From: Bacteroidales bacterium
GTDB lineage: Bacteria; Bacteroidota; Bacteroidia; Bacteroidales; UBA932
Assembly (NCBI GenBank): GCA_017428035.1
Contig: JAFRRR010000023.1
Span: 1-64,000, forward strand
Length of the DNA stretch: 64,000 nucleotides
Direction of reading: 5' to 3'
Shown one piece after another: positions 1 through 64,000 of the stretch. Numbering within the stretch: position 1 is the first letter of the stretch; every line of letters starts with the position of its first letter. The notes under the pieces are model-generated. The model made no database searches and had not been told where the DNA came from. It saw only the letters and a list, made by a program, of their open reading frames with translations. A program made the translations under genes and the position numbers.

Positions 1-140
1 AGAACATCGAATCCTTCAGCTTCACGCTTTCCGACGATGAGATGAAGCAGATTGCAGCCCTTAACAAAGAAAAGCGCTACTTCAATATGTCCTACGAGCA
101 AATCAAAGCCTGGATGGGCGATTACGAACTCTGGGATTAA
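1..140 (+). CDS. aldo/keto reductase, C-terminal fragment
   Basis: An open frame runs in from the left edge and stops with TAA at 138-140, leaving about 46 residues. The tail has the pattern of bacterial aldo/keto reductases of the 2,5-diketo-D-gluconate reductase type: FTLSDDEMKQIAALNKEKRY followed by a short aromatic C-terminus. In that family the segment follows the NADPH-binding part of the barrel. The catalytic residues lie outside the window, so substrate cannot be judged. An exported flavodoxin begins 17 bp downstream, which fits a small redox cluster, but joint transcription is an inference. Confidence 0.7.
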   Translation, partial: NIESFSFTLSDDEMKQIAALNKEKRYFNMSYEQIKAWMGDYELWD

Positions 141-157
141 TTCGGTATCTTTACAAA

Positions 158-751
158 ATGAGACAAACTGCAAAAACAATAATTACGGTCCTGCTGGCGG
201 TACTTACCGCCGGCACGGCCTGTGGACAAAACAAGAACAATATGAACCAGAAAGCACTCGTCATCTTTTTCTCTCACGCAGGGGAAAACTACTCTGTGGG
301 CAACATCAAAGTGGGCAACACCAAGATAGTTGCCGACTATATCTCCGAAATCACCGGCGCCAGTCAGTTTGAAATCGAAGCCGAAAAGGACTATGACATG
401 CCCTATATGGACCTCATTAAAGTGGCCCAGGACGAAGCAAAAGCAGGAGAATTGCCGGCCTACAAAGGCGATGTGGATGTGACGCCCTATGATGTCATCT
501 TCATCGGCGGGCCTATCTGGTGGGGCACCTATCCGCAGGTGATGTTCACCTTCTTCAAGGATCACGACCTCTCGGGTAAGACCGTCATCCCCTTCACCAC
601 CCACGAAGGCAGCGGGCTCGGCACCACCGTCCAGGATGTAAAGAAAGCCTGGCCAAAGGCCAATGTCAAACCGGGTTTTGCAATCTACGGCCACGAAGTC
701 CGCTCCGGCAGGGCCAAAATAGAGAAGTGGCTGAAGAATAATAATCTCTAA
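158..751 (+). CDS. exported flavodoxin-like protein
   Basis: A 197-residue protein. Residues 1-24 form a basic, hydrophobic signal sequence ending in TAGTACG, which could be a poor lipobox or an ordinary cleavage site. The mature part starts as a flavodoxin: KALVIFFSHAGENYSVGNIKVGN is split between the first beta strand and the FMN phosphate loop, followed by IGGPIWWGTYP and FTTHEGSGLG, as in the Flavodoxin_4 group. These proteins bind FMN and carry electrons; an envelope location is inferred from the leader. An internal Met at residue 29 (codon at 242) would give a cytoplasmic form. I prefer the upstream ATG because the leader is well formed. Confidence 0.8.
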   Translation: MRQTAKTIITVLLAVLTAGTACGQNKNNMNQKALVIFFSHAGENYSVGNIKVGNTKIVADYISEITGASQFEIEAEKDYDMPYMDLIKVAQDEAKAGELPAYKGDVDVTPYDVIFIGGPIWWGTYPQVMFTFFKDHDLSGKTVIPFTTHEGSGLGTTVQDVKKAWPKANVKPGFAIYGHEVRSGRAKIEKWLKNNNL

Positions 752-767
752 GCTCACCAAAATATGA

Positions 768-775
768 TAACTTTG
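768..775 (+). promoter_or_regulatory. Bacteroidetes -7 box (TAACTTTG)
   Basis: Exact match to TAnnTTTG placed 29 bp before the GTG start at 805. No TTG is seen at the usual -33 distance, so this is a half-supported promoter for the methyltransferase gene. Confidence 0.4.
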
Positions 776-804
776 AGCATCAGATAAATCGAAATTTACA
801 AATC

Positions 805-1476
805 GTGGATAAAGGTTTGCTCACTCAAGCGTTGTCTAAATTCTTCCTGGGGGTTATTCTCCTGGGAATTCTCTTATTCCTTCCGGCTTGGTCGCTTCGG
901 TATTGGCAGGGATGGCTGCTGATGGGCATTCTCTTCGTGCCGATGTTTGTGGCCGGATTGGTAATGATGGCCAAGAATCCGGACCTATTACGGAAACGTC
1001 TCAATGCGAAGGAACAGGAGGCGGAACAGAAGACCGTGGTAAAGCTGAGCGGCATATTGTTTATCGCGGCCTTTGTGGTCGCAGGTTTGAACTGGCGTTT
1101 TGGCTGGTGGATCTTGCCAAACTGGGCCGTATGGGTGGCCGCAGGGCTGTTTCTTGCATCATATCTCCTTTATGCCGAAGTACTCCGGGAGAATACCTAC
1201 CTGTCCCGGACCATCGAAGTCCAGGAGAACCAGAAGGTCATTGACACAGGCCTTTACGGCATTGTCAGGCACCCGATGTATATGGCCACCACCATTCTAT
1301 TCCTGGCTATGCCGCTGGTACTGGCCTCTCCCATCTCATTCATTATTATGCTGGGATACATTCCCGTGATTGCCAAGCGGATCAAGAATGAGGAGAAGGT
1401 CCTGGAAGAAGGGCTGAAGGGTTACAGGGAGTACAAGCAGAAGGTGAAGTACAAAGTGATACCGTTCGTCTGGTAA
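805..1476 (+). CDS. ICMT/PEMT-family membrane methyltransferase
   Basis: A 223-residue, very hydrophobic protein with about five membrane segments. Near residues 145-165 it carries GLYGIVRHPMYMA, the RHPxY signature of the isoprenylcysteine carboxyl methyltransferase / phospholipid methyltransferase superfamily. The charged tail (RIKNEEKVLEEGLKGYREY) is also typical. Members transfer methyl groups from S-adenosylmethionine to thiol, carboxyl or amine groups at the membrane. The bacterial substrate is unknown here. The start is GTG at 805, chosen because it gives a normal N-terminus before the first membrane segment and follows a -7 box. Confidence 0.8.
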   Translation: MDKGLLTQALSKFFLGVILLGILLFLPAWSLRYWQGWLLMGILFVPMFVAGLVMMAKNPDLLRKRLNAKEQEAEQKTVVKLSGILFIAAFVVAGLNWRFGWWILPNWAVWVAAGLFLASYLLYAEVLRENTYLSRTIEVQENQKVIDTGLYGIVRHPMYMATTILFLAMPLVLASPISFIIMLGYIPVIAKRIKNEEKVLEEGLKGYREYKQKVKYKVIPFVW

Positions 1477-1693
1477 AAAACTACCTTTGGTAACGCGAGC
1501 GAAGTTTTATCGAACGAACTCTTAAAGGCCATAGAGAGGATTTGGGAGTTGAGGTCTATCATCCCCGACCCTACCGACCCGTCGAAATGCATGGTCGAGG
1601 CAAATAGGTAAACCAATGACCCTTTCCATAAACGAAAAAAGTCATAAATTTGTGAAAGTCCGCTGAGACAGAATAAGGCAGGATTCACCAGAA
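1477..1693. other. intergenic, left part of a composition island
   Basis: This stretch is richer in A and T than its neighbours and has no convincing gene. The frame stays open from 1477 to a TAA at 1609-1611 directly after the methyltransferase stop, giving 44 codons without a start codon. It may be a gene remnant or chance. It contains one CATG, a tetranucleotide that is rare in the window. Confidence 0.3.
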
Positions 1694-2680
1694 ATGATTC
1701 ATTTCGTCAATAGTATAGAAGAGATATCGATACCGCCATTATCAAGGGTGGTCTATTTAGATGACTCTTTGTGTACCGAACGAGAGGTAATCGATACGAT
1801 TGAAGTTGCTATAGAGGCTCCTTACGAGAAGGATAATTGGGATGGTTTCAATGATGCGATTGTCGAATGGGACTGCTGGCTGAAGGATGTCTCCGGCGTT
1901 GTGCTTATACATAAGTCTTTGCCAAGCCTGAATGCCTGGGATATGAATATCTATCTGGAGATTCTGTCAGATAATAGCGCTTTGTGGGAGAAATCGGAAA
2001 TACCCCACCCGGAATTTCATATATACTTCATGCTTGCGGACAAGGCGCGAATAGACTTCTTTTTGCCGGGCGTTTTCCCGGAGCCTAAACCGGCACGGAA
2101 AAGAGCGCCAGCTACACATATCGGGGATATCTTTGAGATACCTATTCCGGACAACCGCAAGCGCTATATGCAATTCGTTGTTGTGGATTCTTCTTGTCTC
2201 GGCGCCTGGGGTGTACGGGTATTCAAAAAAGAATACGCTTTGGAAGAAAAGCCCTCGATAGATGATATAGTGAATGACAAGGTTGACTTCTATTACAACA
2301 CCCGAGCGCTTGGACACGGTGTCCTGTACGGGCTGTGGTCCCGATATGGGAAATCCGCCAACCTTGGCAATCTGAATGATATGGTTTTTAGGTCATATAT
2401 CGATGGCCTTGGCGATGGCCCAAGTTACTGGACTGTATGGAAGGCCGCACAACCCATACAATACTACAGGATTCTGCCCAGAAAGTATCTATATGCTGCC
2501 GAAGGGGTCTTGTGCCCACCGTTTCATCTAATAGAGCGAATCGTTACGGGGAGGGGAAACCGATTTACAAATATGTATGACGATTATGACACAGCTCCTT
2601 TTATTGAGAAGTTACATATTCGCGGTTTCGGTAGGATTTCGGATAAATACATCGTTCCCAAGAGACCTAAAAACTCCTGA
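1694..2680 (+). CDS. orphan fused immunity-like protein (barstar-like + Imm26-like)
   Basis: A 328-residue soluble protein without signal peptide. Residues 15-125 resemble the barstar fold family: an early strand (VVYLDD), a helix, then the spacing Y44-E-K-D-N-W49-D-G-F around the ribonuclease-binding helix, and a second W/D patch at 59-62. After a basic proline-rich linker (130-142) comes GDIFEIPIPDNRKRYMQF (144-161), the start pattern of Imm26-type immunity domains of polymorphic toxin systems. No toxin gene is adjacent. Base composition is AT-rich compared with both sides and the gene lies next to tRNA-Leu, which suggests acquisition. Both domain calls are by eye from sequence patterns and need a profile search. 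Confidence 0.5.
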   Translation: MIHFVNSIEEISIPPLSRVVYLDDSLCTEREVIDTIEVAIEAPYEKDNWDGFNDAIVEWDCWLKDVSGVVLIHKSLPSLNAWDMNIYLEILSDNSALWEKSEIPHPEFHIYFMLADKARIDFFLPGVFPEPKPARKRAPATHIGDIFEIPIPDNRKRYMQFVVVDSSCLGAWGVRVFKKEYALEEKPSIDDIVNDKVDFYYNTRALGHGVLYGLWSRYGKSANLGNLNDMVFRSYIDGLGDGPSYWTVWKAAQPIQYYRILPRKYLYAAEGVLCPPFHLIERIVTGRGNRFTNMYDDYDTAPFIEKLHIRGFGRISDKYIVPKRPKNS

Positions 2681-2831
2681 TGCGATACTTTTCGCCACAC
2701 TGCACGTTACGTCTCATGTATTATCAAACAGCCACTTGAAAAATGTGGTGCAAATGTGTCCAATTTTGGTGCATAAATGAAATAAGACTTTGTAGGAAGC
2801 TTGATTATCAGCAACTTACAAGGTCTTTGTG

Positions 2832-2915
2832 TACCCGGAGCCGGGGTCGAACCGGCACAGCCTCGCGGCCACTGGTGTTTGAGACCAGCGCGTCTACCGA
2901 TTCCGCCATCCGGGC
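2832..2915 (-). tRNA. tRNA-Leu (anticodon CAA)
   Basis: On the minus strand the sequence folds as a class II tRNA of 84 nt. The acceptor stem pairs GCCCGGA with TCCGGGT, the anticodon stem is CTGGT/ACCAG around loop CTCAAAC, there is a long variable arm, and the T arm contains GGTTCGACCCC. The anticodon reads CAA, so it decodes UUG leucine codons. The 3' CCA is not encoded, as usual in this phylum. Its 3' end faces the foreign-looking island at 1477-2831. Confidence 0.93.
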
Positions 2916-2973
2916 ATTGAATTGTGGAGCGACTGCGGCGCCCCCGGCAGACCTCGCCTTACGGGAGTGAGCA

Positions 2974-3003
2974 CAAAGGTAGGCCATTTTTCGGAAAATA
3001 CAA
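2974..3003 (-). promoter_or_regulatory. tRNA-Leu promoter
   Basis: On the minus strand TTG (3003-3001), a 19-bp spacer and TACCTTTG (2981-2974) match the Bacteroidetes sigma-ABfr consensus exactly. Transcription would begin near 2967, about 50 nt before the tRNA. Confidence 0.75.
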
Positions 3004-3039
3004 ATGATAGCGTTGACGCCTGAAAGGCAAGCGCTACAC

Positions 3040-5019
3040 TTACTTCAGCGGGAACTCGGGCCAGGAGCGGTCTATGCACGCTGCATCATCCAGCAAGACC
3101 TTGCCGTCGCAGATTTTTCCGGCCGCCAGAAGGGCCATTGCCAGATGGTGGTCGCCGTGAGAAGAGACCTTGCCGCCACGGAGCGTGTTGCCAAACGACC
3201 CGCGCACCAGCAGAGAGTCGCCTTCTACAGTGATGTCGGCGCCCAGACGAAGAAACTCCTTCACATAGAGCTTCTCCCCGCCCCGGAGCGCCTTAATGCC
3301 AAGGATGCGGCTCACGCCCTCGCTGCGCAGGGCCAGCAGCAGGATGGGCCCCAGCAAGTCGGGACAATCGGTGATATCGCACTCAAACGCCGCCATAAGC
3401 GACCTGAACGCAGAATAATACCCCACACTGTCGCCAAGATACTCCATCTCGGGATCGGTGTAACGCTCTATATCGGCCCCGGCCGTCTCAAACACGTCCA
3501 GGATATAATTTTCCTCTTGCAGAGAGCCGCCACGCATATTCTCAACGCCGCTCTCTCCCGCAATTGCACCCAGCGTAAGCCATAGCGCCGCTGCGCTCCA
3601 GTCCCCCTCTATGTCGAACCGGCTGGGCAGATAACGGCGGCCGTCACTCGAAAACTTGTACACGACACTCCCCGCCTCTTCTGACAGTACATCCTCGTAT
3701 TTGATGCCGAACCGGCGCACCACATCGGCAGTGACCTGAATGTGCTTCAGGCAACTGGCCTCGCTGATTTTGAGAGTGATCTCCCCCGCCCCGGCAAGTG
3801 GCAGCGCCATCATCAGCCCCGTAAGGAACTGGGCGCTGGCGGGCGACGAAATATTGTAGGTGCCGCCCTTGAACGGCCCCTGCACGGTGGCAGGAAGATG
3901 GCCTGCGGTGAAATCTACATTCACCCCGTGGCGGGTCAGTTCGGGACATCTGACATTGAACTTATGGCTGGCGATGGCCCCGTGGCCATCTATCGTGACC
4001 ACATTGCGGCACAGCGCCGCCAGCGGTATGCAAATCCTGCACAGGAGGCCGCTGCAGCCAACATCCAGACGATCGTCCTTTACCATCAGGCCATATTTGG
4101 CAATATCCTGATGGCCGATGACAGTCAACTCTTTGGTCCGGCGGGAATATTTGACCTCGGCAAAAAGCTGCCTGGCCACATCCATCGCCGCCGAAATATC
4201 TTCTGATGGCGTTATGTTTTCCAGAACCGTCTCCCCGGAAGTGAGCGCGGCCGCCACGATGGCCCTGATGGCGATGCTCTTGGCGCACGGCGGCTCCACG
4301 TCGCCCCAGCAGCGGGTATCTTCTGCAGGGAGAAAATCAAAGAAAAGCGGCTGGCCCTCTGCGGTGGGCAGGCGACGGCGCGGAGCGGCATACATCAGCG
4401 GCGCACCGCGGTGAAACGCTTCGTATCGAGACTGCTCTCCCTCTCGGCCCATTGCAAACGCTATGAGGTGTTCGGGCGGGAAAGAGTCGTACAGCGCCAG
4501 CACCCTGGCCGCCTCGTCGGGATGATGGGCGGTGGTTACAATCTTGGCGATGTCGGCCCCCATAGAAAAAATGCGGCTGGCAATTGCCTGCAACGCCTGG
4601 GTCGATTCGGTGCCGTAAGGATTGTGGTGGGAAAGGATCACCTTGCAGCCATAGTTCAGCGCAAGCTGCTCCAGCCAGAGCAACTCGTTTCGGGGGAAAT
4701 CCATATCGACATCAATATAGTCGGCGCCGGCAATAATAGAGGCGGAAAGCATCCGCACGGCCATATCCACCTCGGTGCAGTCGGGCTCGGAATCGTCGTC
4801 GCCAAGATCCAGATGATCTGCCTCGGAAGGATCCTTTATGCGATAGGTGGCCACCACGGGGCAATTCCCGCAGCCGGCAAAGAAATATTTGATGTCGTCG
4901 GTATCAAAAATGAGGTCGTCAAGCCGCAGCTCCACAGCGTGCGCGCCGATATCCGCCAGTGCCCAGGCACAGCAGTAATCGACATCCATCTGGCAGAGGC
5001 TGTAGCACGGTAGACCCAT
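3040..5019 (-). CDS. aroDA: fused type I 3-dehydroquinate dehydratase / EPSP synthase
   Basis: A 659-residue bifunctional shikimate-pathway protein. Residues 1-215 are a type I DHQ dehydratase: VELRLD (29-34), the catalytic histidine in ILSHHNPYGTE (128-138) and the Schiff-base lysine K159 in IAKIVTT. Residues 237-659 are an EPSP synthase of full length, keeping K247/S248/R252, Q397, aspartate D554, E588 and R591. The usual NAGTxxR motif is CSGLLCR (322-328), and the PEP-binding arginine of the DHR motif is histidine (DHHLAMA, H625). Activity of the second domain is therefore less certain. The ATG overlaps the S41 protease stop in TAATG, so translation is probably coupled. Confidence 0.88.
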   Translation of the reverse strand: MGLPCYSLCQMDVDYCCAWALADIGAHAVELRLDDLIFDTDDIKYFFAGCGNCPVVATYRIKDPSEADHLDLGDDDSEPDCTEVDMAVRMLSASIIAGADYIDVDMDFPRNELLWLEQLALNYGCKVILSHHNPYGTESTQALQAIASRIFSMGADIAKIVTTAHHPDEAARVLALYDSFPPEHLIAFAMGREGEQSRYEAFHRGAPLMYAAPRRRLPTAEGQPLFFDFLPAEDTRCWGDVEPPCAKSIAIRAIVAAALTSGETVLENITPSEDISAAMDVARQLFAEVKYSRRTKELTVIGHQDIAKYGLMVKDDRLDVGCSGLLCRICIPLAALCRNVVTIDGHGAIASHKFNVRCPELTRHGVNVDFTAGHLPATVQGPFKGGTYNISSPASAQFLTGLMMALPLAGAGEITLKISEASCLKHIQVTADVVRRFGIKYEDVLSEEAGSVVYKFSSDGRRYLPSRFDIEGDWSAAALWLTLGAIAGESGVENMRGGSLQEENYILDVFETAGADIERYTDPEMEYLGDSVGYYSAFRSLMAAFECDITDCPDLLGPILLLALRSEGVSRILGIKALRGGEKLYVKEFLRLGADITVEGDSLLVRGSFGNTLRGGKVSSHGDHHLAMALLAAGKICDGKVLLDDAACIDRSWPEFPLK

Positions 5020-6635
5020 TACTGCTTATCCTCCAGCCACTTGTCAATAGAAGTGAAGAGCTGTTTGTCGTAGCGCAAATCTACAATCGCAGAGGCGCGC
5101 TGGAAGTAATACTTAACGGCGATATCGCTCTCGAGGATGGGCTTGACCTCATCCTTAACCATACGCAGAGCCTCGGCCTTGTTTATGTCCAGCTTGGACT
5201 TCAGGGCCTCTATCTCAGCCTTGCAGTTGTCGTAGAGACCGTCGTATTTTGCAACCTCTATGAGTTTCTCTATCTCGGCATCGGTGCCGCTGCGCCAGTC
5301 AAACTCCTTGTCCTGGCAGAACGCCACAAAGTCTTCGTACTCCTCGTCGGTGAGGGCAAACTCATCTGCAGGGGCAATCGTCTCGTGCTCTTTATAGTAC
5401 TTGAGGGCGTAATCGCCAAGTATATCGTTGTAAACCAGCGAAATAGTGGGGCGGCTATACTTGTCGTGCTCTACTATGATGTCGGGGGTAATGCCGCCGC
5501 CATCCTTGACCGTGCGGCCACCCGCAGTCTTGAATTCGTGGGTCAGGGAGTCGGGAATTGCACCCACGCTGCCGTCTTCGTTGCGGTGGCTGTAGTCTAT
5601 GGCCTGCACGCAACGGCCGCTTGGCGTGTAATACTTGCCGGTGGTCACCTTAAGGGTGCCGTTGAAGGAGGTGGGGCGCACCGACTGGATCAGACCCTTG
5701 CCAAACGAACGTACACCGGCTATGGTGCCGCGGTCCAGATCCTGGAAGGCGCCCGCCACAATTTCGCTGGCAGAAGCGCTGCCGCTGTTAATCATAACCA
5801 TCACCGGAATCTTGGTGTCGATAGGGTCGGTCTGGGTGCGGTATTCCACGTTGGTACCCTTGGCGCGGCCCTTGGAAGAAACCACCACGGTTCCCTTGGG
5901 CACAAACAGCGACATAAGCTTTATGGCTTCGTCCATAAGGCCGCCGCCATTGCCGCGAAGGTCAATTATCAGCCTCTCGGCGCCGCTGGCCTTGAGCTCC
6001 TGCACCACATTCCTGAGTTCGGCCGTCATCCCCTGGGTGAAACCGGTGATGGAGACATAGCCGATATTGCCGCGGAGCAGGCAGTAATGCTCTATGTTGG
6101 AAATATGGATGCGCTCGCGCTTTACGGTGACATCCTCTACATTCCCGGTGCGGCCCTTCACCACCTTGAACACGACCTTGCTGCCGGGCTGGCCCTTCAT
6201 CCTGTCGGAACTCTGCTGCGAAGTCTCGCCGTAGACACTCTTGCCATCTATGGCAATGATGCTGTCGCCCGGCTGCAGACCGGCCTTGACGGCAGGGCTG
6301 TCGGGATAGGGCTCGGTGATGAGCACCGCTTCATTGGGGCGTTTCTTGATAAGCGAACCCACGCCGCCGTAGATGCCGGTGGTCATCATCTGCACGTCAT
6401 CTTCATCTTCTTCAGGATAATAGACCGTGTAGGGATCCAGCGAAGAGAGCATCGCATTGATGCCGGTGTTTATCAATTTGCCAAACTGCACGCTGTCAAC
6501 ATAGTTGGCAGAGAGCTGCTTGAGTATCGAATTCTGGACGTCCAGGGATTTTGCCAAATCAAAATTGGCGCTCTGCGCCGTTGCGGCAACGGAAATCACC
6601 GCCAGCGAGATTATCGCAAGTATTCTTTTTCTCAT
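5019..6635 (-). CDS. S41 C-terminal processing peptidase (CtpA/Prc-like)
   Basis: A 538-residue exported serine protease. A signal peptide (about 1-21, ending TAQS) is followed by a PDZ domain with PDSPAVKAGLQPGDSIIAIDG near residues 113-133. The catalytic core follows: LIIDLRGNGGG, the nucleophile region NSGSASASEIVAG and the general-base lysine in SFGKGLIQ. It should act in the periplasm, cutting C-termini of envelope proteins. The C-terminal extension (about 400-538) is common in Bacteroidetes members. It lies 44 bp after leuB and overlaps aroDA by one base, so it appears to be carried in the leucine operon. Confidence 0.9.
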   Translation of the reverse strand: MRKRILAIISLAVISVAATAQSANFDLAKSLDVQNSILKQLSANYVDSVQFGKLINTGINAMLSSLDPYTVYYPEEDEDDVQMMTTGIYGGVGSLIKKRPNEAVLITEPYPDSPAVKAGLQPGDSIIAIDGKSVYGETSQQSSDRMKGQPGSKVVFKVVKGRTGNVEDVTVKRERIHISNIEHYCLLRGNIGYVSITGFTQGMTAELRNVVQELKASGAERLIIDLRGNGGGLMDEAIKLMSLFVPKGTVVVSSKGRAKGTNVEYRTQTDPIDTKIPVMVMINSGSASASEIVAGAFQDLDRGTIAGVRSFGKGLIQSVRPTSFNGTLKVTTGKYYTPSGRCVQAIDYSHRNEDGSVGAIPDSLTHEFKTAGGRTVKDGGGITPDIIVEHDKYSRPTISLVYNDILGDYALKYYKEHETIAPADEFALTDEEYEDFVAFCQDKEFDWRSGTDAEIEKLIEVAKYDGLYDNCKAEIEALKSKLDINKAEALRMVKDEVKPILESDIAVKYYFQRASAIVDLRYDKQLFTSIDKWLEDKQ

Positions 6636-6679
6636 AATGTCAATTTTTCACCCGGATGATTCGGCAAAAAATATACCAA

Positions 6680-7741
6680 TCAGGCCTTTTTGATGTAATC
6701 TACAATCCAAGCGCCGACCTCTTTTGTGCCGTACTTGGCTCCGCCGGGAACCTGAATCTCGGGCGTGCGGACGTTGGCATCCAGCGATGCGGCCACGGCA
6801 CGGCGGATAAGAGCGCCCTCTTCTTTAAGGTCGAAATACTCGAACAACATTGCCGCAGAGAGTATCTGAGCCAGCGGATTGGCGATATTCAGACCCTTGG
6901 CTGCCGGCCAGCTGCCGTGTACCGGCTCGAACACTGGAGTGTGCTCTCCGGTGGAGGCGCTGGGCAGAAGACCCATACTGCCGGTGATGCAGCTGCCCTC
7001 GTCTGTCAGAATGTCACCAAAAGTGTTCTCTGTGACCATCACGTCAAAGAACTTGGGCTCCTGGATCATTCGCATAGAGGCGTTGTCCACATACATAAAA
7101 TCTGTGGTGACATCGGGATATTTGGGGGCCATTTCCTGGGCGACCTTGCGCCACAGACGGCTGGAAGCCAGCACGTTGGCCTTGTCCACCACGGTCAGGT
7201 GGCGACCCCTGCGGCGGGCATATTCGTAGCCCACCTTTAGGATGCGCTCTATCTCGCCGCGGGTGTAGTAGTTGGTGTCGTAGGCCTTCTCGTCGTCCTG
7301 ATATTTCTCGCCGAAATACATACCTCCGGTGAGTTCGCGAATGCATATGAAATCGGCGCCGCGCACCAATTCGTCCTTTAGCGGAGAGTTGTGCACCAGG
7401 CAGTCGAAAGTCTCTATGGGGCGGATATTGGCGTACAGACCCAGCTTCTTGCGCATTGCCAGCAGACCCTGCTCGGGACGGACCTTGGCGGTGGGGTTGT
7501 TGTCAAAGCGGGGATCACCCACTGCAGAGAAAAGCACCGCATCGGCCTCCATACAGGTCTGGAAGGTCTCTTCGGGGAACGGGTCGCCCACCTTGTCTAT
7601 GGCGTCGGCGCCGCAGATGGCCTCTTTGAAAGAGACCTCGTGGCCAAAGCGGTCGCACACCGCCTGCATAACCTCTACACCAACCTTGGAAATCTCGGGA
7701 CCGATACCGTCGCCCGGAAGAACTGCTATTTTGAGTTTCAT
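6680..7741 (-). CDS. leuB: 3-isopropylmalate dehydrogenase
   Basis: A 353-residue cytoplasmic enzyme that oxidises and decarboxylates 3-isopropylmalate to 2-ketoisocaproate with NAD+. The sequence has the family start ([14 protein letters not shown]), the substrate loop [12 protein letters not shown], the Mg-binding MYVDNASM and [12 protein letters not shown] blocks, and the nucleotide-binding segment [12 protein letters not shown]. Length is normal. It begins 2 bp after the leuA-like gene, as the last leucine gene of the operon leuC-D-A-B. Confidence 0.95.
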
Positions 7742-7743
7742 AT

Positions 7744-9276
7744 TTATTCTTTTTCGCTTGTGATAATGTTCAACATTTTCATTGTGGCCTTGATGGCCGC
7801 CTCAACCTGATCTGCATCCAGACCGCGGGTGTGGATGGTGCGGCCGTCGTAGTCCCAGTCGATACGGGTCTGTACCAAGGCGTCGGTGCGGCCGCCCGGA
7901 GGAATGCTTACGGCGTAGTCGCTAAGCCAGGGGAAAGGCTTGTGCAGATGGTCGCGGAATATGTGGCGCACGGCCCGCACAAAGGCGTCGTACTGGCCGT
8001 CTCCGCTAGCCTGCTCTTCATATACCTTGCCCAGCACCTCCAGCTTGACGATGGCGGTGGGCTTGAGGCCGTAGGCGGTGCTGACCATATAGCTCAGCAG
8101 CTTGACATTCTCCTGAGAAAGATCGTGACCGATGACGTCGCTCACAATGAACGGAAGGTCGTCGGGCGTGACGGTCTCCTTTTTGTCGCCCAGCTCTATG
8201 ATGCGGTCGGTGACGCGGCGCGTCTGCTCGGGACTAAGGTCCAGATGCATATTCTCAAGATTCTTGAGGATATTGGCCCGGCCGCTGTTCTTGCCCAGGG
8301 CATATTCGCGTCTGCGGCCGAAACGCTCCGGCAGCAGGTCGTTGCAGTAAAGATTGTTTTTCTTGTCGCCGTCGGCGTGGACGCCCGCCACCTGGGTGAA
8401 GACATTGTCGCCCACGATAGGGCGGTTGGCTGGAATCGGTGTCAGCGAATAGCTACTCACCAGACGACTCAGCTCGTGCAGGCGGCTCTCGTCCACGCCG
8501 GTTTCAATCCCAGCCATATCGGCAAGCACTGCCTGCACGCTGGCCAGAGGGGCGTTGCCGGCACGCTCTCCAAGACCGTTGACACAAGTGTGAACACCCT
8601 TGCAGCCGGCCTTTACGGCCGCCAGAGTGTTGGCCACCGCCAGGTCATAGTCGTTGTGGGCGTGGAAATCAAAATGGATTCCGGGGAAGCGGGCCACCAT
8701 AGTGCCGATAAACTCGCCCACCTGAGCGGGACTTAGCACGCCCAGGGTGTCGGGCAGCATAAACCGCTTGATGCCGGAGTTTTTGAGGGCCTCGATAAGA
8801 TTGAAGACATAGTCGGGAGAGTTCTTCATCCCGTTGCTCCAATCTTCAAGATAGAGATTCACCGTCAGGTCTTTGGACAGGGCATATTTGATGGTGTCGG
8901 CCACCTGGGCAATATGCTCTTCGGGGGTCTTGCCCAGCTGCTCGCGGCAGTGGCGCTCGCTCCCTTTGCACAGGAGGTTCATCACCTTTGCCCCGCAGCC
9001 GGCAATCCAGTCGGCAGAAACGTTGCCGTCGGCAAAGCCCAGCACCTCAACCCTCTCCAGCAGGCCGTTCTTGAGAGCCCACGCACATATTTCGCCCACC
9101 GACTCCTTTTCGCCGGCGGAGACGCGCGCAGAGGCTATCTCTATGCGGTCAACCTTGGCATCCAGCAGCAGGCAGCGGGCAATCAGCAGCTTCTCGTGCG
9201 GCACAAAGTTGACACCGTTGGTCTGCTCCCCATCGCGGAGAGTAGTGTCCATTATCTCTATCTTTCGCTTCTCCAT
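7744..9276 (-). CDS. 2-isopropylmalate synthase or citramalate synthase
   Basis: A 510-residue member of the HMG-CoA-lyase-like acyltransferase family. The N-terminal barrel has [14 protein letters not shown], the metal-binding [12 protein letters not shown] and the [11 protein letters not shown] block. A C-terminal LeuA-type allosteric dimer domain follows from about residue 390. Such enzymes condense acetyl-CoA with 2-ketoisovalerate (leucine) or pyruvate (citramalate, for isoleucine). Many Bacteroidales keep this divergent paralogue beside a classical leuA, but no second leuA is in this window, so it may be the only synthase of the operon. The start abuts the leuD stop. Confidence 0.85.
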
Positions 9277-9873
9277 TTATGCGTTCGCTTTTTCCCAGGC
9301 TTCTATCTTATTCTTGCTTTCCAGCAGGAAGTCTATATCATCAAGACCGTTCATTAAACAATACTTTTTATAGCCGTTCAGGTCAAAGTGCTCGCTGGCT
9401 CCGGTGGCCAGGTTGGTGACGGTCTGAGCGGGAACATCCACCTTGACCTCGGTCTTGGGATTGGCCTTGATGCAGTCAAACAGCTCAGAGAGGAACTTCT
9501 CACTGACGGTGACCGGAAGCACAAAGTTGTTGAGCTCGTTGTTGCGGTGGATATCGGCGAAGAAACTGGATATCACCACGCGGAAACCATAGCCCGCAAT
9601 GGCCCAGGCGGCGTGCTCGCGGCTGCTGCCGCTGCCAAAGTTCTTGCCTGCCACCAATATGCAGCCGCTGTAGCGGGGGTCGTTGAGCACGAACTCCGGA
9701 TTGGGCTGGCCGTCTTTCTTGTAGCGCCAGTCGCAGAACAGATTGTCTCCGAAAAACTTTTCGTCTCGGGTGGTCGCCTTCAGAAAACGGGCGGGAATTA
9801 TCTGGTCGGTGTCCACATTCTCCAGCGGAAGGGGCACGCAAGTGCTCTGAATTATATCGAATTTCTGTTTCAT
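9277..9873 (-). CDS. leuD: 3-isopropylmalate dehydratase small subunit
   Basis: A 198-residue protein with the swivel-domain signatures of aconitase-type small subunits: VDTDQIIPARFLK near residue 20 and GKNFGSGSSREHAAWAI near residue 76. It pairs with LeuC to isomerise 2- to 3-isopropylmalate. It lies 6 bp after leuC and directly before the synthase gene. Length is typical. Confidence 0.95.
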   Translation of the reverse strand: MKQKFDIIQSTCVPLPLENVDTDQIIPARFLKATTRDEKFFGDNLFCDWRYKKDGQPNPEFVLNDPRYSGCILVAGKNFGSGSSREHAAWAIAGYGFRVVISSFFADIHRNNELNNFVLPVTVSEKFLSELFDCIKANPKTEVKVDVPAQTVTNLATGASEHFDLNGYKKYCLMNGLDDIDFLLESKNKIEAWEKANA

Positions 9874-9879
9874 AGCGGC

Positions 9880-11274
9880 TTACATTAAGGTTCTGGGGTC
9901 GGTGATTACTCCGGTCACTGCGGCTGCGGCTGCGGTCAGCGGACTTGCCAGCACGGTGCGGGCGCCGGGACCCTGACGGCCCTCAAAGTTGCGGTTGGAG
10001 GTGGATACCGACAGACAGCCGGCGGGAATCTTGTCGTCGTTCATAGCCAGGCAGGCACTGCAGCCGGGCTGGCGTATCTCAAAACCGGCGGCCTCCAGCA
10101 CTTTGTCCAGCCCCTCTTTCTCTATCTGCTCCTTTACCATCCAGCTGCCGGGTACCAGCCAGCAAACCACGCCGGGGGCCTTTTTGCGGCCGGCGGCGAT
10201 GCTGGCAAACGCCCTGAAATCTTCTATGCGGCCGTTGGTACAGCTGCCACAGAACACATAGTCGACCTTTTTGCCCAGCATCTTTTCGCCGGGCTCGAAG
10301 CCCATATAGTTCAGCGAGCGCAGGAATGATGCCTGGCCGCTGCCGGGAACGCTGTTCAGCGCGGGAATAGTGCTGCAGATGCCCATACCCATACCGGGAT
10401 TGGTGCCGTAGGTCACCACAGGGGTGATGTCGGCTGCGTCATATACCACTTCGCGGTCAAACACCGCGTCGTCGCCGCTGCGGAGGGTCTTCCAATAAGC
10501 CACCGCTTTGTCCCAGTCGGCACCCTTGGGGGCGTGTTCACGGCCCTTAAGGTAGGCGAATGTCTTTTCGTCGGGGGCGACAAAGCCGCCGCGGGCACCC
10601 ATCTCTATCGAGAGGTTACAAAGTGTAAGGCGCCCCTCCATACTGAGGTCGCGCACAACACTGCCGGCATACTCCACAAAGTAGCCCGTAGCGCCGCTGG
10701 TGGACATTTTGCTCATAATATACAGGGCCACATCCTTTGCGGTGACCCCTCTATCCAGCTTACCCTCCACGCTGATGCGCATAGATTTGGGTTTTTGCTG
10801 CAGGATGCACTGCGAAGCCATCACCATTTCTACCTCGCTGGTTCCGATTCCAAAGGCAACCGCACCCACTGCACCGTGGGTGGAGGTGTGGCTGTCGCCG
10901 CAAACGATGGTCATACCGGGCAGCGAAAGGCCTCTCTCGGGCCCTACGACGTGGATAATGCCATTGCGCTTATCCATCATTCCGTAGTGTGCCAAACCGA
11001 ATTCGGCGGCGTTGGCGGCCAGGGTGTCCACCTGCTTTTTTGAAACCGGATCCTCTATGGGTTTGTCCTGGTCGTGGGTGGGGGTATTGTGGTCCGGCAT
11101 ACATACGATCTGCGCGGGTCTGAGAGGCTTGATGCCGCGCTCGCGCATACCGTCAAATGCCTGAGGTGTAGTCACTTCGTGGCAGTAGAGCCGGTCTATG
11201 TAAAGTTGGGTGGGGCCGTCCTCTACAATCTGCACGACGTGCCGGTCCCAGATTTTGTCGAAAAGTGTATTCAT
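9880..11274 (-). CDS. leuC: 3-isopropylmalate dehydratase large subunit
   Basis: A 464-residue aconitase-family protein that binds a 4Fe-4S cluster. The cysteine-bearing blocks are visible: [14 protein letters not shown] and the pair in [22 protein letters not shown] supplies substrate residues. It is the first gene of the leucine operon. Its start codon sits directly behind a hairpin plus T6 run (see 11275-11307), so there is no room for a Shine-Dalgarno sequence. Confidence 0.95.
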
Positions 11275-11307
11275 AAAAAAGCAGTCCGGAATTAAAGTCC
11301 GGACTGC
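11275..11307 (-). promoter_or_regulatory. hairpin and T6 tract abutting leuC start
   Basis: On the minus strand a perfect 10-bp stem (GCAGTCCGGA/TCCGGACTGC, loop of 7) is followed by six T and then at once by the leuC ATG. It has the form of an intrinsic terminator. It could end the upstream lipoprotein transcript, attenuate the leucine operon, or cap the 5' end of its mRNA. Confidence 0.6.
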
Positions 11308-11353
11308 AAAGGTTTAAAATTTTAAGCAATAAAACTAATTTTTACCGCCCGGC

Positions 11354-12706
11354 TTATCTCGTCACGGGACGGATCAGCATACCGGCGGCACGCGGGCCGT
11401 CTTCATAAACAGCAGTTTCGCCGTCCGGGCCGGGTTCAAAGCGCAAATAACGGGACAGGTTTGTGGCCGACACACTTGGCGTCCCTTGATTGGAGAACAC
11501 CGCCTCCTTTGTCCAGTACATACCCAGTTCAGGATGCTCCAGGGCCTCGCCCCACTTACTGCCTCCGGCTGGCAGGAAAATGGACTTGCCATTTACAAGG
11601 TACGTGATTTCCCAGCCACTGACAGCACCCCTTGTCTTCCATTCCCATTTATGGGTTTCGGGGCTGTTTCGGGTGTCCAGCAGTTGCTGGACTTCATAAG
11701 GATATGGCATCCCCCAATGCGCGCCGAATCTGACATACTCGGGACTCAGTTGTTGAGATGAGGGGTCGTGTTCAGCCCACAGATTAGGGGTATAGGAATA
11801 TCCGCCGTTTGAATGGTCAACTTTGGAATACTTGTCGCCGCCTGCACAATTATAATTTTCCCAGGTATAAGTCGCTTTGGTTTCCAGCTCTCCCCAGGCA
11901 TAATAATCGCCAAGTTCTTCGGGCGAACTGGCACCCAAGTTGAATTCGTGCCAATACACTTCAGTTCCAAGATAAATCGCGTGATCCGGGAGAGCAGTCT
12001 GGTTAACCGTTATCACAGCACTCCTTTCGCTGCCGTCACGGGTAGCGATGCGGACGTGCCCGGTCCTGGGCGCATTCTCGGTATTTGCGGCAACCTGGAA
12101 ATAAATGGAATATTCCCCGGTAGTCGTGTTATAATATGAGTCATAACTCTCGCTGATCCAATCTTTTGCGTCATCTGAAGGGAGTAAGACCAAATCCGGA
12201 TTGGGAGCGTCCAATTGGACAATGGCCGTAAAGTAACTACTAACATTCGCACTCCAGTTTGAGAACCTGGCTTCGATCTGACGGTTTTCGATTTTGGTGT
12301 CATCCTGCGAATTCCAGATGTAGTTTATGACGATATTCTCCGGAACCACCTCCTCGGGCGCCTGGGACACGGTTATCTGCTTCTCTATGCCGCCTGCCTT
12401 AATTGTAATCTTGGCCGAGCGGGTCTCTCCGGTCTCGTTGGGCTCCAGCGTCACGGTGACTGCCGCGGCATTTTCACTCGCATTTCCTGACAAAGGGGTC
12501 ACTTTGCACCAGGTTTCGGAACTTGTCAAAGACCAGTCGTTATTTGCCACAAATGTAAAAGTGGCTGTGTTTTCACCGGCCGGCACCAGGATGGTGGGGG
12601 TATTGATTTCGATGGATGGGTCGGGATCGGGCACCTGCTTTTTGCAGGCCGACACCAGGCTCAGGGCAAATACTGCCGCCAGAGCGATGGAAAGGATTCT
12701 TTTCAT
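11354..12706 (-). CDS. BACON-domain lipoprotein with FISUMP-like C-terminal domain
   Basis: A 450-residue lipoprotein: the leader ends in SLVSAC with Cys21 as lipidation site. Residues about 35-115 form a BACON domain (WCKVTPLSGNA, then a repeat of alternating T/V ending ITVSQAP). A second BACON-like module ends near 235 (AVITVNQTAL). Residues 245-450 resemble the Fibrobacter succinogenes major paralogous domain, rich in W, Y and G and ending GMLIRPVTR. BACON domains are thought to bind carbohydrate or mucin on the cell surface. It is divergent from the starch locus and may belong to the same surface system. Confidence 0.8.
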   Translation of the reverse strand: MKRILSIALAAVFALSLVSACKKQVPDPDPSIEINTPTILVPAGENTATFTFVANNDWSLTSSETWCKVTPLSGNASENAAAVTVTLEPNETGETRSAKITIKAGGIEKQITVSQAPEEVVPENIVINYIWNSQDDTKIENRQIEARFSNWSANVSSYFTAIVQLDAPNPDLVLLPSDDAKDWISESYDSYYNTTTGEYSIYFQVAANTENAPRTGHVRIATRDGSERSAVITVNQTALPDHAIYLGTEVYWHEFNLGASSPEELGDYYAWGELETKATYTWENYNCAGGDKYSKVDHSNGGYSYTPNLWAEHDPSSQQLSPEYVRFGAHWGMPYPYEVQQLLDTRNSPETHKWEWKTRGAVSGWEITYLVNGKSIFLPAGGSKWGEALEHPELGMYWTKEAVFSNQGTPSVSATNLSRYLRFEPGPDGETAVYEDGPRAAGMLIRPVTR

Positions 12707-12753
12707 ACGTCGTTGGGTTTGTGTTGATTTCTGGTAAAGGTATAATCATTTAA

Positions 12754-12767
12754 TCTATTGCGCAATA
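12754..12767. promoter_or_regulatory. perfect 14-bp palindrome between divergent genes
   Basis: CTATTGCGCAATAG is a perfect palindrome with a TTGCGCAA core. It lies between the BACON lipoprotein start (12706, minus) and malQ (12844, plus). LacI/GalR-family operators often have such a CG-centred core, so it may be an operator for the starch genes. No regulator gene is in the window. Confidence 0.4.
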
Positions 12768-12808
12768 GGGTCTGTGACAATTAGTTCGTTTTTCTTTAAA
12801 ATATTAAC

Positions 12809-12816
12809 TATTTTTG
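12809..12816 (+). promoter_or_regulatory. Bacteroidetes -7 box (TATTTTTG) before malQ
   Basis: Exact TAnnTTTG match 27 bp before the malQ ATG. The region around it is very AT-rich. No clear TTG at -33. Confidence 0.45.
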
Positions 12817-12843
12817 TAAGATTACTATTCAAAAATAAGACTT

Positions 12844-15372
12844 ATGACTGTTATTTTTCAAGTTAATTACAATACCGCTTGGGGCGAGAGTCTGGCTCTA
12901 AGAACAGCAAAGAAACAGCATGCTATGGATTATGTGGGAGGCGGCCTCTGGCAGGTGACGCTAAAAGGCAATCAGATAAAGAATGGCGACTGCTACACAT
13001 ATATACTGTTGCGTGACGGCAAGCCGGCCCGCTACGAGTGGCGCACCCACAGGTTCGAGGCTCCGGCGGCCGAAACCAGGGAGGCCGGAGAGAAAAAGGC
13101 CTCGGGGAAAACCGGGAATAGCGCCGGGCTGGCCGTGACTCTGCGCGACCGCTGGATTGACCGGCCCCAGGACAGCGCTTTCTGGAGCGCCGCCTTCAAG
13201 GATATCATCTTCCAGCGCAATCAGCGGAAAGACAACCAGTCTGCCGCTAAAGCAGAAAGGGCCGGGCAAACAGCCAAAGCCCCCAAGGCAAAGGGCAGCC
13301 TGGTGCTGAAGACCGCTGCGGCAGATATCCGCCCGGGCCAGAGGCTGGCCATTACCGGCAGCATCAAGGTGCTGGGCGAGTGGAAAAAGGCTGTGCCGAT
13401 GGACGAGAGCGACTTCCCCTGGTGGAAGACCGCCATAGATGCCGAAGGGGCATTCGAGTATAAATATGTACTTACCGATGCCGAAAGCGGCGAAATAGTG
13501 CTTTGGGAAACAGGCCCCAACCGCCGCGCCGCCACCCCTCTGGGCAAGGAGGCGCTGGTGCGGGAAGATGCCCGCCCGCAGTTTGCCGCAGCGCCCTGGC
13601 GCGGTGCCGGAGTGGCGATTCCCGTGTTCTCTATCCGCACAGAAGATAGTTTTGGCGTGGGCGAATTCCACGACATAAAGAAGATGGTGGACTGGGCGGT
13701 GGCCACCGGGCAGAATTTCATCCAGCTGCTACCGGTGAACGACACCTCTATGACCGGCACCTGGCAGGATTCATATCCTTACAATGCCGTCAGCTCGTTT
13801 GCGCTGCATCCGCAGTTCATACATCTGCCCGACGCCGGGGTAAAGCAAACCAAAGCCGTCAAAGACCTGCAGGCAGAGCTCAACGCCCTGCCCAAAGTCG
13901 ATTACGAAAAGGTTAACCAGGCCAAGATGCGCCTGCTGAAAAAGGTGTTCGACTCCAAGGCGCCCGCTCTGGCAGACGACAAAGACTACCAGGCCTTCCT
14001 GAAACTGAACGACTTCTGGCTGCTCCCCTACGCCGTATTCTGCTGCCTGAGAGACGAAAACAAAACGGTGGACTGGCGCAAATGGGGCAAAAACGCAAAG
14101 TACACCCGCAAGAAGGCCGATGCCTACGCCGCCGCCCATCCCGGCGAAGTGTCTTTCTGGTGCTGGCTGCAATATCTTCTGGACACCCAGCTTAAGGATG
14201 CCGTGGCCTATGCCCACAGCCACCGAGTGGCCATCAAGGGCGACCTTCCGATAGGCGTGAGTCCCGTGAGCGCCGACGCCTGGACCAATCCCGACCTCTT
14301 CAACCTGGATATGCAGGCGGGTGCACCGCCGGATGCTTTCAGCGCCGACGGCCAGAACTGGGGCTTCCCCACCTACAACTGGGACAAGATGGCCCAGGAC
14401 GGCTTTGCCTGGTGGCGGGCCCGTCTGGAAAAGATGAGCGAATACTTTGACGCATACCGAATTGACCACATCCTGGGATTCTTCCGCATCTGGGAAATTC
14501 CCGCCAAGTATAAGAGCGGTCTTATGGGACACTTTGCCCCCGCCCTGCCCTACAGCGCAGAAGAGCTGAAACAGAAGGGCTTTGATGTATCCACCGGCGC
14601 CTATGTGACCCCCGGCGAAAGCGAGACCGACGTGCTGTTTGTAGAGGATCCCCGCAAGAAAAACTTCTGGCATCCCCGCATCAGCGCCCAGTTCACCGCC
14701 GCCTACGACAAATTGGAGCCCTGGCAGAAAGACAGCTTCAACGCTCTCTACAACGACTTTTTCTACCATCGCCACGAAGAGTTCTGGCGCGAGAGCGCTA
14801 TGAAAAAGCTCCCCAGCCTGATCCGCTCTACCGATATGCTCAGTTGTGGCGAAGACCTGGGTATGATACCCGGCTGCGTCGCCTCCGTGATGGAAGAGCT
14901 CAACATTCTGAGTCTGGAAATCCAGCGTATGCCCAAGGACCCGAGGCAGGATTTCGCCGACCCGGCCCGCTACCCTTACTACTGCGTCTGCGCCACCGGC
15001 ACCCACGACACATCTCCCCTGAGGGCCTGGTGGGAAGAGGACCGTGCCCTCACGCAGAAGTATTTCAACACAATGATGCACTGCGAGGGCGACGCCCCCT
15101 ATTTCTGCGAGAGCTGGGCGGCCGAGATGATTATCCGCGCCCACCTGTGCTCCCCCGCAATGCTGGCTATACTGCCGCTTCAGGACTGGCTGGCCACCGA
15201 CGCCGAAATGCGGTACCAGGGCGACCCCGCAGACGAGCGCATCAACATCCCCGCCAACCCGCGTCACTACTGGCGCTGGCGTATGCACAAGACTGTGGAA
15301 CAATTAATTGCAGACAAATCCTTAAGCGAGCGCATTAAAACGATGATTTGTGATGCAGCCCGTGGCGTTTAG
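12844..15372 (+). CDS. malQ: 4-alpha-glucanotransferase with starch-binding N-terminus (GH77)
   Basis: An 842-residue cytoplasmic enzyme of the long, plant-DPE2-like type. Two CBM20-like modules occupy about residues 1-75 and 155-225, followed by the GH77 barrel. Catalytic residues are visible: nucleophile D541 in AYRIDHILGFF, acid/base E670 in CGEDLGMIP, and D722 in THDTSPLRAW. It disproportionates maltose and maltodextrins, releasing glucose. It has no leader. It stands first in the starch locus, and the sugar carrier that would supply its substrate starts 61 bp downstream from a separate promoter. Confidence 0.93.
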   Translation: MTVIFQVNYNTAWGESLALRTAKKQHAMDYVGGGLWQVTLKGNQIKNGDCYTYILLRDGKPARYEWRTHRFEAPAAETREAGEKKASGKTGNSAGLAVTLRDRWIDRPQDSAFWSAAFKDIIFQRNQRKDNQSAAKAERAGQTAKAPKAKGSLVLKTAAADIRPGQRLAITGSIKVLGEWKKAVPMDESDFPWWKTAIDAEGAFEYKYVLTDAESGEIVLWETGPNRRAATPLGKEALVREDARPQFAAAPWRGAGVAIPVFSIRTEDSFGVGEFHDIKKMVDWAVATGQNFIQLLPVNDTSMTGTWQDSYPYNAVSSFALHPQFIHLPDAGVKQTKAVKDLQAELNALPKVDYEKVNQAKMRLLKKVFDSKAPALADDKDYQAFLKLNDFWLLPYAVFCCLRDENKTVDWRKWGKNAKYTRKKADAYAAAHPGEVSFWCWLQYLLDTQLKDAVAYAHSHRVAIKGDLPIGVSPVSADAWTNPDLFNLDMQAGAPPDAFSADGQNWGFPTYNWDKMAQDGFAWWRARLEKMSEYFDAYRIDHILGFFRIWEIPAKYKSGLMGHFAPALPYSAEELKQKGFDVSTGAYVTPGESETDVLFVEDPRKKNFWHPRISAQFTAAYDKLEPWQKDSFNALYNDFFYHRHEEFWRESAMKKLPSLIRSTDMLSCGEDLGMIPGCVASVMEELNILSLEIQRMPKDPRQDFADPARYPYYCVCATGTHDTSPLRAWWEEDRALTQKYFNTMMHCEGDAPYFCESWAAEMIIRAHLCSPAMLAILPLQDWLATDAEMRYQGDPADERINIPANPRHYWRWRMHKTVEQLIADKSLSERIKTMICDAARGV

Positions 15373-15382
15373 GCATCATTAT

Positions 15383-15413
15383 TTGGAAATTACAAATAAT
15401 TGATTTAGCTTTG
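15383..15413 (+). promoter_or_regulatory. promoter of the MFS-susCDEG operon
   Basis: TTG (15383-15385), 20-bp spacer and TAGCTTTG (15406-15413) match the Bacteroidetes consensus. It sits in the short gap after malQ, so the transport and amylase genes can be expressed apart from malQ. Confidence 0.65.
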
Positions 15414-15433
15414 TTAGCTTTTTTCGCCAAAAA

Positions 15434-16771
15434 ATGAAAAATCGTAACTTAAGCAATAAGCAGCTTTTCAATTTGAACTTCGGCTATTTCGGGGTTCAGA
15501 TTGCATATGCACTGCAAAGCGCCAACATTTCGCGCATATTCGCCACCCTGGGCGCAGACCCGCATCAGCTGAGTTTCTTCTGGATTCTCCCGCCGCTGAT
15601 GGGTATGATAGTCCAGCCGCTGATTGGCAAGTGGAGCGACCGCACCTGGTGCCGTATGGGCCGCCGCAAACCCTACCTGCTGGTGGGCGCCATCATCGCC
15701 GTGCTGGTTATGGCTTTCCTGCCCAACGCCGGCAGCCTGCACTTCTCCACCAAAATCTTCCTGGGCCTGAATATGGCTATGTGGTTCGGCCTGTTCTCCC
15801 TTATCTTCCTGGACACCAGCATCAATGTGGCTATGCAGCCCTTCAAGATGATGGTGGGCGACCTGGTCAACGAACAGCAGAAGGCCAAAGCCTATTCCAT
15901 CCAGAGCTTCCTGTGCAACGCCGGCAGCCTGGTGGGCTATCTGCTCCCCATATTCCTGACCTGGATAGGCATCGCCAACCAGGCGCCGGAAGGCGTCGTG
16001 CCGCCCAGCGTAGTGATTTCGTTCTATTCCGGCGCCGTGATTCTGATTCTGTGCGTGCTGTATACCTTCCTGAACGTGAAGGAAATGCCACCGGCAGAGT
16101 ATGCCGAATTCCACGGCATAGACACCGAGAAGACCGCCGGGAAGAAAGAGGGGCTTATCTCCCTGCTATTCAAGGCTCCCAAGGTATTCTGGACGGTGGG
16201 TCTGGTGCAGTTCTTCTGCTGGGCCGCCTTCCTGTATATGTGGACCTACACCAATGGCACCCTGGCCTATAACTGCTGGGGCGGCGCCACCGACACCGCA
16301 TCGGCCGCCTACCAGGCCGCCGGCAACTGGGTCGGCGTGGTGTTCGCCGTGCAGGCCGTGGGCTCCATCCTCTGGGCGCTGATGCTCCCGCGCTTCAAGA
16401 ATCTCAAGACTGCTTACATCGTGAGCCTTCTGATTGGCGCCTTGGGCTTTATAGCCGTGGCGTTTATCCACGACAAATACCTGGCCTGCGCTGCCTACTT
16501 CCTGATTGGCGCTGCCTGGGCGGCAATGCTGGCCCTGCCGTTCACCCTGCTGACCAACGCCCTGGAAGGCAACCCTTATATGGGTTCTTACCTGGGCCTT
16601 TTCAACGGCACCATCTGCCTGCCGCAGATTGTGGCTGCCGCCACCGGCGGCCTGGTGCTCAAGGCAGTGGGCGGGGCGCAGAGTTCTATGCTGATTATGG
16701 CGGGCATCTACCTGATAATAGGTGCCGCCGCCGTGCTGCTCGTGAAAGTGAAATCAACAACCAACCAATAA
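15434..16771 (+). CDS. MFS sugar transporter (SLC45/maltose-type)
   Basis: A 445-residue integral membrane protein with about 12 membrane segments. The N-terminal half has NFGYFGVQIAYALQSANISR and, in the loop between segments 2 and 3, GKWSDRTWCRMGRRKPYLL, the signature of the sucrose/maltose (SLC45-like, GPH-related) carriers. It should import maltose or short maltodextrins across the inner membrane with a cation. The position between malQ and susC supports that substrate. A hydrophilic loop of about 30 residues in the middle separates the two halves. Confidence 0.88.
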   Translation: MKNRNLSNKQLFNLNFGYFGVQIAYALQSANISRIFATLGADPHQLSFFWILPPLMGMIVQPLIGKWSDRTWCRMGRRKPYLLVGAIIAVLVMAFLPNAGSLHFSTKIFLGLNMAMWFGLFSLIFLDTSINVAMQPFKMMVGDLVNEQQKAKAYSIQSFLCNAGSLVGYLLPIFLTWIGIANQAPEGVVPPSVVISFYSGAVILILCVLYTFLNVKEMPPAEYAEFHGIDTEKTAGKKEGLISLLFKAPKVFWTVGLVQFFCWAAFLYMWTYTNGTLAYNCWGGATDTASAAYQAAGNWVGVVFAVQAVGSILWALMLPRFKNLKTAYIVSLLIGALGFIAVAFIHDKYLACAAYFLIGAAWAAMLALPFTLLTNALEGNPYMGSYLGLFNGTICLPQIVAAATGGLVLKAVGGAQSSMLIMAGIYLIIGAAAVLLVKVKSTTNQ

Positions 16772-16794
16772 TAAGTTTAACTAATCAACATCTG

Positions 16795-19700
16795 ATGAAA
16801 AGATTTCTAACCGCAGTTGCTGCCATACTCCTTCTGGGAGGTATGTTCAGCACTCCTGCATCCGCTCAGGGCGGATATCAGGTTAAAGGAGTCGTAGTCG
16901 ATGCCCTGGGCCCCGTATACGGTGCCACGGTGATGGAGAAAAACACCACCAACGGTGTCTCCACCGGCATCGACGGCGATTTTGTCCTTAATGTCGCAAG
17001 TGCGGATGCAATCGTGGAGGTCAGCTGCATCGGCTACACCAGCCAGTCCTACGCAGCGAGCGCCTTCCCTGCAACCGTCACCCTCGTTGAGGACAATGAG
17101 TTTCTGGACGAAGTAGTCGTCATTGGATACGGCTCACAGACCAAGAAAGAGGTCACCGGTAGTGTGGCATCCCTCAAACCCGACGACTTCAACCAAGGTA
17201 CAGTGGCCAACCCTATGGGTTTGCTGCAAGGTAAGGTGGCCGGCCTCAACGTTATCAAGAACGGCGGTGACGACCCCGCACAGAACAGCTACAACGTGCA
17301 GTTGCGCGGTGTCGGTTCGCTGAACGGTTCTACCGAACCCCTCTATGTGATAGACGGTGTGCCCGGCGGTAGCCTTTCCAGCGTGAATCCTGCCGACATC
17401 GAATCTATCGATATTCTCAAGGACGGTTCTGCCGCAGCCATCTACGGTACCCGTGCCAACGCCGGCGTCATCCTGATCACCACCCGCCGCGGCAACAAGG
17501 ACGGTGCTTTCTCTGCCGAGTATAACGGCAGCGCCAGCGTGGGCTTCATCTGCAACGTGCCGCGCGTGCTCACCGCCGCTGAATACCGCGAAAAGATGGT
17601 GGCCAAGGGACTCGGTACAGATTTCGGTGCAGATACCGATTGGGTTAAGGAGATTTCCCGCAACCCCGTTTCGCACAGCCACAACGTGTCCATCACCGGC
17701 GGCACGGAGAAGTTTAACTACCGCGCCTCCGTCGGCTACCGCAACCTGCAGGGTATCGCCCGCAAGAGCGATTTTGACGAGCTGCAGGGCCGTTTCGCCG
17801 CAGATCAGAAGGCGTTCAACGACAAATTGCAGATTTCCTACGACTTCTCCTACACCCGTGGCTTGAAGGACTGGGCCAATTACGACAACTTTAACCAGGC
17901 CATCCGTTCCAACCCCACGATGCCCGTGATGAGCGACGACCCGAAATTTGACAAATATCTCCACTATTTCGAGTCCGACAACTTCTACACCCGCAACCCG
18001 GTGTCTGACATAGAGCAGACCACCAACCAGCAGAAGGATCAAAATATAATTGGCAGCGTACGGGCTTCTTTGGATATCGTGCGCGGTCTTAAGTTCACCA
18101 CTGCATATTCCATTCAGGAAAGCTCTACCTGGAACGGCAAGTATCAGAACAGCACCCTGCGCGAGGTCTATGGCCGCAAAGGTGTCGCAAGCCAGAGCTA
18201 CGCCGCTATTACCCAGCAGGTTATTGAGAACACCCTGAACTATATGGGCAGCGCCGGCCGTCACAACTATCAGTTCCTGCTTGGCCAGAGCTACCAGACC
18301 AACCTTTCCCAGGGCTTCTCTGCCAACAACTCCATTTTCCCTCTGGACAAACTTCTGTTCAACAATCTCGGCCTTGGCGAGGGTAAACTCTCCGGCAAGA
18401 GTGACGAGGCAAACCAGAACAGTTACAAGTATAAAGACAAGCTGGCTTCATTCTTCGTGCGTGGTATGTACAACTTTGCCGGCAAATACTTCCTCAGCGC
18501 CAGCGCCCGTCTGGAGGGCAGCTCCAAGTTCGGCGCCAAGGCACATCCCGTGCTTGGCCCGTGGGGTCTGTTCCCCTCTGTTTCAGCAAGCTGGATCATT
18601 TCTGAAGAGGACTTTATGCAGAACGCCACCTGGCTGGACGAGCTCAAACTCCGCGCCGGCTACGGTGTTACCGGTAATATGCCCGGCAGTTCCTACCTCT
18701 ATCTGATGCTGGTAGGACCTGGTGGCGACTATCTTTTCTCCGACGGCGCGTTTATCCGCCCCTGGGGCCCCCAGACCAACGTAAACGAGTACATCCGCTG
18801 GGAAGAGAAGCGCGAGACCAACGTCGGTATCGACTTCGCTATGCTGGAAGGCCGTATCTGGGGTAATCTGGACGGCTATTTCCGCAACACCACCAACCTT
18901 CTCTACGAATACAGCGTCCCTCTGACCGGCGGTAATGTCACCGACAAGAAGTGGGACAATTACGGACAGATTCACAACTACGGCGTTGAATTCAACATCA
19001 ACGGTATTCTGGTCAAGACCCGCGACTTCAACTGGACCGCAGGTGTGAACGCCGCCTGGAACCGCAACCGCGTGGTACGCATCACCGGCGAGCAATACGG
19101 TGAGACAGACGCCGAAGGCAACCATATCGCCGCTTACCAGAATGTCGGCTACATCTCCTCCGGAGACGGCGAAACCGGCAATTACGTGATGCGCCTGGTA
19201 GAGGGCGAGGCTGTGGGCAACTACTACGGCTTCCGCTACGCCGGTATCAAGGAAAACGGCGAATGGGCATTCTTCTCTTCGCAGGAGGCTTACGAGAAAG
19301 GCCAGGGTGTCACCACCGACCCCAACGACAACAACAAGATGGTGCTGGGCAACGCATTCCCCCTGGTTACGCTGGGCTTCTACACAAACCTCAAGTACAA
19401 GGCATTTGACCTCGGCCTGAACTTCCGCGGCCAGATAGGCGGTCTTTACTTTAACGAGACCCGCTACTTCTACGAGAATACCCGCGGTACCGAGAATGTG
19501 CTGCTGAGCTCTTTCAGCGGTGATGCCGAGAAACTCACCCACTGGATCGACCATCCGGAGAGCACCAAGGCCTCCCTGCGCCGCTTCTCCGACTTCTATC
19601 TGGAGGATGCTACCTTCATCAAACTTAACGATCTGACCCTGGGCTGGACTCCTGTCCTCAAGGGTTCCTTCACAGACTATGTAAAGGCTCTGCGCGTATA

Positions 19701-19851
19701 CATCAATGCACAGAACCTCTTTACCATCACCAAATATCAGGGCCACGACCCGTCCACTGTAAGTCTGGCAGGTCTTGCACCCGGATTTGACGGTCGTTCT
19801 TACTATCCTACCCAGAGAACAGTTTCACTTGGCGTCAACATCAACTTCTAA
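16795..19851 (+). CDS. susC: SusC-like TonB-dependent outer-membrane transporter (starch locus)
   Basis: A 1018-residue outer-membrane barrel. A signal peptide ends at ASAQ (about residue 25), followed by a CarboxypepD_reg-like domain (27-105) with the EVVVIGYGSQ hand-over into the plug. The plug contains LQGKVAGL, LRGVGSLNG, YVIDGVPGG and IYGTRANAGVILITT, all SusC-family marks. The C-terminus ends in a beta strand with terminal Phe (LGVNINF). It imports maltooligosaccharides into the periplasm with its SusD partner. It starts 23 bp after the MFS gene and ends 2 bp before the longest susD frame. No CATG was seen in the gene. Confidence 0.93.
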   Translation: MKRFLTAVAAILLLGGMFSTPASAQGGYQVKGVVVDALGPVYGATVMEKNTTNGVSTGIDGDFVLNVASADAIVEVSCIGYTSQSYAASAFPATVTLVEDNEFLDEVVVIGYGSQTKKEVTGSVASLKPDDFNQGTVANPMGLLQGKVAGLNVIKNGGDDPAQNSYNVQLRGVGSLNGSTEPLYVIDGVPGGSLSSVNPADIESIDILKDGSAAAIYGTRANAGVILITTRRGNKDGAFSAEYNGSASVGFICNVPRVLTAAEYREKMVAKGLGTDFGADTDWVKEISRNPVSHSHNVSITGGTEKFNYRASVGYRNLQGIARKSDFDELQGRFAADQKAFNDKLQISYDFSYTRGLKDWANYDNFNQAIRSNPTMPVMSDDPKFDKYLHYFESDNFYTRNPVSDIEQTTNQQKDQNIIGSVRASLDIVRGLKFTTAYSIQESSTWNGKYQNSTLREVYGRKGVASQSYAAITQQVIENTLNYMGSAGRHNYQFLLGQSYQTNLSQGFSANNSIFPLDKLLFNNLGLGEGKLSGKSDEANQNSYKYKDKLASFFVRGMYNFAGKYFLSASARLEGSSKFGAKAHPVLGPWGLFPSVSASWIISEEDFMQNATWLDELKLRAGYGVTGNMPGSSYLYLMLVGPGGDYLFSDGAFIRPWGPQTNVNEYIRWEEKRETNVGIDFAMLEGRIWGNLDGYFRNTTNLLYEYSVPLTGGNVTDKKWDNYGQIHNYGVEFNINGILVKTRDFNWTAGVNAAWNRNRVVRITGEQYGETDAEGNHIAAYQNVGYISSGDGETGNYVMRLVEGEAVGNYYGFRYAGIKENGEWAFFSSQEAYEKGQGVTTDPNDNNKMVLGNAFPLVTLGFYTNLKYKAFDLGLNFRGQIGGLYFNETRYFYENTRGTENVLLSSFSGDAEKLTHWIDHPESTKASLRRFSDFYLEDATFIKLNDLTLGWTPVLKGSFTDYVKALRVYINAQNLFTITKYQGHDPSTVSLAGLAPGFDGRSYYPTQRTVSLGVNINF

Positions 19852-19862
19852 AGATGAGCATT

Positions 19863-21431
19863 ATGAAAAAGATATTTAACATTGCTATAGCGCTGCTTGG
19901 CCTTGCTGCCGTAGCCTGCACTGACCTCTCTCCGGAAGTTTACACCGATGTCCGCAAGGAGGATTACTTCACGACTCCCTCACAATTCTCTACTTTGATT
20001 GCCAACGCTTATTCCCAGCTGGCCGGTGAATACGGCTATATCTATCGTGAAGGCTTCTGGAGCCTGCAGGAATACACCTCCGACGAGGTGGTGGTTCCCA
20101 CCCGTGCCACCGACTGGTACGACGGCGGCGTCCCCATTGCAATGCACACCCACACCTGGCTCAGCGACACCCGCGACGTTAACAATGGCTGGAGTTTTGC
20201 ATACGGGGGCGTAACAAAGTGCAACACCGTGATAGATAACATCCATACCATCGCAGGCGAAGACGAATCCACCTGGAGCGACGCAGCCAAGGCTGGCCTT
20301 GCCGAGGCCAAGATTCTCCGTGCATTCTACCACCTGCTGGCCATGGACGTCTATGGCAACGTACACATCGACGACGGCGAGCGCGAAATCAAGCAGTACA
20401 CCCGCAAAGAGGTTTACGACTGGATTGAGCAGGAGCTGCTGGAAAACGCCGAGAAAGTGGACAACACCGTCCGCTACGGCTCAATGACCCGCCCGGTTGC
20501 CTATATGATACTGGCAAAACTCTACCTCAACGCTGAGGTCTATACCGGCACCCCCCAGTGGGCCAAGGCAGAAGAATATTGCGACAAGATTATCGAAGGC
20601 GGCTACGGCTATGATCTTAACGATGACTATTTCGCAACCTTTACCACCAACAACACCGGCAATAAGGAAATTATTTTCCCCATCGTGTTCGACTCTGTGT
20701 ATGCCAACGGCAATATGTTCCACCTGATCACCAACCACTACGCAATGCGCGACGTGTTCGGCTTCACTACCGACTGCTGGAACGGCCCCTGCACGCTTGG
20801 GTCATTCTACAATCTTTACGCGGAGAAAGACATTCGCCGCAACCAGTGGTTCGTGGGCCCGGTGTACAACAACACCACCGACTGGAAGACTATTGTCTAT
20901 AATCGCGACTCTTGGACAGGCGACGTGGTTGAGTGGGACCACGGCGACAGCCACTTCAAGGTTATCATCACTCCTGAAGTCACCACCATCCAGGACCCTA
21001 CCGGAGCCAATTCCTGCGAGGGTGCCCGATTTGTCAAGTTCCAGTTTGAGAACGGCATCGCCCACCACGCAGACAGCGACTTCCCCATCTACCGCTATGC
21101 CGACGTCCTTCTGATGAAGGCTGAGGCCCGTATGCGCCAGAAAGGCGGTGTGGCAGACGAGATTGCCCTGGAGTGTGTCAACAAGGTTCACCGCCGCGCT
21201 GGCCTGCCCAACTATACAGCAGCGCAGCTCAACCTGGCTGAACTTCTCAAAGAGCGCGGCCGCGAGCTGGCCTGGGAAGGCCATCGCCGCGACGACCAGA
21301 TTCGCTTTGGCACCTACGGCGGCACTTGGGAGTTCAAGAACGCCAGCGACAAGAACCACGAGCTGTTCCCCATCCCCAACTGGGTTAGGGACGCTGCGCC
21401 CGGCGTATATCAGCAAAATCCCGGATACTAA
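19863..21431 (+). CDS. susD: SusD-like starch-binding lipoprotein
   Basis: About 522 residues counting from the ATG at 19863, which starts a standard lipoprotein leader (MKKIFNIAIAL, lipobox AVAC). An ATG 9 bp upstream is also in frame. The fold is the alpha-helical TPR-rich SusD type. Marks include DLSPEVYTDVRKEDYFTTPSQ near the N-terminus, SFAYGGVTKCNTVID, RAFYHLLAMDVYGNVHI, and the C-terminal GRELAWEGHRRDDQIRFG. It caps the SusC barrel at the cell surface and binds the glycan. Confidence 0.92.
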   Translation: MKKIFNIAIALLGLAAVACTDLSPEVYTDVRKEDYFTTPSQFSTLIANAYSQLAGEYGYIYREGFWSLQEYTSDEVVVPTRATDWYDGGVPIAMHTHTWLSDTRDVNNGWSFAYGGVTKCNTVIDNIHTIAGEDESTWSDAAKAGLAEAKILRAFYHLLAMDVYGNVHIDDGEREIKQYTRKEVYDWIEQELLENAEKVDNTVRYGSMTRPVAYMILAKLYLNAEVYTGTPQWAKAEEYCDKIIEGGYGYDLNDDYFATFTTNNTGNKEIIFPIVFDSVYANGNMFHLITNHYAMRDVFGFTTDCWNGPCTLGSFYNLYAEKDIRRNQWFVGPVYNNTTDWKTIVYNRDSWTGDVVEWDHGDSHFKVIITPEVTTIQDPTGANSCEGARFVKFQFENGIAHHADSDFPIYRYADVLLMKAEARMRQKGGVADEIALECVNKVHRRAGLPNYTAAQLNLAELLKERGRELAWEGHRRDDQIRFGTYGGTWEFKNASDKNHELFPIPNWVRDAAPGVYQQNPGY

Positions 21432-21477
21432 TAACTAATATTCAATAATTATTAACCAATCAACCATTATTAACAAA

Positions 21478-22914
21478 ATGAAAAGAATCTTTTATGCATT
21501 TTGCGCTCTTGCTCTGGCATTTGTCATGACCTCCTGCAAAGAGCCCAACAAACCCATCGACCTGGATGCTGAAGACGGTGTTTACGTGTATGGCGAAGCT
21601 ACCGGCTTTGACAAAGTAGATGCTCTGCTGCTTATGGCCAACGGTATCAACGAGGCCAAGGACCAGACTGCACGCGACGGTATGTTCGAGAAATATATCG
21701 TGCTGCAGGGCGGCAAGGAATTCTCCCTGCTGTGGCTCAACGCCGGCGAGCAGATTTATTACGGCGCCAATCTCTCCGAGTTCACCCTCACTGCCGAAGA
21801 GGCTACCGGCATCTATGCAGACAACCCTGTCGGCACCATTTTCAAGGGTAAACTCGAGACTGGCGACGCCGCTCCCAAGATGAAGATGGCCACCACCGGC
21901 CTCTATCACATCGTGCTCGACCTCAACAAGAACAACGACCTTTCCGAGGCTCAGATCCTCGTGGCTCCCGTTCAGTGGGGTGTCCGCGGCGGTATGAACA
22001 ACTGGGGCTTCACCGCTCTTGAGGCTACTCCCGCAAGCAACAACGGCATCACCTACGTCCTCTCCGGCCAGGAGCTGGGCAACAACGGTGACTTCAAGTT
22101 CTCCTACAACGGGGCATGGAAGATCACCCTTGACGACAAGGGCGAGGTCAAGGCCAACACCAATCTGGGTACCGACTGCAAGCCCGGCGGAAGCAACATC
22201 GTGGTTACCGAGGGTGCAGGTAAGTACAAAGTTACCCTTACCTTCAAGCTCGCAGGCGGCGCTATCGAGAATAGTTTCTCCTACAAGACCGAACTCCAGG
22301 AGGCCGCTTCCTATCCCGAGAACGTCTATATGACCGGTACCGATTTCGGCGGCTGGTCTTGGGGTTCAGACGGTATCGTTACCCTCCAGCACATCTCTGC
22401 CGGTGGCGATCCCAAGGATGGCTGCTTTGTAACCACCCGCTATTTCAAGGCCGACAACGGCTTCAAATTCAGCACCATCAACGTGGCTGACGACTGGAGC
22501 AAGGCATTCGGCGGTATGACCACCAACAGCGAGAACATCACCTTCGACGGTGACGGCAACGCTCACGTTCCTTCTGACGGTCTCTGGACCATCACCCTCG
22601 ACTACACCAAGGACGAGATGACTCTCACCGAGGGTATGATTTACGGTATGGGCCCTGCATTCAACGATGACTGGACAATGGCTAAATATGCCGGCGAAAT
22701 CAACGCTGACGGTACCGCTACTATCGTAGCTCTCTCCGACGGTGCGCTCCGCGTTTACGCTCCCTGCGCATTTGACTGGTGGCAGCACGAGTTCCAGCCC
22801 GATGCAGAAGGCAATTTGGTATACCGCGAGGGTGGTGAACTTGAAGCCTTCAACGTTACCGCTGGTCAGAAGATCACCTTCAACTTCAACGCTGGTACTG
22901 CTACTGTAGAATAA
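21478..22914 (+). CDS. SusE/SusF-like surface starch-binding lipoprotein
   Basis: A 478-residue lipoprotein with lipobox VMTSC. It has the build of SusE/SusF: an N-terminal Ig-like part, then beta-sandwich starch-binding modules. Related segments recur: VRGGMNNWGFTAL (about 164-176), and TGTDFGGWSWGSDG (about 284-297), each with aromatic residues that could stack on glucose rings. The C-terminus FNFNAGTATVE matches the SusE/F ending style. It should bind starch outside the cell without cleaving it. Assignment to SusE or SusF cannot be separated by eye. Confidence 0.85.
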   Translation: MKRIFYAFCALALAFVMTSCKEPNKPIDLDAEDGVYVYGEATGFDKVDALLLMANGINEAKDQTARDGMFEKYIVLQGGKEFSLLWLNAGEQIYYGANLSEFTLTAEEATGIYADNPVGTIFKGKLETGDAAPKMKMATTGLYHIVLDLNKNNDLSEAQILVAPVQWGVRGGMNNWGFTALEATPASNNGITYVLSGQELGNNGDFKFSYNGAWKITLDDKGEVKANTNLGTDCKPGGSNIVVTEGAGKYKVTLTFKLAGGAIENSFSYKTELQEAASYPENVYMTGTDFGGWSWGSDGIVTLQHISAGGDPKDGCFVTTRYFKADNGFKFSTINVADDWSKAFGGMTTNSENITFDGDGNAHVPSDGLWTITLDYTKDEMTLTEGMIYGMGPAFNDDWTMAKYAGEINADGTATIVALSDGALRVYAPCAFDWWQHEFQPDAEGNLVYREGGELEAFNVTAGQKITFNFNAGTATVE

Positions 22915-22934
22915 TCATTCTCCGCAATTATTTT

Positions 22935-22967
22935 GGCCTGCAAGCCCCTGATACGGACTTGCAGGTC
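22935..22967 (+). promoter_or_regulatory. intercistronic hairpin between susE/F and amylase
   Basis: CCTGCAAG (22937-22944) pairs with CTTGCAGG (22958-22965), and flanking GG/TC pairs extend it. No T run follows, so it is more likely an mRNA stability or processing element than a terminator. Confidence 0.5.
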
Positions 22968-22985
22968 CCATTTAAAAATGACGAT

Positions 22986-24977
22986 ATGAAACGCTTGTTC
23001 CTTATACTGGCGCTGCTGCCGCTGCTGGCAGCATCCTGCAATAAACAGCCGCAGCCCATCCCCGATGACGGCGACGAAATAGTGATACCCTCCTACGCTT
23101 CGGGCGAGAAACAGGGCAAAATCACCTATCAGCTGCTTATCTACAGTTTTGCCGACAGCGACGGCGACGGAATAGGCGATTTCAACGGAATAAAGTCCAA
23201 GCTGGATTATCTGGACGCCCTGGGTGTATCCGCCCTCTGGCTGTCGCCGGCCCATCCGGCCGACTCATATCACGGCTACGATGTCACGGACTATGCTGCC
23301 GTCAACCCCAAATACGGCACCGAGGCCGATTTCAAGGCATTAATCGATGCTGCACACGCCAAGGGTATAAAAATTTATATGGACTATGTCCTGAACCACA
23401 CCGGCAAGGGCCATCCCTGGCTTGCAGAGGCCCTTTCGGGCGCCGACAGTCCTTACCGCAACTGGTATCTGATTAGCGAAAAGCCCGCCTCCGAATGGAG
23501 TTCTTTCCCTATGCTTTCGGGCTACTCATACAATAAGGACGAGTGGCACGCCACCACCAGCGGCTCGCCGCGCCTTACAATCTCCAGCACCACAGAGAGT
23601 GTTACCGGAAGCGGAAACGCCAGCTGGAACCTGTGGACCTGGGCGCCGGGACAGGACGGTAAGGAGGTTAAGCTGACCGACGGCGGAAACGGCTCTTATT
23701 ACACCGTTATGAACGTCAGCGGCAAGACAGGATTTCTTGTCAGAAAGAATTCAACCTGGAACGCCGGCTCCAAATTTGGCGCTGCACAGCAGGACTTTAC
23801 GGCTACAGAAGGCGTGCCCGTCAACCTTATGGCAGAGGGCAGCGATATTTATTTTTCAGGAAACGGACGGTATCGCTTTGACCTTACCAATGTCAACACC
23901 AGCACCGTTTATTTTATGGGTGCCTTTGGCAGCTGGATGCCCGACCTCAACTACGGCGCGGCCGCCACGGCAGAGACATCCGCCCCGTTTATAGCCCTGG
24001 CCGAAACCGTGGACAAATGGATTGCCCTGGGCATCGACGGCCTCAGGCTGGATGCCGTCAAGCACATCTACGGCGGTATGAATTCATTCAACAACTCCGC
24101 CAACGTCGCTTTCCTTGGCAAATGGTACGACCGCTGCAACGCCTCCTACCGCAAAACACATAACGAAGATTTCTATATGGTGGCAGAGTGCTGGATGGAC
24201 GCCTCAAGCGTGGCTCCCTACTACAAAGCCCTGCCCGCAAATTTTGAATTCGACTTCTGGGAGCGGCTGAAATGGGTTCTGAACCAGCGCACCGGCTGCT
24301 ACTTCTGCAAGGATCTGATGAGCTACAGAAAGCTGTATAATGCCAATCGCAGCAATGCCATAGCCGCCACAAAACTCACCAACCACGACGAGACTCGCGC
24401 CGCCACCGTCCTTGGGCGTGATATGTCCAAGATGAAACAGGCCGCGGCATTCCTGCTTACCGCCGAAGGCGAGCCGTATATCTACCAGGGCGAAGAACTT
24501 GGCTACTGGGGCAAGGACGGAGACGAGGGCGGCCGAGATGAGCTGGTGCGCACCCCCATTGTTTGGGACAAGGCTGCAACTGCCGCCACTGGCGATCTGG
24601 GCGGCCACCTCGACTACGATCTGTTAAAGGACGGCATTTCTGTGGAGAAACAGAAAACCGACAAAGAGTCGCTGCTGGTGACCTATTTCAATTGGACCCG
24701 GGCGCGCAATACCTGCAAGGCCCTCTCCGGCGGCAAGATGTCGGCCCACGCCAAATACAACGACAGCAACACTCTTGACGGCAGCATCGCCGCCTGGTAT
24801 ATGACCGCAGCCAGCGGCGAAAAGGCCCTTGTGCTGCACAATGTCGGCTCTTCCGAAAAGACCCTGGACCTGCCTTCGGACAAGCTGGACAAGCAGGTCG
24901 TTTCGCTGGGCAGCGTGACGGTGTCCGGCAGCACCGTGACCCTTGGCGCATCTTCCTCTGTAGTATTCCTTCAATAA
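22986..24977 (+). CDS. susG: SusG-like surface alpha-amylase (GH13)
   Basis: A 663-residue lipoprotein amylase. The start at 22986 gives a good leader with lipobox LAASC (Cys18). The GH13 barrel carries nucleophile D356 (GLRLDAVKH), acid/base E401 (MVAECWMD) and D468 (TNHDET). A block of about 130 residues (roughly 185-315) rich in S, T, W and N is inserted in the B-domain region, where SusG carries its CBM58. It ends in an all-beta C domain. It should cut starch at the cell surface for SusCD uptake. Confidence 0.9.
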   Translation: MKRLFLILALLPLLAASCNKQPQPIPDDGDEIVIPSYASGEKQGKITYQLLIYSFADSDGDGIGDFNGIKSKLDYLDALGVSALWLSPAHPADSYHGYDVTDYAAVNPKYGTEADFKALIDAAHAKGIKIYMDYVLNHTGKGHPWLAEALSGADSPYRNWYLISEKPASEWSSFPMLSGYSYNKDEWHATTSGSPRLTISSTTESVTGSGNASWNLWTWAPGQDGKEVKLTDGGNGSYYTVMNVSGKTGFLVRKNSTWNAGSKFGAAQQDFTATEGVPVNLMAEGSDIYFSGNGRYRFDLTNVNTSTVYFMGAFGSWMPDLNYGAAATAETSAPFIALAETVDKWIALGIDGLRLDAVKHIYGGMNSFNNSANVAFLGKWYDRCNASYRKTHNEDFYMVAECWMDASSVAPYYKALPANFEFDFWERLKWVLNQRTGCYFCKDLMSYRKLYNANRSNAIAATKLTNHDETRAATVLGRDMSKMKQAAAFLLTAEGEPYIYQGEELGYWGKDGDEGGRDELVRTPIVWDKAATAATGDLGGHLDYDLLKDGISVEKQKTDKESLLVTYFNWTRARNTCKALSGGKMSAHAKYNDSNTLDGSIAAWYMTAASGEKALVLHNVGSSEKTLDLPSDKLDKQVVSLGSVTVSGSTVTLGASSSVVFLQ

Positions 24978-24995
24978 CCGATAATATCCCCACCT

Positions 24996-26321
24996 ATGAA
25001 AAAGATAATCATCCTGATAGCGGCCGTCGCCGCAATAGCAGCCTGCTGCCCCAAAGAGAAGCCGGCCGTGCACCCCGAGTGGAGCTACAACTCCGTAATG
25101 TACGAAGTAAACGTGCGCCAATATTCCCCCGAGAGCTCGTTTGCGGGCGTCCAGGCACAGTTGCCCCGCCTCAAGGAGCTGGGCGTGGACATTCTCTGGC
25201 TGATGCCTATGTATGAAATAGGAGTGGAGGGGCGCAAGGGAACCCTGGGCTCTTATTATGCCATAAGCGACTACTGCAAGGTAAATCCCGAGTTCGGCAC
25301 TATGGAAGACTTTGACCGCCTCCTGGCCGCCGCTCACGACCAGGGATTCAAGGTGATTCTGGACTGGGTTGCCAACCAGACCGCACCCGACCACATCTGG
25401 ATGACCACCAAGCCGGCCGATTTCTACGAGCGCGACTCTCTGGGCAACGCCATCTGGGAATATGACTGGACCGACACCCGCAGCCTCAACTACGAGTGCA
25501 AGGATGTCTGGGCAGCCCAGGAAGAATGTATGCGTTTCTGGCTGGACAAGGGCGTGGACGGTTTCCGCTGCGACGCCGCCGGTGAAATGCCCGCCGAATT
25601 CTGGCAGGGCACAATGCCGGGTATGAACGCCGACTATCCCGACGCCTACTTCCTGGCAGAGGCAGAGCGCACCAACCTGGCCGACGCCGACAGCACCTTC
25701 GACGCCACCTATGCCTGGGAGCTGCACCATTTGCTTAACGAAATCGCCGCCGGGCAAAAGACCTTTGACGAACTGCGCGCCTATCTGGAGCGCGATGCGG
25801 CCAATTATCCCGAATCGGCCTTCCGCCTGACCTTCACCAGCAACCACGACGAAAACTCCTGGAACGGCACCGAATTCGAGCGTATGGGCGACTGTGCAAA
25901 AGCCGGCGCCGTGCTCTGCTTCACCCTGCCCAAAAGCCAGCCGCTGGTTTATACTGGCCAGGAAATCGGCCTGAGCCGCCGCCTGCAATTCTTCGAGAAG
26001 GATCCCATAGAGGACTGGAGTGCCAACGAATTCACCGAATTCTACAAGAAACTCATATCTCTCAAGCATAACAATCCCGCACTGGATGCCGGCGAGCGCG
26101 GCGGCAAATATGCCGAGATTCCCGCTCCCGACGGAGCCTTCGCCTTCAGCCGCACCAAATGCGGCAACAAGGTGGTAACAGCCGTCAACTTCGGCACCGA
26201 ACCCGCCGAGATCACCCTGCCCCTGAAAGGCACCTTCACCGAACTCTTCTCCGGCGAAAAAGTCCGCGGCCGCCAAACCCTCACCCTCCCCGCCGGCGGG
26301 TATGCCATTTATTTCCGTTAA
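24996..26321 (+). CDS. second GH13 alpha-amylase-family lipoprotein
   Basis: A compact 441-residue GH13 protein with lipobox IAAC (Cys17). The triad is present: D193 (GFRCDAAGEMP), E222 (LAEAERT), D285 (SNHDEN). Two usual subsite -1 positions differ: region I reads DWVANQTA with Gln instead of His, and the residues after the nucleophile lack Lys-His. The B domain is short and the C domain spans about 350-441. It may act on short maltodextrins in the periplasm or at the surface. It is the last gene of the starch operon. Confidence 0.87.
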   Translation: MKKIIILIAAVAAIAACCPKEKPAVHPEWSYNSVMYEVNVRQYSPESSFAGVQAQLPRLKELGVDILWLMPMYEIGVEGRKGTLGSYYAISDYCKVNPEFGTMEDFDRLLAAAHDQGFKVILDWVANQTAPDHIWMTTKPADFYERDSLGNAIWEYDWTDTRSLNYECKDVWAAQEECMRFWLDKGVDGFRCDAAGEMPAEFWQGTMPGMNADYPDAYFLAEAERTNLADADSTFDATYAWELHHLLNEIAAGQKTFDELRAYLERDAANYPESAFRLTFTSNHDENSWNGTEFERMGDCAKAGAVLCFTLPKSQPLVYTGQEIGLSRRLQFFEKDPIEDWSANEFTEFYKKLISLKHNNPALDAGERGGKYAEIPAPDGAFAFSRTKCGNKVVTAVNFGTEPAEITLPLKGTFTELFSGEKVRGRQTLTLPAGGYAIYFR

Positions 26322-26336
26322 TTGTTCAAAAACTTG

Positions 26337-26366
26337 TTGATAATTTGGAAATTAGTTGTATATTTG
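26337..26366 (+). promoter_or_regulatory. promoter of the ribosomal protein operon
   Basis: TTG (26337-26339), exactly 19 bp, TATATTTG (26359-26366). This is a perfect Bacteroidetes promoter 60 bp before rplC, so the ribosomal genes do not depend on read-through from the amylase operon. Confidence 0.8.
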
Positions 26367-26403
26367 CAGCCCGCAAAAAATGCGCGGATTTATACAACTA
26401 ATT
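26350..26403. promoter_or_regulatory. 13-bp perfect inverted repeat over the rplC promoter
   Basis: AATTAGTTGTATA (26350-26362) and TATACAACTAATT (26391-26403) are perfect reverse complements with a 28-bp spacer. The left arm overlaps the -7 box; the right arm lies in the leader. Because the left arm is upstream of transcription start, a DNA operator is more likely than an RNA hairpin. Confidence 0.5.
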
Positions 26404-26425
26404 CATTTACACCAAATTATCTACA

Positions 26426-27046
26426 ATGCCTGGATTAATTGGAAAGAAAGTCGGAATGACTTCCGTATTCGATGCTAACGGTATCAACGTACCGTGCACC
26501 GTAATTGAGGCTGGTCCGTGTGTTGTTACGCAAATTCGTACAGTAGAGAAAGATGGTTATGCCGCTGTACAGCTTGCCTATGACGAAATTTCAGAGAAAC
26601 ACACCAGCAAGGCTCTTAAGGGCCATTTTGAAAAGGCAGGAACCACTCCCAAGCGCAAATTGGTGGAATTCAAGTCCTTCGACATTGATTCCCTCAAATT
26701 GGGAGACACTATCACCGTCGCAGATCTCGCATCTGTAGAATGGGTCGACGTTACCGGCACCTCTAAAGGTAAAGGTTTCCAGGGCGTAGTTAAGCGCCAC
26801 GGATTCGCCGGTGTTGGCGGACAGACTCACGGTCAGCACAACAGACTTCGCAAGCCCGGTTCACTGGGTGCATCGTCTTGGCCTAGCCGTGTCTTCCCCG
26901 GTATGAGAATGGGTGGTCATATGGGATGTGACCGCGTTAAGGTTCTCAACCTTCAGGTTGTCAAAATTATTCCTGAAAACAATCTTATCGTAGTTAAAGG
27001 TTCTATTCCCGGAGCCAAGGGGTCTTATGTAACATTGGAGGCTTAA
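26426..27046 (+). CDS. rplC: 50S ribosomal protein L3
   Basis: A 206-residue ribosomal protein that binds 23S rRNA near the peptidyl transferase centre. Family blocks: [16 protein letters not shown] at the start and the [17 protein letters not shown] loop with [23 protein letters not shown]. It is normally second in the S10 operon, but here no rpsJ precedes it: an amylase gene and a strong promoter do. Confidence 0.97.
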
Positions 27047-27049
27047 CGT

Positions 27050-27676
27050 ATGAAACTGTCAGTTTATAAAATCGACGGAACCGCTTCTGGAAAAGAAGTC
27101 GTTCTTGATGACGCAATCTTTGGCATCGAGCCCAACGATCACGCTATCTATCTTGACGTTAAGCAGTACCTTGCAAATCAGCGTCAGGGCACACACAAGA
27201 GCAAAGACCGCAGCGAAATCGCACACAGCACCAAGAAGATGGGTCGCCAGAAAGGCGGCGGTGGCGCACGCCACGGTTCCATCAAGGCCGGTATCTATGT
27301 AGGTGGTGGCCGTATCTTTGGTCCCCAGCCCCGCGATTATCGTTTCAAACTCAACAAAAAGCTCAAACAGCTGGCACGCAACTCCGCCTTCACCTATAAG
27401 GCACAGGAAGAAGCCATCACTATGGTTGAGCCTTTTGCAATGGATGCACCCAAGACCAAAGACTTCATCAAGATTCTTGATGCACTCAAGGCTAACGGCC
27501 GCAAGACCCTGGTCATCCTTCCCGAGAATTCGAACAATATTTTCTTATCGTCTCGCAACCTTCCTGAGGTGAAAGTCATCACCGTTGACGAAATCAACAC
27601 CTACACCATTATGAATGCAAATCATCTGGTGATGGTTGACGGCGTCCAGGATATCATTGCAGAAAGACAAAAATAA
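27050..27676 (+). CDS. rplD: 50S ribosomal protein L4
   Basis: A 208-residue L4 with the long rRNA-penetrating loop: RSEIAHSTKKMGRQKGGGGARHG. L4 lines the exit tunnel and in enterobacteria represses the S10 operon; whether it does so here is unknown. It begins 3 bp after rplC. Confidence 0.97.
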   Translation: MKLSVYKIDGTASGKEVVLDDAIFGIEPNDHAIYLDVKQYLANQRQGTHKSKDRSEIAHSTKKMGRQKGGGGARHGSIKAGIYVGGGRIFGPQPRDYRFKLNKKLKQLARNSAFTYKAQEEAITMVEPFAMDAPKTKDFIKILDALKANGRKTLVILPENSNNIFLSSRNLPEVKVITVDEINTYTIMNANHLVMVDGVQDIIAERQK

Positions 27677-27685
27677 TCCAAAGCA

Positions 27686-27976
27686 ATGGGTATACTGATT
27701 AAGCCAATCGTAACCGAGAAAATGACGGCTCAAGGCGATAAGTTGAACCGTTACGGTTTTATAGTTGACCGCAATGCCAATAAGGTAGAAATCAAACAGG
27801 CGGTCGAGCAGACTTACAATGTTTCTGTATTGAGTGTCAATACTGCAAACTATCACGGCAAAGCAAAAAGCCGTTACACCAAAGCCGGTTTGCTGACCGG
27901 TCGCACCAATCACTATAAGAAAGCTTATGTGACTTTGGCAAAGGATGACAAGATAGATTTCTACGCTAACGTTTAA
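27686..27976 (+). CDS. rplW: 50S ribosomal protein L23
   Basis: A 96-residue L23, located at the exit of the peptide tunnel and a docking site for trigger factor and SRP. Marks: IKPIVTEKMTAQ near the N-terminus and VNTANYHGKAKSRYTKAG. Spacing to rplD is 9 bp. Confidence 0.96.
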   Translation: MGILIKPIVTEKMTAQGDKLNRYGFIVDRNANKVEIKQAVEQTYNVSVLSVNTANYHGKAKSRYTKAGLLTGRTNHYKKAYVTLAKDDKIDFYANV

Positions 27977-27989
27977 TTGATCTGAAGCT

Positions 27990-28814
27990 ATGGCAGTACG
28001 TAAATTCAAACCGGCAACTCCGGGTCAAAGAAATAAGGTGATCAGCACCTTCGAAGAAATCACTTGCACAACTCCCGAGAAGTCCCTGTTGAAGCCCCTC
28101 CGCAAATCCGGCGGCCGCAACAATCAGGGTAAGATGACTATGCGCTATCTTGGCGGCGGTCACAAGCAGATGTACCGCGTCATCGACTTCCTCCGCGACA
28201 AGGATAAATACACAGCAACCGTCAAGACCATCGAATACGACCCCAACCGCACTGCACGCATTGCGCTGGTAGTTTATGAAGATGGTGAAAAACGTTACAT
28301 CATCGCTCCTAACGGCATCAAAGTCGGACAGAAAATCGCTTCCGGCAGCGGTGTCGCCCCTGAAATAGGTAACACTCTTCCGTTGGCAGAAATTCCTCTC
28401 GGAACTCTGGTTCACTGCATCGAGCTCCGTCCCGGCTGCGGCGCCGCTATGGCACGTTCCGCCGGCGCTTACGCTCAGCTTACCGCACGCGAAGGCAACC
28501 ACGCTATCCTCCGTCTCCCTTCGGGTGAGACCCGTATGGTGCTGGTAACCTGCCGCGCAACCGTAGGCACAGTGTCCAACACAGATCACAACCTGGAGTC
28601 TCACGGAAAGGCAGGCCGCGTACGCTGGATGGGTCGCCGTCCTCGCAACCGCGGTGTCGTTATGAACCCTGTAGATCACCCGATGGGTGGTGGTGAAGGC
28701 CGTGCATCCGGTGGTCACCCTCGTTCTCGCAAGGGTCTCATCGCCAAGGGTTACAAGACTCGCAATCCTAAGAAGACTTCCAACAAGTTCATCATCGAAA
28801 GGAAAAAGAAATAA
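27990..28814 (+). CDS. rplB: 50S ribosomal protein L2
   Basis: A 274-residue L2, a core subunit-bridging protein. Marks: [20 protein letters not shown], the SH3-like/OB domains, and the conserved C-terminal block with [15 protein letters not shown] containing the histidine important for peptidyl transferase assembly. Length is standard. Confidence 0.97.
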
Positions 28815-28836
28815 TAACGGAATAAATTAGGAAATT

Positions 28837-29103
28837 ATGAGTCGTTCACTTAGAAAAGGTCCGTACATTCAGGAGGCACTCGAGAAGAGAGTCATCGCCA
28901 TGAATGAAGGGACAATGAAAAAAGAAGTTATCAAGACCTGGTCGCGTTCCAGCATGATTTCTCCTGATTTTGTAGGTCACACGATCGCAGTGCACAACGG
29001 AAACAAATTTATTCCGGTATACGTCACTGAGAATATGGTTGGCCACAAACTCGGCGAGTTTGCTCCGACACGTACATTCAGGGGTCACAGTGGTAATCGT
29101 TAA
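28837..29103 (+). CDS. rpsS: 30S ribosomal protein S19
   Basis: An 88-residue S19 that contacts S13 and the decoding head. It starts [11 protein letters not shown] and ends with [17 protein letters not shown]. Two of the rare CATG tetranucleotides of the window are in this gene. Confidence 0.97.
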
Positions 29104-29115
29104 TAAATAATTACT

Positions 29116-29538
29116 ATGGGAGCTCGAAAAAGAGAAATGGCCGAAAGGCTTAAAGAAATAAAGAGTCGTACAGCTATCGCTAAGCTGAACGATGTTCCCA
29201 CCTCGCCCCGCAAGATGCGTCTGGTAGCAGACATCATCCGCGGCAAGGAGGTCAACAACGCTTTGGATATCCTTAAGTATTCAAAGAAGGAGCCCGCAAC
29301 AAGGCTCAGTAAGCTCGTGCGCAGCGCCATCGCCAACTGGGAAGCCAAGAACGAGGACAACCGCAAGGAGCTGGAAAACGGCAATGTTTACATTCAGACC
29401 ATTATGGTAGACGAAGGTCGCACATTGAAGCGCATCCGTCCCTGCCCTCAGGGCCGTGCCGGTCGCATCCGCAAGCGCAGCAACCACGTTACTATCGTAC
29501 TCGGTACCAAAAATCAACCCGCTAAGGAGGAGGCATAA
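29116..29538 (+). CDS. rplV: 50S ribosomal protein L22
   Basis: A 140-residue L22 with the tunnel beta-hairpin ([22 protein letters not shown]). The N-terminal extension of about 25 residues, rich in K, R and E, is common in Bacteroidetes. It begins 12 bp after rpsS and ends 2 bp before rpsC. Confidence 0.96.
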
Positions 29539-29540
29539 TT

Positions 29541-30320
29541 ATGGGACAGAAAACTAATCCTATCAGCAACCGTATAGGTATCACCCGTGGTTGGGACTCC
29601 AACTGGTGCGGTAACTACCCCGAGCGCATCAAGGACGATGCTAAGATCCGCGAGTATCTTGACGCACGTCTGCAGAAGGCTTCTGTAAGCCGCATCATCA
29701 TCGAGCGCACTATGAAGGTCATCACCATCAGCATCCACACCGCACGTCCCGGTATCATCGTGGGCAAGAACGGCCAGGAGCTGGAGACCCTCAAGGGCGA
29801 GGTGAAGAAGATCTGCGGAAAGGACGTCCAGATCAATATCTACGAGGTTAAGCGTCCCGAAGCTGACGCCAACATCGTTGCCAACAACATCGCACGCCAG
29901 ATCGAAGGCCGCGTGTCATATCGCCGCGCCATCAAGATGGCTGTCGCTTCTACAATGCGCGCCGGCGCAGAGGGCATCAAGGTGCTCATCAGCGGCCGCG
30001 TAGGTGGAGCCGAGATGGCCCGCAACGAACTCTACAAAGAGGGTCGTACCCCTCTGCACACTTTCCGTGCAGACATCGACTACGCTCTTGCAGAGGCTCA
30101 CACCAAAGTCGGTGTGCTTGGTATCAAGGTTTGGATCTGCAACGGTGAGGTCTATGGCAAACGTGACCTCAGCCCCAACGCAGGCGTAGCTGCTGCCAAC
30201 AATGCCGGTGAGCGCCGCGGTGGCGAGCGTCGTGGTGGTCGTCGTGACGACCGTCGCGGTGGCGAACGTGGCGAACGCCGTGGTGGCGAGCGCCGTGGCC
30301 GTCGCAACGACGCTGAGTAA
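29541..30320 (+). CDS. rpsC: 30S ribosomal protein S3 with RGG-rich tail
   Basis: A 259-residue S3 at the mRNA entry site. The KH domain has [10 protein letters not shown] (71-80) and the C-terminal domain ends at [14 protein letters not shown] (198-210). Residues 222-259 are a low-complexity tail built from repeats of ERRGG and RRDDRRGG type, longer than in E. coli S3 (233 residues). The tail is encoded by an imperfect tandem repeat (about 30208-30312). It is the last gene of this operon piece: a terminator follows instead of rplP. Confidence 0.96.
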
Positions 30321-30342
30321 ACAAACCGTTTAACTCAAGCTG

Positions 30343-30376
30343 AAAAGCTGACTCCTGCTGGGGTCAGCTTTTTTGT
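30343..30376 (+). terminator. intrinsic terminator after rpsC
   Basis: AAGCTGAC (30345-30352) pairs with GTCAGCTT (30363-30370), followed by a T run. It closes the ribosomal protein transcript. Confidence 0.85.
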
Positions 30377-30400
30377 TTGTGCCTTCGCTGCCGCAGAAGC

Positions 30401-30483
30401 CCTCGCTAGGCTTCGAAAATGCTTCGCTCCGGGCCAGGGAGAACATAGAACCCCTGTTCCCTGCGCGAAGCTTTTTCTACGCT
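30401..30483 (+). repeat. dispersed palindromic repeat, copy A
   Basis: An 83-bp extragenic element between two terminators. It is imperfectly palindromic (GGGAGAACA against TGTTCCC, and GCTTCGC against GCGAAGC). A related copy lies inverted at 50544-50623; the first 38 bp match at 31 positions, including GGGCCAGG and CTTCGCT, and a CCTGTTCCCT block follows a variable centre. Confidence 0.6.
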
Positions 30484-30523
30484 GTATCGCTCGTGCTTCT
30501 GCAGAAACGAGAGCTTCGGCAAC

Positions 30524-30554
30524 AAAAAAACCCGCCGGCGAGGGCGGGTTTTTT
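30524..30554. terminator. bidirectional intrinsic terminator
   Basis: A7, stem CCCGCC/GGCGGG with loop GGCGAG, then T6. It can stop transcripts from either side and probably serves secG on the minus strand, 20 bp away. Confidence 0.85.
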
Positions 30555-30574
30555 ACGGTAAGAACCGTGAGCGA

Positions 30575-30967
30575 TTACTCGGCGGGGGTCTCTGCGGGGG
30601 TCTCTGCGGGAGCTGCAACTTCGCCACCCTCTGCAGGGATGGTGATCACGTTGTCAGCGGGGAGAGCGGGCTCGCCTTCGGTTGCGGGAGCGGTCTGAAT
30701 CTGATTCTCGATGCTGGAAGCAGCACCCTTGCTAGCCTTGGGGGTGAAGAATGTGGCTGCTACGCAAAGCACCAGAACGATAGCTGCCAGCACCCAAGTG
30801 GTCTTCTCCAGGAAGTCTGCAGTCTGACGAACGCCAAAAGTGGTGTTGCCTGCGGCAAAGTTGGCTGCGAGGCCGCCGCCCTTGGAATTCTGGACAAGCA
30901 CGATGAGGGTGAGAAGCACGCTTGCTATCACGATAATTACCGAAATGGTGATGTAAAGAGCTTGCAT
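30575..30967 (-). CDS. secG: preprotein translocase subunit SecG
   Basis: A 130-residue inner-membrane protein with two membrane segments. Between them is the SecG loop NSKGGGLAANFAAGNTTFGVRQ, followed by ADFLEKTTWVLA. The C-terminal tail is acidic, rich in Ala, Pro, Glu and ends with the repeat PAETPAET. It joins SecYE to help export. It lies downstream of lptE and the sigma54 activator, an arrangement common in Bacteroidales. Confidence 0.93.
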   Translation of the reverse strand: MQALYITISVIIVIASVLLTLIVLVQNSKGGGLAANFAAGNTTFGVRQTADFLEKTTWVLAAIVLVLCVAATFFTPKASKGAASSIENQIQTAPATEGEPALPADNVITIPAEGGEVAAPAETPAETPAE

Positions 30968-31045
30968 ATTGATGTTAATTATTTGTTTCTTTTCTATTTA
31001 GGGGGTGCAAAGTAAGTTAATTTTTTGCGATTAAGCAAAATAACT

Positions 31046-31558
31046 TTACCACTGCGCCACCGAGGCATTGAATATGTCCTCTACGAGGGTCTCGATAATC
31101 TGGTCGCACAGGCTTGACTCCACCTCGTCCAGCGTCAGGTCGGCGTCATAGTCCTGATATGCGGCAAACGATTTCTTCTCGAAATTCTCTTCCGGATGCT
31201 TTACATTCTCGAAAGTGGCCTTGCAGGTCACCGTCAGGCGGTTCTGCGCCGGAGTCTCATCTTTGGCGATACCCTGGGCCTTGACGTCATACGACTCCAC
31301 AGTGACCACCAGCACCAAGTCGCCGTCCATTTCTACCTGCTCCAGGCTGGTGAGCTTCTTGAACTTGTCCTTGAGCGCCTCGCTGAGGTCGTTGGCAAGG
31401 GCGGGGTTCACCTTCATCGCATTGTTGAGCACCGGCTCAATGGTGATGGTGTGCACGTCGGGACGGATGGATGTTCCGGAGAATGAATAAATGCCGCAGC
31501 CGGTAAGGCACAAAGCCATAGCGGCTGCGATTATCACTGATTTTATATATTGTTTCAT
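31046..31558 (-). CDS. LptE-family LPS assembly lipoprotein
   Basis: A 170-residue lipoprotein; the leader ends CLTGCGIYSFSG, a typical LptE start. The mature part has FSGTSIRPDVHTITIEPV and NDLSEALKDKFKK, the pattern of Bacteroidetes LptE-like proteins. LptE plugs the LptD barrel in the outer membrane during lipopolysaccharide delivery. The ATG overlaps the upstream stop codon as ATGA, so translation is coupled to the sigma54 activator. Confidence 0.85.
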   Translation of the reverse strand: MKQYIKSVIIAAAMALCLTGCGIYSFSGTSIRPDVHTITIEPVLNNAMKVNPALANDLSEALKDKFKKLTSLEQVEMDGDLVLVVTVESYDVKAQGIAKDETPAQNRLTVTCKATFENVKHPEENFEKKSFAAYQDYDADLTLDEVESSLCDQIIETLVEDIFNASVAQW

Positions 31559-32748
31559 AGTCCCAGCGCCTTTATTTTACGATATAGCGTACGCTCCGAT
31601 ATTCCAAGTTCGGCCGCCGCCAACTTGCGGTTGCCGTGATATTTTTCCAGAGCCTTGGCTATCAGCTCCGAATTGTTGTCCACGATAGACAGGGTCCCTC
31701 CCTCCTGCTCGTGATGAACTTCCTGCGCCGCCTGCTCTTCCACATCGTAGGTGTGGTCCTCCACCTCGCGGTGCTCGCTCACCAGCAGACCGCCGTCGGG
31801 CGACACATACCTGTTTGCCGGAACACCCTTGTCTGGCATCGCCTCCAGCCGCTCTTTAAGCACCTCTATCTCCTGCTTGAGCTGCATTATCATCTTGAAG
31901 ATGATGTCGCGGTCGCTCATATAATCTGCCGCAGCGCTTCCGGACAGCGCCGGCAGCGACACGTTAAGGTCGTTCTGCAGATATTTTGCCAGAGTGTGAC
32001 TGTCTATAGTGCGCTCCGTCTCCATCACTGAGATGCGCTCTGCCACACTCTTGAGCTCACGCACGTTGCCCGGCCAGCCATAACCTTCCAGCCGCTCCAC
32101 GGCGTCGGGGGTGAGCCGCACCGCCGGCATCATATACCTTGAAGCGAAATCCAGGGCGAACTTGCGGAAAAGCATATGGATATCGCCCTTGCGGTCGCGC
32201 AGGGCCGGCATCCGGATGGGCACCGTGTTAAGGCGGAAATAGAGATCTTCGCGGAAACGCCCCGACTCAATGGCGCGGCGCAGGTCGATGTTGGTGGCAG
32301 CCACCACCCGCACATTGGTCTTCTGCACCTTGGAAGAGCCGACCTTGATGAATTCACCCGACTGGAGCACGCGCAGCAGGCGGGCCTGGGTGGGCAGCGG
32401 CAGCTCGGCCACCTCGTCCAGGAACAGGGTGCCGCCGTCGGCCTCTTCGAAATAGCCCTTTCGGGTCTCTGTGGCGCCGGTAAAGGCCCCTTTCTCGTGA
32501 CCGAACAGCTCGGAATCTATGGTCCCTTCGGGTATTGCGCCGCAGTTTATCGACAGGTATACATTATGTTTGCGGGGGCTGTTGAAATGGATAATCTGGG
32601 GTATGAACTCCTTGCCCACGCCGCTCTCGCCGGTGACCAGCACCGACAGGTCGGTCTTGGCCACCTGCAGAGCAATGCTTATGGCATTGTCCAGCGCGGC
32701 CGAATCTCCTATAATGCCGAATCTCTGTTTTATCGCCTCGTGATTCAT
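31555..32748 (-). CDS. sigma-54-interacting transcriptional activator
   Basis: A 397-residue AAA+ activator without N-terminal receiver domain. Walker A is GESGVGKE (about 40-47), the sigma54-contact loop is GAFTGAT (about 87-93), Walker B is GGTLFLDEV, and a Fis-type helix-turn-helix closes the protein (ERTLYRKIKALGL). A stretch of about 100 residues between the AAA+ core and the HTH includes a coiled-coil-like part. It should open sigma54 promoters; its targets are not visible. It is first in the operon with lptE and secG. Confidence 0.92.
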   Translation of the reverse strand: MNHEAIKQRFGIIGDSAALDNAISIALQVAKTDLSVLVTGESGVGKEFIPQIIHFNSPRKHNVYLSINCGAIPEGTIDSELFGHEKGAFTGATETRKGYFEEADGGTLFLDEVAELPLPTQARLLRVLQSGEFIKVGSSKVQKTNVRVVAATNIDLRRAIESGRFREDLYFRLNTVPIRMPALRDRKGDIHMLFRKFALDFASRYMMPAVRLTPDAVERLEGYGWPGNVRELKSVAERISVMETERTIDSHTLAKYLQNDLNVSLPALSGSAAADYMSDRDIIFKMIMQLKQEIEVLKERLEAMPDKGVPANRYVSPDGGLLVSEHREVEDHTYDVEEQAAQEVHHEQEGGTLSIVDNNSELIAKALEKYHGNRKLAAAELGISERTLYRKIKALGL

Positions 32749-32793
32749 AGCTGCGAATTTACAATTTTTTCTTCACTTGTTTTTTATAATTGC

Positions 32794-32801
32794 TATATTT
32801 G
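32794..32801 (+). promoter_or_regulatory. Bacteroidetes -7 box (TATATTTG)
   Basis: Exact -7 match 48 bp before the lipoprotein gene at 32850. A TTG at 32777-32779 is too close (14 bp) to be a standard -33 box. Confidence 0.5.
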
Positions 32802-32849
32802 CCCCGAATAAGGCTATTGAAATTAACAATCAAATAAATCCAACAAAAA

Positions 32850-34487
32850 ATGAAAAAAACATTAGTTTTTGTAATGGCCCTGATGGCACTTGTTTCCTGC
32901 AACAAGGTTGCCAAAATGGCTGAACTTGCCGACCTTGTAAAGGTTGAATGCAACCCCGAGGTTCTGGAAGTTATCGCTGACAACATCGACGCTGATGTCA
33001 CTGTCACTTTCCCCGAGAAATATTTCCACAAAAAAGCCATCCTTGAGGTGACTCCCGTTATGAAGTTTGACGGCCAGGAAGTTGCCGGCGAGCCTTTCGT
33101 TTATCAGGGCGAAAAGGTTATGGACAACTTCAAGACTGTTGCCAACGGCGGTGCAAGCATCACCGAGCACGTACATTTCCCTTATGTAAAGGGTATGGAG
33201 AAATCCGAGCTCGTAGGCCGCGCAGTGGTTAAATATAAAAAGAAATCCTGGGCATTCCCCGAGGACATCAAGATTGCAGACGGTGCCAACACCACCTACA
33301 AGCTTGCCCGCAGCACCGGTGCTTACGCTCCTGCAGCTGACGCTTACCAGGAAATCGTTCCCGAAGAGGTTGAGGCTCAGATCCTCTATCTCATCAACAG
33401 CGCCAACGTACGTTCCAACCAGCTCTCCAGCGAGTCCATCAAGGAATACAAGACCGGCGTCAAGGACGTGATGAACGACAGCCGCCGCACCATCACCGGC
33501 ACCGACATCATTGCCTATGCATCTCCCGATGGTCCCGAGAAGCGCAACAACGTCCTCTCCAACGAGCGTATGAAATCTGCCAAGAACGCTTTCAAGCAGG
33601 TTTCCAAGAAACTCAACACCGGTTCTGTAGAGACCCAGAGCATCGGTGAGGACTGGGAAGGCTTCCAGGAGCTGGTAAACAACTCCAACATCGAAGACAA
33701 GGACCTCATTCTCCGCGTCCTCTCTATGTACAGCGACCCCGACGTCCGCGAGCGTGAAATCAAGAATATGTCCAGCGTATACGGCACCCTTGCAAAGGAC
33801 GTTCTCCCCGAGCTGCGCCGTGCACGTTTCGTGACCAACGTAGAGTTCCAGAACTACACTCCCGAAGAGCTGAAGCAGCTTGTAGAGGAGAACATCAACG
33901 TGCTGGACGAGGAGGCTCTGCTGCGCAGCGCTACCCTCACCGACAGCGATGACGCCAAACTGGACATCTACCGCCACGCCATCAACAAATATGACAGCGA
34001 CCGCGCTAAACTCAACACCGCCTGCATCTATATGGATCAGGGCAAGGAAGAGAAGGCAGAGGCTATCCTCAAGAAAGTCACTGACAAAAACATCGAAGGC
34101 CTCAACAACCTCCGCGGCGTGCTTGCTCTCCGCGACGGCGACGTCAAGAAGGCTGCCGACTTCTTTGCAAAGGACGGCGACAATGCCAGCAAGGCAAACC
34201 TCGGTACCCTGGACATCCTTGAAGGCAACTACGCAGCTGCTGCCAAGAAACTTGCCGGCACCGGTGACGTTAACGAGCCTCTGGCTTACATCCTGAACGG
34301 TGACCTGACCAAGGCTGCCAGCCTGCTGAAGAACGATACTACCGAGCTTGGCGCTTACCTGCGCGCAGTGATTGCCGCACGCCAGGGCAAAGCCGCTGCA
34401 GCAAAGGCAGAACTTGCAAAAATCAAACAGTCTGCAGAACTCATCAAGAAGGCTGCTGACGATATCGAATTTGCGAAGATTAAATAA
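32850..34487 (+). CDS. OmpA-like/TPR lipoprotein of unknown role
   Basis: A 545-residue lipoprotein (lipobox ALVSC). Residues 18-190 are beta-rich with repeated PYVKGMEK/ELVGRAVVKYKKK-type strands. Residues about 195-360 resemble an OmpA-like fold: ITGTDIIAYASPDGPEKRNNVLS followed by ERMKSAKNAF recalls the peptidoglycan-binding GYASPEG...LS..RA pattern. Residues 380-545 are TPR-like helical repeats ending in an Ala/Lys-rich helix. It may link the outer membrane to peptidoglycan. I cannot name an exact family. Confidence 0.65.
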   Translation: MKKTLVFVMALMALVSCNKVAKMAELADLVKVECNPEVLEVIADNIDADVTVTFPEKYFHKKAILEVTPVMKFDGQEVAGEPFVYQGEKVMDNFKTVANGGASITEHVHFPYVKGMEKSELVGRAVVKYKKKSWAFPEDIKIADGANTTYKLARSTGAYAPAADAYQEIVPEEVEAQILYLINSANVRSNQLSSESIKEYKTGVKDVMNDSRRTITGTDIIAYASPDGPEKRNNVLSNERMKSAKNAFKQVSKKLNTGSVETQSIGEDWEGFQELVNNSNIEDKDLILRVLSMYSDPDVREREIKNMSSVYGTLAKDVLPELRRARFVTNVEFQNYTPEELKQLVEENINVLDEEALLRSATLTDSDDAKLDIYRHAINKYDSDRAKLNTACIYMDQGKEEKAEAILKKVTDKNIEGLNNLRGVLALRDGDVKKAADFFAKDGDNASKANLGTLDILEGNYAAAAKKLAGTGDVNEPLAYILNGDLTKAASLLKNDTTELGAYLRAVIAARQGKAAAAKAELAKIKQSAELIKKAADDIEFAKIK

Positions 34488-34509
34488 AGTTTAAAACTAT
34501 AACCTGCAG

Positions 34510-34541
34510 AAAAGGTCAACTTTTTAAGTTGGCCTTTTTTG
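34510..34541 (+). terminator. intrinsic terminator after the OmpA/TPR lipoprotein
   Basis: AAAGGTCAAC pairs with GTTGGCCTTT (one G-T pair), followed by T6. Confidence 0.85.
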
Positions 34542-34592
34542 TTGGCTACAACGCTCCCTGCACACATTTTTTCATAGTTAAAAAAAATAAGA

Positions 34593-34600
34593 TACCTTTG
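34593..34600 (+). promoter_or_regulatory. -7 box (TACCTTTG) just before metX
   Basis: Exact TAnnTTTG match ending 8 bp before the metX ATG. Transcription would begin at or within about 2 nt of the start codon, so the mRNA would be nearly leaderless. No good -33 TTG. Confidence 0.5.
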
Positions 34601-34608
34601 CCACTCCT

Positions 34609-35616
34609 ATGTTGAGACACGTATTCACATACGAGCAGCCGTTCAGCCTTGAAGCTGGCGGTTCGCTGGACGGCCTCTCTATCTGTTACCACACATCTTG
34701 CGAGCAGAAAGGCGACCGCCCGGTGGTGTGGATATGCCACGCCCTCACCGCAAACTCCAACCCCGAGGAGTGGTGGGACACCCTGGTGGGCAAGGGGCTG
34801 CTGTTCGACACCGACAAGTATTACATAGTGTGCGCCAACATTATTGGCAGCTGCTATGGCACCACCGGCCCCACAACCTACCCCAAGGCGCCGCTGGGCA
34901 ACTTTCCGCTGATTACCATCCGCGACCTGACCCACGCCCACGAACTCCTGTGCGAGCACCTGGGCATAGAGCAGATTGACTTTCTGGTGGGCGGCAGCAA
35001 CGGCGGTTTCCAGAGCGTGGAGTGGGCAGCCGGCAACCCCGGCCGCATCAAAAACCTCTGCCTGATAGCCACCAGCGCCATTGTGAGCCCCTGGTGCACA
35101 GCCACCCTGGAGGCGCAGCGTATGGCCATCAAGGCCGACCCGACCTTTGACCAGAGCAAGGACGCGCGCGGAGGCCTCGCCGGACTGGCGGCGGCACGCA
35201 GTATGGCGCTGACCACCTACCGCAACTACGAGGGCTACTGCCGGACTCAGTCCGAATCCAACCCCGACTTTATGACTGCCCACCGCGCCGTGTCATATCA
35301 GCAGTATCAGGGGCAAAAACTCTGCGCCCGCTTTGACGCTTATTCCTATTATAATCTTACGCTGGGTGTCGACACCCACAACATCGGCCGCGGCCGCGGC
35401 GGGGTGGAAAAGGCGCTGGCGGGCATCACCGCCAAAACCCTTTGCATAGGCATTGACAGCGACATCCTGTTCCCTGTGAAAGAGAGCGCGCGTATGGCCG
35501 ACGGCATCCCCGGGGCCGCTTTGGAGGTCATCTCATCTGACTTTGGCCACGACGGATTCCTTCTGGAACACGAACAGATCACAAATTGCATTAAGAAACA
35601 TTTTGACATATTCTGA
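34609..35616 (+). CDS. metX: homoserine O-acetyltransferase-like protein
   Basis: A 335-residue alpha/beta-hydrolase that acylates homoserine for methionine synthesis. The nucleophile elbow is GGSNGGFQ (Ser about 129), where family members usually read GGSMGGMQ. Asp is in IDSDILFP and His in GHDGFLLE. CHALTANSNPEEWW and NIIGSCYGTTGP are family blocks. Whether it uses acetyl- or succinyl-CoA cannot be told by eye. It lies 4 bp before asd, which makes the homoserine precursor. Confidence 0.88.
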   Translation: MLRHVFTYEQPFSLEAGGSLDGLSICYHTSCEQKGDRPVVWICHALTANSNPEEWWDTLVGKGLLFDTDKYYIVCANIIGSCYGTTGPTTYPKAPLGNFPLITIRDLTHAHELLCEHLGIEQIDFLVGGSNGGFQSVEWAAGNPGRIKNLCLIATSAIVSPWCTATLEAQRMAIKADPTFDQSKDARGGLAGLAAARSMALTTYRNYEGYCRTQSESNPDFMTAHRAVSYQQYQGQKLCARFDAYSYYNLTLGVDTHNIGRGRGGVEKALAGITAKTLCIGIDSDILFPVKESARMADGIPGAALEVISSDFGHDGFLLEHEQITNCIKKHFDIF

Positions 35617-35620
35617 ATCT

Positions 35621-36628
35621 ATGAAAACGTTCAAGGTAGCAGTAGTAGGCGCCACCGGTCTGGTGGGCAGCAAGATGATTGAAGTTCTGGGCGAGGTCAA
35701 CTTTCCCGTGAGCGAATTGGTTCCGTGCGCATCCGAGCGCTCGGTGGGCAAAAAAGTCTCTTTCGGCGGCAAAGAGTGGACGGTTGTTTCCCTGGCCGAC
35801 GGCGTTGCAGCCAAACCCGACATCGCCATCTTCTCTGCCGGAGCGGGCGTGAGCAAAGAGTGGGCCCCCAAGTTTGCCGAAGCCGGCTGCCGCGTGGTGG
35901 ACAACTCGTCCCAGTGGCGTATGGACCCCACCAAAAAGCTGGTGGTTCCCGAAATCAACGGAGGTGTGCTCACCAAAGACGATATGATTATCGCCAACCC
36001 CAACTGCTCCACCATACAGATGGTGCTGGCGCTGGCTCCGCTTCACGAGCGTTATAAAATCAAAAGAGTGGTTGTATCCACCTACCAGAGCGTTACCGGC
36101 AGCGGTATGAAGGGTATCCACCAGATGCTGCGCGAGCGCGGAGAGCAGGCTCAGGACCTTCCCAACGCATATCCTTACCAGATAGACCGCAACGTAATCC
36201 CCCACATTGACGTGTTCCTGGACAACGGCTACACCAAAGAGGAGATGAAGATGACCAACGAGACGGTCAAGATCTTTGGCGACGAGGGCATCAAGGTCAC
36301 CGCCACCACCGTGCGTGTTCCCGTTACCGGAGGCCACAGCGAGGCGGTCAATGTCGAGTTCGAGAAAGACTACGACCTGGACGACGTCAAGGCCATTTTC
36401 CGCGACGGCAAGGCACCCGGATGCGTACTCAAAGACGACCCGTCTAAAAACGAGTATCCTATGCCGCTGTATGCATTTGGCCGCAACGAGGTGTTCGTGG
36501 GGCGTCTGCGCCGCGACTTTTCAGCCCCTAACTGTTTGAATATGTGGGTGGTTGCCGACAACCTCCGCATTGGTGCCGCCACCAACGCAGTGCACATTGC
36601 ACAGTACCTCGCAGCACATATTTTATAA
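35621..36628 (+). CDS. asd: aspartate-semialdehyde dehydrogenase
   Basis: A 335-residue NADP-dependent enzyme making aspartate semialdehyde for lysine, threonine and methionine. It has VAVVGATGLVGSKM (nucleotide binding), the active-site cysteine in NPNCSTIQM, STYQSVTGSG, and the active-site HSEAVNVEF block. I chose the ATG at 35621 because the frame's earlier codons lie inside metX and the Rossmann fold starts right after this Met. Confidence 0.95.
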   Translation: MKTFKVAVVGATGLVGSKMIEVLGEVNFPVSELVPCASERSVGKKVSFGGKEWTVVSLADGVAAKPDIAIFSAGAGVSKEWAPKFAEAGCRVVDNSSQWRMDPTKKLVVPEINGGVLTKDDMIIANPNCSTIQMVLALAPLHERYKIKRVVVSTYQSVTGSGMKGIHQMLRERGEQAQDLPNAYPYQIDRNVIPHIDVFLDNGYTKEEMKMTNETVKIFGDEGIKVTATTVRVPVTGGHSEAVNVEFEKDYDLDDVKAIFRDGKAPGCVLKDDPSKNEYPMPLYAFGRNEVFVGRLRRDFSAPNCLNMWVVADNLRIGAATNAVHIAQYLAAHIL

Positions 36629-36670
36629 AAGTTTTCCTTTCGGAGTGTTTCATATTTGCCAAATTACTCT

Positions 36671-36678
36671 TAACTTTG
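36671..36678 (+). promoter_or_regulatory. Bacteroidetes -7 box (TAACTTTG) before susC pair
   Basis: Exact -7 match 55 bp before the SusC-like gene at 36733. The nearest TTG (36656-36658) is only 12 bp away. Confidence 0.5.
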
Positions 36679-36732
36679 TAGGAATTATGGCCTGAAGTGG
36701 CCTGTGACCGAAAAAATTAAGAGAAAAGCAAT

Positions 36733-39700
36733 ATGAAATTATCATCTCTGCGTGCACCGCTGATGATGCTTGCAATGCTTTTTGCATTTGCCGGCAGCTT
36801 CGCCGCAAAGGCGCAACAGCTTCAGGGGCGCACAGTCACTGTAACCGTTACTGACAATCAGGGTCCGGTGCCCGGCGCTAACGTACGCGTCGTGGACAAG
36901 ACCATCGGCGGCTCTACAGATGCCGACGGTACCATCGTCCTCACCAGGGTCCCCGCAGGTTCAGTAGTGGAAGTTTCGTTTGTGGGTTATGTCACAAAGA
37001 AGGTTTCCATCGGAAACAAGGCTAAAATCAACGTGTACCTCGAAGAGGACAAGCAGAAGCTTGATGCGGCCGTTGCGGTGGCCTACGGACACCAGAAAAA
37101 GATTACGGTGACCGGCGCCATCGAGACCGTGACAAACGAGGAACTCATTGAGACACAGGTCCCCAACTTTGCCAACGCACTTGCAGGCCGTATGGCTGGT
37201 CTTACCACCATCCAGGAAAGCGGCCAGCCCGGTCGTGACGACGTTACCGTGTACCTCCGCGGCCAGGGTACCGCTTCCGACAACACCCCGCTGCTGCTCA
37301 TCGACGGTGTGCCCAGTGACGGTCAGGCCGACAAGCTCGGTATGCTGGACGTGAACGAGGTGGCCAGCGTAACCATCCTCAAGGATGCCGCCTCCACCGC
37401 CATCTTCGGTACCCGCGGCGCCAACGGTGTCATCCTGATCACCACCCGCCGAGGCGACGCCGGCAAGACGGTGCTTGACGCACAGGTCACCACCAGCGTG
37501 CAGTCCCTGCACTTCCCCTGGACAAGGGTGAATTCCTGGGAGCACGCCGCACTGCGCAACCAGGCCCGCTACAACGACGGCCAGGGCCCCGACTTCACTG
37601 ACTATCAGGTTGCCAAATTCCGCGAGCAGAGCGGCGACCCGTTCTTCCCCAACAGAAATATGTACAAGGAAGCCATCGCCAAGTTTGCCCCTATGGAGCG
37701 TGTCAACCTCAACATCTCCGGCGGTAGCAAGAAAACCAGATACTTCTCCAGCGCCAACATCATCTATCAGGATGGTAACACCAAGATCCTCCCCAGAAAG
37801 ACGCTGGGCTACAACGCGCAGTTCAATATGATGCGCTACACTCTGCGTAACAACTTTGACTTCAACCTCAACGAGAGGCTGATGGTATCCCTCACCCTCT
37901 CTATCTATTATCAACGCACCAACCAGCCTGCCGGCGGTACAGGTGTGTTTGACACCGCAATGGAGACGCCTCCCACCAACCCCGGTCCTCTTACTATGGC
38001 CGGCTTCCTGGATTCGGAAGGCAACGAGGTTCCCGCCGGCGTGGTGGTGGCCCGTCAGAATTCCAACGCTACTTCTGCGTGGGCGATCGTGAACCGTTCC
38101 GGTTACTACAGAAACACCAGCTTCAGCCTCCTGTCCCAGGCAACTGTAACCTACGACTTCAGCAAGCTCATCAAGGGCTTGACGATGTCCGCCAATGTTG
38201 CCTACAACGACTTTATGGCTTCCGGACAAGGCGGTACGCTGCAGGGCTACGACGCCTATTCTTACTATCAGGCCAGGAACCCGGGCGAGAAATCTTACTA
38301 CATCGCCACCGTGCGCAACGCCAACGAGACATTCAAGCTCAGCGAGCGCGGCGTTGCCGGTAACCAGATGCTCCAGCTGCACTTCCGCATGAACTACGAC
38401 CAGCAGTTCGGCGACCACGCCATCGGAGCTATGGTCTTCGCCCAGAGCGAGACCAAGATGAGCAACGTGATGCACAAGCTCAACGCCGTGCGCACCTCGC
38501 TCCCCTATAAGTTTGCAGGTATTTCCGGCCGTGTGACCTGGAACTACAAAACCAAATATCTGGCAGAGTTCGACGCCGGTTACAACGGCTCCGAGCAGTT
38601 CCATCCCAAGAAACGTTTCGGTTTCTTCCCCGCATTCTCTGCAGGTTGGGTTGTGACCAACGAAGACTTTATGAAAAACGTCCGCTGGCTGGATGTGCTC
38701 AAGTTCCGCGCATCCATAGGTCTTGTGGGTAACGACAAGCTGGGCAGCGAACGCTTTATGTATTATACCACGGTAAGTAAAAATGCCGGCGGTGTTTCCG
38801 GCACCCTGGACAAGGGCGGCGGAGTCGCCATCGACTATCTGGGCAACCCCGACGTATCCTGGGAGACCGTGCTCAAGCAGAACTATGCGATAGACTTCGC
38901 CTTCCTCAAGAATTTCACCGGTAAGGTGGATGTCTTCTTCGAGAGGTGCAACAACCGTCTGTATCTCCCCGCTTCTATGCCGGTTGCCAGCGGTATTCCC
39001 GCCAGCAACATACCCAGGCAGAACCTTGGTAAAACAGAAAACCACGGTTTCGAGATCGAGGGCCACTGGCGCAAGGAATTCACCCGCAAGTTCAAGATGA
39101 GCGCCGGCGGACAGTTCTCTTATGCCCGCGCCAAGGTCATCTACTGCGACGAGGTGCTTCTGGACGAGAGCTACAAATACCGCAAACGCACCGAAGGCTT
39201 TATGCCCGGCCAGCTTTGGGGTCTTGCTATCGACTACGAAAACACATTGAACCACAACGGTTACATCAACACAGAGGAAGAGCTTGAAAGGGCCACCGAG
39301 ATGTACGACATCGGAACTCCCCGTCTGGGTGACTTTATGTATGTCGACGCCAACGAAGACGGCCACATAGACGACCGCGACCTGGTGCCTATCAAGAAGA
39401 GCTCCGTGCCCACCATCACCTACGGTTTCAACATCGGCGTGCAGTACCGCCGCTTCAGCATCTCAGCACAGTTCAACGGTATGGCAGATGTGTCGGCCTA
39501 TCGTATGGGCCTGGGTGTTTCGGAGCTTGGCAACGCCGGTACCTTCACCGACTACCACCTCCGCGCCTGGACCAAAGAGCGTTTTGCCAACGGCGAGAGA
39601 ATCGAATATCCGGCACTCTCGACCCGCGCAAACACTTCTTTGAGGGCCAACGACTTCTTTATCAACAACCGTGCTTATATGCGACTCAAGAACGTGCAGC

Positions 39701-39894
39701 TCTCCTATTCCATTCCGCAGAACAAACTGTTCAGGACCCTGGGTATTACCAATGGTATGATAAGCCTGTACGGCAACAACGTGTTCATTATAGATGCCCA
39801 GAGAGTTAAGGCGGTGGATGCCGAGACCAGCGGCAGCTCTATCTCCTACCCTCTGACCAGGACTTACACCCTGCAGCTTGACATCAAATTCTAA
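36733..39894 (+). CDS. SusC-like TonB-dependent transporter, pair 1
   Basis: A 1053-residue outer-membrane transporter. The signal peptide ends AAKAQ; residues 34-105 form the carboxypeptidase-regulatory-like domain (PVPGANVRVVDKTIGGSTDADG). The plug follows with LAGRMAGLTT, VYLRGQGTASDNTPLLLIDGVP and IFGTRGANGVILITT. The barrel ends YTLQLDIKF. Substrate is unknown: no glycoside hydrolase, peptidase or regulator gene accompanies the pair. Confidence 0.93.
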   Translation: MKLSSLRAPLMMLAMLFAFAGSFAAKAQQLQGRTVTVTVTDNQGPVPGANVRVVDKTIGGSTDADGTIVLTRVPAGSVVEVSFVGYVTKKVSIGNKAKINVYLEEDKQKLDAAVAVAYGHQKKITVTGAIETVTNEELIETQVPNFANALAGRMAGLTTIQESGQPGRDDVTVYLRGQGTASDNTPLLLIDGVPSDGQADKLGMLDVNEVASVTILKDAASTAIFGTRGANGVILITTRRGDAGKTVLDAQVTTSVQSLHFPWTRVNSWEHAALRNQARYNDGQGPDFTDYQVAKFREQSGDPFFPNRNMYKEAIAKFAPMERVNLNISGGSKKTRYFSSANIIYQDGNTKILPRKTLGYNAQFNMMRYTLRNNFDFNLNERLMVSLTLSIYYQRTNQPAGGTGVFDTAMETPPTNPGPLTMAGFLDSEGNEVPAGVVVARQNSNATSAWAIVNRSGYYRNTSFSLLSQATVTYDFSKLIKGLTMSANVAYNDFMASGQGGTLQGYDAYSYYQARNPGEKSYYIATVRNANETFKLSERGVAGNQMLQLHFRMNYDQQFGDHAIGAMVFAQSETKMSNVMHKLNAVRTSLPYKFAGISGRVTWNYKTKYLAEFDAGYNGSEQFHPKKRFGFFPAFSAGWVVTNEDFMKNVRWLDVLKFRASIGLVGNDKLGSERFMYYTTVSKNAGGVSGTLDKGGGVAIDYLGNPDVSWETVLKQNYAIDFAFLKNFTGKVDVFFERCNNRLYLPASMPVASGIPASNIPRQNLGKTENHGFEIEGHWRKEFTRKFKMSAGGQFSYARAKVIYCDEVLLDESYKYRKRTEGFMPGQLWGLAIDYENTLNHNGYINTEEELERATEMYDIGTPRLGDFMYVDANEDGHIDDRDLVPIKKSSVPTITYGFNIGVQYRRFSISAQFNGMADVSAYRMGLGVSELGNAGTFTDYHLRAWTKERFANGERIEYPALSTRANTSLRANDFFINNRAYMRLKNVQLSYSIPQNKLFRTLGITNGMISLYGNNVFIIDAQRVKAVDAETSGSSISYPLTRTYTLQLDIKF

Positions 39895-39906
39895 ACGGAT
39901 TGCACT

Positions 39907-41760
39907 ATGAAAAAGATATACATTCTCTCTTTGGTGACAATGGCGCTGCTATTTGGCGGCTGCCAGAAGATATCCGACTGGATGGAGAAGCAGGACACCG
40001 GCGACCTGCAGTTCGAAGACATCTGGCAAGATGTTAACTACGTCGAAGGATGGCTCAACAACAACCTGGGCGGATACCCCGGACTGGGCTGGGTATTTGG
40101 AGGAGAACCTCTCTGGAGCTTTACTGACGAAGGCTGGAGTTCTCTGGACGGCACAGGCGGATCGTCTTACAGGGTTTATTCCGGAAACTTCTCCTCCACC
40201 TCCGGCTGGCCCGGAGCCCGCAACCTCTACGGCCCTATGCTGGCGCGTATCCGCAACCTGAATATGTTCCTGCATTATATTGTGCTGCCCGAAACTCCTG
40301 TGCAGAACGAAGCCAGCCGCAGGCGTATGATTGCCGATGCCTATGTGGCCCGCGCATATTATATGTTTGAACTCTTCAAAGAGTACGGACCGCTCTATCT
40401 CTATAATGAAGACGGTGTCGATCCCGCAGACGGCAATCCTGAATATCTGCGCTATATCACCGAACTCACCGATAAATACACCGATCTCCGCAGGGTTCCC
40501 GCAGAAGACTATGTCCGCTGGATCATAGCCGACTGCGACCGCGGCCTTGCAATAGACGATCTTCCCTGGCGCGCCAATGCCGGCAACCAGGCCACCCGTA
40601 TGACCAAGGCCCTTGCCTGGTGCATCAAGGCCACCTCTCTTATGTGGCTGGCCAGCCCCCTGTTCAACGACGGCAAGGACTATTGGGAAGAGGCCTATCA
40701 GATGAACAAGCGCACCCTGGAGCTGCTCCGCGAGCACGGGTTCCAGCTTTATACAACCTGCTCCAACACGCAGGTATACGGCACCGGTGATGCAAACGCA
40801 TATCGCGAGTATTACTGCAACACCAACCTTTCCTGGGCTGCACCAAGCCCCACCGACCGTGAGACTATTTTCGCTTATGGCGGCGCTTCCGGCGGCCCTA
40901 CTAACAATTATGTGGGTTCAAGGCACACCGACATCGCCCATGCAGGCACCTGCCCTACACAGGAGATGGTGGACGCCTATGAAACAAAAGACGGTGTTCC
41001 GGTGCTTGATCTGGCCAATCCTTATGCCGACCAGTATCATCTTCAGCCCAATTTCAACCCGGAGAACACGATGTACGACGAGCAACACCCGTACGACAAC
41101 CGCGATCCCCGCTTTGACGAGTGCATTATGCACCACGGCTCTCCATATACCTGGGACAAGCAGTACATTTTGGACATCTCTGCCGGCGGCCTCAACTACA
41201 GAAGTACACTGCCTACAGATTTCTCCCAAACCAGAACCGGCTATTACTACTGCAAGACCGTTCCGCCGAATGTTTCGCTCAACTCACACCCCGGCGGCAG
41301 GGCTCCTGCGCAGTATAAGCTCTCCGAGATGATTCTGAACTTTGCAGAGTGCGCCCTTAACGCAGGCCACCTGCAGGACGCTATGGACGCCGTGAACGAA
41401 ATCCGCGAAAGGGTCAATATGCCGCCGCTTCCCGCAGAGCTGGTGAACAACCCCGAAAAGCTCAGGCTGCGCGTTTATAATGAGCGACGCGTAGAGCTCG
41501 CCTTTGAAGAGGCCCGCTACAATGACCTCCGCCGCCGCAGCCGTCCCGAAGAGGAGATTCCCGGAATCAAGTATTTCTCTGCAATGGACGTTACTTATGC
41601 AGGCGACTGGTCTGCAGCTACCTATGTGAGGGTTCCCCTGAGAGAGGAGATCCGTCACGGCTTCGAGCCTCAGTGCAAGTTGTCTCCCCTGCCCAAGGGG
41701 GAGGTGTCTAACCTCAAGGTTATTACCGGGGTAGATTTCCAGAACTATGGTTGGGACTAG
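39907..41760 (+). CDS. SusD/RagB-like lipoprotein, pair 1
   Basis: A 617-residue surface lipoprotein (lipobox LFGGC). SusD marks: EASRRRMIADAYVARAYYMFELFKEYGPLYL near the N-terminal third (given in parts), a long middle loop region, and near the C-terminus NERRVELAFEEARYNDLRR. It partners the SusC protein 12 bp upstream. Confidence 0.92.
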   Translation: MKKIYILSLVTMALLFGGCQKISDWMEKQDTGDLQFEDIWQDVNYVEGWLNNNLGGYPGLGWVFGGEPLWSFTDEGWSSLDGTGGSSYRVYSGNFSSTSGWPGARNLYGPMLARIRNLNMFLHYIVLPETPVQNEASRRRMIADAYVARAYYMFELFKEYGPLYLYNEDGVDPADGNPEYLRYITELTDKYTDLRRVPAEDYVRWIIADCDRGLAIDDLPWRANAGNQATRMTKALAWCIKATSLMWLASPLFNDGKDYWEEAYQMNKRTLELLREHGFQLYTTCSNTQVYGTGDANAYREYYCNTNLSWAAPSPTDRETIFAYGGASGGPTNNYVGSRHTDIAHAGTCPTQEMVDAYETKDGVPVLDLANPYADQYHLQPNFNPENTMYDEQHPYDNRDPRFDECIMHHGSPYTWDKQYILDISAGGLNYRSTLPTDFSQTRTGYYYCKTVPPNVSLNSHPGGRAPAQYKLSEMILNFAECALNAGHLQDAMDAVNEIRERVNMPPLPAELVNNPEKLRLRVYNERRVELAFEEARYNDLRRRSRPEEEIPGIKYFSAMDVTYAGDWSAATYVRVPLREEIRHGFEPQCKLSPLPKGEVSNLKVITGVDFQNYGWD

Positions 41761-41789
41761 TCGTTTATTATTCGTAAAAAACCACATCT

Positions 41790-44700
41790 ATGTGCATAAG
41801 AAATAAAATAACTCTTGTTCTTCTGCTTCTGGCCGCCTGGTTCACCACGGCGACAGCCCAGAACGAGTCGCTGATTATCAGTCTTAAGGGCAGGGTTCTG
41901 GACGAATTCGGCAACCCCATTTACAACGCGCTGCTGGTCAGCGAAAATGAGGCCAACCAGTACATCACCAACCCGGACGGCTCCTACGACTTCCAGATCA
42001 GGGACCACAGTAACTATGTCACCGTCACCTATCCCGGCTTCCACAACAAGGTGGTAACCATAGGCGAGATTCTGGACGGCAACGAGGATATCGTGCTCAA
42101 GAGCGATGCCCAGTTTGAAGACGAACAGGTAGATCTGGTTTTCCAGAAGATGCGCAAGAACCTGCTCACCGGCAGCGTCTCTTACGTCAAGAGTCGTGAG
42201 CTTCAGAAGACTCCGACCTACCGCCTGCAGGAATCCTATATGGGCCGCATCGTGGGTCTGGGCAGCCTGGAACGCGATGCCAATCCCTCTATGTTCGACG
42301 AGTCCATCTGGTGGAACATCCGAGGCGACCACTCTCCAAGCAGCGGCAGCACTCCGGTGCTTATGGTGGACGGTATCCGCTATGAAGGCTACGACGGCCA
42401 CATCTTCACATACTTCAATCCCCGCGAGGTGGAGTCTGTCACTGTTATACGTGACGCCGCCACCAATGCCCTTTACGGCATTCTGGGCGGTGACGGTATC
42501 ATAAGCATCACCACCCGCCGCGGTCAGCAGGGCGAGCCGCGTATCACAGTTGCTTACGACCACGGCTGGAGGACTATGGACACCAAGAGGTATTATCCTC
42601 ACACCGCATACGAGCACGCCTTGCTGCGCAACGAGTCCTGCATCAACGACGGCCTTAGCCCCGTGTTCAACGCACAGGCGCTGGAATACTACAAAGACGG
42701 CACCTGGCCCAGCCACGACTACTACAACGAGTATCTGAAGCGCTATCAGACAGAGGACAAGCTCTATCTCTCCATCGGCGGCGGTAGCGAATACGTGCAG
42801 TATATGTGCAACTTCCAGTGGATGCACACCGGCCCGCTCTTCAACCAGCCGGAATACAAGATGACCTACAAGATGAACCCCGGCAGCGCAGACTACTTCC
42901 ACGTGGCCTCCAACCTGGACTCCAAGCTGAATTACTTCATATCCGCAACGTTTACCCTGCGCGGCGACTTCAAGATAGAGAACGGCCTTGGCAGTTGCAA
43001 CCACGACCGTATGAGGGTGCGCTACGAGGATATGATCAAACACGTTATGGTGGCAGCGCCCACAATCACCAGTCTCTATGCTCCCGAAGGTGCGACGGTA
43101 GAGGGCAAGGATATTTCTTATATGCCTCTCTTCAGTGAGAACAGTGAAATGGGTGGACAGATCTGGGGCCTCGGCTACAAAGTGAATCCCTACGCAGAGT
43201 TGACACACGGCGGCAAGACCACCAAATACGCCACTTTCGTCCATATGGACGCCAAGGTCAACCTGGATCTTGATATGGTTACTCCCGGTCTTGGCGGACA
43301 GCTCGGCTTCTCTTTCAAGGGCGGCGGAGACAAGGATATCGACTGGACCATCAGCTACACGGCATACCGCGCCAACGACCCCGGCAACTCCGGCTTCAAG
43401 CAGTACGGTCCCGAGTGGGATACCAACGGTTACTCCAAATACTATTCGTTCTGCTACAGTTATGAATACTTTGGCAAGGTTACCTACCAGCGCCAGTTCG
43501 GCGACCATTACGTTCAGGCCGTGGCAATGGGTAACCACCGTGAGCTCACCACCCGCGACATCGGTGGCGGCAGCTACCAGACCATCCCCTACCGCAGCGA
43601 GGTATTCGGCATCAACGCCCTCTATTCCTATAAGGACAAATACATCATCAACGGTACGCTGGGCTATTCCGGAAGTGACGAGTTCCCTATGAACCACAGG
43701 TTCTTCTTTACCCCCGGCGTCGGTTTGGGCTGGGTCGTTACCAAAGAGAATTTCCTGAGGGACAACGGCATCCTCACTTACCTGAAGTTGCGCGGCAGCT
43801 ACGGCCGTGCGGCCCGCGAAAGGGTATCAACCTGGCGTTTTGCCTACAAGGATGACGTTACCTCCAGCACCTGGGACCAGGGCCGTATGGGTAACCCCAC
43901 CCTCTCTCCCGAATATGTCAAAGGTATGGACGCCGGTCTTGACCTGACCTTGTTCAACTGCCTGAGTTTCAGCGGCAGCATCTTCAAGGAGAAGATGGAC
44001 AACGCCTACATTGACGCCACCACCTATGTACCTACCTTCCAGGGTATTTCGCTGGGCAACTACCCCGGTTCCAACACCGGAAGGTTCGAAAATCACGGTT
44101 ATGAGCTGAGCGTGGACTTCCGCAAGCAGATCACCAAGAACTTCACACTGTGGGCGGGTGCCTCCACCTGGTATAACAACAATACCGTAATAGCCGTTGG
44201 CGAGCGTCCCAAGAACACCGAATACGGCACCACCGACGCTTATTCCCAGAAGTACTATACAGAGGGCTTCCCCAAAGGGACCTTCTCTGGCTTCGAGATT
44301 GACTACGAGGGCTCCACAACCGGCAACGGTCTGTTCAACTCGCAGGAAGAGATTGACGCCTGCGGCGTGGACTACAGCCAGCTCGGCACCGTCCGCCCCG
44401 GCGACTTCCGCTACATAGACCGCACCGGCGACGGTATCATCAACTACAAGGACGCCGTCAACTACAAGTACTCCACCACTCCCCGGCAGTTCTTCAATGC
44501 ACATCTGGGCTTCCAGCTCGGAAGGTTTGAGGTCAGCGCCCTGCTCTATGGCGTGAGCAAGTACTACAGGCCCATCGGCGACGCCTTCTTCCTGGGTTAT
44601 CTGAACGACGGTTTCTACTGCGACCTGCACGACAACCGCTGGACTGCAGAGCGCTATGCAAACGGCGAAACCATCACCGGCCCGGCGCTTTCAATGACCA

Positions 44701-44960
44701 CCACGGTGAGCAACGTGACCAATATGTACAATGTTGTGGACGGAACGTTCCTCAAGCTGAAGAACGTAGAAATCGCCTACACTCTTCCCGAGAAGATCTC
44801 CAGGAAGGTATATGCACAGGACATCCGCATAGCCCTTCAGGGCCAGAACCTGCACACCTGGGACAAGATGCCCACCAAACTCATAGACCCCGAAACGGGT
44901 TATCTGGGATTATGGCAGCCTATGCGCGTATATAATATCGCTCTCAACGTAACATTCTAA
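41790..44960 (+). CDS. SusC-like TonB-dependent transporter, pair 2
   Basis: A 1056-residue outer-membrane transporter. Signal peptide ends TATAQ. A regulatory-like beta domain (RVLDEFGNPIYNALLV) precedes the plug with LMVDGIRYEGYDG and NALYGILGGDGIISITTRRG. The plug departs from the usual form: the segment before it reads DLVFQKMRKNLLTGSVSYV instead of VVVGYGTQ, and the LRG motif is IRGDHSPSSGS. It ends YNIALNVTF. Substrate unknown. Confidence 0.92.
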   Translation: MCIRNKITLVLLLLAAWFTTATAQNESLIISLKGRVLDEFGNPIYNALLVSENEANQYITNPDGSYDFQIRDHSNYVTVTYPGFHNKVVTIGEILDGNEDIVLKSDAQFEDEQVDLVFQKMRKNLLTGSVSYVKSRELQKTPTYRLQESYMGRIVGLGSLERDANPSMFDESIWWNIRGDHSPSSGSTPVLMVDGIRYEGYDGHIFTYFNPREVESVTVIRDAATNALYGILGGDGIISITTRRGQQGEPRITVAYDHGWRTMDTKRYYPHTAYEHALLRNESCINDGLSPVFNAQALEYYKDGTWPSHDYYNEYLKRYQTEDKLYLSIGGGSEYVQYMCNFQWMHTGPLFNQPEYKMTYKMNPGSADYFHVASNLDSKLNYFISATFTLRGDFKIENGLGSCNHDRMRVRYEDMIKHVMVAAPTITSLYAPEGATVEGKDISYMPLFSENSEMGGQIWGLGYKVNPYAELTHGGKTTKYATFVHMDAKVNLDLDMVTPGLGGQLGFSFKGGGDKDIDWTISYTAYRANDPGNSGFKQYGPEWDTNGYSKYYSFCYSYEYFGKVTYQRQFGDHYVQAVAMGNHRELTTRDIGGGSYQTIPYRSEVFGINALYSYKDKYIINGTLGYSGSDEFPMNHRFFFTPGVGLGWVVTKENFLRDNGILTYLKLRGSYGRAARERVSTWRFAYKDDVTSSTWDQGRMGNPTLSPEYVKGMDAGLDLTLFNCLSFSGSIFKEKMDNAYIDATTYVPTFQGISLGNYPGSNTGRFENHGYELSVDFRKQITKNFTLWAGASTWYNNNTVIAVGERPKNTEYGTTDAYSQKYYTEGFPKGTFSGFEIDYEGSTTGNGLFNSQEEIDACGVDYSQLGTVRPGDFRYIDRTGDGIINYKDAVNYKYSTTPRQFFNAHLGFQLGRFEVSALLYGVSKYYRPIGDAFFLGYLNDGFYCDLHDNRWTAERYANGETITGPALSMTTTVSNVTNMYNVVDGTFLKLKNVEIAYTLPEKISRKVYAQDIRIALQGQNLHTWDKMPTKLIDPETGYLGLWQPMRVYNIALNVTF

Positions 44961-44971
44961 AGGGAAATATT

Positions 44972-46765
44972 ATGAAAAAGATATACAACCTGTTTATACT
45001 TGCCTTTGCGGCACTCGTAATATCACCCTCCTGCAGCCAGTTGCTGGAACCCGAGCCCTACGGACTGGTAGACCTGGACCTGGTGTGGACCAAATATAAC
45101 TACACCTCCGACCTGGTGTCCACCATAGGCAAGGGTGCCAACTACGAAAGCGGCTTCCCCTATGCTGCCTACAGCGACGAAGCCCAGGCTGTTGTGGACC
45201 GCACACCCGGCGGCTATTACAGTTGGTACAATGTCGATTTCAACGCAGCAACCTACATCTTCAGCGGCAACTGGGGCGGTATTTACAACAACCTGCGCAC
45301 TATCGCGTTCTTCCTTACAAACGAGAACAAGATAAGCTTCACCAACGTCACCGACCTGGAGAGGGAATTCTGGGACGTCAAGGCCCATTTCTACCGTGCC
45401 TGGCACTACTTTACCCTTATGAAGCGCTACGGCAAGGGCATAATCTTCACAGAGGTGTATGACATCAACGAGAAATTCTCTGGCGTGAAGCTCAACAATG
45501 TAGAGCAGATAGCCGACTTCATCATCCAGGAGCTTGACCTTTGCCTGGCTGCAACTGAAGACGAATCTTCTCCCTACACTTTCAGATGGACCACTCCGAG
45601 CTTCGGTGCCATCAACCGTGGTTTTGCGTGGGTGCTGAAGGCCCGCACCGCTATGTATGCCGCAAGCCCGCTCTATTATGAAGAGGGCAGCAAATACACC
45701 TGGGAATACGCCTATCAGATCAACAAGCAGGCAGTTGAGGCTCTGCACGCCCACGGTTACAAGCTGTTTGACCGCGCTCCCGAAGATAATTACGCATATG
45801 GCGTATACGACTATTACCATCTATTTGACAATGATGCCTCCCGCAGTATAGACAAAGAGACCATTCTTGGTAACGGCGGACGCCTGTCCATGTGGTCCAA
45901 CTACGGCCTGCCCACCACCAGGGGTCAGGCATCCTGCGGCATCTGCCCTACCCAGGAACTTGTTGACTGCTACGAGACCATAGACGGCGAGCCTGTCCTG
46001 GATCTTGAGAGACCTTATCTTGATGCCGCTCACCTGCAGCCCAATTACAACAAGAACAACCACCTGTACGATCCGCAGAACCCTTATGCCAACCGCGACC
46101 CCCGTTTCTACGGTACAATTTACTACAACGGCGCACCCCGCTATTGGAGCAACCCCGATTCCCTCAGGGTTTGGACCTATGTCGGCGGCAACTGCGGTAT
46201 CTCAGACGAGCCTACTTCTGTGTTCTACACACGTACCGGCTACTATGTGAGAAAGTACAACCGCGATAAATCCAGCGAGCGCGAGGGCAACCAGGACGGC
46301 CGCGCACACAATGCACGTCTGGCAGAAATGTACTTGAACCTTGCCGAATGTGCCTGCGAAGCGGGTCATCTTGAAGAGGCCAGCGACTACACCAGCCTCG
46401 TGCGCGAGCGCGTGGGTATGCCCGCCCTTCCCAGCGGCCTTACCCAGGATCAGCTTAGGCTGCGTATCCGCAACGAACGCCGCGTGGAGTTTGCCTTTGA
46501 AGGCACCTTCCGCTTCGACGACGTCCGCCGCTGGAAAATCATAGACCAGACAGAAGAGCACGTGACCGGTATGCGCATCATCAAAGACGACGCCACCAAC
46601 ACGTTCTCCTACAATCGTTTCAGCTTTGGCACCCGCACTAACAAGGGCGATGACAAATATCTCCTCTGCCCTCTTCCCGAAGACGAAGTGGAGAAGATGA
46701 AGATGAACACTAGCCCCACCGACGACCCCGAAGACGGTGACGACTGGCAGAATCCCGGCTGGTAA
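44972..46765 (+). CDS. SusD/RagB-like lipoprotein, pair 2
   Basis: A 597-residue protein with an export leader ending ISPSC, a weak lipobox. SusD features: REFWDVKAHFYRAWHYFTLMKRYG in the N-terminal third and NERRVEFAFEGTFRFDDVRRW near the C-terminus. The tail is very acidic (DDPEDGDDWQNPGW). It follows its SusC by 11 bp and ends the four-gene locus. Confidence 0.91.
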   Translation: MKKIYNLFILAFAALVISPSCSQLLEPEPYGLVDLDLVWTKYNYTSDLVSTIGKGANYESGFPYAAYSDEAQAVVDRTPGGYYSWYNVDFNAATYIFSGNWGGIYNNLRTIAFFLTNENKISFTNVTDLEREFWDVKAHFYRAWHYFTLMKRYGKGIIFTEVYDINEKFSGVKLNNVEQIADFIIQELDLCLAATEDESSPYTFRWTTPSFGAINRGFAWVLKARTAMYAASPLYYEEGSKYTWEYAYQINKQAVEALHAHGYKLFDRAPEDNYAYGVYDYYHLFDNDASRSIDKETILGNGGRLSMWSNYGLPTTRGQASCGICPTQELVDCYETIDGEPVLDLERPYLDAAHLQPNYNKNNHLYDPQNPYANRDPRFYGTIYYNGAPRYWSNPDSLRVWTYVGGNCGISDEPTSVFYTRTGYYVRKYNRDKSSEREGNQDGRAHNARLAEMYLNLAECACEAGHLEEASDYTSLVRERVGMPALPSGLTQDQLRLRIRNERRVEFAFEGTFRFDDVRRWKIIDQTEEHVTGMRIIKDDATNTFSYNRFSFGTRTNKGDDKYLLCPLPEDEVEKMKMNTSPTDDPEDGDDWQNPGW

Positions 46766-46788
46766 CAGATTTTCTTGAAACATAAAAC

Positions 46789-46820
46789 AAGCGCTGCAGA
46801 CCATTCTGTGGCGCTTTTTT
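46789..46820 (+). terminator. intrinsic terminator after the second susD pair
   Basis: AAGCGC pairs with GCGCTT, extended inward with G-T pairs, then T6. It separates the SusCD locus from the PspC genes. Confidence 0.8.
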
Positions 46821-46886
46821 ATTTTACCGCAAAAAATATTCTAAAAATTTTGGTACTTTGTGATACAAGGTATTAAAACATTTATA

Positions 46887-46894
46887 TATCTTTG
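46887..46894 (+). promoter_or_regulatory. -7 box (TATCTTTG) before the PspC operon
   Basis: Exact -7 match 33 bp before the first PspC gene, in a strongly AT-rich gap. No TTG at the right distance. Confidence 0.5.
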
Positions 46895-46926
46895 CATCAG
46901 AAAATAATTTACAAACCATAATAGCG

Positions 46927-47490
46927 ATGAAAAAAACTATTTCGGCTGCAATCGGCAGCACCAACTTTGTGATAGACGAGGATGCTTATTCCCGTCTGGA
47001 ATCCTACCTGGCTGCTTTCAGGGCTCACCTGACCCCCGGCCCGGACAACGGCGAGGTCATGAACGACCTTGAAAACCGCATCGCCGAGCTTCTGAGCGCC
47101 TCTGCCGCAGGCGAAGGCCGCGCCGTAAGCGTAGAAATGATAGAGGATGTCATCGGTCGCATAGGAATGCCCGACGGCTCCCAGTTTGTCGGCGGCAGCC
47201 AGCCTTCCGGCAGCAACCCCGGCGAGCCGGTCGTACACAAATTCTACCGCGATATGGACCACCGCTCCATCGGCGGCGTGTGCAGCGGCATCGCTGCCTA
47301 CTTCAATCTGGACATCACGCTTGTGCGGGTGCTTTTCGTGGCACTGTTCCTTTGCGCAAGCTGCGGCTTCTGGATTTATGTTGTGCTCTGGATCATTGCC
47401 CCCAAGGCAATCACCCCCACCCAGAAGTGCGAGCTTCGCGGCTGGGAGCCGACTTACGAGAATCTCTCCAAATTCACCACCAGCAAATAA
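46927..47490 (+). CDS. PspC-domain protein with HAAS-like N-terminus (short paralogue)
   Basis: A 187-residue protein. Residues 1-85 are a small helical domain (FVIDEDAYSRLESYLAAFR, then DLENRIAELLSA) of the kind found with PadR regulators. The PspC domain follows: FYRDMDHRSIGGVCSGIAAYF and a membrane hairpin ending CALD-free WIIAPKA. PspC proteins sit in the inner membrane in envelope-stress systems. The same layout recurs in the third gene of this operon, so the two are paralogues. Confidence 0.85.
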   Translation: MKKTISAAIGSTNFVIDEDAYSRLESYLAAFRAHLTPGPDNGEVMNDLENRIAELLSASAAGEGRAVSVEMIEDVIGRIGMPDGSQFVGGSQPSGSNPGEPVVHKFYRDMDHRSIGGVCSGIAAYFNLDITLVRVLFVALFLCASCGFWIYVVLWIIAPKAITPTQKCELRGWEPTYENLSKFTTSK

Positions 47491-47499
47491 TTGCCAATT

Positions 47500-47829
47500 A
47501 TGGAAAATATTTCTGAAAACGTGCGCTCTCAGATGCGCAAAGGGGTGCTTGAATACTGCATCCTGAGCCTGTTGGCAAAGGAGGACGCCTATGCCACCAG
47601 CATCATCTCCCGCCTCAAGGAGGTCAATATGATAGTTGTGGAGGGAACCCTTTATCCGCTGCTCATCCGGCAGAAAAACCAGGGACTGCTGGCCTACCGC
47701 TGGGAAGAGTCGCCGCAGGGTCCGCCGCGCAAGTACTACTCCATCACCGACAAGGGCCGCGAGCAGCTGGCACAGATGGACGAGGCCTGGAACGACATTA
47801 TCGCAACCATAGAGAAAATCAAAAACTAG
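47500..47829 (+). CDS. PadR-family transcriptional regulator
   Basis: A 109-residue winged-helix protein. It has RKGVLEYCILSLLAKEDAYATSI, VEGTLYPLLIRQKNQGLL and GPPRKYYSITDKGREQL, the PadR signature. The ATG at 47500 is preferred; a TTG at 47491 in frame is possible. It is set between two PspC genes with 9- and 4-bp gaps, so it probably controls this operon itself. Confidence 0.92.
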   Translation: MENISENVRSQMRKGVLEYCILSLLAKEDAYATSIISRLKEVNMIVVEGTLYPLLIRQKNQGLLAYRWEESPQGPPRKYYSITDKGREQLAQMDEAWNDIIATIEKIKN

Positions 47830-47833
47830 CGCT

Positions 47834-48823
47834 ATGAAAAAGACACAGCAAGTCAATATCGGAGGCTATGCATTCAGTATTGACGACGAATCATACAAGA
47901 TTATTGACCAGTACCTGGAGAGCCTCAAACGCTACTACAGCGCCAATTCCGAGGGGAAAGAGATTGTAGAGGATATCGAGGAGAGGCTGGGAGAGCTGCT
48001 TGCAGAGCGCTGCGGCACCGACGGCGTGATTGGCGCGGCCGATGCCAACTATGCCATCGGCATCCTGGGCACACCATACGCCATCGAAGGCGAAGGCGCC
48101 GGCACACAGAGCACCAGGCGCGCCGCTACCCGCAAGCGGCTGTACCGCAACCCCGAAGGGAGAATTATAGGCGGCGTGTGCAGCGGCCTGGCAACCTACC
48201 TCAACTGGGATGTCTCCCTTATCAGGCTGATTGTGGTGCTGCTGGCCATAGGCCTTCTGGTATGGGGCGAAGCTATTTTCCTGATACCCCTGCTGTACGT
48301 TGTATGCTGGATTGCAATGCCAAATGCCGACACGGTGCAGAAGCAATGCGAACTGCGCGGAGATGAGATTTCCGCCGCCGGCATCGGGCAGCAATACGCA
48401 TATGCCCGCCCTGCCGACCAGGCACCCGCAGGCCGCACTGCCGGCCGCATCCTGGGATGCATTCTGGGCATCTTCCTGTTTATGACCGGTCTCAGCTGCC
48501 TGGCAGGCGGGGCATTTATGTTCTCGGTGCCATCGCTGGCAGGCCTAATCCCGGAAGTGGCAGAAGAGTGGGCAGAGGTTGCCTCCGAAATCGGCATAGA
48601 AAACCTCAAGTCGCTGGGTATTTCCACTTTGATTGTTGCGGCAGTGGCATACGCCATCCCCTGCATCCTGGCCATTTATTACGGCATCCTGCTCACCTTC
48701 AACCTGAAGAGCCCCAAATGGCGTCCCGGCATGATTCTGCTCATACTCTGGGCCATCGCCGTCGTCGCCCTGTGCGTGCTGGTGGGCATCGACATCATTA
48801 AACTTATCCCCAGCTGGAGCTGA
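47834..48823 (+). CDS. PspC-domain protein with extra membrane segments (long paralogue)
   Basis: A 329-residue inner-membrane protein. The N-terminal helical domain (FSIDDESYKIIDQYLESLK, DIEERLGELLAER) matches that of the first gene. PspC follows at about 100-180 (LYRNPEGRIIGGVCSGLATYL). Three further hydrophobic segments lie at about 205-230, 255-285 and 295-320. It may sense envelope state or anchor PadR-linked signalling; this is inference from the operon. Confidence 0.85.
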   Translation: MKKTQQVNIGGYAFSIDDESYKIIDQYLESLKRYYSANSEGKEIVEDIEERLGELLAERCGTDGVIGAADANYAIGILGTPYAIEGEGAGTQSTRRAATRKRLYRNPEGRIIGGVCSGLATYLNWDVSLIRLIVVLLAIGLLVWGEAIFLIPLLYVVCWIAMPNADTVQKQCELRGDEISAAGIGQQYAYARPADQAPAGRTAGRILGCILGIFLFMTGLSCLAGGAFMFSVPSLAGLIPEVAEEWAEVASEIGIENLKSLGISTLIVAAVAYAIPCILAIYYGILLTFNLKSPKWRPGMILLILWAIAVVALCVLVGIDIIKLIPSWS

Positions 48824-48825
48824 TT

Positions 48826-49071
48826 ATGAAACGATCTTTTTTTGATAAACTATTATTGGTGATTGCCTGGGGCGGACTCGTCGTAGGTATTCTGGTAAGC
48901 GTCGCTTACAGCCATTCCATTTGGGCGTCGGGACGCGAGATGTGCTTTCCCCAGGCCGCTTTTTACCTGGCAGCCGGCGTCGGCGCCTCGGTCCTTGGCT
49001 GGGCCGTCCTAAAGGAGATTGTATCCATCTCCGACAGGCTCAGACGGCTGGAGAACGGCAACAATCATTAA
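48826..49071 (+). CDS. small two-segment membrane protein
   Basis: An 81-residue protein with two hydrophobic segments (about 9-30 and 41-60) and a short basic, helical tail (SDRLRRLENGNNH). It starts 2 bp after the PspC gene stop and must be cotranscribed. I recognise no family; a helper of the PspC protein is possible. Confidence 0.7.
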   Translation: MKRSFFDKLLLVIAWGGLVVGILVSVAYSHSIWASGREMCFPQAAFYLAAGVGASVLGWAVLKEIVSISDRLRRLENGNNH

Positions 49072-49075
49072 GCGC

Positions 49076-49207
49076 ACTTTCACAGGTTGCAGTAGTGAAC
49101 ATCTGCCGGTTACCTGTGCGCAATCCCTGCGACCTCTGCGGCAATTTCGCCGCGGAGGTCGCGCTCATATACCGCCAACGCCCGCCAGAACACGCACTCC
49201 GCAACCT
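49076..49207 (+). repeat. REP-like 132-bp direct repeat, left copy
   Basis: Same 132 bp as 50380-50511 with 5 differences (96%). It contains the hairpin GCGACCTCTGCGGC/GCCGCGGAGGTCGC and has short inverted arms, AGGTTGC near one end and GCAACCT at the other. It begins 4 bp after the small membrane protein gene and lies before the RAYT gene. Confidence 0.85.
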
Positions 49208-49309
49208 GCGAAAATCGAGTAAGCTATTTTGCTCCTTTTTCTTGCAAACTCTGCACAGTTTGTTGTACCTTCGCATATGAGCAGCCACTAACGGCGGCGA
49301 GAGATTAAG

Positions 49310-50281
49310 ATGATGTTGGACAAAAAACTGCTCGAGGAGCTCACTTCAGATCTCGGGCTCAAAAATCCCTTCGTAAAAGGCAAAGACAATCCTGTGAGGC
49401 GATGCTGGCATTTCAGCACCGACGGAAATGCCGTGGACATCATTTTCTATGACGAAACAGACTTCATAAACGGAATGAACCGTATTTATGTCACCCTTCA
49501 GAAGTACCGCGTTGTCATTCTGGCGTTCTCACTTATGGACAATCACCTGCATCTTGTCCTTTACGGGGACTTTGACGAGTGCAACCGCTTTATGCACGAC
49601 TATGTCCGGCGGACATCCCACGACATATCTGTCAGACACGGCTTGCAGCATAAGTTAGAGAATGTGCCCATAAATCATCAGGTCGTGGACACCGACTTTT
49701 ATCTTAAAACTGTCATCTGCTATACGATAAAGAACGCCCCGGTGGCTGGTATCAGATATAACGCCTGGAGCTACCCCTGGTCCAGCGGACCGCTATACTT
49801 CAACAGGCCCGGCTACTGGTGCTCGCCTGGCTGGCTCACAGCTACGGGCGGCACAATCACGACAGATAGTCTCGGGCTCAGAGCAAGGCTTGCGGCGCTT
49901 AAGACCAAAGAAACGCCAGCTTTTTCGGCTCGTATGATCGGCCCGGTTGTTTTCCCAGGGGACTACGTGGCGTATGAGCTTGTAGAACAACTTTTCAAGA
50001 CCCACAAGAGCTTCAACTTTTTCCTATGTCTGTCCAAAGAAGAAGATGTAGAGGCCCGTGGCGGTAGCATATCGCATCTATCCATTCCGATACAGGAGAT
50101 GCGCCAGCACAAAACCGAAATATGTCAAGAGCTGTTTGGCGTTAGCAGCGTCAAATTCTTGTCCACGAAACAGCGCCTGATGCTTGCCCGCACAATGCGA
50201 GCCCGCTACAACAGTTCCCTTAAACAGATTATCAGGCTATCCGGCCTTGTGTACGAAGAAGTACGGGACATATTGAAATAA
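49310..50281 (+). CDS. REP-associated tyrosine transposase (RAYT, Y1 family)
   Basis: A 323-residue protein of the Y1 transposase family. The HUH motif is N78-H79-L80-H81 in LMDNHLHLVLYG, and the catalytic tyrosine is probably Y138 in CYTIKNAPVAG. A domain of about 170 residues follows, longer than in IS200 transposases, as expected for RAYTs. Such enzymes nick and rejoin single-stranded palindromic DNA and are thought to spread REP sequences. Two adjacent ATGs (49310, 49313) can start it. It is flanked by 132-bp repeats that have hairpins, the likely substrate. Confidence 0.85.
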   Translation: MMLDKKLLEELTSDLGLKNPFVKGKDNPVRRCWHFSTDGNAVDIIFYDETDFINGMNRIYVTLQKYRVVILAFSLMDNHLHLVLYGDFDECNRFMHDYVRRTSHDISVRHGLQHKLENVPINHQVVDTDFYLKTVICYTIKNAPVAGIRYNAWSYPWSSGPLYFNRPGYWCSPGWLTATGGTITTDSLGLRARLAALKTKETPAFSARMIGPVVFPGDYVAYELVEQLFKTHKSFNFFLCLSKEEDVEARGGSISHLSIPIQEMRQHKTEICQELFGVSSVKFLSTKQRLMLARTMRARYNSSLKQIIRLSGLVYEEVRDILK

Positions 50282-50379
50282 TTTCCGTAAAGAGGCATCC
50301 TCTCTCCCTCAACACAAGCGGCCGCTACACACAAAGGACCTATCCCTTGTCTCTGTTTAGCCGCCAATGCCGCAACCCA
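50282..50379. other. gap between RAYT and right repeat
   Basis: No gene, terminator or promoter is evident. The right repeat starts directly after it. Confidence 0.4.
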
Positions 50380-50511
50380 ACTTTCACAGGTTGCAGTAGT
50401 GAACATCTGCCGGCTACCTGTGCGCAATCCCTGCGACCTCTGCGGCAATTTCGCCGCGGAGGTTGCGCCCATCTACCGCCAACGCCCGCCAGAACGCGCA
50501 CTCCGCAACCT
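50380..50511 (+). repeat. REP-like 132-bp direct repeat, right copy
   Basis: Direct copy of 49076-49207, same length and orientation, 5 substitutions, two of them near the central hairpin (GGTCGCGC versus GGTTGCGC). It follows the RAYT gene by 98 bp. Confidence 0.85.
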
Positions 50512-50543
50512 CCGGATGTCTGGTTGGTGATCCCGGAACGCCT

Positions 50544-50623
50544 AGCGCAAAAACAGTTCGCAAAGGGAACAGGCGCGAAGAGCCGCCTGGCCCGTAGCGA
50601 AGCTGTTTTGAAGCAAAGCGACG
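50544..50623 (-). repeat. dispersed palindromic repeat, copy B
   Basis: On the minus strand this matches the element at 30401-30483: shared blocks TCGCT, GCTTC, CTTCGCT, GGGCCAGG and TGTTCCCT in the same order with a variable centre. It lies 17 bp past the lepA stop, as copy A lies past rpsC. Confidence 0.55.
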
Positions 50624-50639
50624 GATGGCGGGTGGGTGA

Positions 50640-52424
50640 TTACAGTTTGAGCACGGCCATAAAGGCGCTCTGGGGCACCTCGACGTTGCCGACCTGGCGC
50701 ATACGCTTTTTGCCCTGCTTCTGTTTTTCAAGAAGTTTGCGCTTACGGGTGATGTCGCCGCCATAACACTTGGCGGTGACATCTTTTCTTACCTGCTTCA
50801 CCGTTTCGCGGGCAATGATTTTGGCGCCGATGGCGGCCTGGATGGCGATGTCGAACTGCTGGCGCGGAATCAGGTCCTTGAGCTTCTCGCAGATGCGGCG
50901 GCCGAACTCGTAGGCGTGGTCGCGGTGGATCAGGCTGGAGAGGGCGTCGACCTGCTCGCCATTCAAAAGAATATCCAGCTTGACCAGATCGGCCTGTTTG
51001 TAGCCAATCACGTGATAGTCAAACGATGCGTAGCCCTTGGAGATGGACTTTAGGCGGTCATAGAAGTCGAACACTATCTCCGCCAGCGGCATATCGTAGT
51101 TGAGCTCCACGCGGTCGGCAGTGATGAAATGCTGGCTCACCAGCGTGCCGCGCTTGTCCAGGCAGAGCTTCATTATGGGCCCGAAAAAGTCGCTGCGGGA
51201 GATAATCTGCGCGCGGATGTAGGGCTCGTCTATATGGTCTATTACGTTGATTACCGGCAGGCCCGAAGGGTTGTGGACCTGCACCACCTCGTGCTGCGTG
51301 GTGTAGACATTATACGACACGTTGGGCACGGTGGTGATTACGTCCATATCGAACTCGCGGAACAGGCGCTCCTGCACGATTTCCATATGCAGCAGGCCCA
51401 AAAAGCCGCAGCGGAAGCCGAACCCCAGCGCCAGCGAGCTCTCGGGCTCGAACACCAGCGAGGCGTCGTTGAGCTGCAGCTTCTCCAGAGAAGCGCGCAG
51501 CTGCTCATATTCGTCGGCCTCCACGGGATAAACACCCGCGAAAAGCATCGGCTTGACCTCTTCGAAACCGGCAATGGCGCTCTCGCACGGCCGCTCTATA
51601 TGGGTGATGGTGTCACCCACCTTCACCTCCACGGCGTTTTTGATGCCGGAGATGATATATCCCACGCTGCCACACTCGATTTTCTTGCGCGGCACAAGCT
51701 TCATCTTCAAAACACCCACCTCGTCGGCCACATACTCGCTGCCGGTGTTGACAAATTTGACTTTATCGCCGGTGGAGATGCTGCCGTTGAGCACCTTGAA
51801 ATATGCAATAATGCCCCTGAAGGGGTTGAACACACTGTCAAAAATCAACGCCTGCAGCGGTGCGTCGGGGTCGCCCTTGGGCGCAGGAATGCGGTCTACA
51901 ATAGCGTCCAGCACAGCCTTGACTCCCTCGCCAGTCTTGGCGCTCACCGGCAGCACATCGTCGGGATCGCAGCCCAGCAGGTCCACAATCTGGTCGCGCA
52001 CCACCTCCGGCTGCGCGGCATCCATATCAATCTTGTTGATGACGGGGATTATCTCCAGGGTGTGGTCAATGGCCAGATACAGGTTGGAAATGGTCTGTGC
52101 CTGGATGCCCTGGGTGGCGTCCACCACCAGCAGCGCCCCTTCGCAGGAGGCGATGGCGCGAGACACCTCGTAAGAGAAATCGACGTGGCCGGGGGTGTCA
52201 ATCAGGTTCAGGGTATATTTCTCGCCGCCCTTCTCATAGTCCATCTGGATGGCGTGGCTCTTGATGGTGATGCCCTTCTCCTTCTCCAGATCCATAGAGT
52301 CCAGCACCTGATTTTCCATTTCGCGCTGGTCCAGGGTCTTGGTCTGTTCCAGCATACGGTCGGCCAAGGTGCTTTTACCGTGGTCGATATGGGCAATGAT
52401 GCAGAAATCTCGGATATTTTTCAT
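50640..52424 (-). CDS. lepA: elongation factor 4 (LepA)
   Basis: A 594-residue translational GTPase. G motifs are canonical: [13 protein letters not shown] (G1), [12 protein letters not shown] (G3), NKIDMDAAQ (G4). The LepA-specific C-terminal domain ends with [23 protein letters not shown], typical of the family. It acts on stalled ribosomes or in 30S biogenesis, depending on the study. It is divergent from the transketolase gene. Confidence 0.97.
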
Positions 52425-52446
52425 CTTAAACGGACGTCAATCGATG

Positions 52447-52454
52447 CAAATATA
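52447..52454 (-). promoter_or_regulatory. -7 box (TATATTTG) for lepA
   Basis: On the minus strand an exact -7 match lies 23 bp before the lepA start. It sits back to back with the box at 52468-52475. Confidence 0.5.
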
Positions 52455-52467
52455 CACCATTTTTCGT

Positions 52468-52475
52468 TATTTTTG
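52468..52475 (+). promoter_or_regulatory. -7 box (TATTTTTG) for transketolase
   Basis: Exact -7 match 69 bp before the transketolase ATG; no TTG at -33. Confidence 0.45.
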
Positions 52476-52544
52476 TGTGATGTATCCGCCCCGGCGCGGC
52501 CGGCGGAGAAAAACCAACCGACAAATAAGCAAAACCAATCCTAT

Positions 52545-54560
52545 ATGAACAGACTCGCAACAATGAATCTCGCGGCGGACAACATCCGTATCCTGGCCGC
52601 ATCTATGGTAGAAAAAGCTAATTCGGGCCACCCCGGCGGAGCTATGGGCGGCGCCGATTTTATCAACGTCCTCTTCACCGAGTTCCTGGTCTATGACCCC
52701 GAGAACCCCCGCTGGGAGAGCCGTGACCGCTTTTTCCTGGATCCCGGACATATGTCCCCGATGCTCTATTCCACCCTTGCACTCACCGGAAAATTCACCC
52801 TCAAGGAACTGGCCAATTTCCGCCAGTGGGGCAGCCCGACTCCCGGTCACCCCGAGGTTTGTGTAGAGCGCGGCATCGAGAATACCTCCGGCCCCCTGGG
52901 CCAGGGCCACACCTTTGCAGTGGGTGCCGCCATCGCCGCCAAGTTCCTGGCAGCACGCCTGGGCAATGAGGTTATGAACCAGACCATCTACGCCTACATC
53001 TCCGACGGCGGTATCCAGGAAGAGATTTCGCAGGGTGCAGGCCGTCTGGCCGGCCACCTGAAACTGGATAATCTGATTATGTTCTACGACAGCAACGACA
53101 TCCAGCTCTCTACCGAGGTCAAGGCCGTGGACAGCGAGGATGTTGCCAAGAAATATCAGGCCTGGGGTTGGAAAGTCTTCGAAATCAACGGCAACGACGT
53201 GCAGCAGATACGCCGCGCCCTGAAGAAGGCTCAGGCCGTGAAGGACGCCCCCACCCTCATCATAGGCCACACCGTGATGGGCAAGGGCGCACGCAAGGCC
53301 GACGGCAGCAGCTACGAGAATTGCTGCGCAACCCACGGCGCACCCCTGGGCGGCGACGCATACATCAATACCATCAAGAATCTGGGCGGCGACCCGGAGA
53401 ATCCGTTCAAGGTATTCCCCAACGTCCGCAGGCTCTACAACCGCCGCAAGAAAGAGCTCAAGGCCATCGTGGCAGAGCGCAAGGCTATAAAGGAAAAATG
53501 GGCAAAGGCCAACCCCGACAAGGCTGCCAAACTGGAGAAATGGTTCAGCGGCGCGGCTCCCGAGGTCAACTGGGCCGCAATCCAGCAGAAAGCCGGCGCA
53601 GCTACCCGCGCAGCCAGCAGCACCGTGCTGGGCGCCCTTGCAGAGCAGGTAGAGAATATGGTGGTATCTTCTGCCGACCTCTCTAACAGCGACAAGACCG
53701 ACGGCTTCCTGAAGAAGACCCACGCCTTTACCGCCGGTGACTTCTCCGGCGCCTTCCTGCAGGCCGGCGTTGCCGAGCTCACAATGGCTTGCTGCTGCAT
53801 AGGTATGGCACTGCACGGCGGCGTGATTCCCGCCTGCGGCACCTTCTTCGTGTTCAGCGACTATATGAAACCCGCCCTGCGTATGGCGGCTCTGATGGAG
53901 ACTCCCGTGAAGTTCATCTGGACCCACGACGCATTCCGCGTGGGCGAAGACGGCCCTACCCACGAGCCCGTGGAGCAGGAGGCACAGGTGCGCCTTATGG
54001 AGAAACTCAAGAACCACCACGGCAAGAACTCCGCCCTGGTTCTGCGCCCCGCAGACGTAGAGGAGACCACCGTGGCCTGGAGGCTCGCTATGGAAAACAC
54101 CGAGACCCCTACCTGCCTGATCCTCTCCCGCCAGAACATCGCCAACCTGCCCGAAGGCAACGACTACAGCCAGGTGGCCAAAGGCGCCTATGTGGTGGCT
54201 GGCAGCGACCAGCGTTACGATGTAGTTATGGTAGCCTCCGGCAGTGAGGTTTCCACCCTGGTTGCAGGCGCCGAACTGCTGCGCAAAGACGGCGTGAAGG
54301 TTCGCATCGTTTCGGCTCCTTCCGAGGGCCTGTTCCGCAGCCAGACCAAGGCATACCAGCAGAGCGTGATCCCCGCTGGCAAGAAGGTATTCGGCCTCAC
54401 CGCCGGCCTGCCCGTGAACCTCGAGGGCCTGGTAGGCGCCAATGGCAAGGTATTTGGACTTGAGAGCTTTGGCTTCTCCGCTCCCTACAAGGTGCTTGAC
54501 GAAAAGCTCGGCTTCACCGCAGACAACGTTTACAAGCAAGTAAAAGAGATGCTTAAATAG
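52545..54560 (+). CDS. tkt: transketolase
   Basis: A 671-residue thiamine-diphosphate enzyme of the pentose phosphate pathway. Blocks: ANSGHPGGAMGGAD (about 25-38), PLGQGHTFAVG, SDGGIQEEISQGAG where the usual GDG is SDG, and TGDFSG-like FTAGDFSGAFLQAG; THDAFRVGEDGPTHEPVEQ is the conserved active-site stretch. The frame is open far upstream because it runs antisense to lepA. The ATG at 52545 gives the correct N-terminus. The sigma-factor gene begins 3 bp after the stop. Confidence 0.95.
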   Translation: MNRLATMNLAADNIRILAASMVEKANSGHPGGAMGGADFINVLFTEFLVYDPENPRWESRDRFFLDPGHMSPMLYSTLALTGKFTLKELANFRQWGSPTPGHPEVCVERGIENTSGPLGQGHTFAVGAAIAAKFLAARLGNEVMNQTIYAYISDGGIQEEISQGAGRLAGHLKLDNLIMFYDSNDIQLSTEVKAVDSEDVAKKYQAWGWKVFEINGNDVQQIRRALKKAQAVKDAPTLIIGHTVMGKGARKADGSSYENCCATHGAPLGGDAYINTIKNLGGDPENPFKVFPNVRRLYNRRKKELKAIVAERKAIKEKWAKANPDKAAKLEKWFSGAAPEVNWAAIQQKAGAATRAASSTVLGALAEQVENMVVSSADLSNSDKTDGFLKKTHAFTAGDFSGAFLQAGVAELTMACCCIGMALHGGVIPACGTFFVFSDYMKPALRMAALMETPVKFIWTHDAFRVGEDGPTHEPVEQEAQVRLMEKLKNHHGKNSALVLRPADVEETTVAWRLAMENTETPTCLILSRQNIANLPEGNDYSQVAKGAYVVAGSDQRYDVVMVASGSEVSTLVAGAELLRKDGVKVRIVSAPSEGLFRSQTKAYQQSVIPAGKKVFGLTAGLPVNLEGLVGANGKVFGLESFGFSAPYKVLDEKLGFTADNVYKQVKEMLK

Positions 54561-54563
54561 CAC

Positions 54564-55118
54564 GTGACCGACGACGGCCAAATAATCCGGCTTTATAAGG
54601 CCGGCCAGAGAGAAGAGGCGTTCAACCAAATAGTGAAAAACTACGGTGAACGCCTCTACTGGCATATACGCCGCATCGTAGGCAGCCACGAAGACGCCGA
54701 CGACCTGTTGCAGAACACCTTTGTCAAGGCCTGGCAGGCGCTGGAAAGGTTCCGCGGCGAGAGCGGCCTCTACACCTGGCTCTACCGCATCGCCACCAAC
54801 GAAACTCTTTCTTTCCTGAGCAGCAAGAGGGTCACGAGCGACGTTTCGCTGTCGGAAGATCCGGCCCGCACGGCATCACTTGCAGCCACCGAGCGCGGAT
54901 TTGACGGCGACAAGCTGCAGCGCCTCCTGCAGCAGGCCATCGCCCTCTTGCCGCCAAAGCAGCGGGTGGTGTTTTGTGAAAGATACTACAACGAAACCCC
55001 CTACGAAGACATTTCCAAGGCGATGGGCACCAGTGTCGGGGCCCTAAAGGCCTCATATCACCACGCCTACGGCAAGGTGCTGGAATATGTAAAGTCAAGA
55101 ATCGACATCGATTATTAA
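54564..55118 (+). CDS. ECF-type RNA polymerase sigma factor
   Basis: A 184-residue sigma-70-family ECF factor. Region 2 has HEDADDLLQNTFVKAWQAL and YTWLYRIATNET; region 4 has LPPKQRVVFCERYYNETPYEDISKAMG and VGALKASYHHAYGKV. The start is GTG at 54564, three bases after the transketolase stop. It should direct transcription of an envelope or stress regulon. The next gene may encode its membrane regulator. Confidence 0.93.
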   Translation: MTDDGQIIRLYKAGQREEAFNQIVKNYGERLYWHIRRIVGSHEDADDLLQNTFVKAWQALERFRGESGLYTWLYRIATNETLSFLSSKRVTSDVSLSEDPARTASLAATERGFDGDKLQRLLQQAIALLPPKQRVVFCERYYNETPYEDISKAMGTSVGALKASYHHAYGKVLEYVKSRIDIDY

Positions 55119-55153
55119 ACCTTTCATATCCTATTGCGTCTAAAAGATTGAAT

Positions 55154-55570
55154 ATGGTTGAAAAAGACGACATACTGCAGCGCGAAGAGCTTAAAAAGGC
55201 TCCGCTTTCGGTTCCGGAGGGATATTTTGACTCCCTGCCGGAAAAGGTTATGCAGCGCATCGCCGCCGGCGACAAGCAGCCCGCCCGCCGCGTTCCGCTG
55301 AGGAAATGGTGGTTGGCCGCCGCTGCAGCCTGTGCCGTCGCCGTCCTGGCGCTGGCCGTACGACTCTCCTTCTCTCCTGTTGCAGAAACCACCGCTTATG
55401 AAGATGACTCCGAGTATATTGAACTGATGGACGTCAGCTCCAGGACTCTGGCGGAATACGAGCAGGAAGATGATCAGGACGCTATTTCTCAAGACGCAAT
55501 AATTGAATACCTCGCCTACAACGGCCTTGGCAGCGCATACCTGTATGAGCAGCTGGCCGAGGCGGAATAA
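55154..55570 (+). CDS. single-pass membrane protein, possible anti-sigma factor
   Basis: A 138-residue protein with a soluble N-terminus (LKKAPLSVPEGYFDSLPEKVMQR is the start pattern seen next to ECF sigma genes in Bacteroidetes), one membrane segment at about 52-72 and an acidic exterior tail. An in-frame ATG at 55148 is an alternative start. Its place after the sigma-factor gene suggests an anti-sigma role. No anti-sigma motif is recognised. Confidence 0.7.
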   Translation: MVEKDDILQREELKKAPLSVPEGYFDSLPEKVMQRIAAGDKQPARRVPLRKWWLAAAAACAVAVLALAVRLSFSPVAETTAYEDDSEYIELMDVSSRTLAEYEQEDDQDAISQDAIIEYLAYNGLGSAYLYEQLAEAE

Positions 55571-55581
55571 ACACCAATAAT

Positions 55582-56109
55582 ATGAAAAGACTTTTGACAA
55601 TTTGCCTTCTGGCAGCCATCAGCCTGGGGACATTTGCCCAGGATAAAGAGTGCAAGCAAGAAAAGATGCACGAAAAATTCCAGGCCGACAAAGTGGCCTT
55701 CCTCTCCCAGAAAATGGACCTCTCGGTGAAAGAGGCCGAGGCTTTCTGGCCCATCTACAACGAATACAGCAAGGCTTCCGAAGAGGTCCACAAGGACATT
55801 ATGGATGCTGTGGGCATAATTCACAAGGCCGAAGAACTCTCCGACGCAGAAGCATCAGCCGCTATAGACGCCCTGCTGGCCGCACAGAAAAAAGAGAACG
55901 ACCTCCAGTCGCAGTACACCGAAAGGTTCAAAAAGGTGCTGCCCGTAAAGAAAGTGGCCGCGTTTTTTGCCGCCGAAGATGCCTTCCGCAAGCATCTTTT
56001 CCGTCAATTCAAGGACAAGGAGCGCCCCGGCAAGCCGGGCGACAAACGTCCCTTTGACGGCCGCAAGAAGCCAGCCCAAAAAGAGCCAGCAGATAAAACC
56101 CAGAAGTAA
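55582..56109 (+). CDS. Spy/CpxP-like periplasmic protein
   Basis: A 175-residue exported protein with signal peptide ending TFAQ. It is helical and charged, with MDLSVKEAEAFWPIYNEYSKA and a long amphipathic helix, like the Spy/LTXXQ-related proteins found after ECF sigma genes in this phylum. The C-terminus is Lys/Pro-rich (KKPAQKEPADKTQK). The last 7 codons lie inside the left copy of the duplicated trmN6 3' end, so the ancestral genes probably converged and overlapped here. Confidence 0.75.
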   Translation: MKRLLTICLLAAISLGTFAQDKECKQEKMHEKFQADKVAFLSQKMDLSVKEAEAFWPIYNEYSKASEEVHKDIMDAVGIIHKAEELSDAEASAAIDALLAAQKKENDLQSQYTERFKKVLPVKKVAAFFAAEDAFRKHLFRQFKDKERPGKPGDKRPFDGRKKPAQKEPADKTQK

Positions 56110-56153
56110 GTTGCTTGTAACGCTCGCCTCCAATGGTGAGCGTTTCTGTTTCC
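56090..56153 (-). repeat. relic of the trmN6 3' end (left copy of duplicated boundary)
   Basis: 64 bp with 51 identities to 57173-57236 and no gap. Read on the minus strand it encodes ERYKQLTSGFYL, against ERYLELTSGFYL at the true end of the methyltransferase. It therefore looks like an older 3' end of that gene stranded left of the AbiEii pair. It also forms a hairpin (AACGCTC...GAGCGTT) that could terminate the Spy-like gene. Confidence 0.75.
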
Positions 56154-56287
56154 TATTCTGCTACTGGCGTCCTTGTCCGGCCTGCTTGCCATATTCTCCA
56201 CAAAGCCCTGCAATTAAAGATAAAACCCGGCAGGATACCTTGTCTATACTCATTATTTGTATAACTTTGCACTATTGAGAGACACCG

Positions 56288-56593
56288 ATGTCTGCGAAAG
56301 AGTGTATACAAGGCTTTTCGGACTACATCTTTTGGGATGTGGACAGGGACTCTATCGACCTTTCTGCCAATGCCCCTTATGTGGTTCAGCGGGTGCTCGA
56401 GTATGGCCAGTATAATGACTGGAAATTGCTGCTCAACTATTATGGTCTGCAACATATCGTCGAGATATCCAAGCATCTGCGTTCTTTGGAGCCCAAAGCG
56501 CTTTCTTTTATCAGTACAGTTTCTGATACGCCTATAAATCTGTTCCGATGCTTCAATACAAGACAATCAACCCCGGAACACTGCAGCTTCTAA
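56288..56593 (+). CDS. DUF6922-like protein, probable antitoxin partner
   Basis: A 101-residue protein with FSDYIFWDVDRDSIDLS, then APYVVQRVLEYGQYNDW and LLLNYYGLQHIVEISK. This pattern (FW.D...IDl..n..yvi.RVle.G...dw) is that of small proteins placed before AbiEii-type genes in Bacteroidetes. It overlaps the next gene by 46 bp, a sign of coupled expression. By position it is the antitoxin or sensor of the pair. Composition is AT-rich relative to the flanks. Confidence 0.7.
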   Translation: MSAKECIQGFSDYIFWDVDRDSIDLSANAPYVVQRVLEYGQYNDWKLLLNYYGLQHIVEISKHLRSLEPKALSFISTVSDTPINLFRCFNTRQSTPEHCSF

Positions 56594-57159
56594 AACAATT
56601 GCAGTCAGAGCCTCTCCTTAAGGGTTCCCGTCTTGTGGGCGGAACCGCCCTTGCTCTGCAACTGGGACATAGAAATTCTGTGGATTTGGATTTATTCGGA
56701 TCTATTCCTTTCTCTGGAGAGGATCTGAGGGAAGCCATATCCAAAGAGCATACCCTCACAATAATAAAGGAATCACAGAATATCAAGATCTATCTTATTG
56801 ACGGGGTTAAGGTGGACATTGTTAATTATGGTTATTCATGGATAGACGAGCCCCTGTGCGAGGATAATCTATGTATTGCTGGCATTAAAGACATTGCAGC
56901 AATGAAAGTCACTGCTATTATCGGGCGGGGGACAAAGAAGGACTTCATTGATATGTACTTCTTGCTGCAAATCTTCTCCCTTAAAGAGATTCTCGATATA
57001 TATCTGCAAAAATATCCCGACGGCTCTTTGTTCCTTGCTCTTAAAAGCCTCTCCTTCTTTGATGATGCAGAGCCGGACCCAATGCCAGTTATGTACAAAG
57101 CTGTTTCTTGGGATGAAATCAAACAGGGTGTACGTCAGGCGATATTTAACTATTGTTAA
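56548..57159 (+). CDS. AbiEii/AbiGii-family nucleotidyltransferase toxin
   Basis: A 203-residue nucleotidyltransferase. The hallmark GGTALALQLGHRNSVDLDLF (about 31-50) contains the metal-binding D-x-D. Further blocks are VDIVNYGYSWID and the KDIAAMKVTAIIGRGTKKDF segment, which is the K-x-x-A..RG..KD motif of the family. Such proteins act as toxins of type IV-like systems that block phage growth by modifying tRNA. It lies in a 1-kb AT-rich insert between duplicated gene ends. Confidence 0.88.
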   Translation: MLQYKTINPGTLQLLKQLQSEPLLKGSRLVGGTALALQLGHRNSVDLDLFGSIPFSGEDLREAISKEHTLTIIKESQNIKIYLIDGVKVDIVNYGYSWIDEPLCEDNLCIAGIKDIAAMKVTAIIGRGTKKDFIDMYFLLQIFSLKEILDIYLQKYPDGSLFLALKSLSFFDDAEPDPMPVMYKAVSWDEIKQGVRQAIFNYC

Positions 57160-57169
57160 AAACTTGACC

Positions 57170-57874
57170 CTACAGATAAAACCCGGAAGTAAGCTCCAGA
57201 TAACGCTCGTCGCCGACCACGAGCGTTTCTGTTTCCAGACGGGAAGGGGCGGCGGGAGAGAATTCCAGCATCAGGCGCTTGGGCAGGGCGCCTTTCTTTG
57301 TCTTGACAAAGCACTGGCGGGTGAGAAACCACCCGAAGAGGGTCGCCTCCAGAATCATCTTTTTGCCCTGGTCAAAGGGAAGGATCAGTGACAGGCGGCC
57401 GCGCTCGGAAAGAAGTTTAGCGGCGGCAAAGAGCAGATCGCGGCGACTGAGTGTATCGGTGCTTCGGGCGGCGTCGCGCTCGACGCTGCTGGAAGAGGGA
57501 CTGCCGTCATAATAGGGCGGATTACAGAAGATAACATCATAGCTTGCCGGAGCCGCCTCATCGGCAAAATCCTGCAGGGAAACCTGTCGGACAGAAAGAT
57601 GTTCAGCCCAAGGAGAAGCGGCAAAATTGTCGGCACAGTCAGCCATGGCGCCAGGCTCGATGTCGATAGCGTCGATGCGGAAATCAGAAACGCCCGCCTC
57701 GGCCAGACGCTGCGCCGCCATAAGCGCCAGTATCCCGCTGCCGCTGCCGGCATCCAGCAGTCGCTCCGCACCTGAAACATCCATCCAGGAGCCAAAAAGG
57801 ACCGAATCCGCGCCAATTTTCATTGCGCAGCGGTCATCCTTCAGCGAGAACTTTTTTAGGCGGAAAACGGCCAT
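57170..57874 (-). CDS. trmN: tRNA1(Val) adenine-37 N6-methyltransferase-like
   Basis: A 234-residue SAM-dependent methyltransferase. It has FKQF-like start FRLKKFSLKDDRCAMKIGADSVL, the SAM-binding LLDAGSGSGILALMAAQR, DIEPGA, and the catalytic NPPYYDGS. This is the YfiC/TrmN6 pattern. The final 21 codons (57173-57236) are duplicated at 56090-56153. The ATG overlaps the ATPase gene stop in TAATG. Confidence 0.9.
   Translation of the reverse strand: MAVFRLKKFSLKDDRCAMKIGADSVLFGSWMDVSGAERLLDAGSGSGILALMAAQRLAEAGVSDFRIDAIDIEPGAMADCADNFAASPWAEHLSVRQVSLQDFADEAAPASYDVIFCNPPYYDGSPSSSSVERDAARSTDTLSRRDLLFAAAKLLSERGRLSLILPFDQGKKMILEATLFGWFLTRQCFVKTKKGALPKRLMLEFSPAAPSRLETETLVVGDERYLELTSGFYL
57173..57236 (-). 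repeat. right copy of the duplicated trmN6 3' end
   Basis: Functional 3' end of the methyltransferase, 80% identical to 56090-56153. The 1019 bp between the copies carry only the AbiEii pair. Confidence 0.75.
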
Positions 57875-58524
57875 TAAATGAACTGTCCGTCGCGCATCTC
57901 AAGGGTGCGGTCGCTCATTGCGGCCAGGTCCTTGTCGTGGGTGACGATGACTATGGTGATGCCGTATTTGTCGCGCAGAGTGAAGAACATATTATGCAAC
58001 TCTGCGCGGGTTTTGCTGTCCAGGTTGCCGCTGGGTTCGTCGGCAAACAGTATGGACGGCGAATTGATTAGGGCGCGGGCCACCGCCACCCTCTGCTGCT
58101 CGCCTCCGGAGAGCTCCGAGGGCTTATGGGTCTTGCGCTCAGCAATTCCCAGATCTTCGAAAAGACCGTTTGCCCGCTCTTTGACCGCCTTGGTGAGGTT
58201 GTCGCCTATCATTGCCGGCAGCAGCACGTTTTCCATAGCGGTAAACTCGGGCAGCAGGTGATGGAACTGGAACACAAAGCCTATCTTACGGTTGCGGAAG
58301 GCGGCCAGCTGCTTCTCGCCCAGGGCAAAGATGTCGGTGCCGTCTATAAGCACCTTGCCTGCGTCGGGACGGGACAGTGAACCCAGTATGGACAACAGGG
58401 TGGATTTGCCGGCGCCGCTGGCACCGACAATGCTCACCACCTCGCGGTCCGAGGCAGAAAAATCGATACCCTTAAGAACCTTAAGGGTACCGAACGATTT
58501 TTCTATGCCTGTAGCTTGTATCAA
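57874..58524 (-). CDS. LolD-like ABC transporter ATP-binding protein
   Basis: A 216-residue ATPase if started at the TTG at 58524 (LIQATGIEKSFG), which fits the family N-terminus. The longer frame to 58605 would run into EF-G2 and add unrelated residues. Walker A GASGAGKST, signature LSGGEQQRVAVARAL, Walker B ILFADEPSGNLD and the switch VTHD are all present. LolD/MacB-type ATPases drive lipoprotein release or export; no permease gene is adjacent. It starts 26 bp after the EF-G2 stop. Confidence 0.87.
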   Translation of the reverse strand: MIQATGIEKSFGTLKVLKGIDFSASDREVVSIVGASGAGKSTLLSILGSLSRPDAGKVLIDGTDIFALGEKQLAAFRNRKIGFVFQFHHLLPEFTAMENVLLPAMIGDNLTKAVKERANGLFEDLGIAERKTHKPSELSGGEQQRVAVARALINSPSILFADEPSGNLDSKTRAELHNMFFTLRDKYGITIVIVTHDKDLAAMSDRTLEMRDGQFI

Positions 58525-58549
58525 AGCTGTAGCTGTATCAAAAGAAGGA

Positions 58550-60667
58550 TTATTCCTCTTCTTTCTGAGACTCTTCGTATTCTTTGAGGAGCTTCTCCTG
58601 AACATCCATAGGTACCTGCTGGTACTCGATGAAGGTCATTGTGAAGGTTCCACGACCGGAAGTGATGGAGCTCAGAGTGGTGGAATAGCGGTAGAGTTCT
58701 GCCAGAGGCACACGTGCACGGAGTACCTGGAAGCCCTTCTCGGCGCCCATACCCTCTATGATACCGCGGCGGTTCTGGATATCGCTCATAACGTCACCGG
58801 TGCAGTCGCCGGGAACCATAATCTCAACCATATAGATAGGCTCCAGAAGCTTGGGACCTGCCTTCTTGAAGGCATCCTTGAAGGCGTTGCGGCCGGCGAT
58901 GATGAAGGCGATTTCCTTGGAATCTACCGGGTGCATCTTACCGTCGTAGATGTAAACGCGGATGTCGCGGGCGTAGGAACCGGTCAGAGGGCCCTCTTCC
59001 AGTTTCTGCATGATACCTTTCTTGATGGCGGGCATAAAGCCTGCATCAATGGCACCACCCACAACGCAGTTTACAAACTCGAACTTGCCGCCCCAGTCCA
59101 GATCGGTCTCTTCTTTGCCCTTGATGGTGAGCTGAGTGTCCTTGCCGTCGATTTTGAAGCGGCCGGTGGGCTCAACACCCTCTACGATGGGCTCGATGAG
59201 CATAACTACGCGGCCGTACTGACCTGCACCGCCACTCTGTTTCTTGTGGGTGTACTCTGCGGTAGCCACCTTGGTGATGGTCTCGCGGTACGGGATCTTG
59301 GGTGCGAAGAACTCAACGTCGATCTTATAGTCGTTGTTCAGATGCCACTTGAGGATATTGATGTGCTGCTCGCCCATACCGTTGATGATGGTCTGGCGGA
59401 GCTCCTTGCTGTATTCTACGCGCATTGTAGGATCCTCTGCAGCGGCGCGGTTCAGAGCCTCGCCCAGCTTCTCGTCGTCCTTCTCGTCCAGGGCGCGGAT
59501 GGCTGCACGGTATTTTGCCGGCGGGAACTCGATGGGAGGGAAAGCGGTGTCATAACCGGGAGCGTTCAGGGTCTGGTTGGTCTTGACAGCTTTCAGCTTC
59601 ACTGTACAACCCATATCGCCGGCTACCAGCTCGGTAACTTTCTCTTTCTTCTTACCTGCAACGGCATAGAGAGTGGTGATGCGCTCTTTGCTGCCATTGT
59701 CCATATTCACGAAATCCTGGCCCTCGGAGATCTTGCCGCTTACTACCTTGAAATAGGTAACGTCGCCAAGGTGCTGCTCAAGAGCGGTCTTGTATACGAA
59801 CAGGGAGGTCTTGCCTGATGCATCCTCCTTGGGGGCGGGAGCCACCTCGGTGAGGAATTCGAGCATACGCTTAACGCCCATATCCTTCTTGCCGCTGATG
59901 CAGAACACAGGGTAGAACTCGCCTTTCACAAAGCCGGCGTTCAGACCTGCGTGGAGCTCCTCTTCTGAAAGCTCGCCTGCCTCAAAGAATTTCTCCATCA
60001 GAGCCTCGTCGCTCTCGGCTGCCATCTCAACAACTGCAGAATGCATCTCCTCTGCCTTGCCTGCAAGGTCTGCGGGGATGTCGCACTCCTCGGTCTTGCC
60101 ATCCTCACCGGAGAATTTGTACATCTTCATCTTGAGGACGTCCACAACGGCGTTGAACTCCATACCGGGGTTAACGGGGAACTGTACGGGCACTGCCTTG
60201 GCACCGAATGCCTGGTGCAGGCTGTCCAGAGTGTTGTCCCAGTTGGCCTTCTCGGTCTCGAGCTGGTTGACAGCGATGATCATCGGTTTCTTGTACTGCT
60301 CAACGTAACGGCCGTGGATTTCGGTACCAACCTCAACGCCAGCGCCGGCGTTGACTACCATAATTGCACTGTCGCACACGTTCAGGCCAAGGATTGCACC
60401 CTCAATGAAGTCATCGGCGCCGGCAGCGTCAATGAAATTGAGCTTGTGATCCTGGAACTCTGCGTAGAACGGAGTGGAATAGATAGAGCGCTGGAAAATC
60501 TGCTCTACCTCGGTGTTGTCGGAAACGGTGTTTTTACCTTCGATTGTCCCCCTGCGGTCGATGACTTTGCCTTCGAACATAATGGTCTCGGCAAGGGTGG
60601 TTTTGCCGCAGCGGGTACCGCCAAGCAGGACGACGTTGCGAATTTTGTCTGTGGAGTAATTTTTCAT
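58550..60667 (-). CDS. EF-G2-type elongation factor G paralogue
   Basis: A 705-residue EF-G-like protein with all five domains. The G motifs are altered: G1 is LLGGTRCGKTT, G3 is DAAGADDF where catalytic His of DTPGH is Ala, and G4 is NQLE instead of NKxD. This matches the Bacteroides EF-G2 paralogue reported to work in translocation without GTPase activity and to matter for gut colonisation. Domain IV is intact (QSGGAGQYGRVVM). It is not in a str operon but with a LolD-like ATPase and trmN6. Confidence 0.9.
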   Translation of the reverse strand: MKNYSTDKIRNVVLLGGTRCGKTTLAETIMFEGKVIDRRGTIEGKNTVSDNTEVEQIFQRSIYSTPFYAEFQDHKLNFIDAAGADDFIEGAILGLNVCDSAIMVVNAGAGVEVGTEIHGRYVEQYKKPMIIAVNQLETEKANWDNTLDSLHQAFGAKAVPVQFPVNPGMEFNAVVDVLKMKMYKFSGEDGKTEECDIPADLAGKAEEMHSAVVEMAAESDEALMEKFFEAGELSEEELHAGLNAGFVKGEFYPVFCISGKKDMGVKRMLEFLTEVAPAPKEDASGKTSLFVYKTALEQHLGDVTYFKVVSGKISEGQDFVNMDNGSKERITTLYAVAGKKKEKVTELVAGDMGCTVKLKAVKTNQTLNAPGYDTAFPPIEFPPAKYRAAIRALDEKDDEKLGEALNRAAAEDPTMRVEYSKELRQTIINGMGEQHINILKWHLNNDYKIDVEFFAPKIPYRETITKVATAEYTHKKQSGGAGQYGRVVMLIEPIVEGVEPTGRFKIDGKDTQLTIKGKEETDLDWGGKFEFVNCVVGGAIDAGFMPAIKKGIMQKLEEGPLTGSYARDIRVYIYDGKMHPVDSKEIAFIIAGRNAFKDAFKKAGPKLLEPIYMVEIMVPGDCTGDVMSDIQNRRGIIEGMGAEKGFQVLRARVPLAELYRYSTTLSSITSGRGTFTMTFIEYQQVPMDVQEKLLKEYEESQKEEE

Positions 60668-60722
60668 TTTATAATGTTGTTTTTACTTAATTCTTTTAAG
60701 TATGACGGGGCTGTTAGGGGCG

Positions 60723-60753
60723 CAAAGTTAAGAAATTATATTCATTTCATCAA
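60723..60753 (-). promoter_or_regulatory. promoter of the EF-G2 operon
   Basis: On the minus strand TTG (60753-60751), 20 bp, TAACTTTG (60730-60723). It lies in the last codons of the S46 gene, so EF-G2 has its own promoter with a leader of about 50 nt. Confidence 0.7.
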
Positions 60754-62839
60754 TAAGCCTGCTGCAGCCGCCAAATTTATCTATGATGAACAGCACGTAA
60801 CGGATGTCCACACAGATACAACGCTGTAAATCAGGCTCAAAGATAATGTCGCCCGACATCGACTCCCAGTTGCCGTCAAAGGCCAGGCCAATCAGGTTGC
60901 CCTCGCCGTCCAGCACCGGGCTGCCGCTGTTGCCGCCGGTGATGTCGCCGGTCATAATGAAGCAGGCGGGCATAGTGCCGTCGGGCCTTGCATATTGACC
61001 AAAGTCGCCGGCTTTGTACAGATCCTTGAGGCGGGCAGGAACCACAAACTCCCAGTTGTCGGGATCTTCCTTTTCCATAACACCCTTGAGGGTGGTGTAA
61101 TAGTCATAAACCACGCCGTCTTTGGGAGAATATGACTTCACGGTGCCGTAGGTCAGGCGCATGGTGAAGTTTGCATCGGGATACATTGCCTTGCCCTTGT
61201 TCATCTCCATCTGGCCGCCGATATAGGCCTTGTGGCCCTGCTGCAGCTGCTTGGAAATCTTGCCGGCGCCGCCGGTCAGACCCATATAAAGGCCCATAAC
61301 GGACTCGAACATCTTGGCTGCGGGGTCAGCGGCAAGCGTCTCGGCTGCGTTTTCCCCGGCGAGGACGGCGTCCAGCTTCTCGCGGGAAGCGAACACAGAT
61401 TTGTCAAACAGGTCGTCTACAAACGCCTTGACGTCACCGCCAAAGTCGCTTTCTATGGTCTTGAAGAATTCGGGGTGGAATTCCGCGGCCACACTGTCGC
61501 GGTAAATCTCTATCATACGCTTGGTTACCTTGCGGTCGGTAGAGGGAGAATAGTCTTTGTAGAAACGGTCTATGTATGGCATCGCCTGTGACATATCGGC
61601 GGCGAAAGATGCCGCCGAGCTGGCGATGTTCATAAGCTCTATATTGGCCAGGGTCTCGCGCAGATATGTGCTTGTACGCAGTATGGGGGCTCGCTCTGCC
61701 ACAGCCTGATTGATGTCGTCCAGCGCGGTGCCGTATTTTTTCTGGCGGTTTTTCTTTTCATTTACCCACTTCACGAAGGCCTGCTCTTCTTCTGCCCGGC
61801 GCTGCTCCACACCCAGTTTGGCAAAGGCCTCATTCATACCCATCCACTTTTTCCAGGCGTTGGTGCTTCCGCTGTATTTGCTGGCATACTGAATCTTGAC
61901 TGCCGGATCGGCCAGCATATCCTCCAGAAGGATTTTCTGGCGCTCGCCGCGGCAATAGATGCCGATGGCGTTGGATATATCCCTCTGCTGGGCCACCTCG
62001 CTGCTGGTCATAAAGCGGTTGGTGCGGCCCGGATAACCCATAATCATAGAGAAATCGCCGTCCTGAACCCCCTTGAGCGAAACATTCAGTTTCTTCTTGG
62101 GGATGAAAGGAACATTGTCTTCAGAGTATTCTGCGGGGTTGCCGTCTTTGTCGGCATAGATGCGGAACACAGAGAAGTCGCAGGTGTGGCGGGGCCACAT
62201 CCAGTTGTCGGTGTCGGCGCCGAACTTGCCTATCGAGGACGGCGGGGCGCCCACGAAACGGATATCTTTATAAATCTTATAGCCAATCAGATAGTAGGTG
62301 TTTCCACCAAAGAAAGACACCACCGAGGCGCGGATGTTTTCGTCGGTCGCCTTAAGCGCTTTGGTCAGTTTGTCAGAAATCTCCTTGAAGGCCTTGTCGT
62401 ATTCCTCGCCTTCTGCGCAGCCCTTGGTGGCTTTCTCTATCTGCGCGGTCACATCCTTGAAACTCTGCAGGAAAGTCACTGTGAGACCCTCCACTGGGAG
62501 CTCTTCGCCAAAACTCATTGCCCAGTAACCGTCGTTCAGATAGTCGTGATCTACGCTGCTGAGGCTCTGGATAGCGCCGTAGCCGCAGTGGTGGTTGGTG
62601 AGCACCAGACCTTTGTCAGAGACGACCTCGCCGGTGCAGCCGTTGCCAAAAATCACCACGGCGTCTTTCAGAGACGTCTTGTTAATGCTGTAAATCTCGT
62701 CTGCAGAGAGGCGGCAGCCCATCTTCTGCATAGTTTTGATATTCATCTTCTCCAGGAGCGGCAGCAGCCACATTCCTTCGTCGGCAGCGGCACCGATTGT
62801 GAGGAATGCCGCCAGGAAAATTGCAAATAACTTTTTCAT
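60728..62839 (-). CDS. S46-family dipeptidyl peptidase (DPP7-type)
   Basis: A 703-residue exported serine peptidase that removes dipeptides from N-termini. The ATG at 62839 starts a signal peptide (to about residue 19); the longer upstream frame lies inside the symporter gene. Catalytic His is in TNHHCGYG (81-88) and nucleophile Ser638 in GGNSGSPV. The residue 18 positions after Ser is Gly, as in DPP7 enzymes that prefer hydrophobic P1 residues, not Arg as in DPP11. It begins 2 bp after the symporter stop. Confidence 0.93.
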   Translation of the reverse strand: MKKLFAIFLAAFLTIGAAADEGMWLLPLLEKMNIKTMQKMGCRLSADEIYSINKTSLKDAVVIFGNGCTGEVVSDKGLVLTNHHCGYGAIQSLSSVDHDYLNDGYWAMSFGEELPVEGLTVTFLQSFKDVTAQIEKATKGCAEGEEYDKAFKEISDKLTKALKATDENIRASVVSFFGGNTYYLIGYKIYKDIRFVGAPPSSIGKFGADTDNWMWPRHTCDFSVFRIYADKDGNPAEYSEDNVPFIPKKKLNVSLKGVQDGDFSMIMGYPGRTNRFMTSSEVAQQRDISNAIGIYCRGERQKILLEDMLADPAVKIQYASKYSGSTNAWKKWMGMNEAFAKLGVEQRRAEEEQAFVKWVNEKKNRQKKYGTALDDINQAVAERAPILRTSTYLRETLANIELMNIASSAASFAADMSQAMPYIDRFYKDYSPSTDRKVTKRMIEIYRDSVAAEFHPEFFKTIESDFGGDVKAFVDDLFDKSVFASREKLDAVLAGENAAETLAADPAAKMFESVMGLYMGLTGGAGKISKQLQQGHKAYIGGQMEMNKGKAMYPDANFTMRLTYGTVKSYSPKDGVVYDYYTTLKGVMEKEDPDNWEFVVPARLKDLYKAGDFGQYARPDGTMPACFIMTGDITGGNSGSPVLDGEGNLIGLAFDGNWESMSGDIIFEPDLQRCICVDIRYVLFIIDKFGGCSRLIDEMNIIS

Positions 62840-62841
62840 TT

Positions 62842-64000
62842 TTAGAATATTGATGATATGGCGGTAGTTACAATCACTATCGGCGCCACGTATTTTATTA
62901 TAAAAAACAGCACGGAGGCCAGCGTGCGGGGCACGCGGATGGTTCCGCCGGCCGTGATTTCGTCTGTGAATGTCTTTTTCCCGATGACCCAGCCCACACA
63001 AATCACGGCCAGCAGGCCGCCAAGGGTCATAAGTATATTGGAAGAAACATAGTCAAACTGGTCAAAGATGTTCTTTCCGCCAATGGTGATGCCCCGCAGC
63101 GCCCCCTGCGACAGGGAGCAGATGCTGCCGGTGAACAGCAATATGGCGGCGGTGATGGCGCTGGCGGTCTTGCGCCGGGCTTTGCCCACATCCATAATGG
63201 TAGAGGTCATAACCTCGAACAGCGACACCGCCGATGATATGGCGGCCAGAAACAGCGTCACAAAGAAAAGTATGGCGCACAGGCCCCCCAGGGGCATCTG
63301 GGTAAAGATTTGCGGAAGCGTCACGAACACCAGGCCGGCCCCTTCGCTGGGGTTGATGCCAAAGGCGAACACCGCAGGCATTATGGCGCAGCCCGCCAGC
63401 AGCGCAAAGAAAGTGTCGCTGACGGTGATGATTGCGGCATTTTTGGTCAGGTTGCTGGATTTGGGCGTGTAGGCGCCGTAGGTCACCATCATACAGGCGC
63501 CCAGGCTCAGGGAGAAGAAGCTCTGTCCCAGCGCCGCCAGCAGCGAGTCAAAGTTAAACTGCGAGAAATCGGGCTTGAAAAGATAGTCCAGACCCGCCCC
63601 GGCACCCGGCAGGGTGACGCTGCGGATGCCTATGAGCACTATCAGCAAGAACAGCAGCGGCATCATAAGCTTGCTGGTCTTCTCTATGCCTTTCTGCACG
63701 CCAAGGTTGATAATGCCTATGGTAAGCAAGATGAATATCAGACTGTAGACTATCGGGGAGACGTTGCTGCCCACAAAGCCGGTGAACACCGCCGCGCTGT
63801 CTATCTGCGCCCCGCGGTGGAATCCCGGAGCGATGGACATCACCAGATAGCGGATGGTCCAGCCGCCCACCACCACATAGAACGACATTATCATAAAGCA
63901 GGTCAGCATTCCCAGAATGCCGGCCGCGCCCCAGCCTTTGCGGCCGGTGACCTTGATATATGCCCCTCGGGGACTGCCGCCGCCACGGCGGCCTATCACC
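62842..64000 (-). CDS. sodium:neurotransmitter symporter family transporter, N-terminus missing
   Basis: 385 residues are present and the frame continues off the right edge, so roughly the first 60 residues are absent. It is an NSS/SNF-family (LeuT-fold) carrier with about ten membrane segments in view. Marks: YIKVTGRKGWGAAGILG, YVVVGGWTIRYL, FFSLSLGACMMVTYGAY and the Na-binding-type segment LFLAAISSAVSLFEV. These import amino acids with sodium. Its gene is directly followed by the dipeptidyl peptidase, so peptide breakdown and amino-acid uptake may be coupled. Confidence 0.9.
   Translation of the reverse strand, partial: VIGRRGGGSPRGAYIKVTGRKGWGAAGILGMLTCFMIMSFYVVVGGWTIRYLVMSIAPGFHRGAQIDSAAVFTGFVGSNVSPIVYSLIFILLTIGIINLGVQKGIEKTSKLMMPLLFLLIVLIGIRSVTLPGAGAGLDYLFKPDFSQFNFDSLLAALGQSFFSLSLGACMMVTYGAYTPKSSNLTKNAAIITVSDTFFALLAGCAIMPAVFAFGINPSEGAGLVFVTLPQIFTQMPLGGLCAILFFVTLFLAAISSAVSLFEVMTSTIMDVGKARRKTASAITAAILLFTGSICSLSQGALRGITIGGKNIFDQFDYVSSNILMTLGGLLAVICVGWVIGKKTFTDEITAGGTIRVPRTLASVLFFIIKYVAPIVIVTTAISSIF

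Follow-up and report, generated by a model that had tools for sequence, protein, structure and literature searches.

A gene for a RAYT-type HuH-Y1 nuclease that lies between two nearly identical, hairpin-forming repeats raises the question of what the repeats are to the gene. They might be the substrate of its enzyme, the ends of a mobile element, the remains of a local duplication, or regulatory hairpins around an ordinary gene. Such a locus is present in the window, the whole 64,000-nucleotide stretch of gut Bacteroidales DNA analysed here (Table 1), and was originally predicted to be a RAYT with its own, unusually long REP sequences. We consider it likely that the locus is a REPtron/TIRtron-like system, in which a domesticated-type HuH-Y1 single-strand nuclease gene has its candidate substrate at either side.

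RAYT genes have been reported to lie, without exception, between inverted REPs that carry a GT(A/G)G head (Nunvar 2010, PMC2817692), and inverted REP doublets are known as REPINs (Bertels and Rainey 2011, PMC3116915). TIRYTs are RAYT-like genes with long TIRs that differ between paralogs, together forming TIRtrons (Di Nocera 2013, PMC3733652). Most TIRYTs were placed in TnpA_Y1 subclass 2.1, where REPs were not found, while subclass 2.6 of the Bacteroidetes has atypical flanking structures with copies elsewhere in the genome (Quentin 2018, PMC6006769). Descriptions of TIRYT-type enzymes have so far been brief and have left their substrates open, that study calling "further analyses" necessary (PMC6006769).

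Table 1. Coordinates of the RAYT locus and its flanking units in the window.
Feature	Position	Strand	Basis or remark
Upstream 152-bp unit	49070..49221	+	Direct repeat, core register; covariance model E=2.8e-16
Cores of upstream unit	49082-49090, 49129-49137 (rc), 49154-49162, 49201-49209 (rc)		
Central hairpin of upstream unit	49129-49162		
Leader motif GAGCAGCCACTAACGGCGGCG (= GAGCAGCCAYWARNGGCGSYGG)	49279..49299	+	Recurs upstream of most homologous RAYT genes
RAYT/TIRYT-like HuH-Y1 nuclease gene, 323 aa	49310..50281	+	Motif, profile, fold match
Downstream 152-bp unit	50374..50525	+	Direct orientation; direct repeat; covariance model E=1e-15
Cores of downstream unit	50386-50394, 50433-50441 (rc), 50458-50466, 50505-50513 (rc)		

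A TnpA_REP-like protein

The window protein carries an HLH motif (H79, H81) together with Y138 and N142, none of which varies across 18 aligned homologs. This bears out the original prediction of a Y1 transposase, with HxH and tyrosine, between the two repeats. The HuH-to-Y distance is 59 residues in all seven subfamily members measured. Profile matches are faint for the protein itself: Pfam Y1_Tnp matches it weakly (E=0.044), and NCBIfam REP_Tyr_transpos, which matches 14 of the 18 subfamily homologs (best 3.1e-8), gives it 15 bits, far under the curated cut-off of 80. A sequence-profile search of the PDB with the window protein returned no match.

With an AlphaFold model (pLDDT 74.7) as query, the top Foldseek match was 4ER8 (E 0.011, prob 1.00), which also led the VIA-align ranking (Z 8.2, rmsd 3.5, 135 residues aligned), followed by IS608 (Z 6.4). 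This best PDB fold match is the structure of E. coli TnpA_REP in complex with a REP hairpin. A Z near 8 is modest on its own, yet sequence, motif and modelled fold agree in identifying the protein as TnpA_REP-like. The C-terminus, which in subclass 2.1 carries an HTH/DnaA-like domain, is helical in the model, and Pfam gives no HTH match. The leader motif follows a TAnnTTTG-like promoter box and precedes the RAYT start codon; it is strongly conserved and, judging from its sequence, is perhaps a small regulatory hairpin for translational control.

A 152-bp unit with four covarying cores

A repeat search of the window delimited two direct repeats (49076-49210 and 50380-50514) of 135 nt, 96% identical and spaced by 1304. 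The identity is as originally predicted; the predicted size of 132 bp and end at 50511 fall short, since these repeats reach 50514 and make up the interior of two 152-bp units bracketing the HuH-Y1 gene. The two units are 90% alike in direct orientation versus 60% when one is inverted. When the window's own genome (2.26 Mb, 136 contigs) was searched as DNA by BLAST with the 135-nt repeat, the window pair were the only high-identity copies, the next match having E=0.26, and the repeats are therefore not a chance occurrence. The reading of this search as "two copies only" was dropped once diverged units surfaced through their ends, their length and a covariance model. As single-stranded DNA, both window repeats form more stable folds than 200 shuffled versions (z -2.9 to -4.4), and the predicted strong hairpin, GCGACCTCTGCGGC-AATTTC-GCCGCGGAGGTCGC, and 7-bp inverted arms, AGGTTGC / GCAACCT, are present.

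Among the flanking repeats of genus relatives and the dispersed copies, units share the ends AACCCGAAATTC...GAATTTCGGGTT and nearly all are exactly 152 bp long, a combination of ends and length that shuffled sequence yields at a background rate of 0.1 per 64 kb. Within each unit, one 9-nt core occurs four times in alternating orientation, at unit positions 13-21, 60-68 (rc), 85-93 and 132-140 (rc). Every core adjoins an AT-rich foot, AAATTC at the unit ends and AATTT in the centre. The cores are similar inside one unit and different between families and loci.

The pairing between cores is visible as covariation. In 29 units of less than 80% identity, the strongest covarying column pairs lie on the three expected diagonals (sums 153, 81 and 225), and one example pair is 97% complementary versus 36% expected. 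Across 33 units, a nested structure has 85.5% of its cells paired versus 64.2% in shuffles, with a covariation score of 0.569 versus 0.200 shuffled and 0.08-0.16 when the structure is slid. An alternative structure of two hairpins scores about as well, which a fourfold repetition of one core would lead one to expect, and the data fit both folds. The 33-unit alignment holds no conserved GTAG, and the GTAG of the window unit falls in a spacer.

Adjoining the downstream unit at its lepA end is a second dispersed intergenic repeat (window 50532-50624), which recurs several times both in the own genome and in many members of the genus, and also lies beside lepA in relative G005.

Units accompany the gene family

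The unit covariance model was used to scan loci and genomes, about half of the 47 RAYT loci being outside its training set. A unit was found beside 46 of these 47 subfamily genes, which span several genera: a unit precedes 40 of the genes, usually by 60-185 nt, follows 36 and stands on both sides of 30. The sole RAYT locus without a detectable unit is a pseudogene of the own genome (C87), with an in-frame TGA. Where both sides are occupied, the flank pair is direct at 22 loci and inverted at one (23 of 30 clear, by a margin of over 5 points).

Genomes follow the same pattern. Of 250 family genomes, 51 are unit-positive (E<=1e-4), and 50 of the 51 carry a RAYT homolog, which 125 of the 250 have overall (p=1e-16). 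In the genus, every one of the 20 genomes that encode a homolog also shows unit matches, and none of the six that lack it does. The covariance model found units in none of 294 other sampled genomes of the order; the gene family itself appears at 1e-40 in one of these, which belongs to the same family. The window's relatives are Bacteroidales MAGs, many of them ruminant-derived. Counting copies in the genome and its relatives, as had been suggested with the original prediction, reveals diverged 152-bp units elsewhere, beside almost every homologous RAYT; rather than being present only here and unrelated to the RAYT, units are dispersed and RAYT-associated.

The cores follow the gene phylogeny, demonstrating core-RAYT co-evolution. 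RAYTs more than 75% identical have cores that agree at 78-91% versus 31-38% for distant pairs. Core similarity is correlated with RAYT similarity (Mantel r=0.375, p=0.0002), part of this correlation being shared descent, since the spacers also give a positive value (r=0.446). Between RAYTs that are 75-85% identical, 78% of the core and 42% of the spacer is shared.

These associations weigh on a further explanation, in which the gene is an ordinary one and the repeats are transcription terminators or regulatory RNA hairpins, unrelated to any nuclease substrate. Their intergenic, hairpin-forming nature and their position near gene ends would suit such a role. However, a search of Rfam with the repeat matched no family, core turnover is tied to RAYT phylogeny, the length is nearly fixed at 152 bp, and units are absent where the gene family is absent. 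We regard this explanation as very improbable.

Paralogs and solo units

Six further RAYT homologs are encoded in the own genome, either 54-64% or under 31% identical to the window protein. Three of these paralogs are enclosed by private direct-repeat pairs, C96 (160 nt, 89%), C84 (150 nt, 89%) and C127 (126 nt, 92%), all of unrelated sequence. The covariance model detects eight strong units in this genome and three or four weak ones. The strong units comprise the window pair, the C96 pair, a pair in C117, and solo units in C33 and C120, the last carrying the window core (ACAGGTTGC). The direct pair in C117 (L191:1673-3993; 91%) surrounds a gene that appears by eye to be thioredoxin-like, with no RAYT.

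Solo units are present in many genus members, and other genomes have units in up to about 19 places (G004, 37 two-strand matches). Two solo units of G011 are absent from the matching sites in G016, and one is cut to a short end in G010. The empty sites of G010 and G016 are imprecise, with no exact target-site duplication seen. Such differences between species could reflect loss rather than insertion. Copy numbers are low, and the genomes are draft MAGs.

Two paralogous loci have peculiarities of their own. At C96 (L018, about 2722-3255), the RAYT lies within one unit pair together with a YbaK-like ORF (identified by eye), and on contig 48 (L020, 1248-1583) a distant paralog is accompanied by an array of 42-nt tandem repeats and no 152-bp unit.

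Relation to known systems and a proposed mechanism

The locus most resembles TIRtrons. It shares with them a RAYT-like HuH-Y1 gene between long repeats unrelated to GTAG REPs, paralog-specific repeats within one genome, and repeat families of moderate copy number. Some TIRtron repeats are likewise self-complementary or doubly palindromic, and the HuH-Y spacing of 59 is within the common range of 58-67. Unlike terminal inverted repeats, the flanks here are direct, though each unit is internally quasi-palindromic. They further differ in their near-fixed 152-bp length and four covarying cores, in having AACCCGAAATTC ends rather than the GGGGWSAS of TIRtrons, and in spanning several genera of one Bacteroidales family.

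Other systems share some of these features. The HuH motif, catalytic tyrosine and TnpA_REP-like predicted fold are those of canonical RAYTs, as are gene-specific hairpin repeats at the gene flanks that co-evolve and are dispersed, and the 152-bp unit contains an inverted doublet in the manner of a REPIN. The original prediction of a RAYT with cognate hairpin repeats therefore stands, whereas that of canonical REPs does not: the unit is about 152 bp long with no GT[AG]G head or foot, copies are few, and the flanks are direct, not inverted. Subclass 2.6, or RAYT group 5, is mostly found in Bacteroidetes and has flanking structures without GTAG and copies elsewhere (PMC6006769), but its median HuH-Y spacing, according to the published description used for this comparison, is 82 aa versus 59 here. 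IS200/IS605 elements (IS608, ISDra2) have the Y1 HuH fold and hairpin ends; in contrast, this locus has long direct repeats, a C-terminal extension and a weak Y1_Tnp match, and the own genome lacks near-identical multiple copies of gene plus ends. The system is best named a TIRtron-like variant with direct 152-bp four-core units, set apart from subclass 2.6 by published spacing. What is new is a well-defined REPtron/TIRtron-like variant with no GTAG foot, few copies, direct orientation and a quadruple core.

By analogy with E. coli TnpA_REP and IS608 relatives, we infer that the enzyme nicks and transfers the unit. The substrate would be the 152-bp quasi-palindrome, with its four locus-specific 9-nt cores, each with an AT-rich foot. 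In a single-stranded unit, such as one on the lagging strand, pairs of cores would fold into hairpins. The enzyme would then bind core and foot, nick near the unit ends, and transfer a unit copy to a different intergenic location. The expected outcome would be solo units, presence that is polymorphic between species, core-RAYT co-evolution, and homogenised flanks, all four of which are observed.

We speculate, tentatively and expecting that it may well prove wrong, that in one Bacteroidales family a clade of RAYTs recognises a 9-nt core that is free to evolve and is displayed four times on a rigid 152-bp scaffold. Each paralog would keep a private core, copy its unit to new sites, and make its locus a hotspot of local rearrangement. 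If so, the clade would represent a natural set of HuH nucleases with decodable specificity. A candidate substrate is now defined to the base, and dozens of natural core variants are paired with their enzymes. Consequently, the specificity of RAYTs and the spread of repeats by them can both be tested directly.

History of the locus

In relative G005, the RAYT (78% identical) lies between a PspC gene upstream and lepA downstream, as in the window, and in G014 the PspC gene is likewise upstream of a RAYT that is 81% identical. These common neighbours indicate that the locus is old and inherited rather than the product of a recent hop. In G024, about 14 nt separate the small gene from lepA, and both the RAYT and the units are missing. 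G003, which is 96% identical around the site, also lacks the RAYT and units and has lepA in the opposite orientation; loss is the simpler reading there, because G005 has the RAYT locus. The original prediction looked to strains with one repeat and no RAYT: units free of a RAYT do exist, and these two relatives are without the whole locus.

The absences in G024 and G003 would be expected if unit, RAYT and unit formed a mobile IS-like composite, inserting and excising as one 1.45-kb piece. The same is true of a RAYT gene found before a nitroreductase gene in G015, where the own genome has a decayed relative after the nitroreductase gene. Against this, the window locus is common to G005 and, on its upstream side, to G014, and different species have orthologous loci in several further cases, so that inheritance has been mainly vertical. 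Even the closest paralogs in the own genome reach no more than 54-64% identity, and there are neither recent identical copies nor a target duplication. We consider a composite of this kind unlikely; that the whole 1.3-kb unit could excise or spread, as originally suggested, stays conjectural for a locus that looks old.

The flanking copies evolve in concert, through gene conversion or re-copying. Flank identity within versus between orthologous loci is 97/97 versus 89-91 in one group, 93/97 versus 77-80 in another, and 90 versus 54-61 for the window. Copies within a locus are more alike in three of four groups, the exception being C96, whose two species are very close. This excess of within-locus identity, and the direct orientation that favours conversion, could also arise if the flanks were a plain local duplication whose copies RecA gene conversion keeps similar, with the RAYT serving the host solely as a nuclease and not spreading units. 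We think this quite unlikely, as it leaves unaccounted for the unlinked solo units with matching cores, the co-distribution of gene and units, and the four-core covariation. The likely reading remains a nuclease gene flanked by its own substrate.

Two blocks beside one RAYT clade are reordered and inverted among the four species G016/G011, G013 and G010 (L198, L199, L200, L137), and units lie at most of the junctions. Recombination between quasi-palindromic units would fit this pattern, with the caveat that 150-bp repeats can mislead the assembly of draft MAGs. Concerted evolution of flank pairs and the position of loci at rearrangement breakpoints bear on how low-copy repeats persist. A 6.5-kb inversion next to the RAYT of G014 was also considered as unit-mediated and dropped, a terminator-like inverted repeat (CGCTCGTC...GACGAGCGTTTCTGTTTCC) being present at both junctions.

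The window contains a terminator-like repeat, AACGCTCG...CGAGCGTTTCTGTTTCC, at 56117-56150 and 57203-57235, and inverted copies of it lie at both ends of the G014 inversion. In the window, the two copies frame a two-ORF insert that is absent from G003 and encodes a nucleotidyltransferase-like ORF, putatively AbiEii-like as judged by eye.
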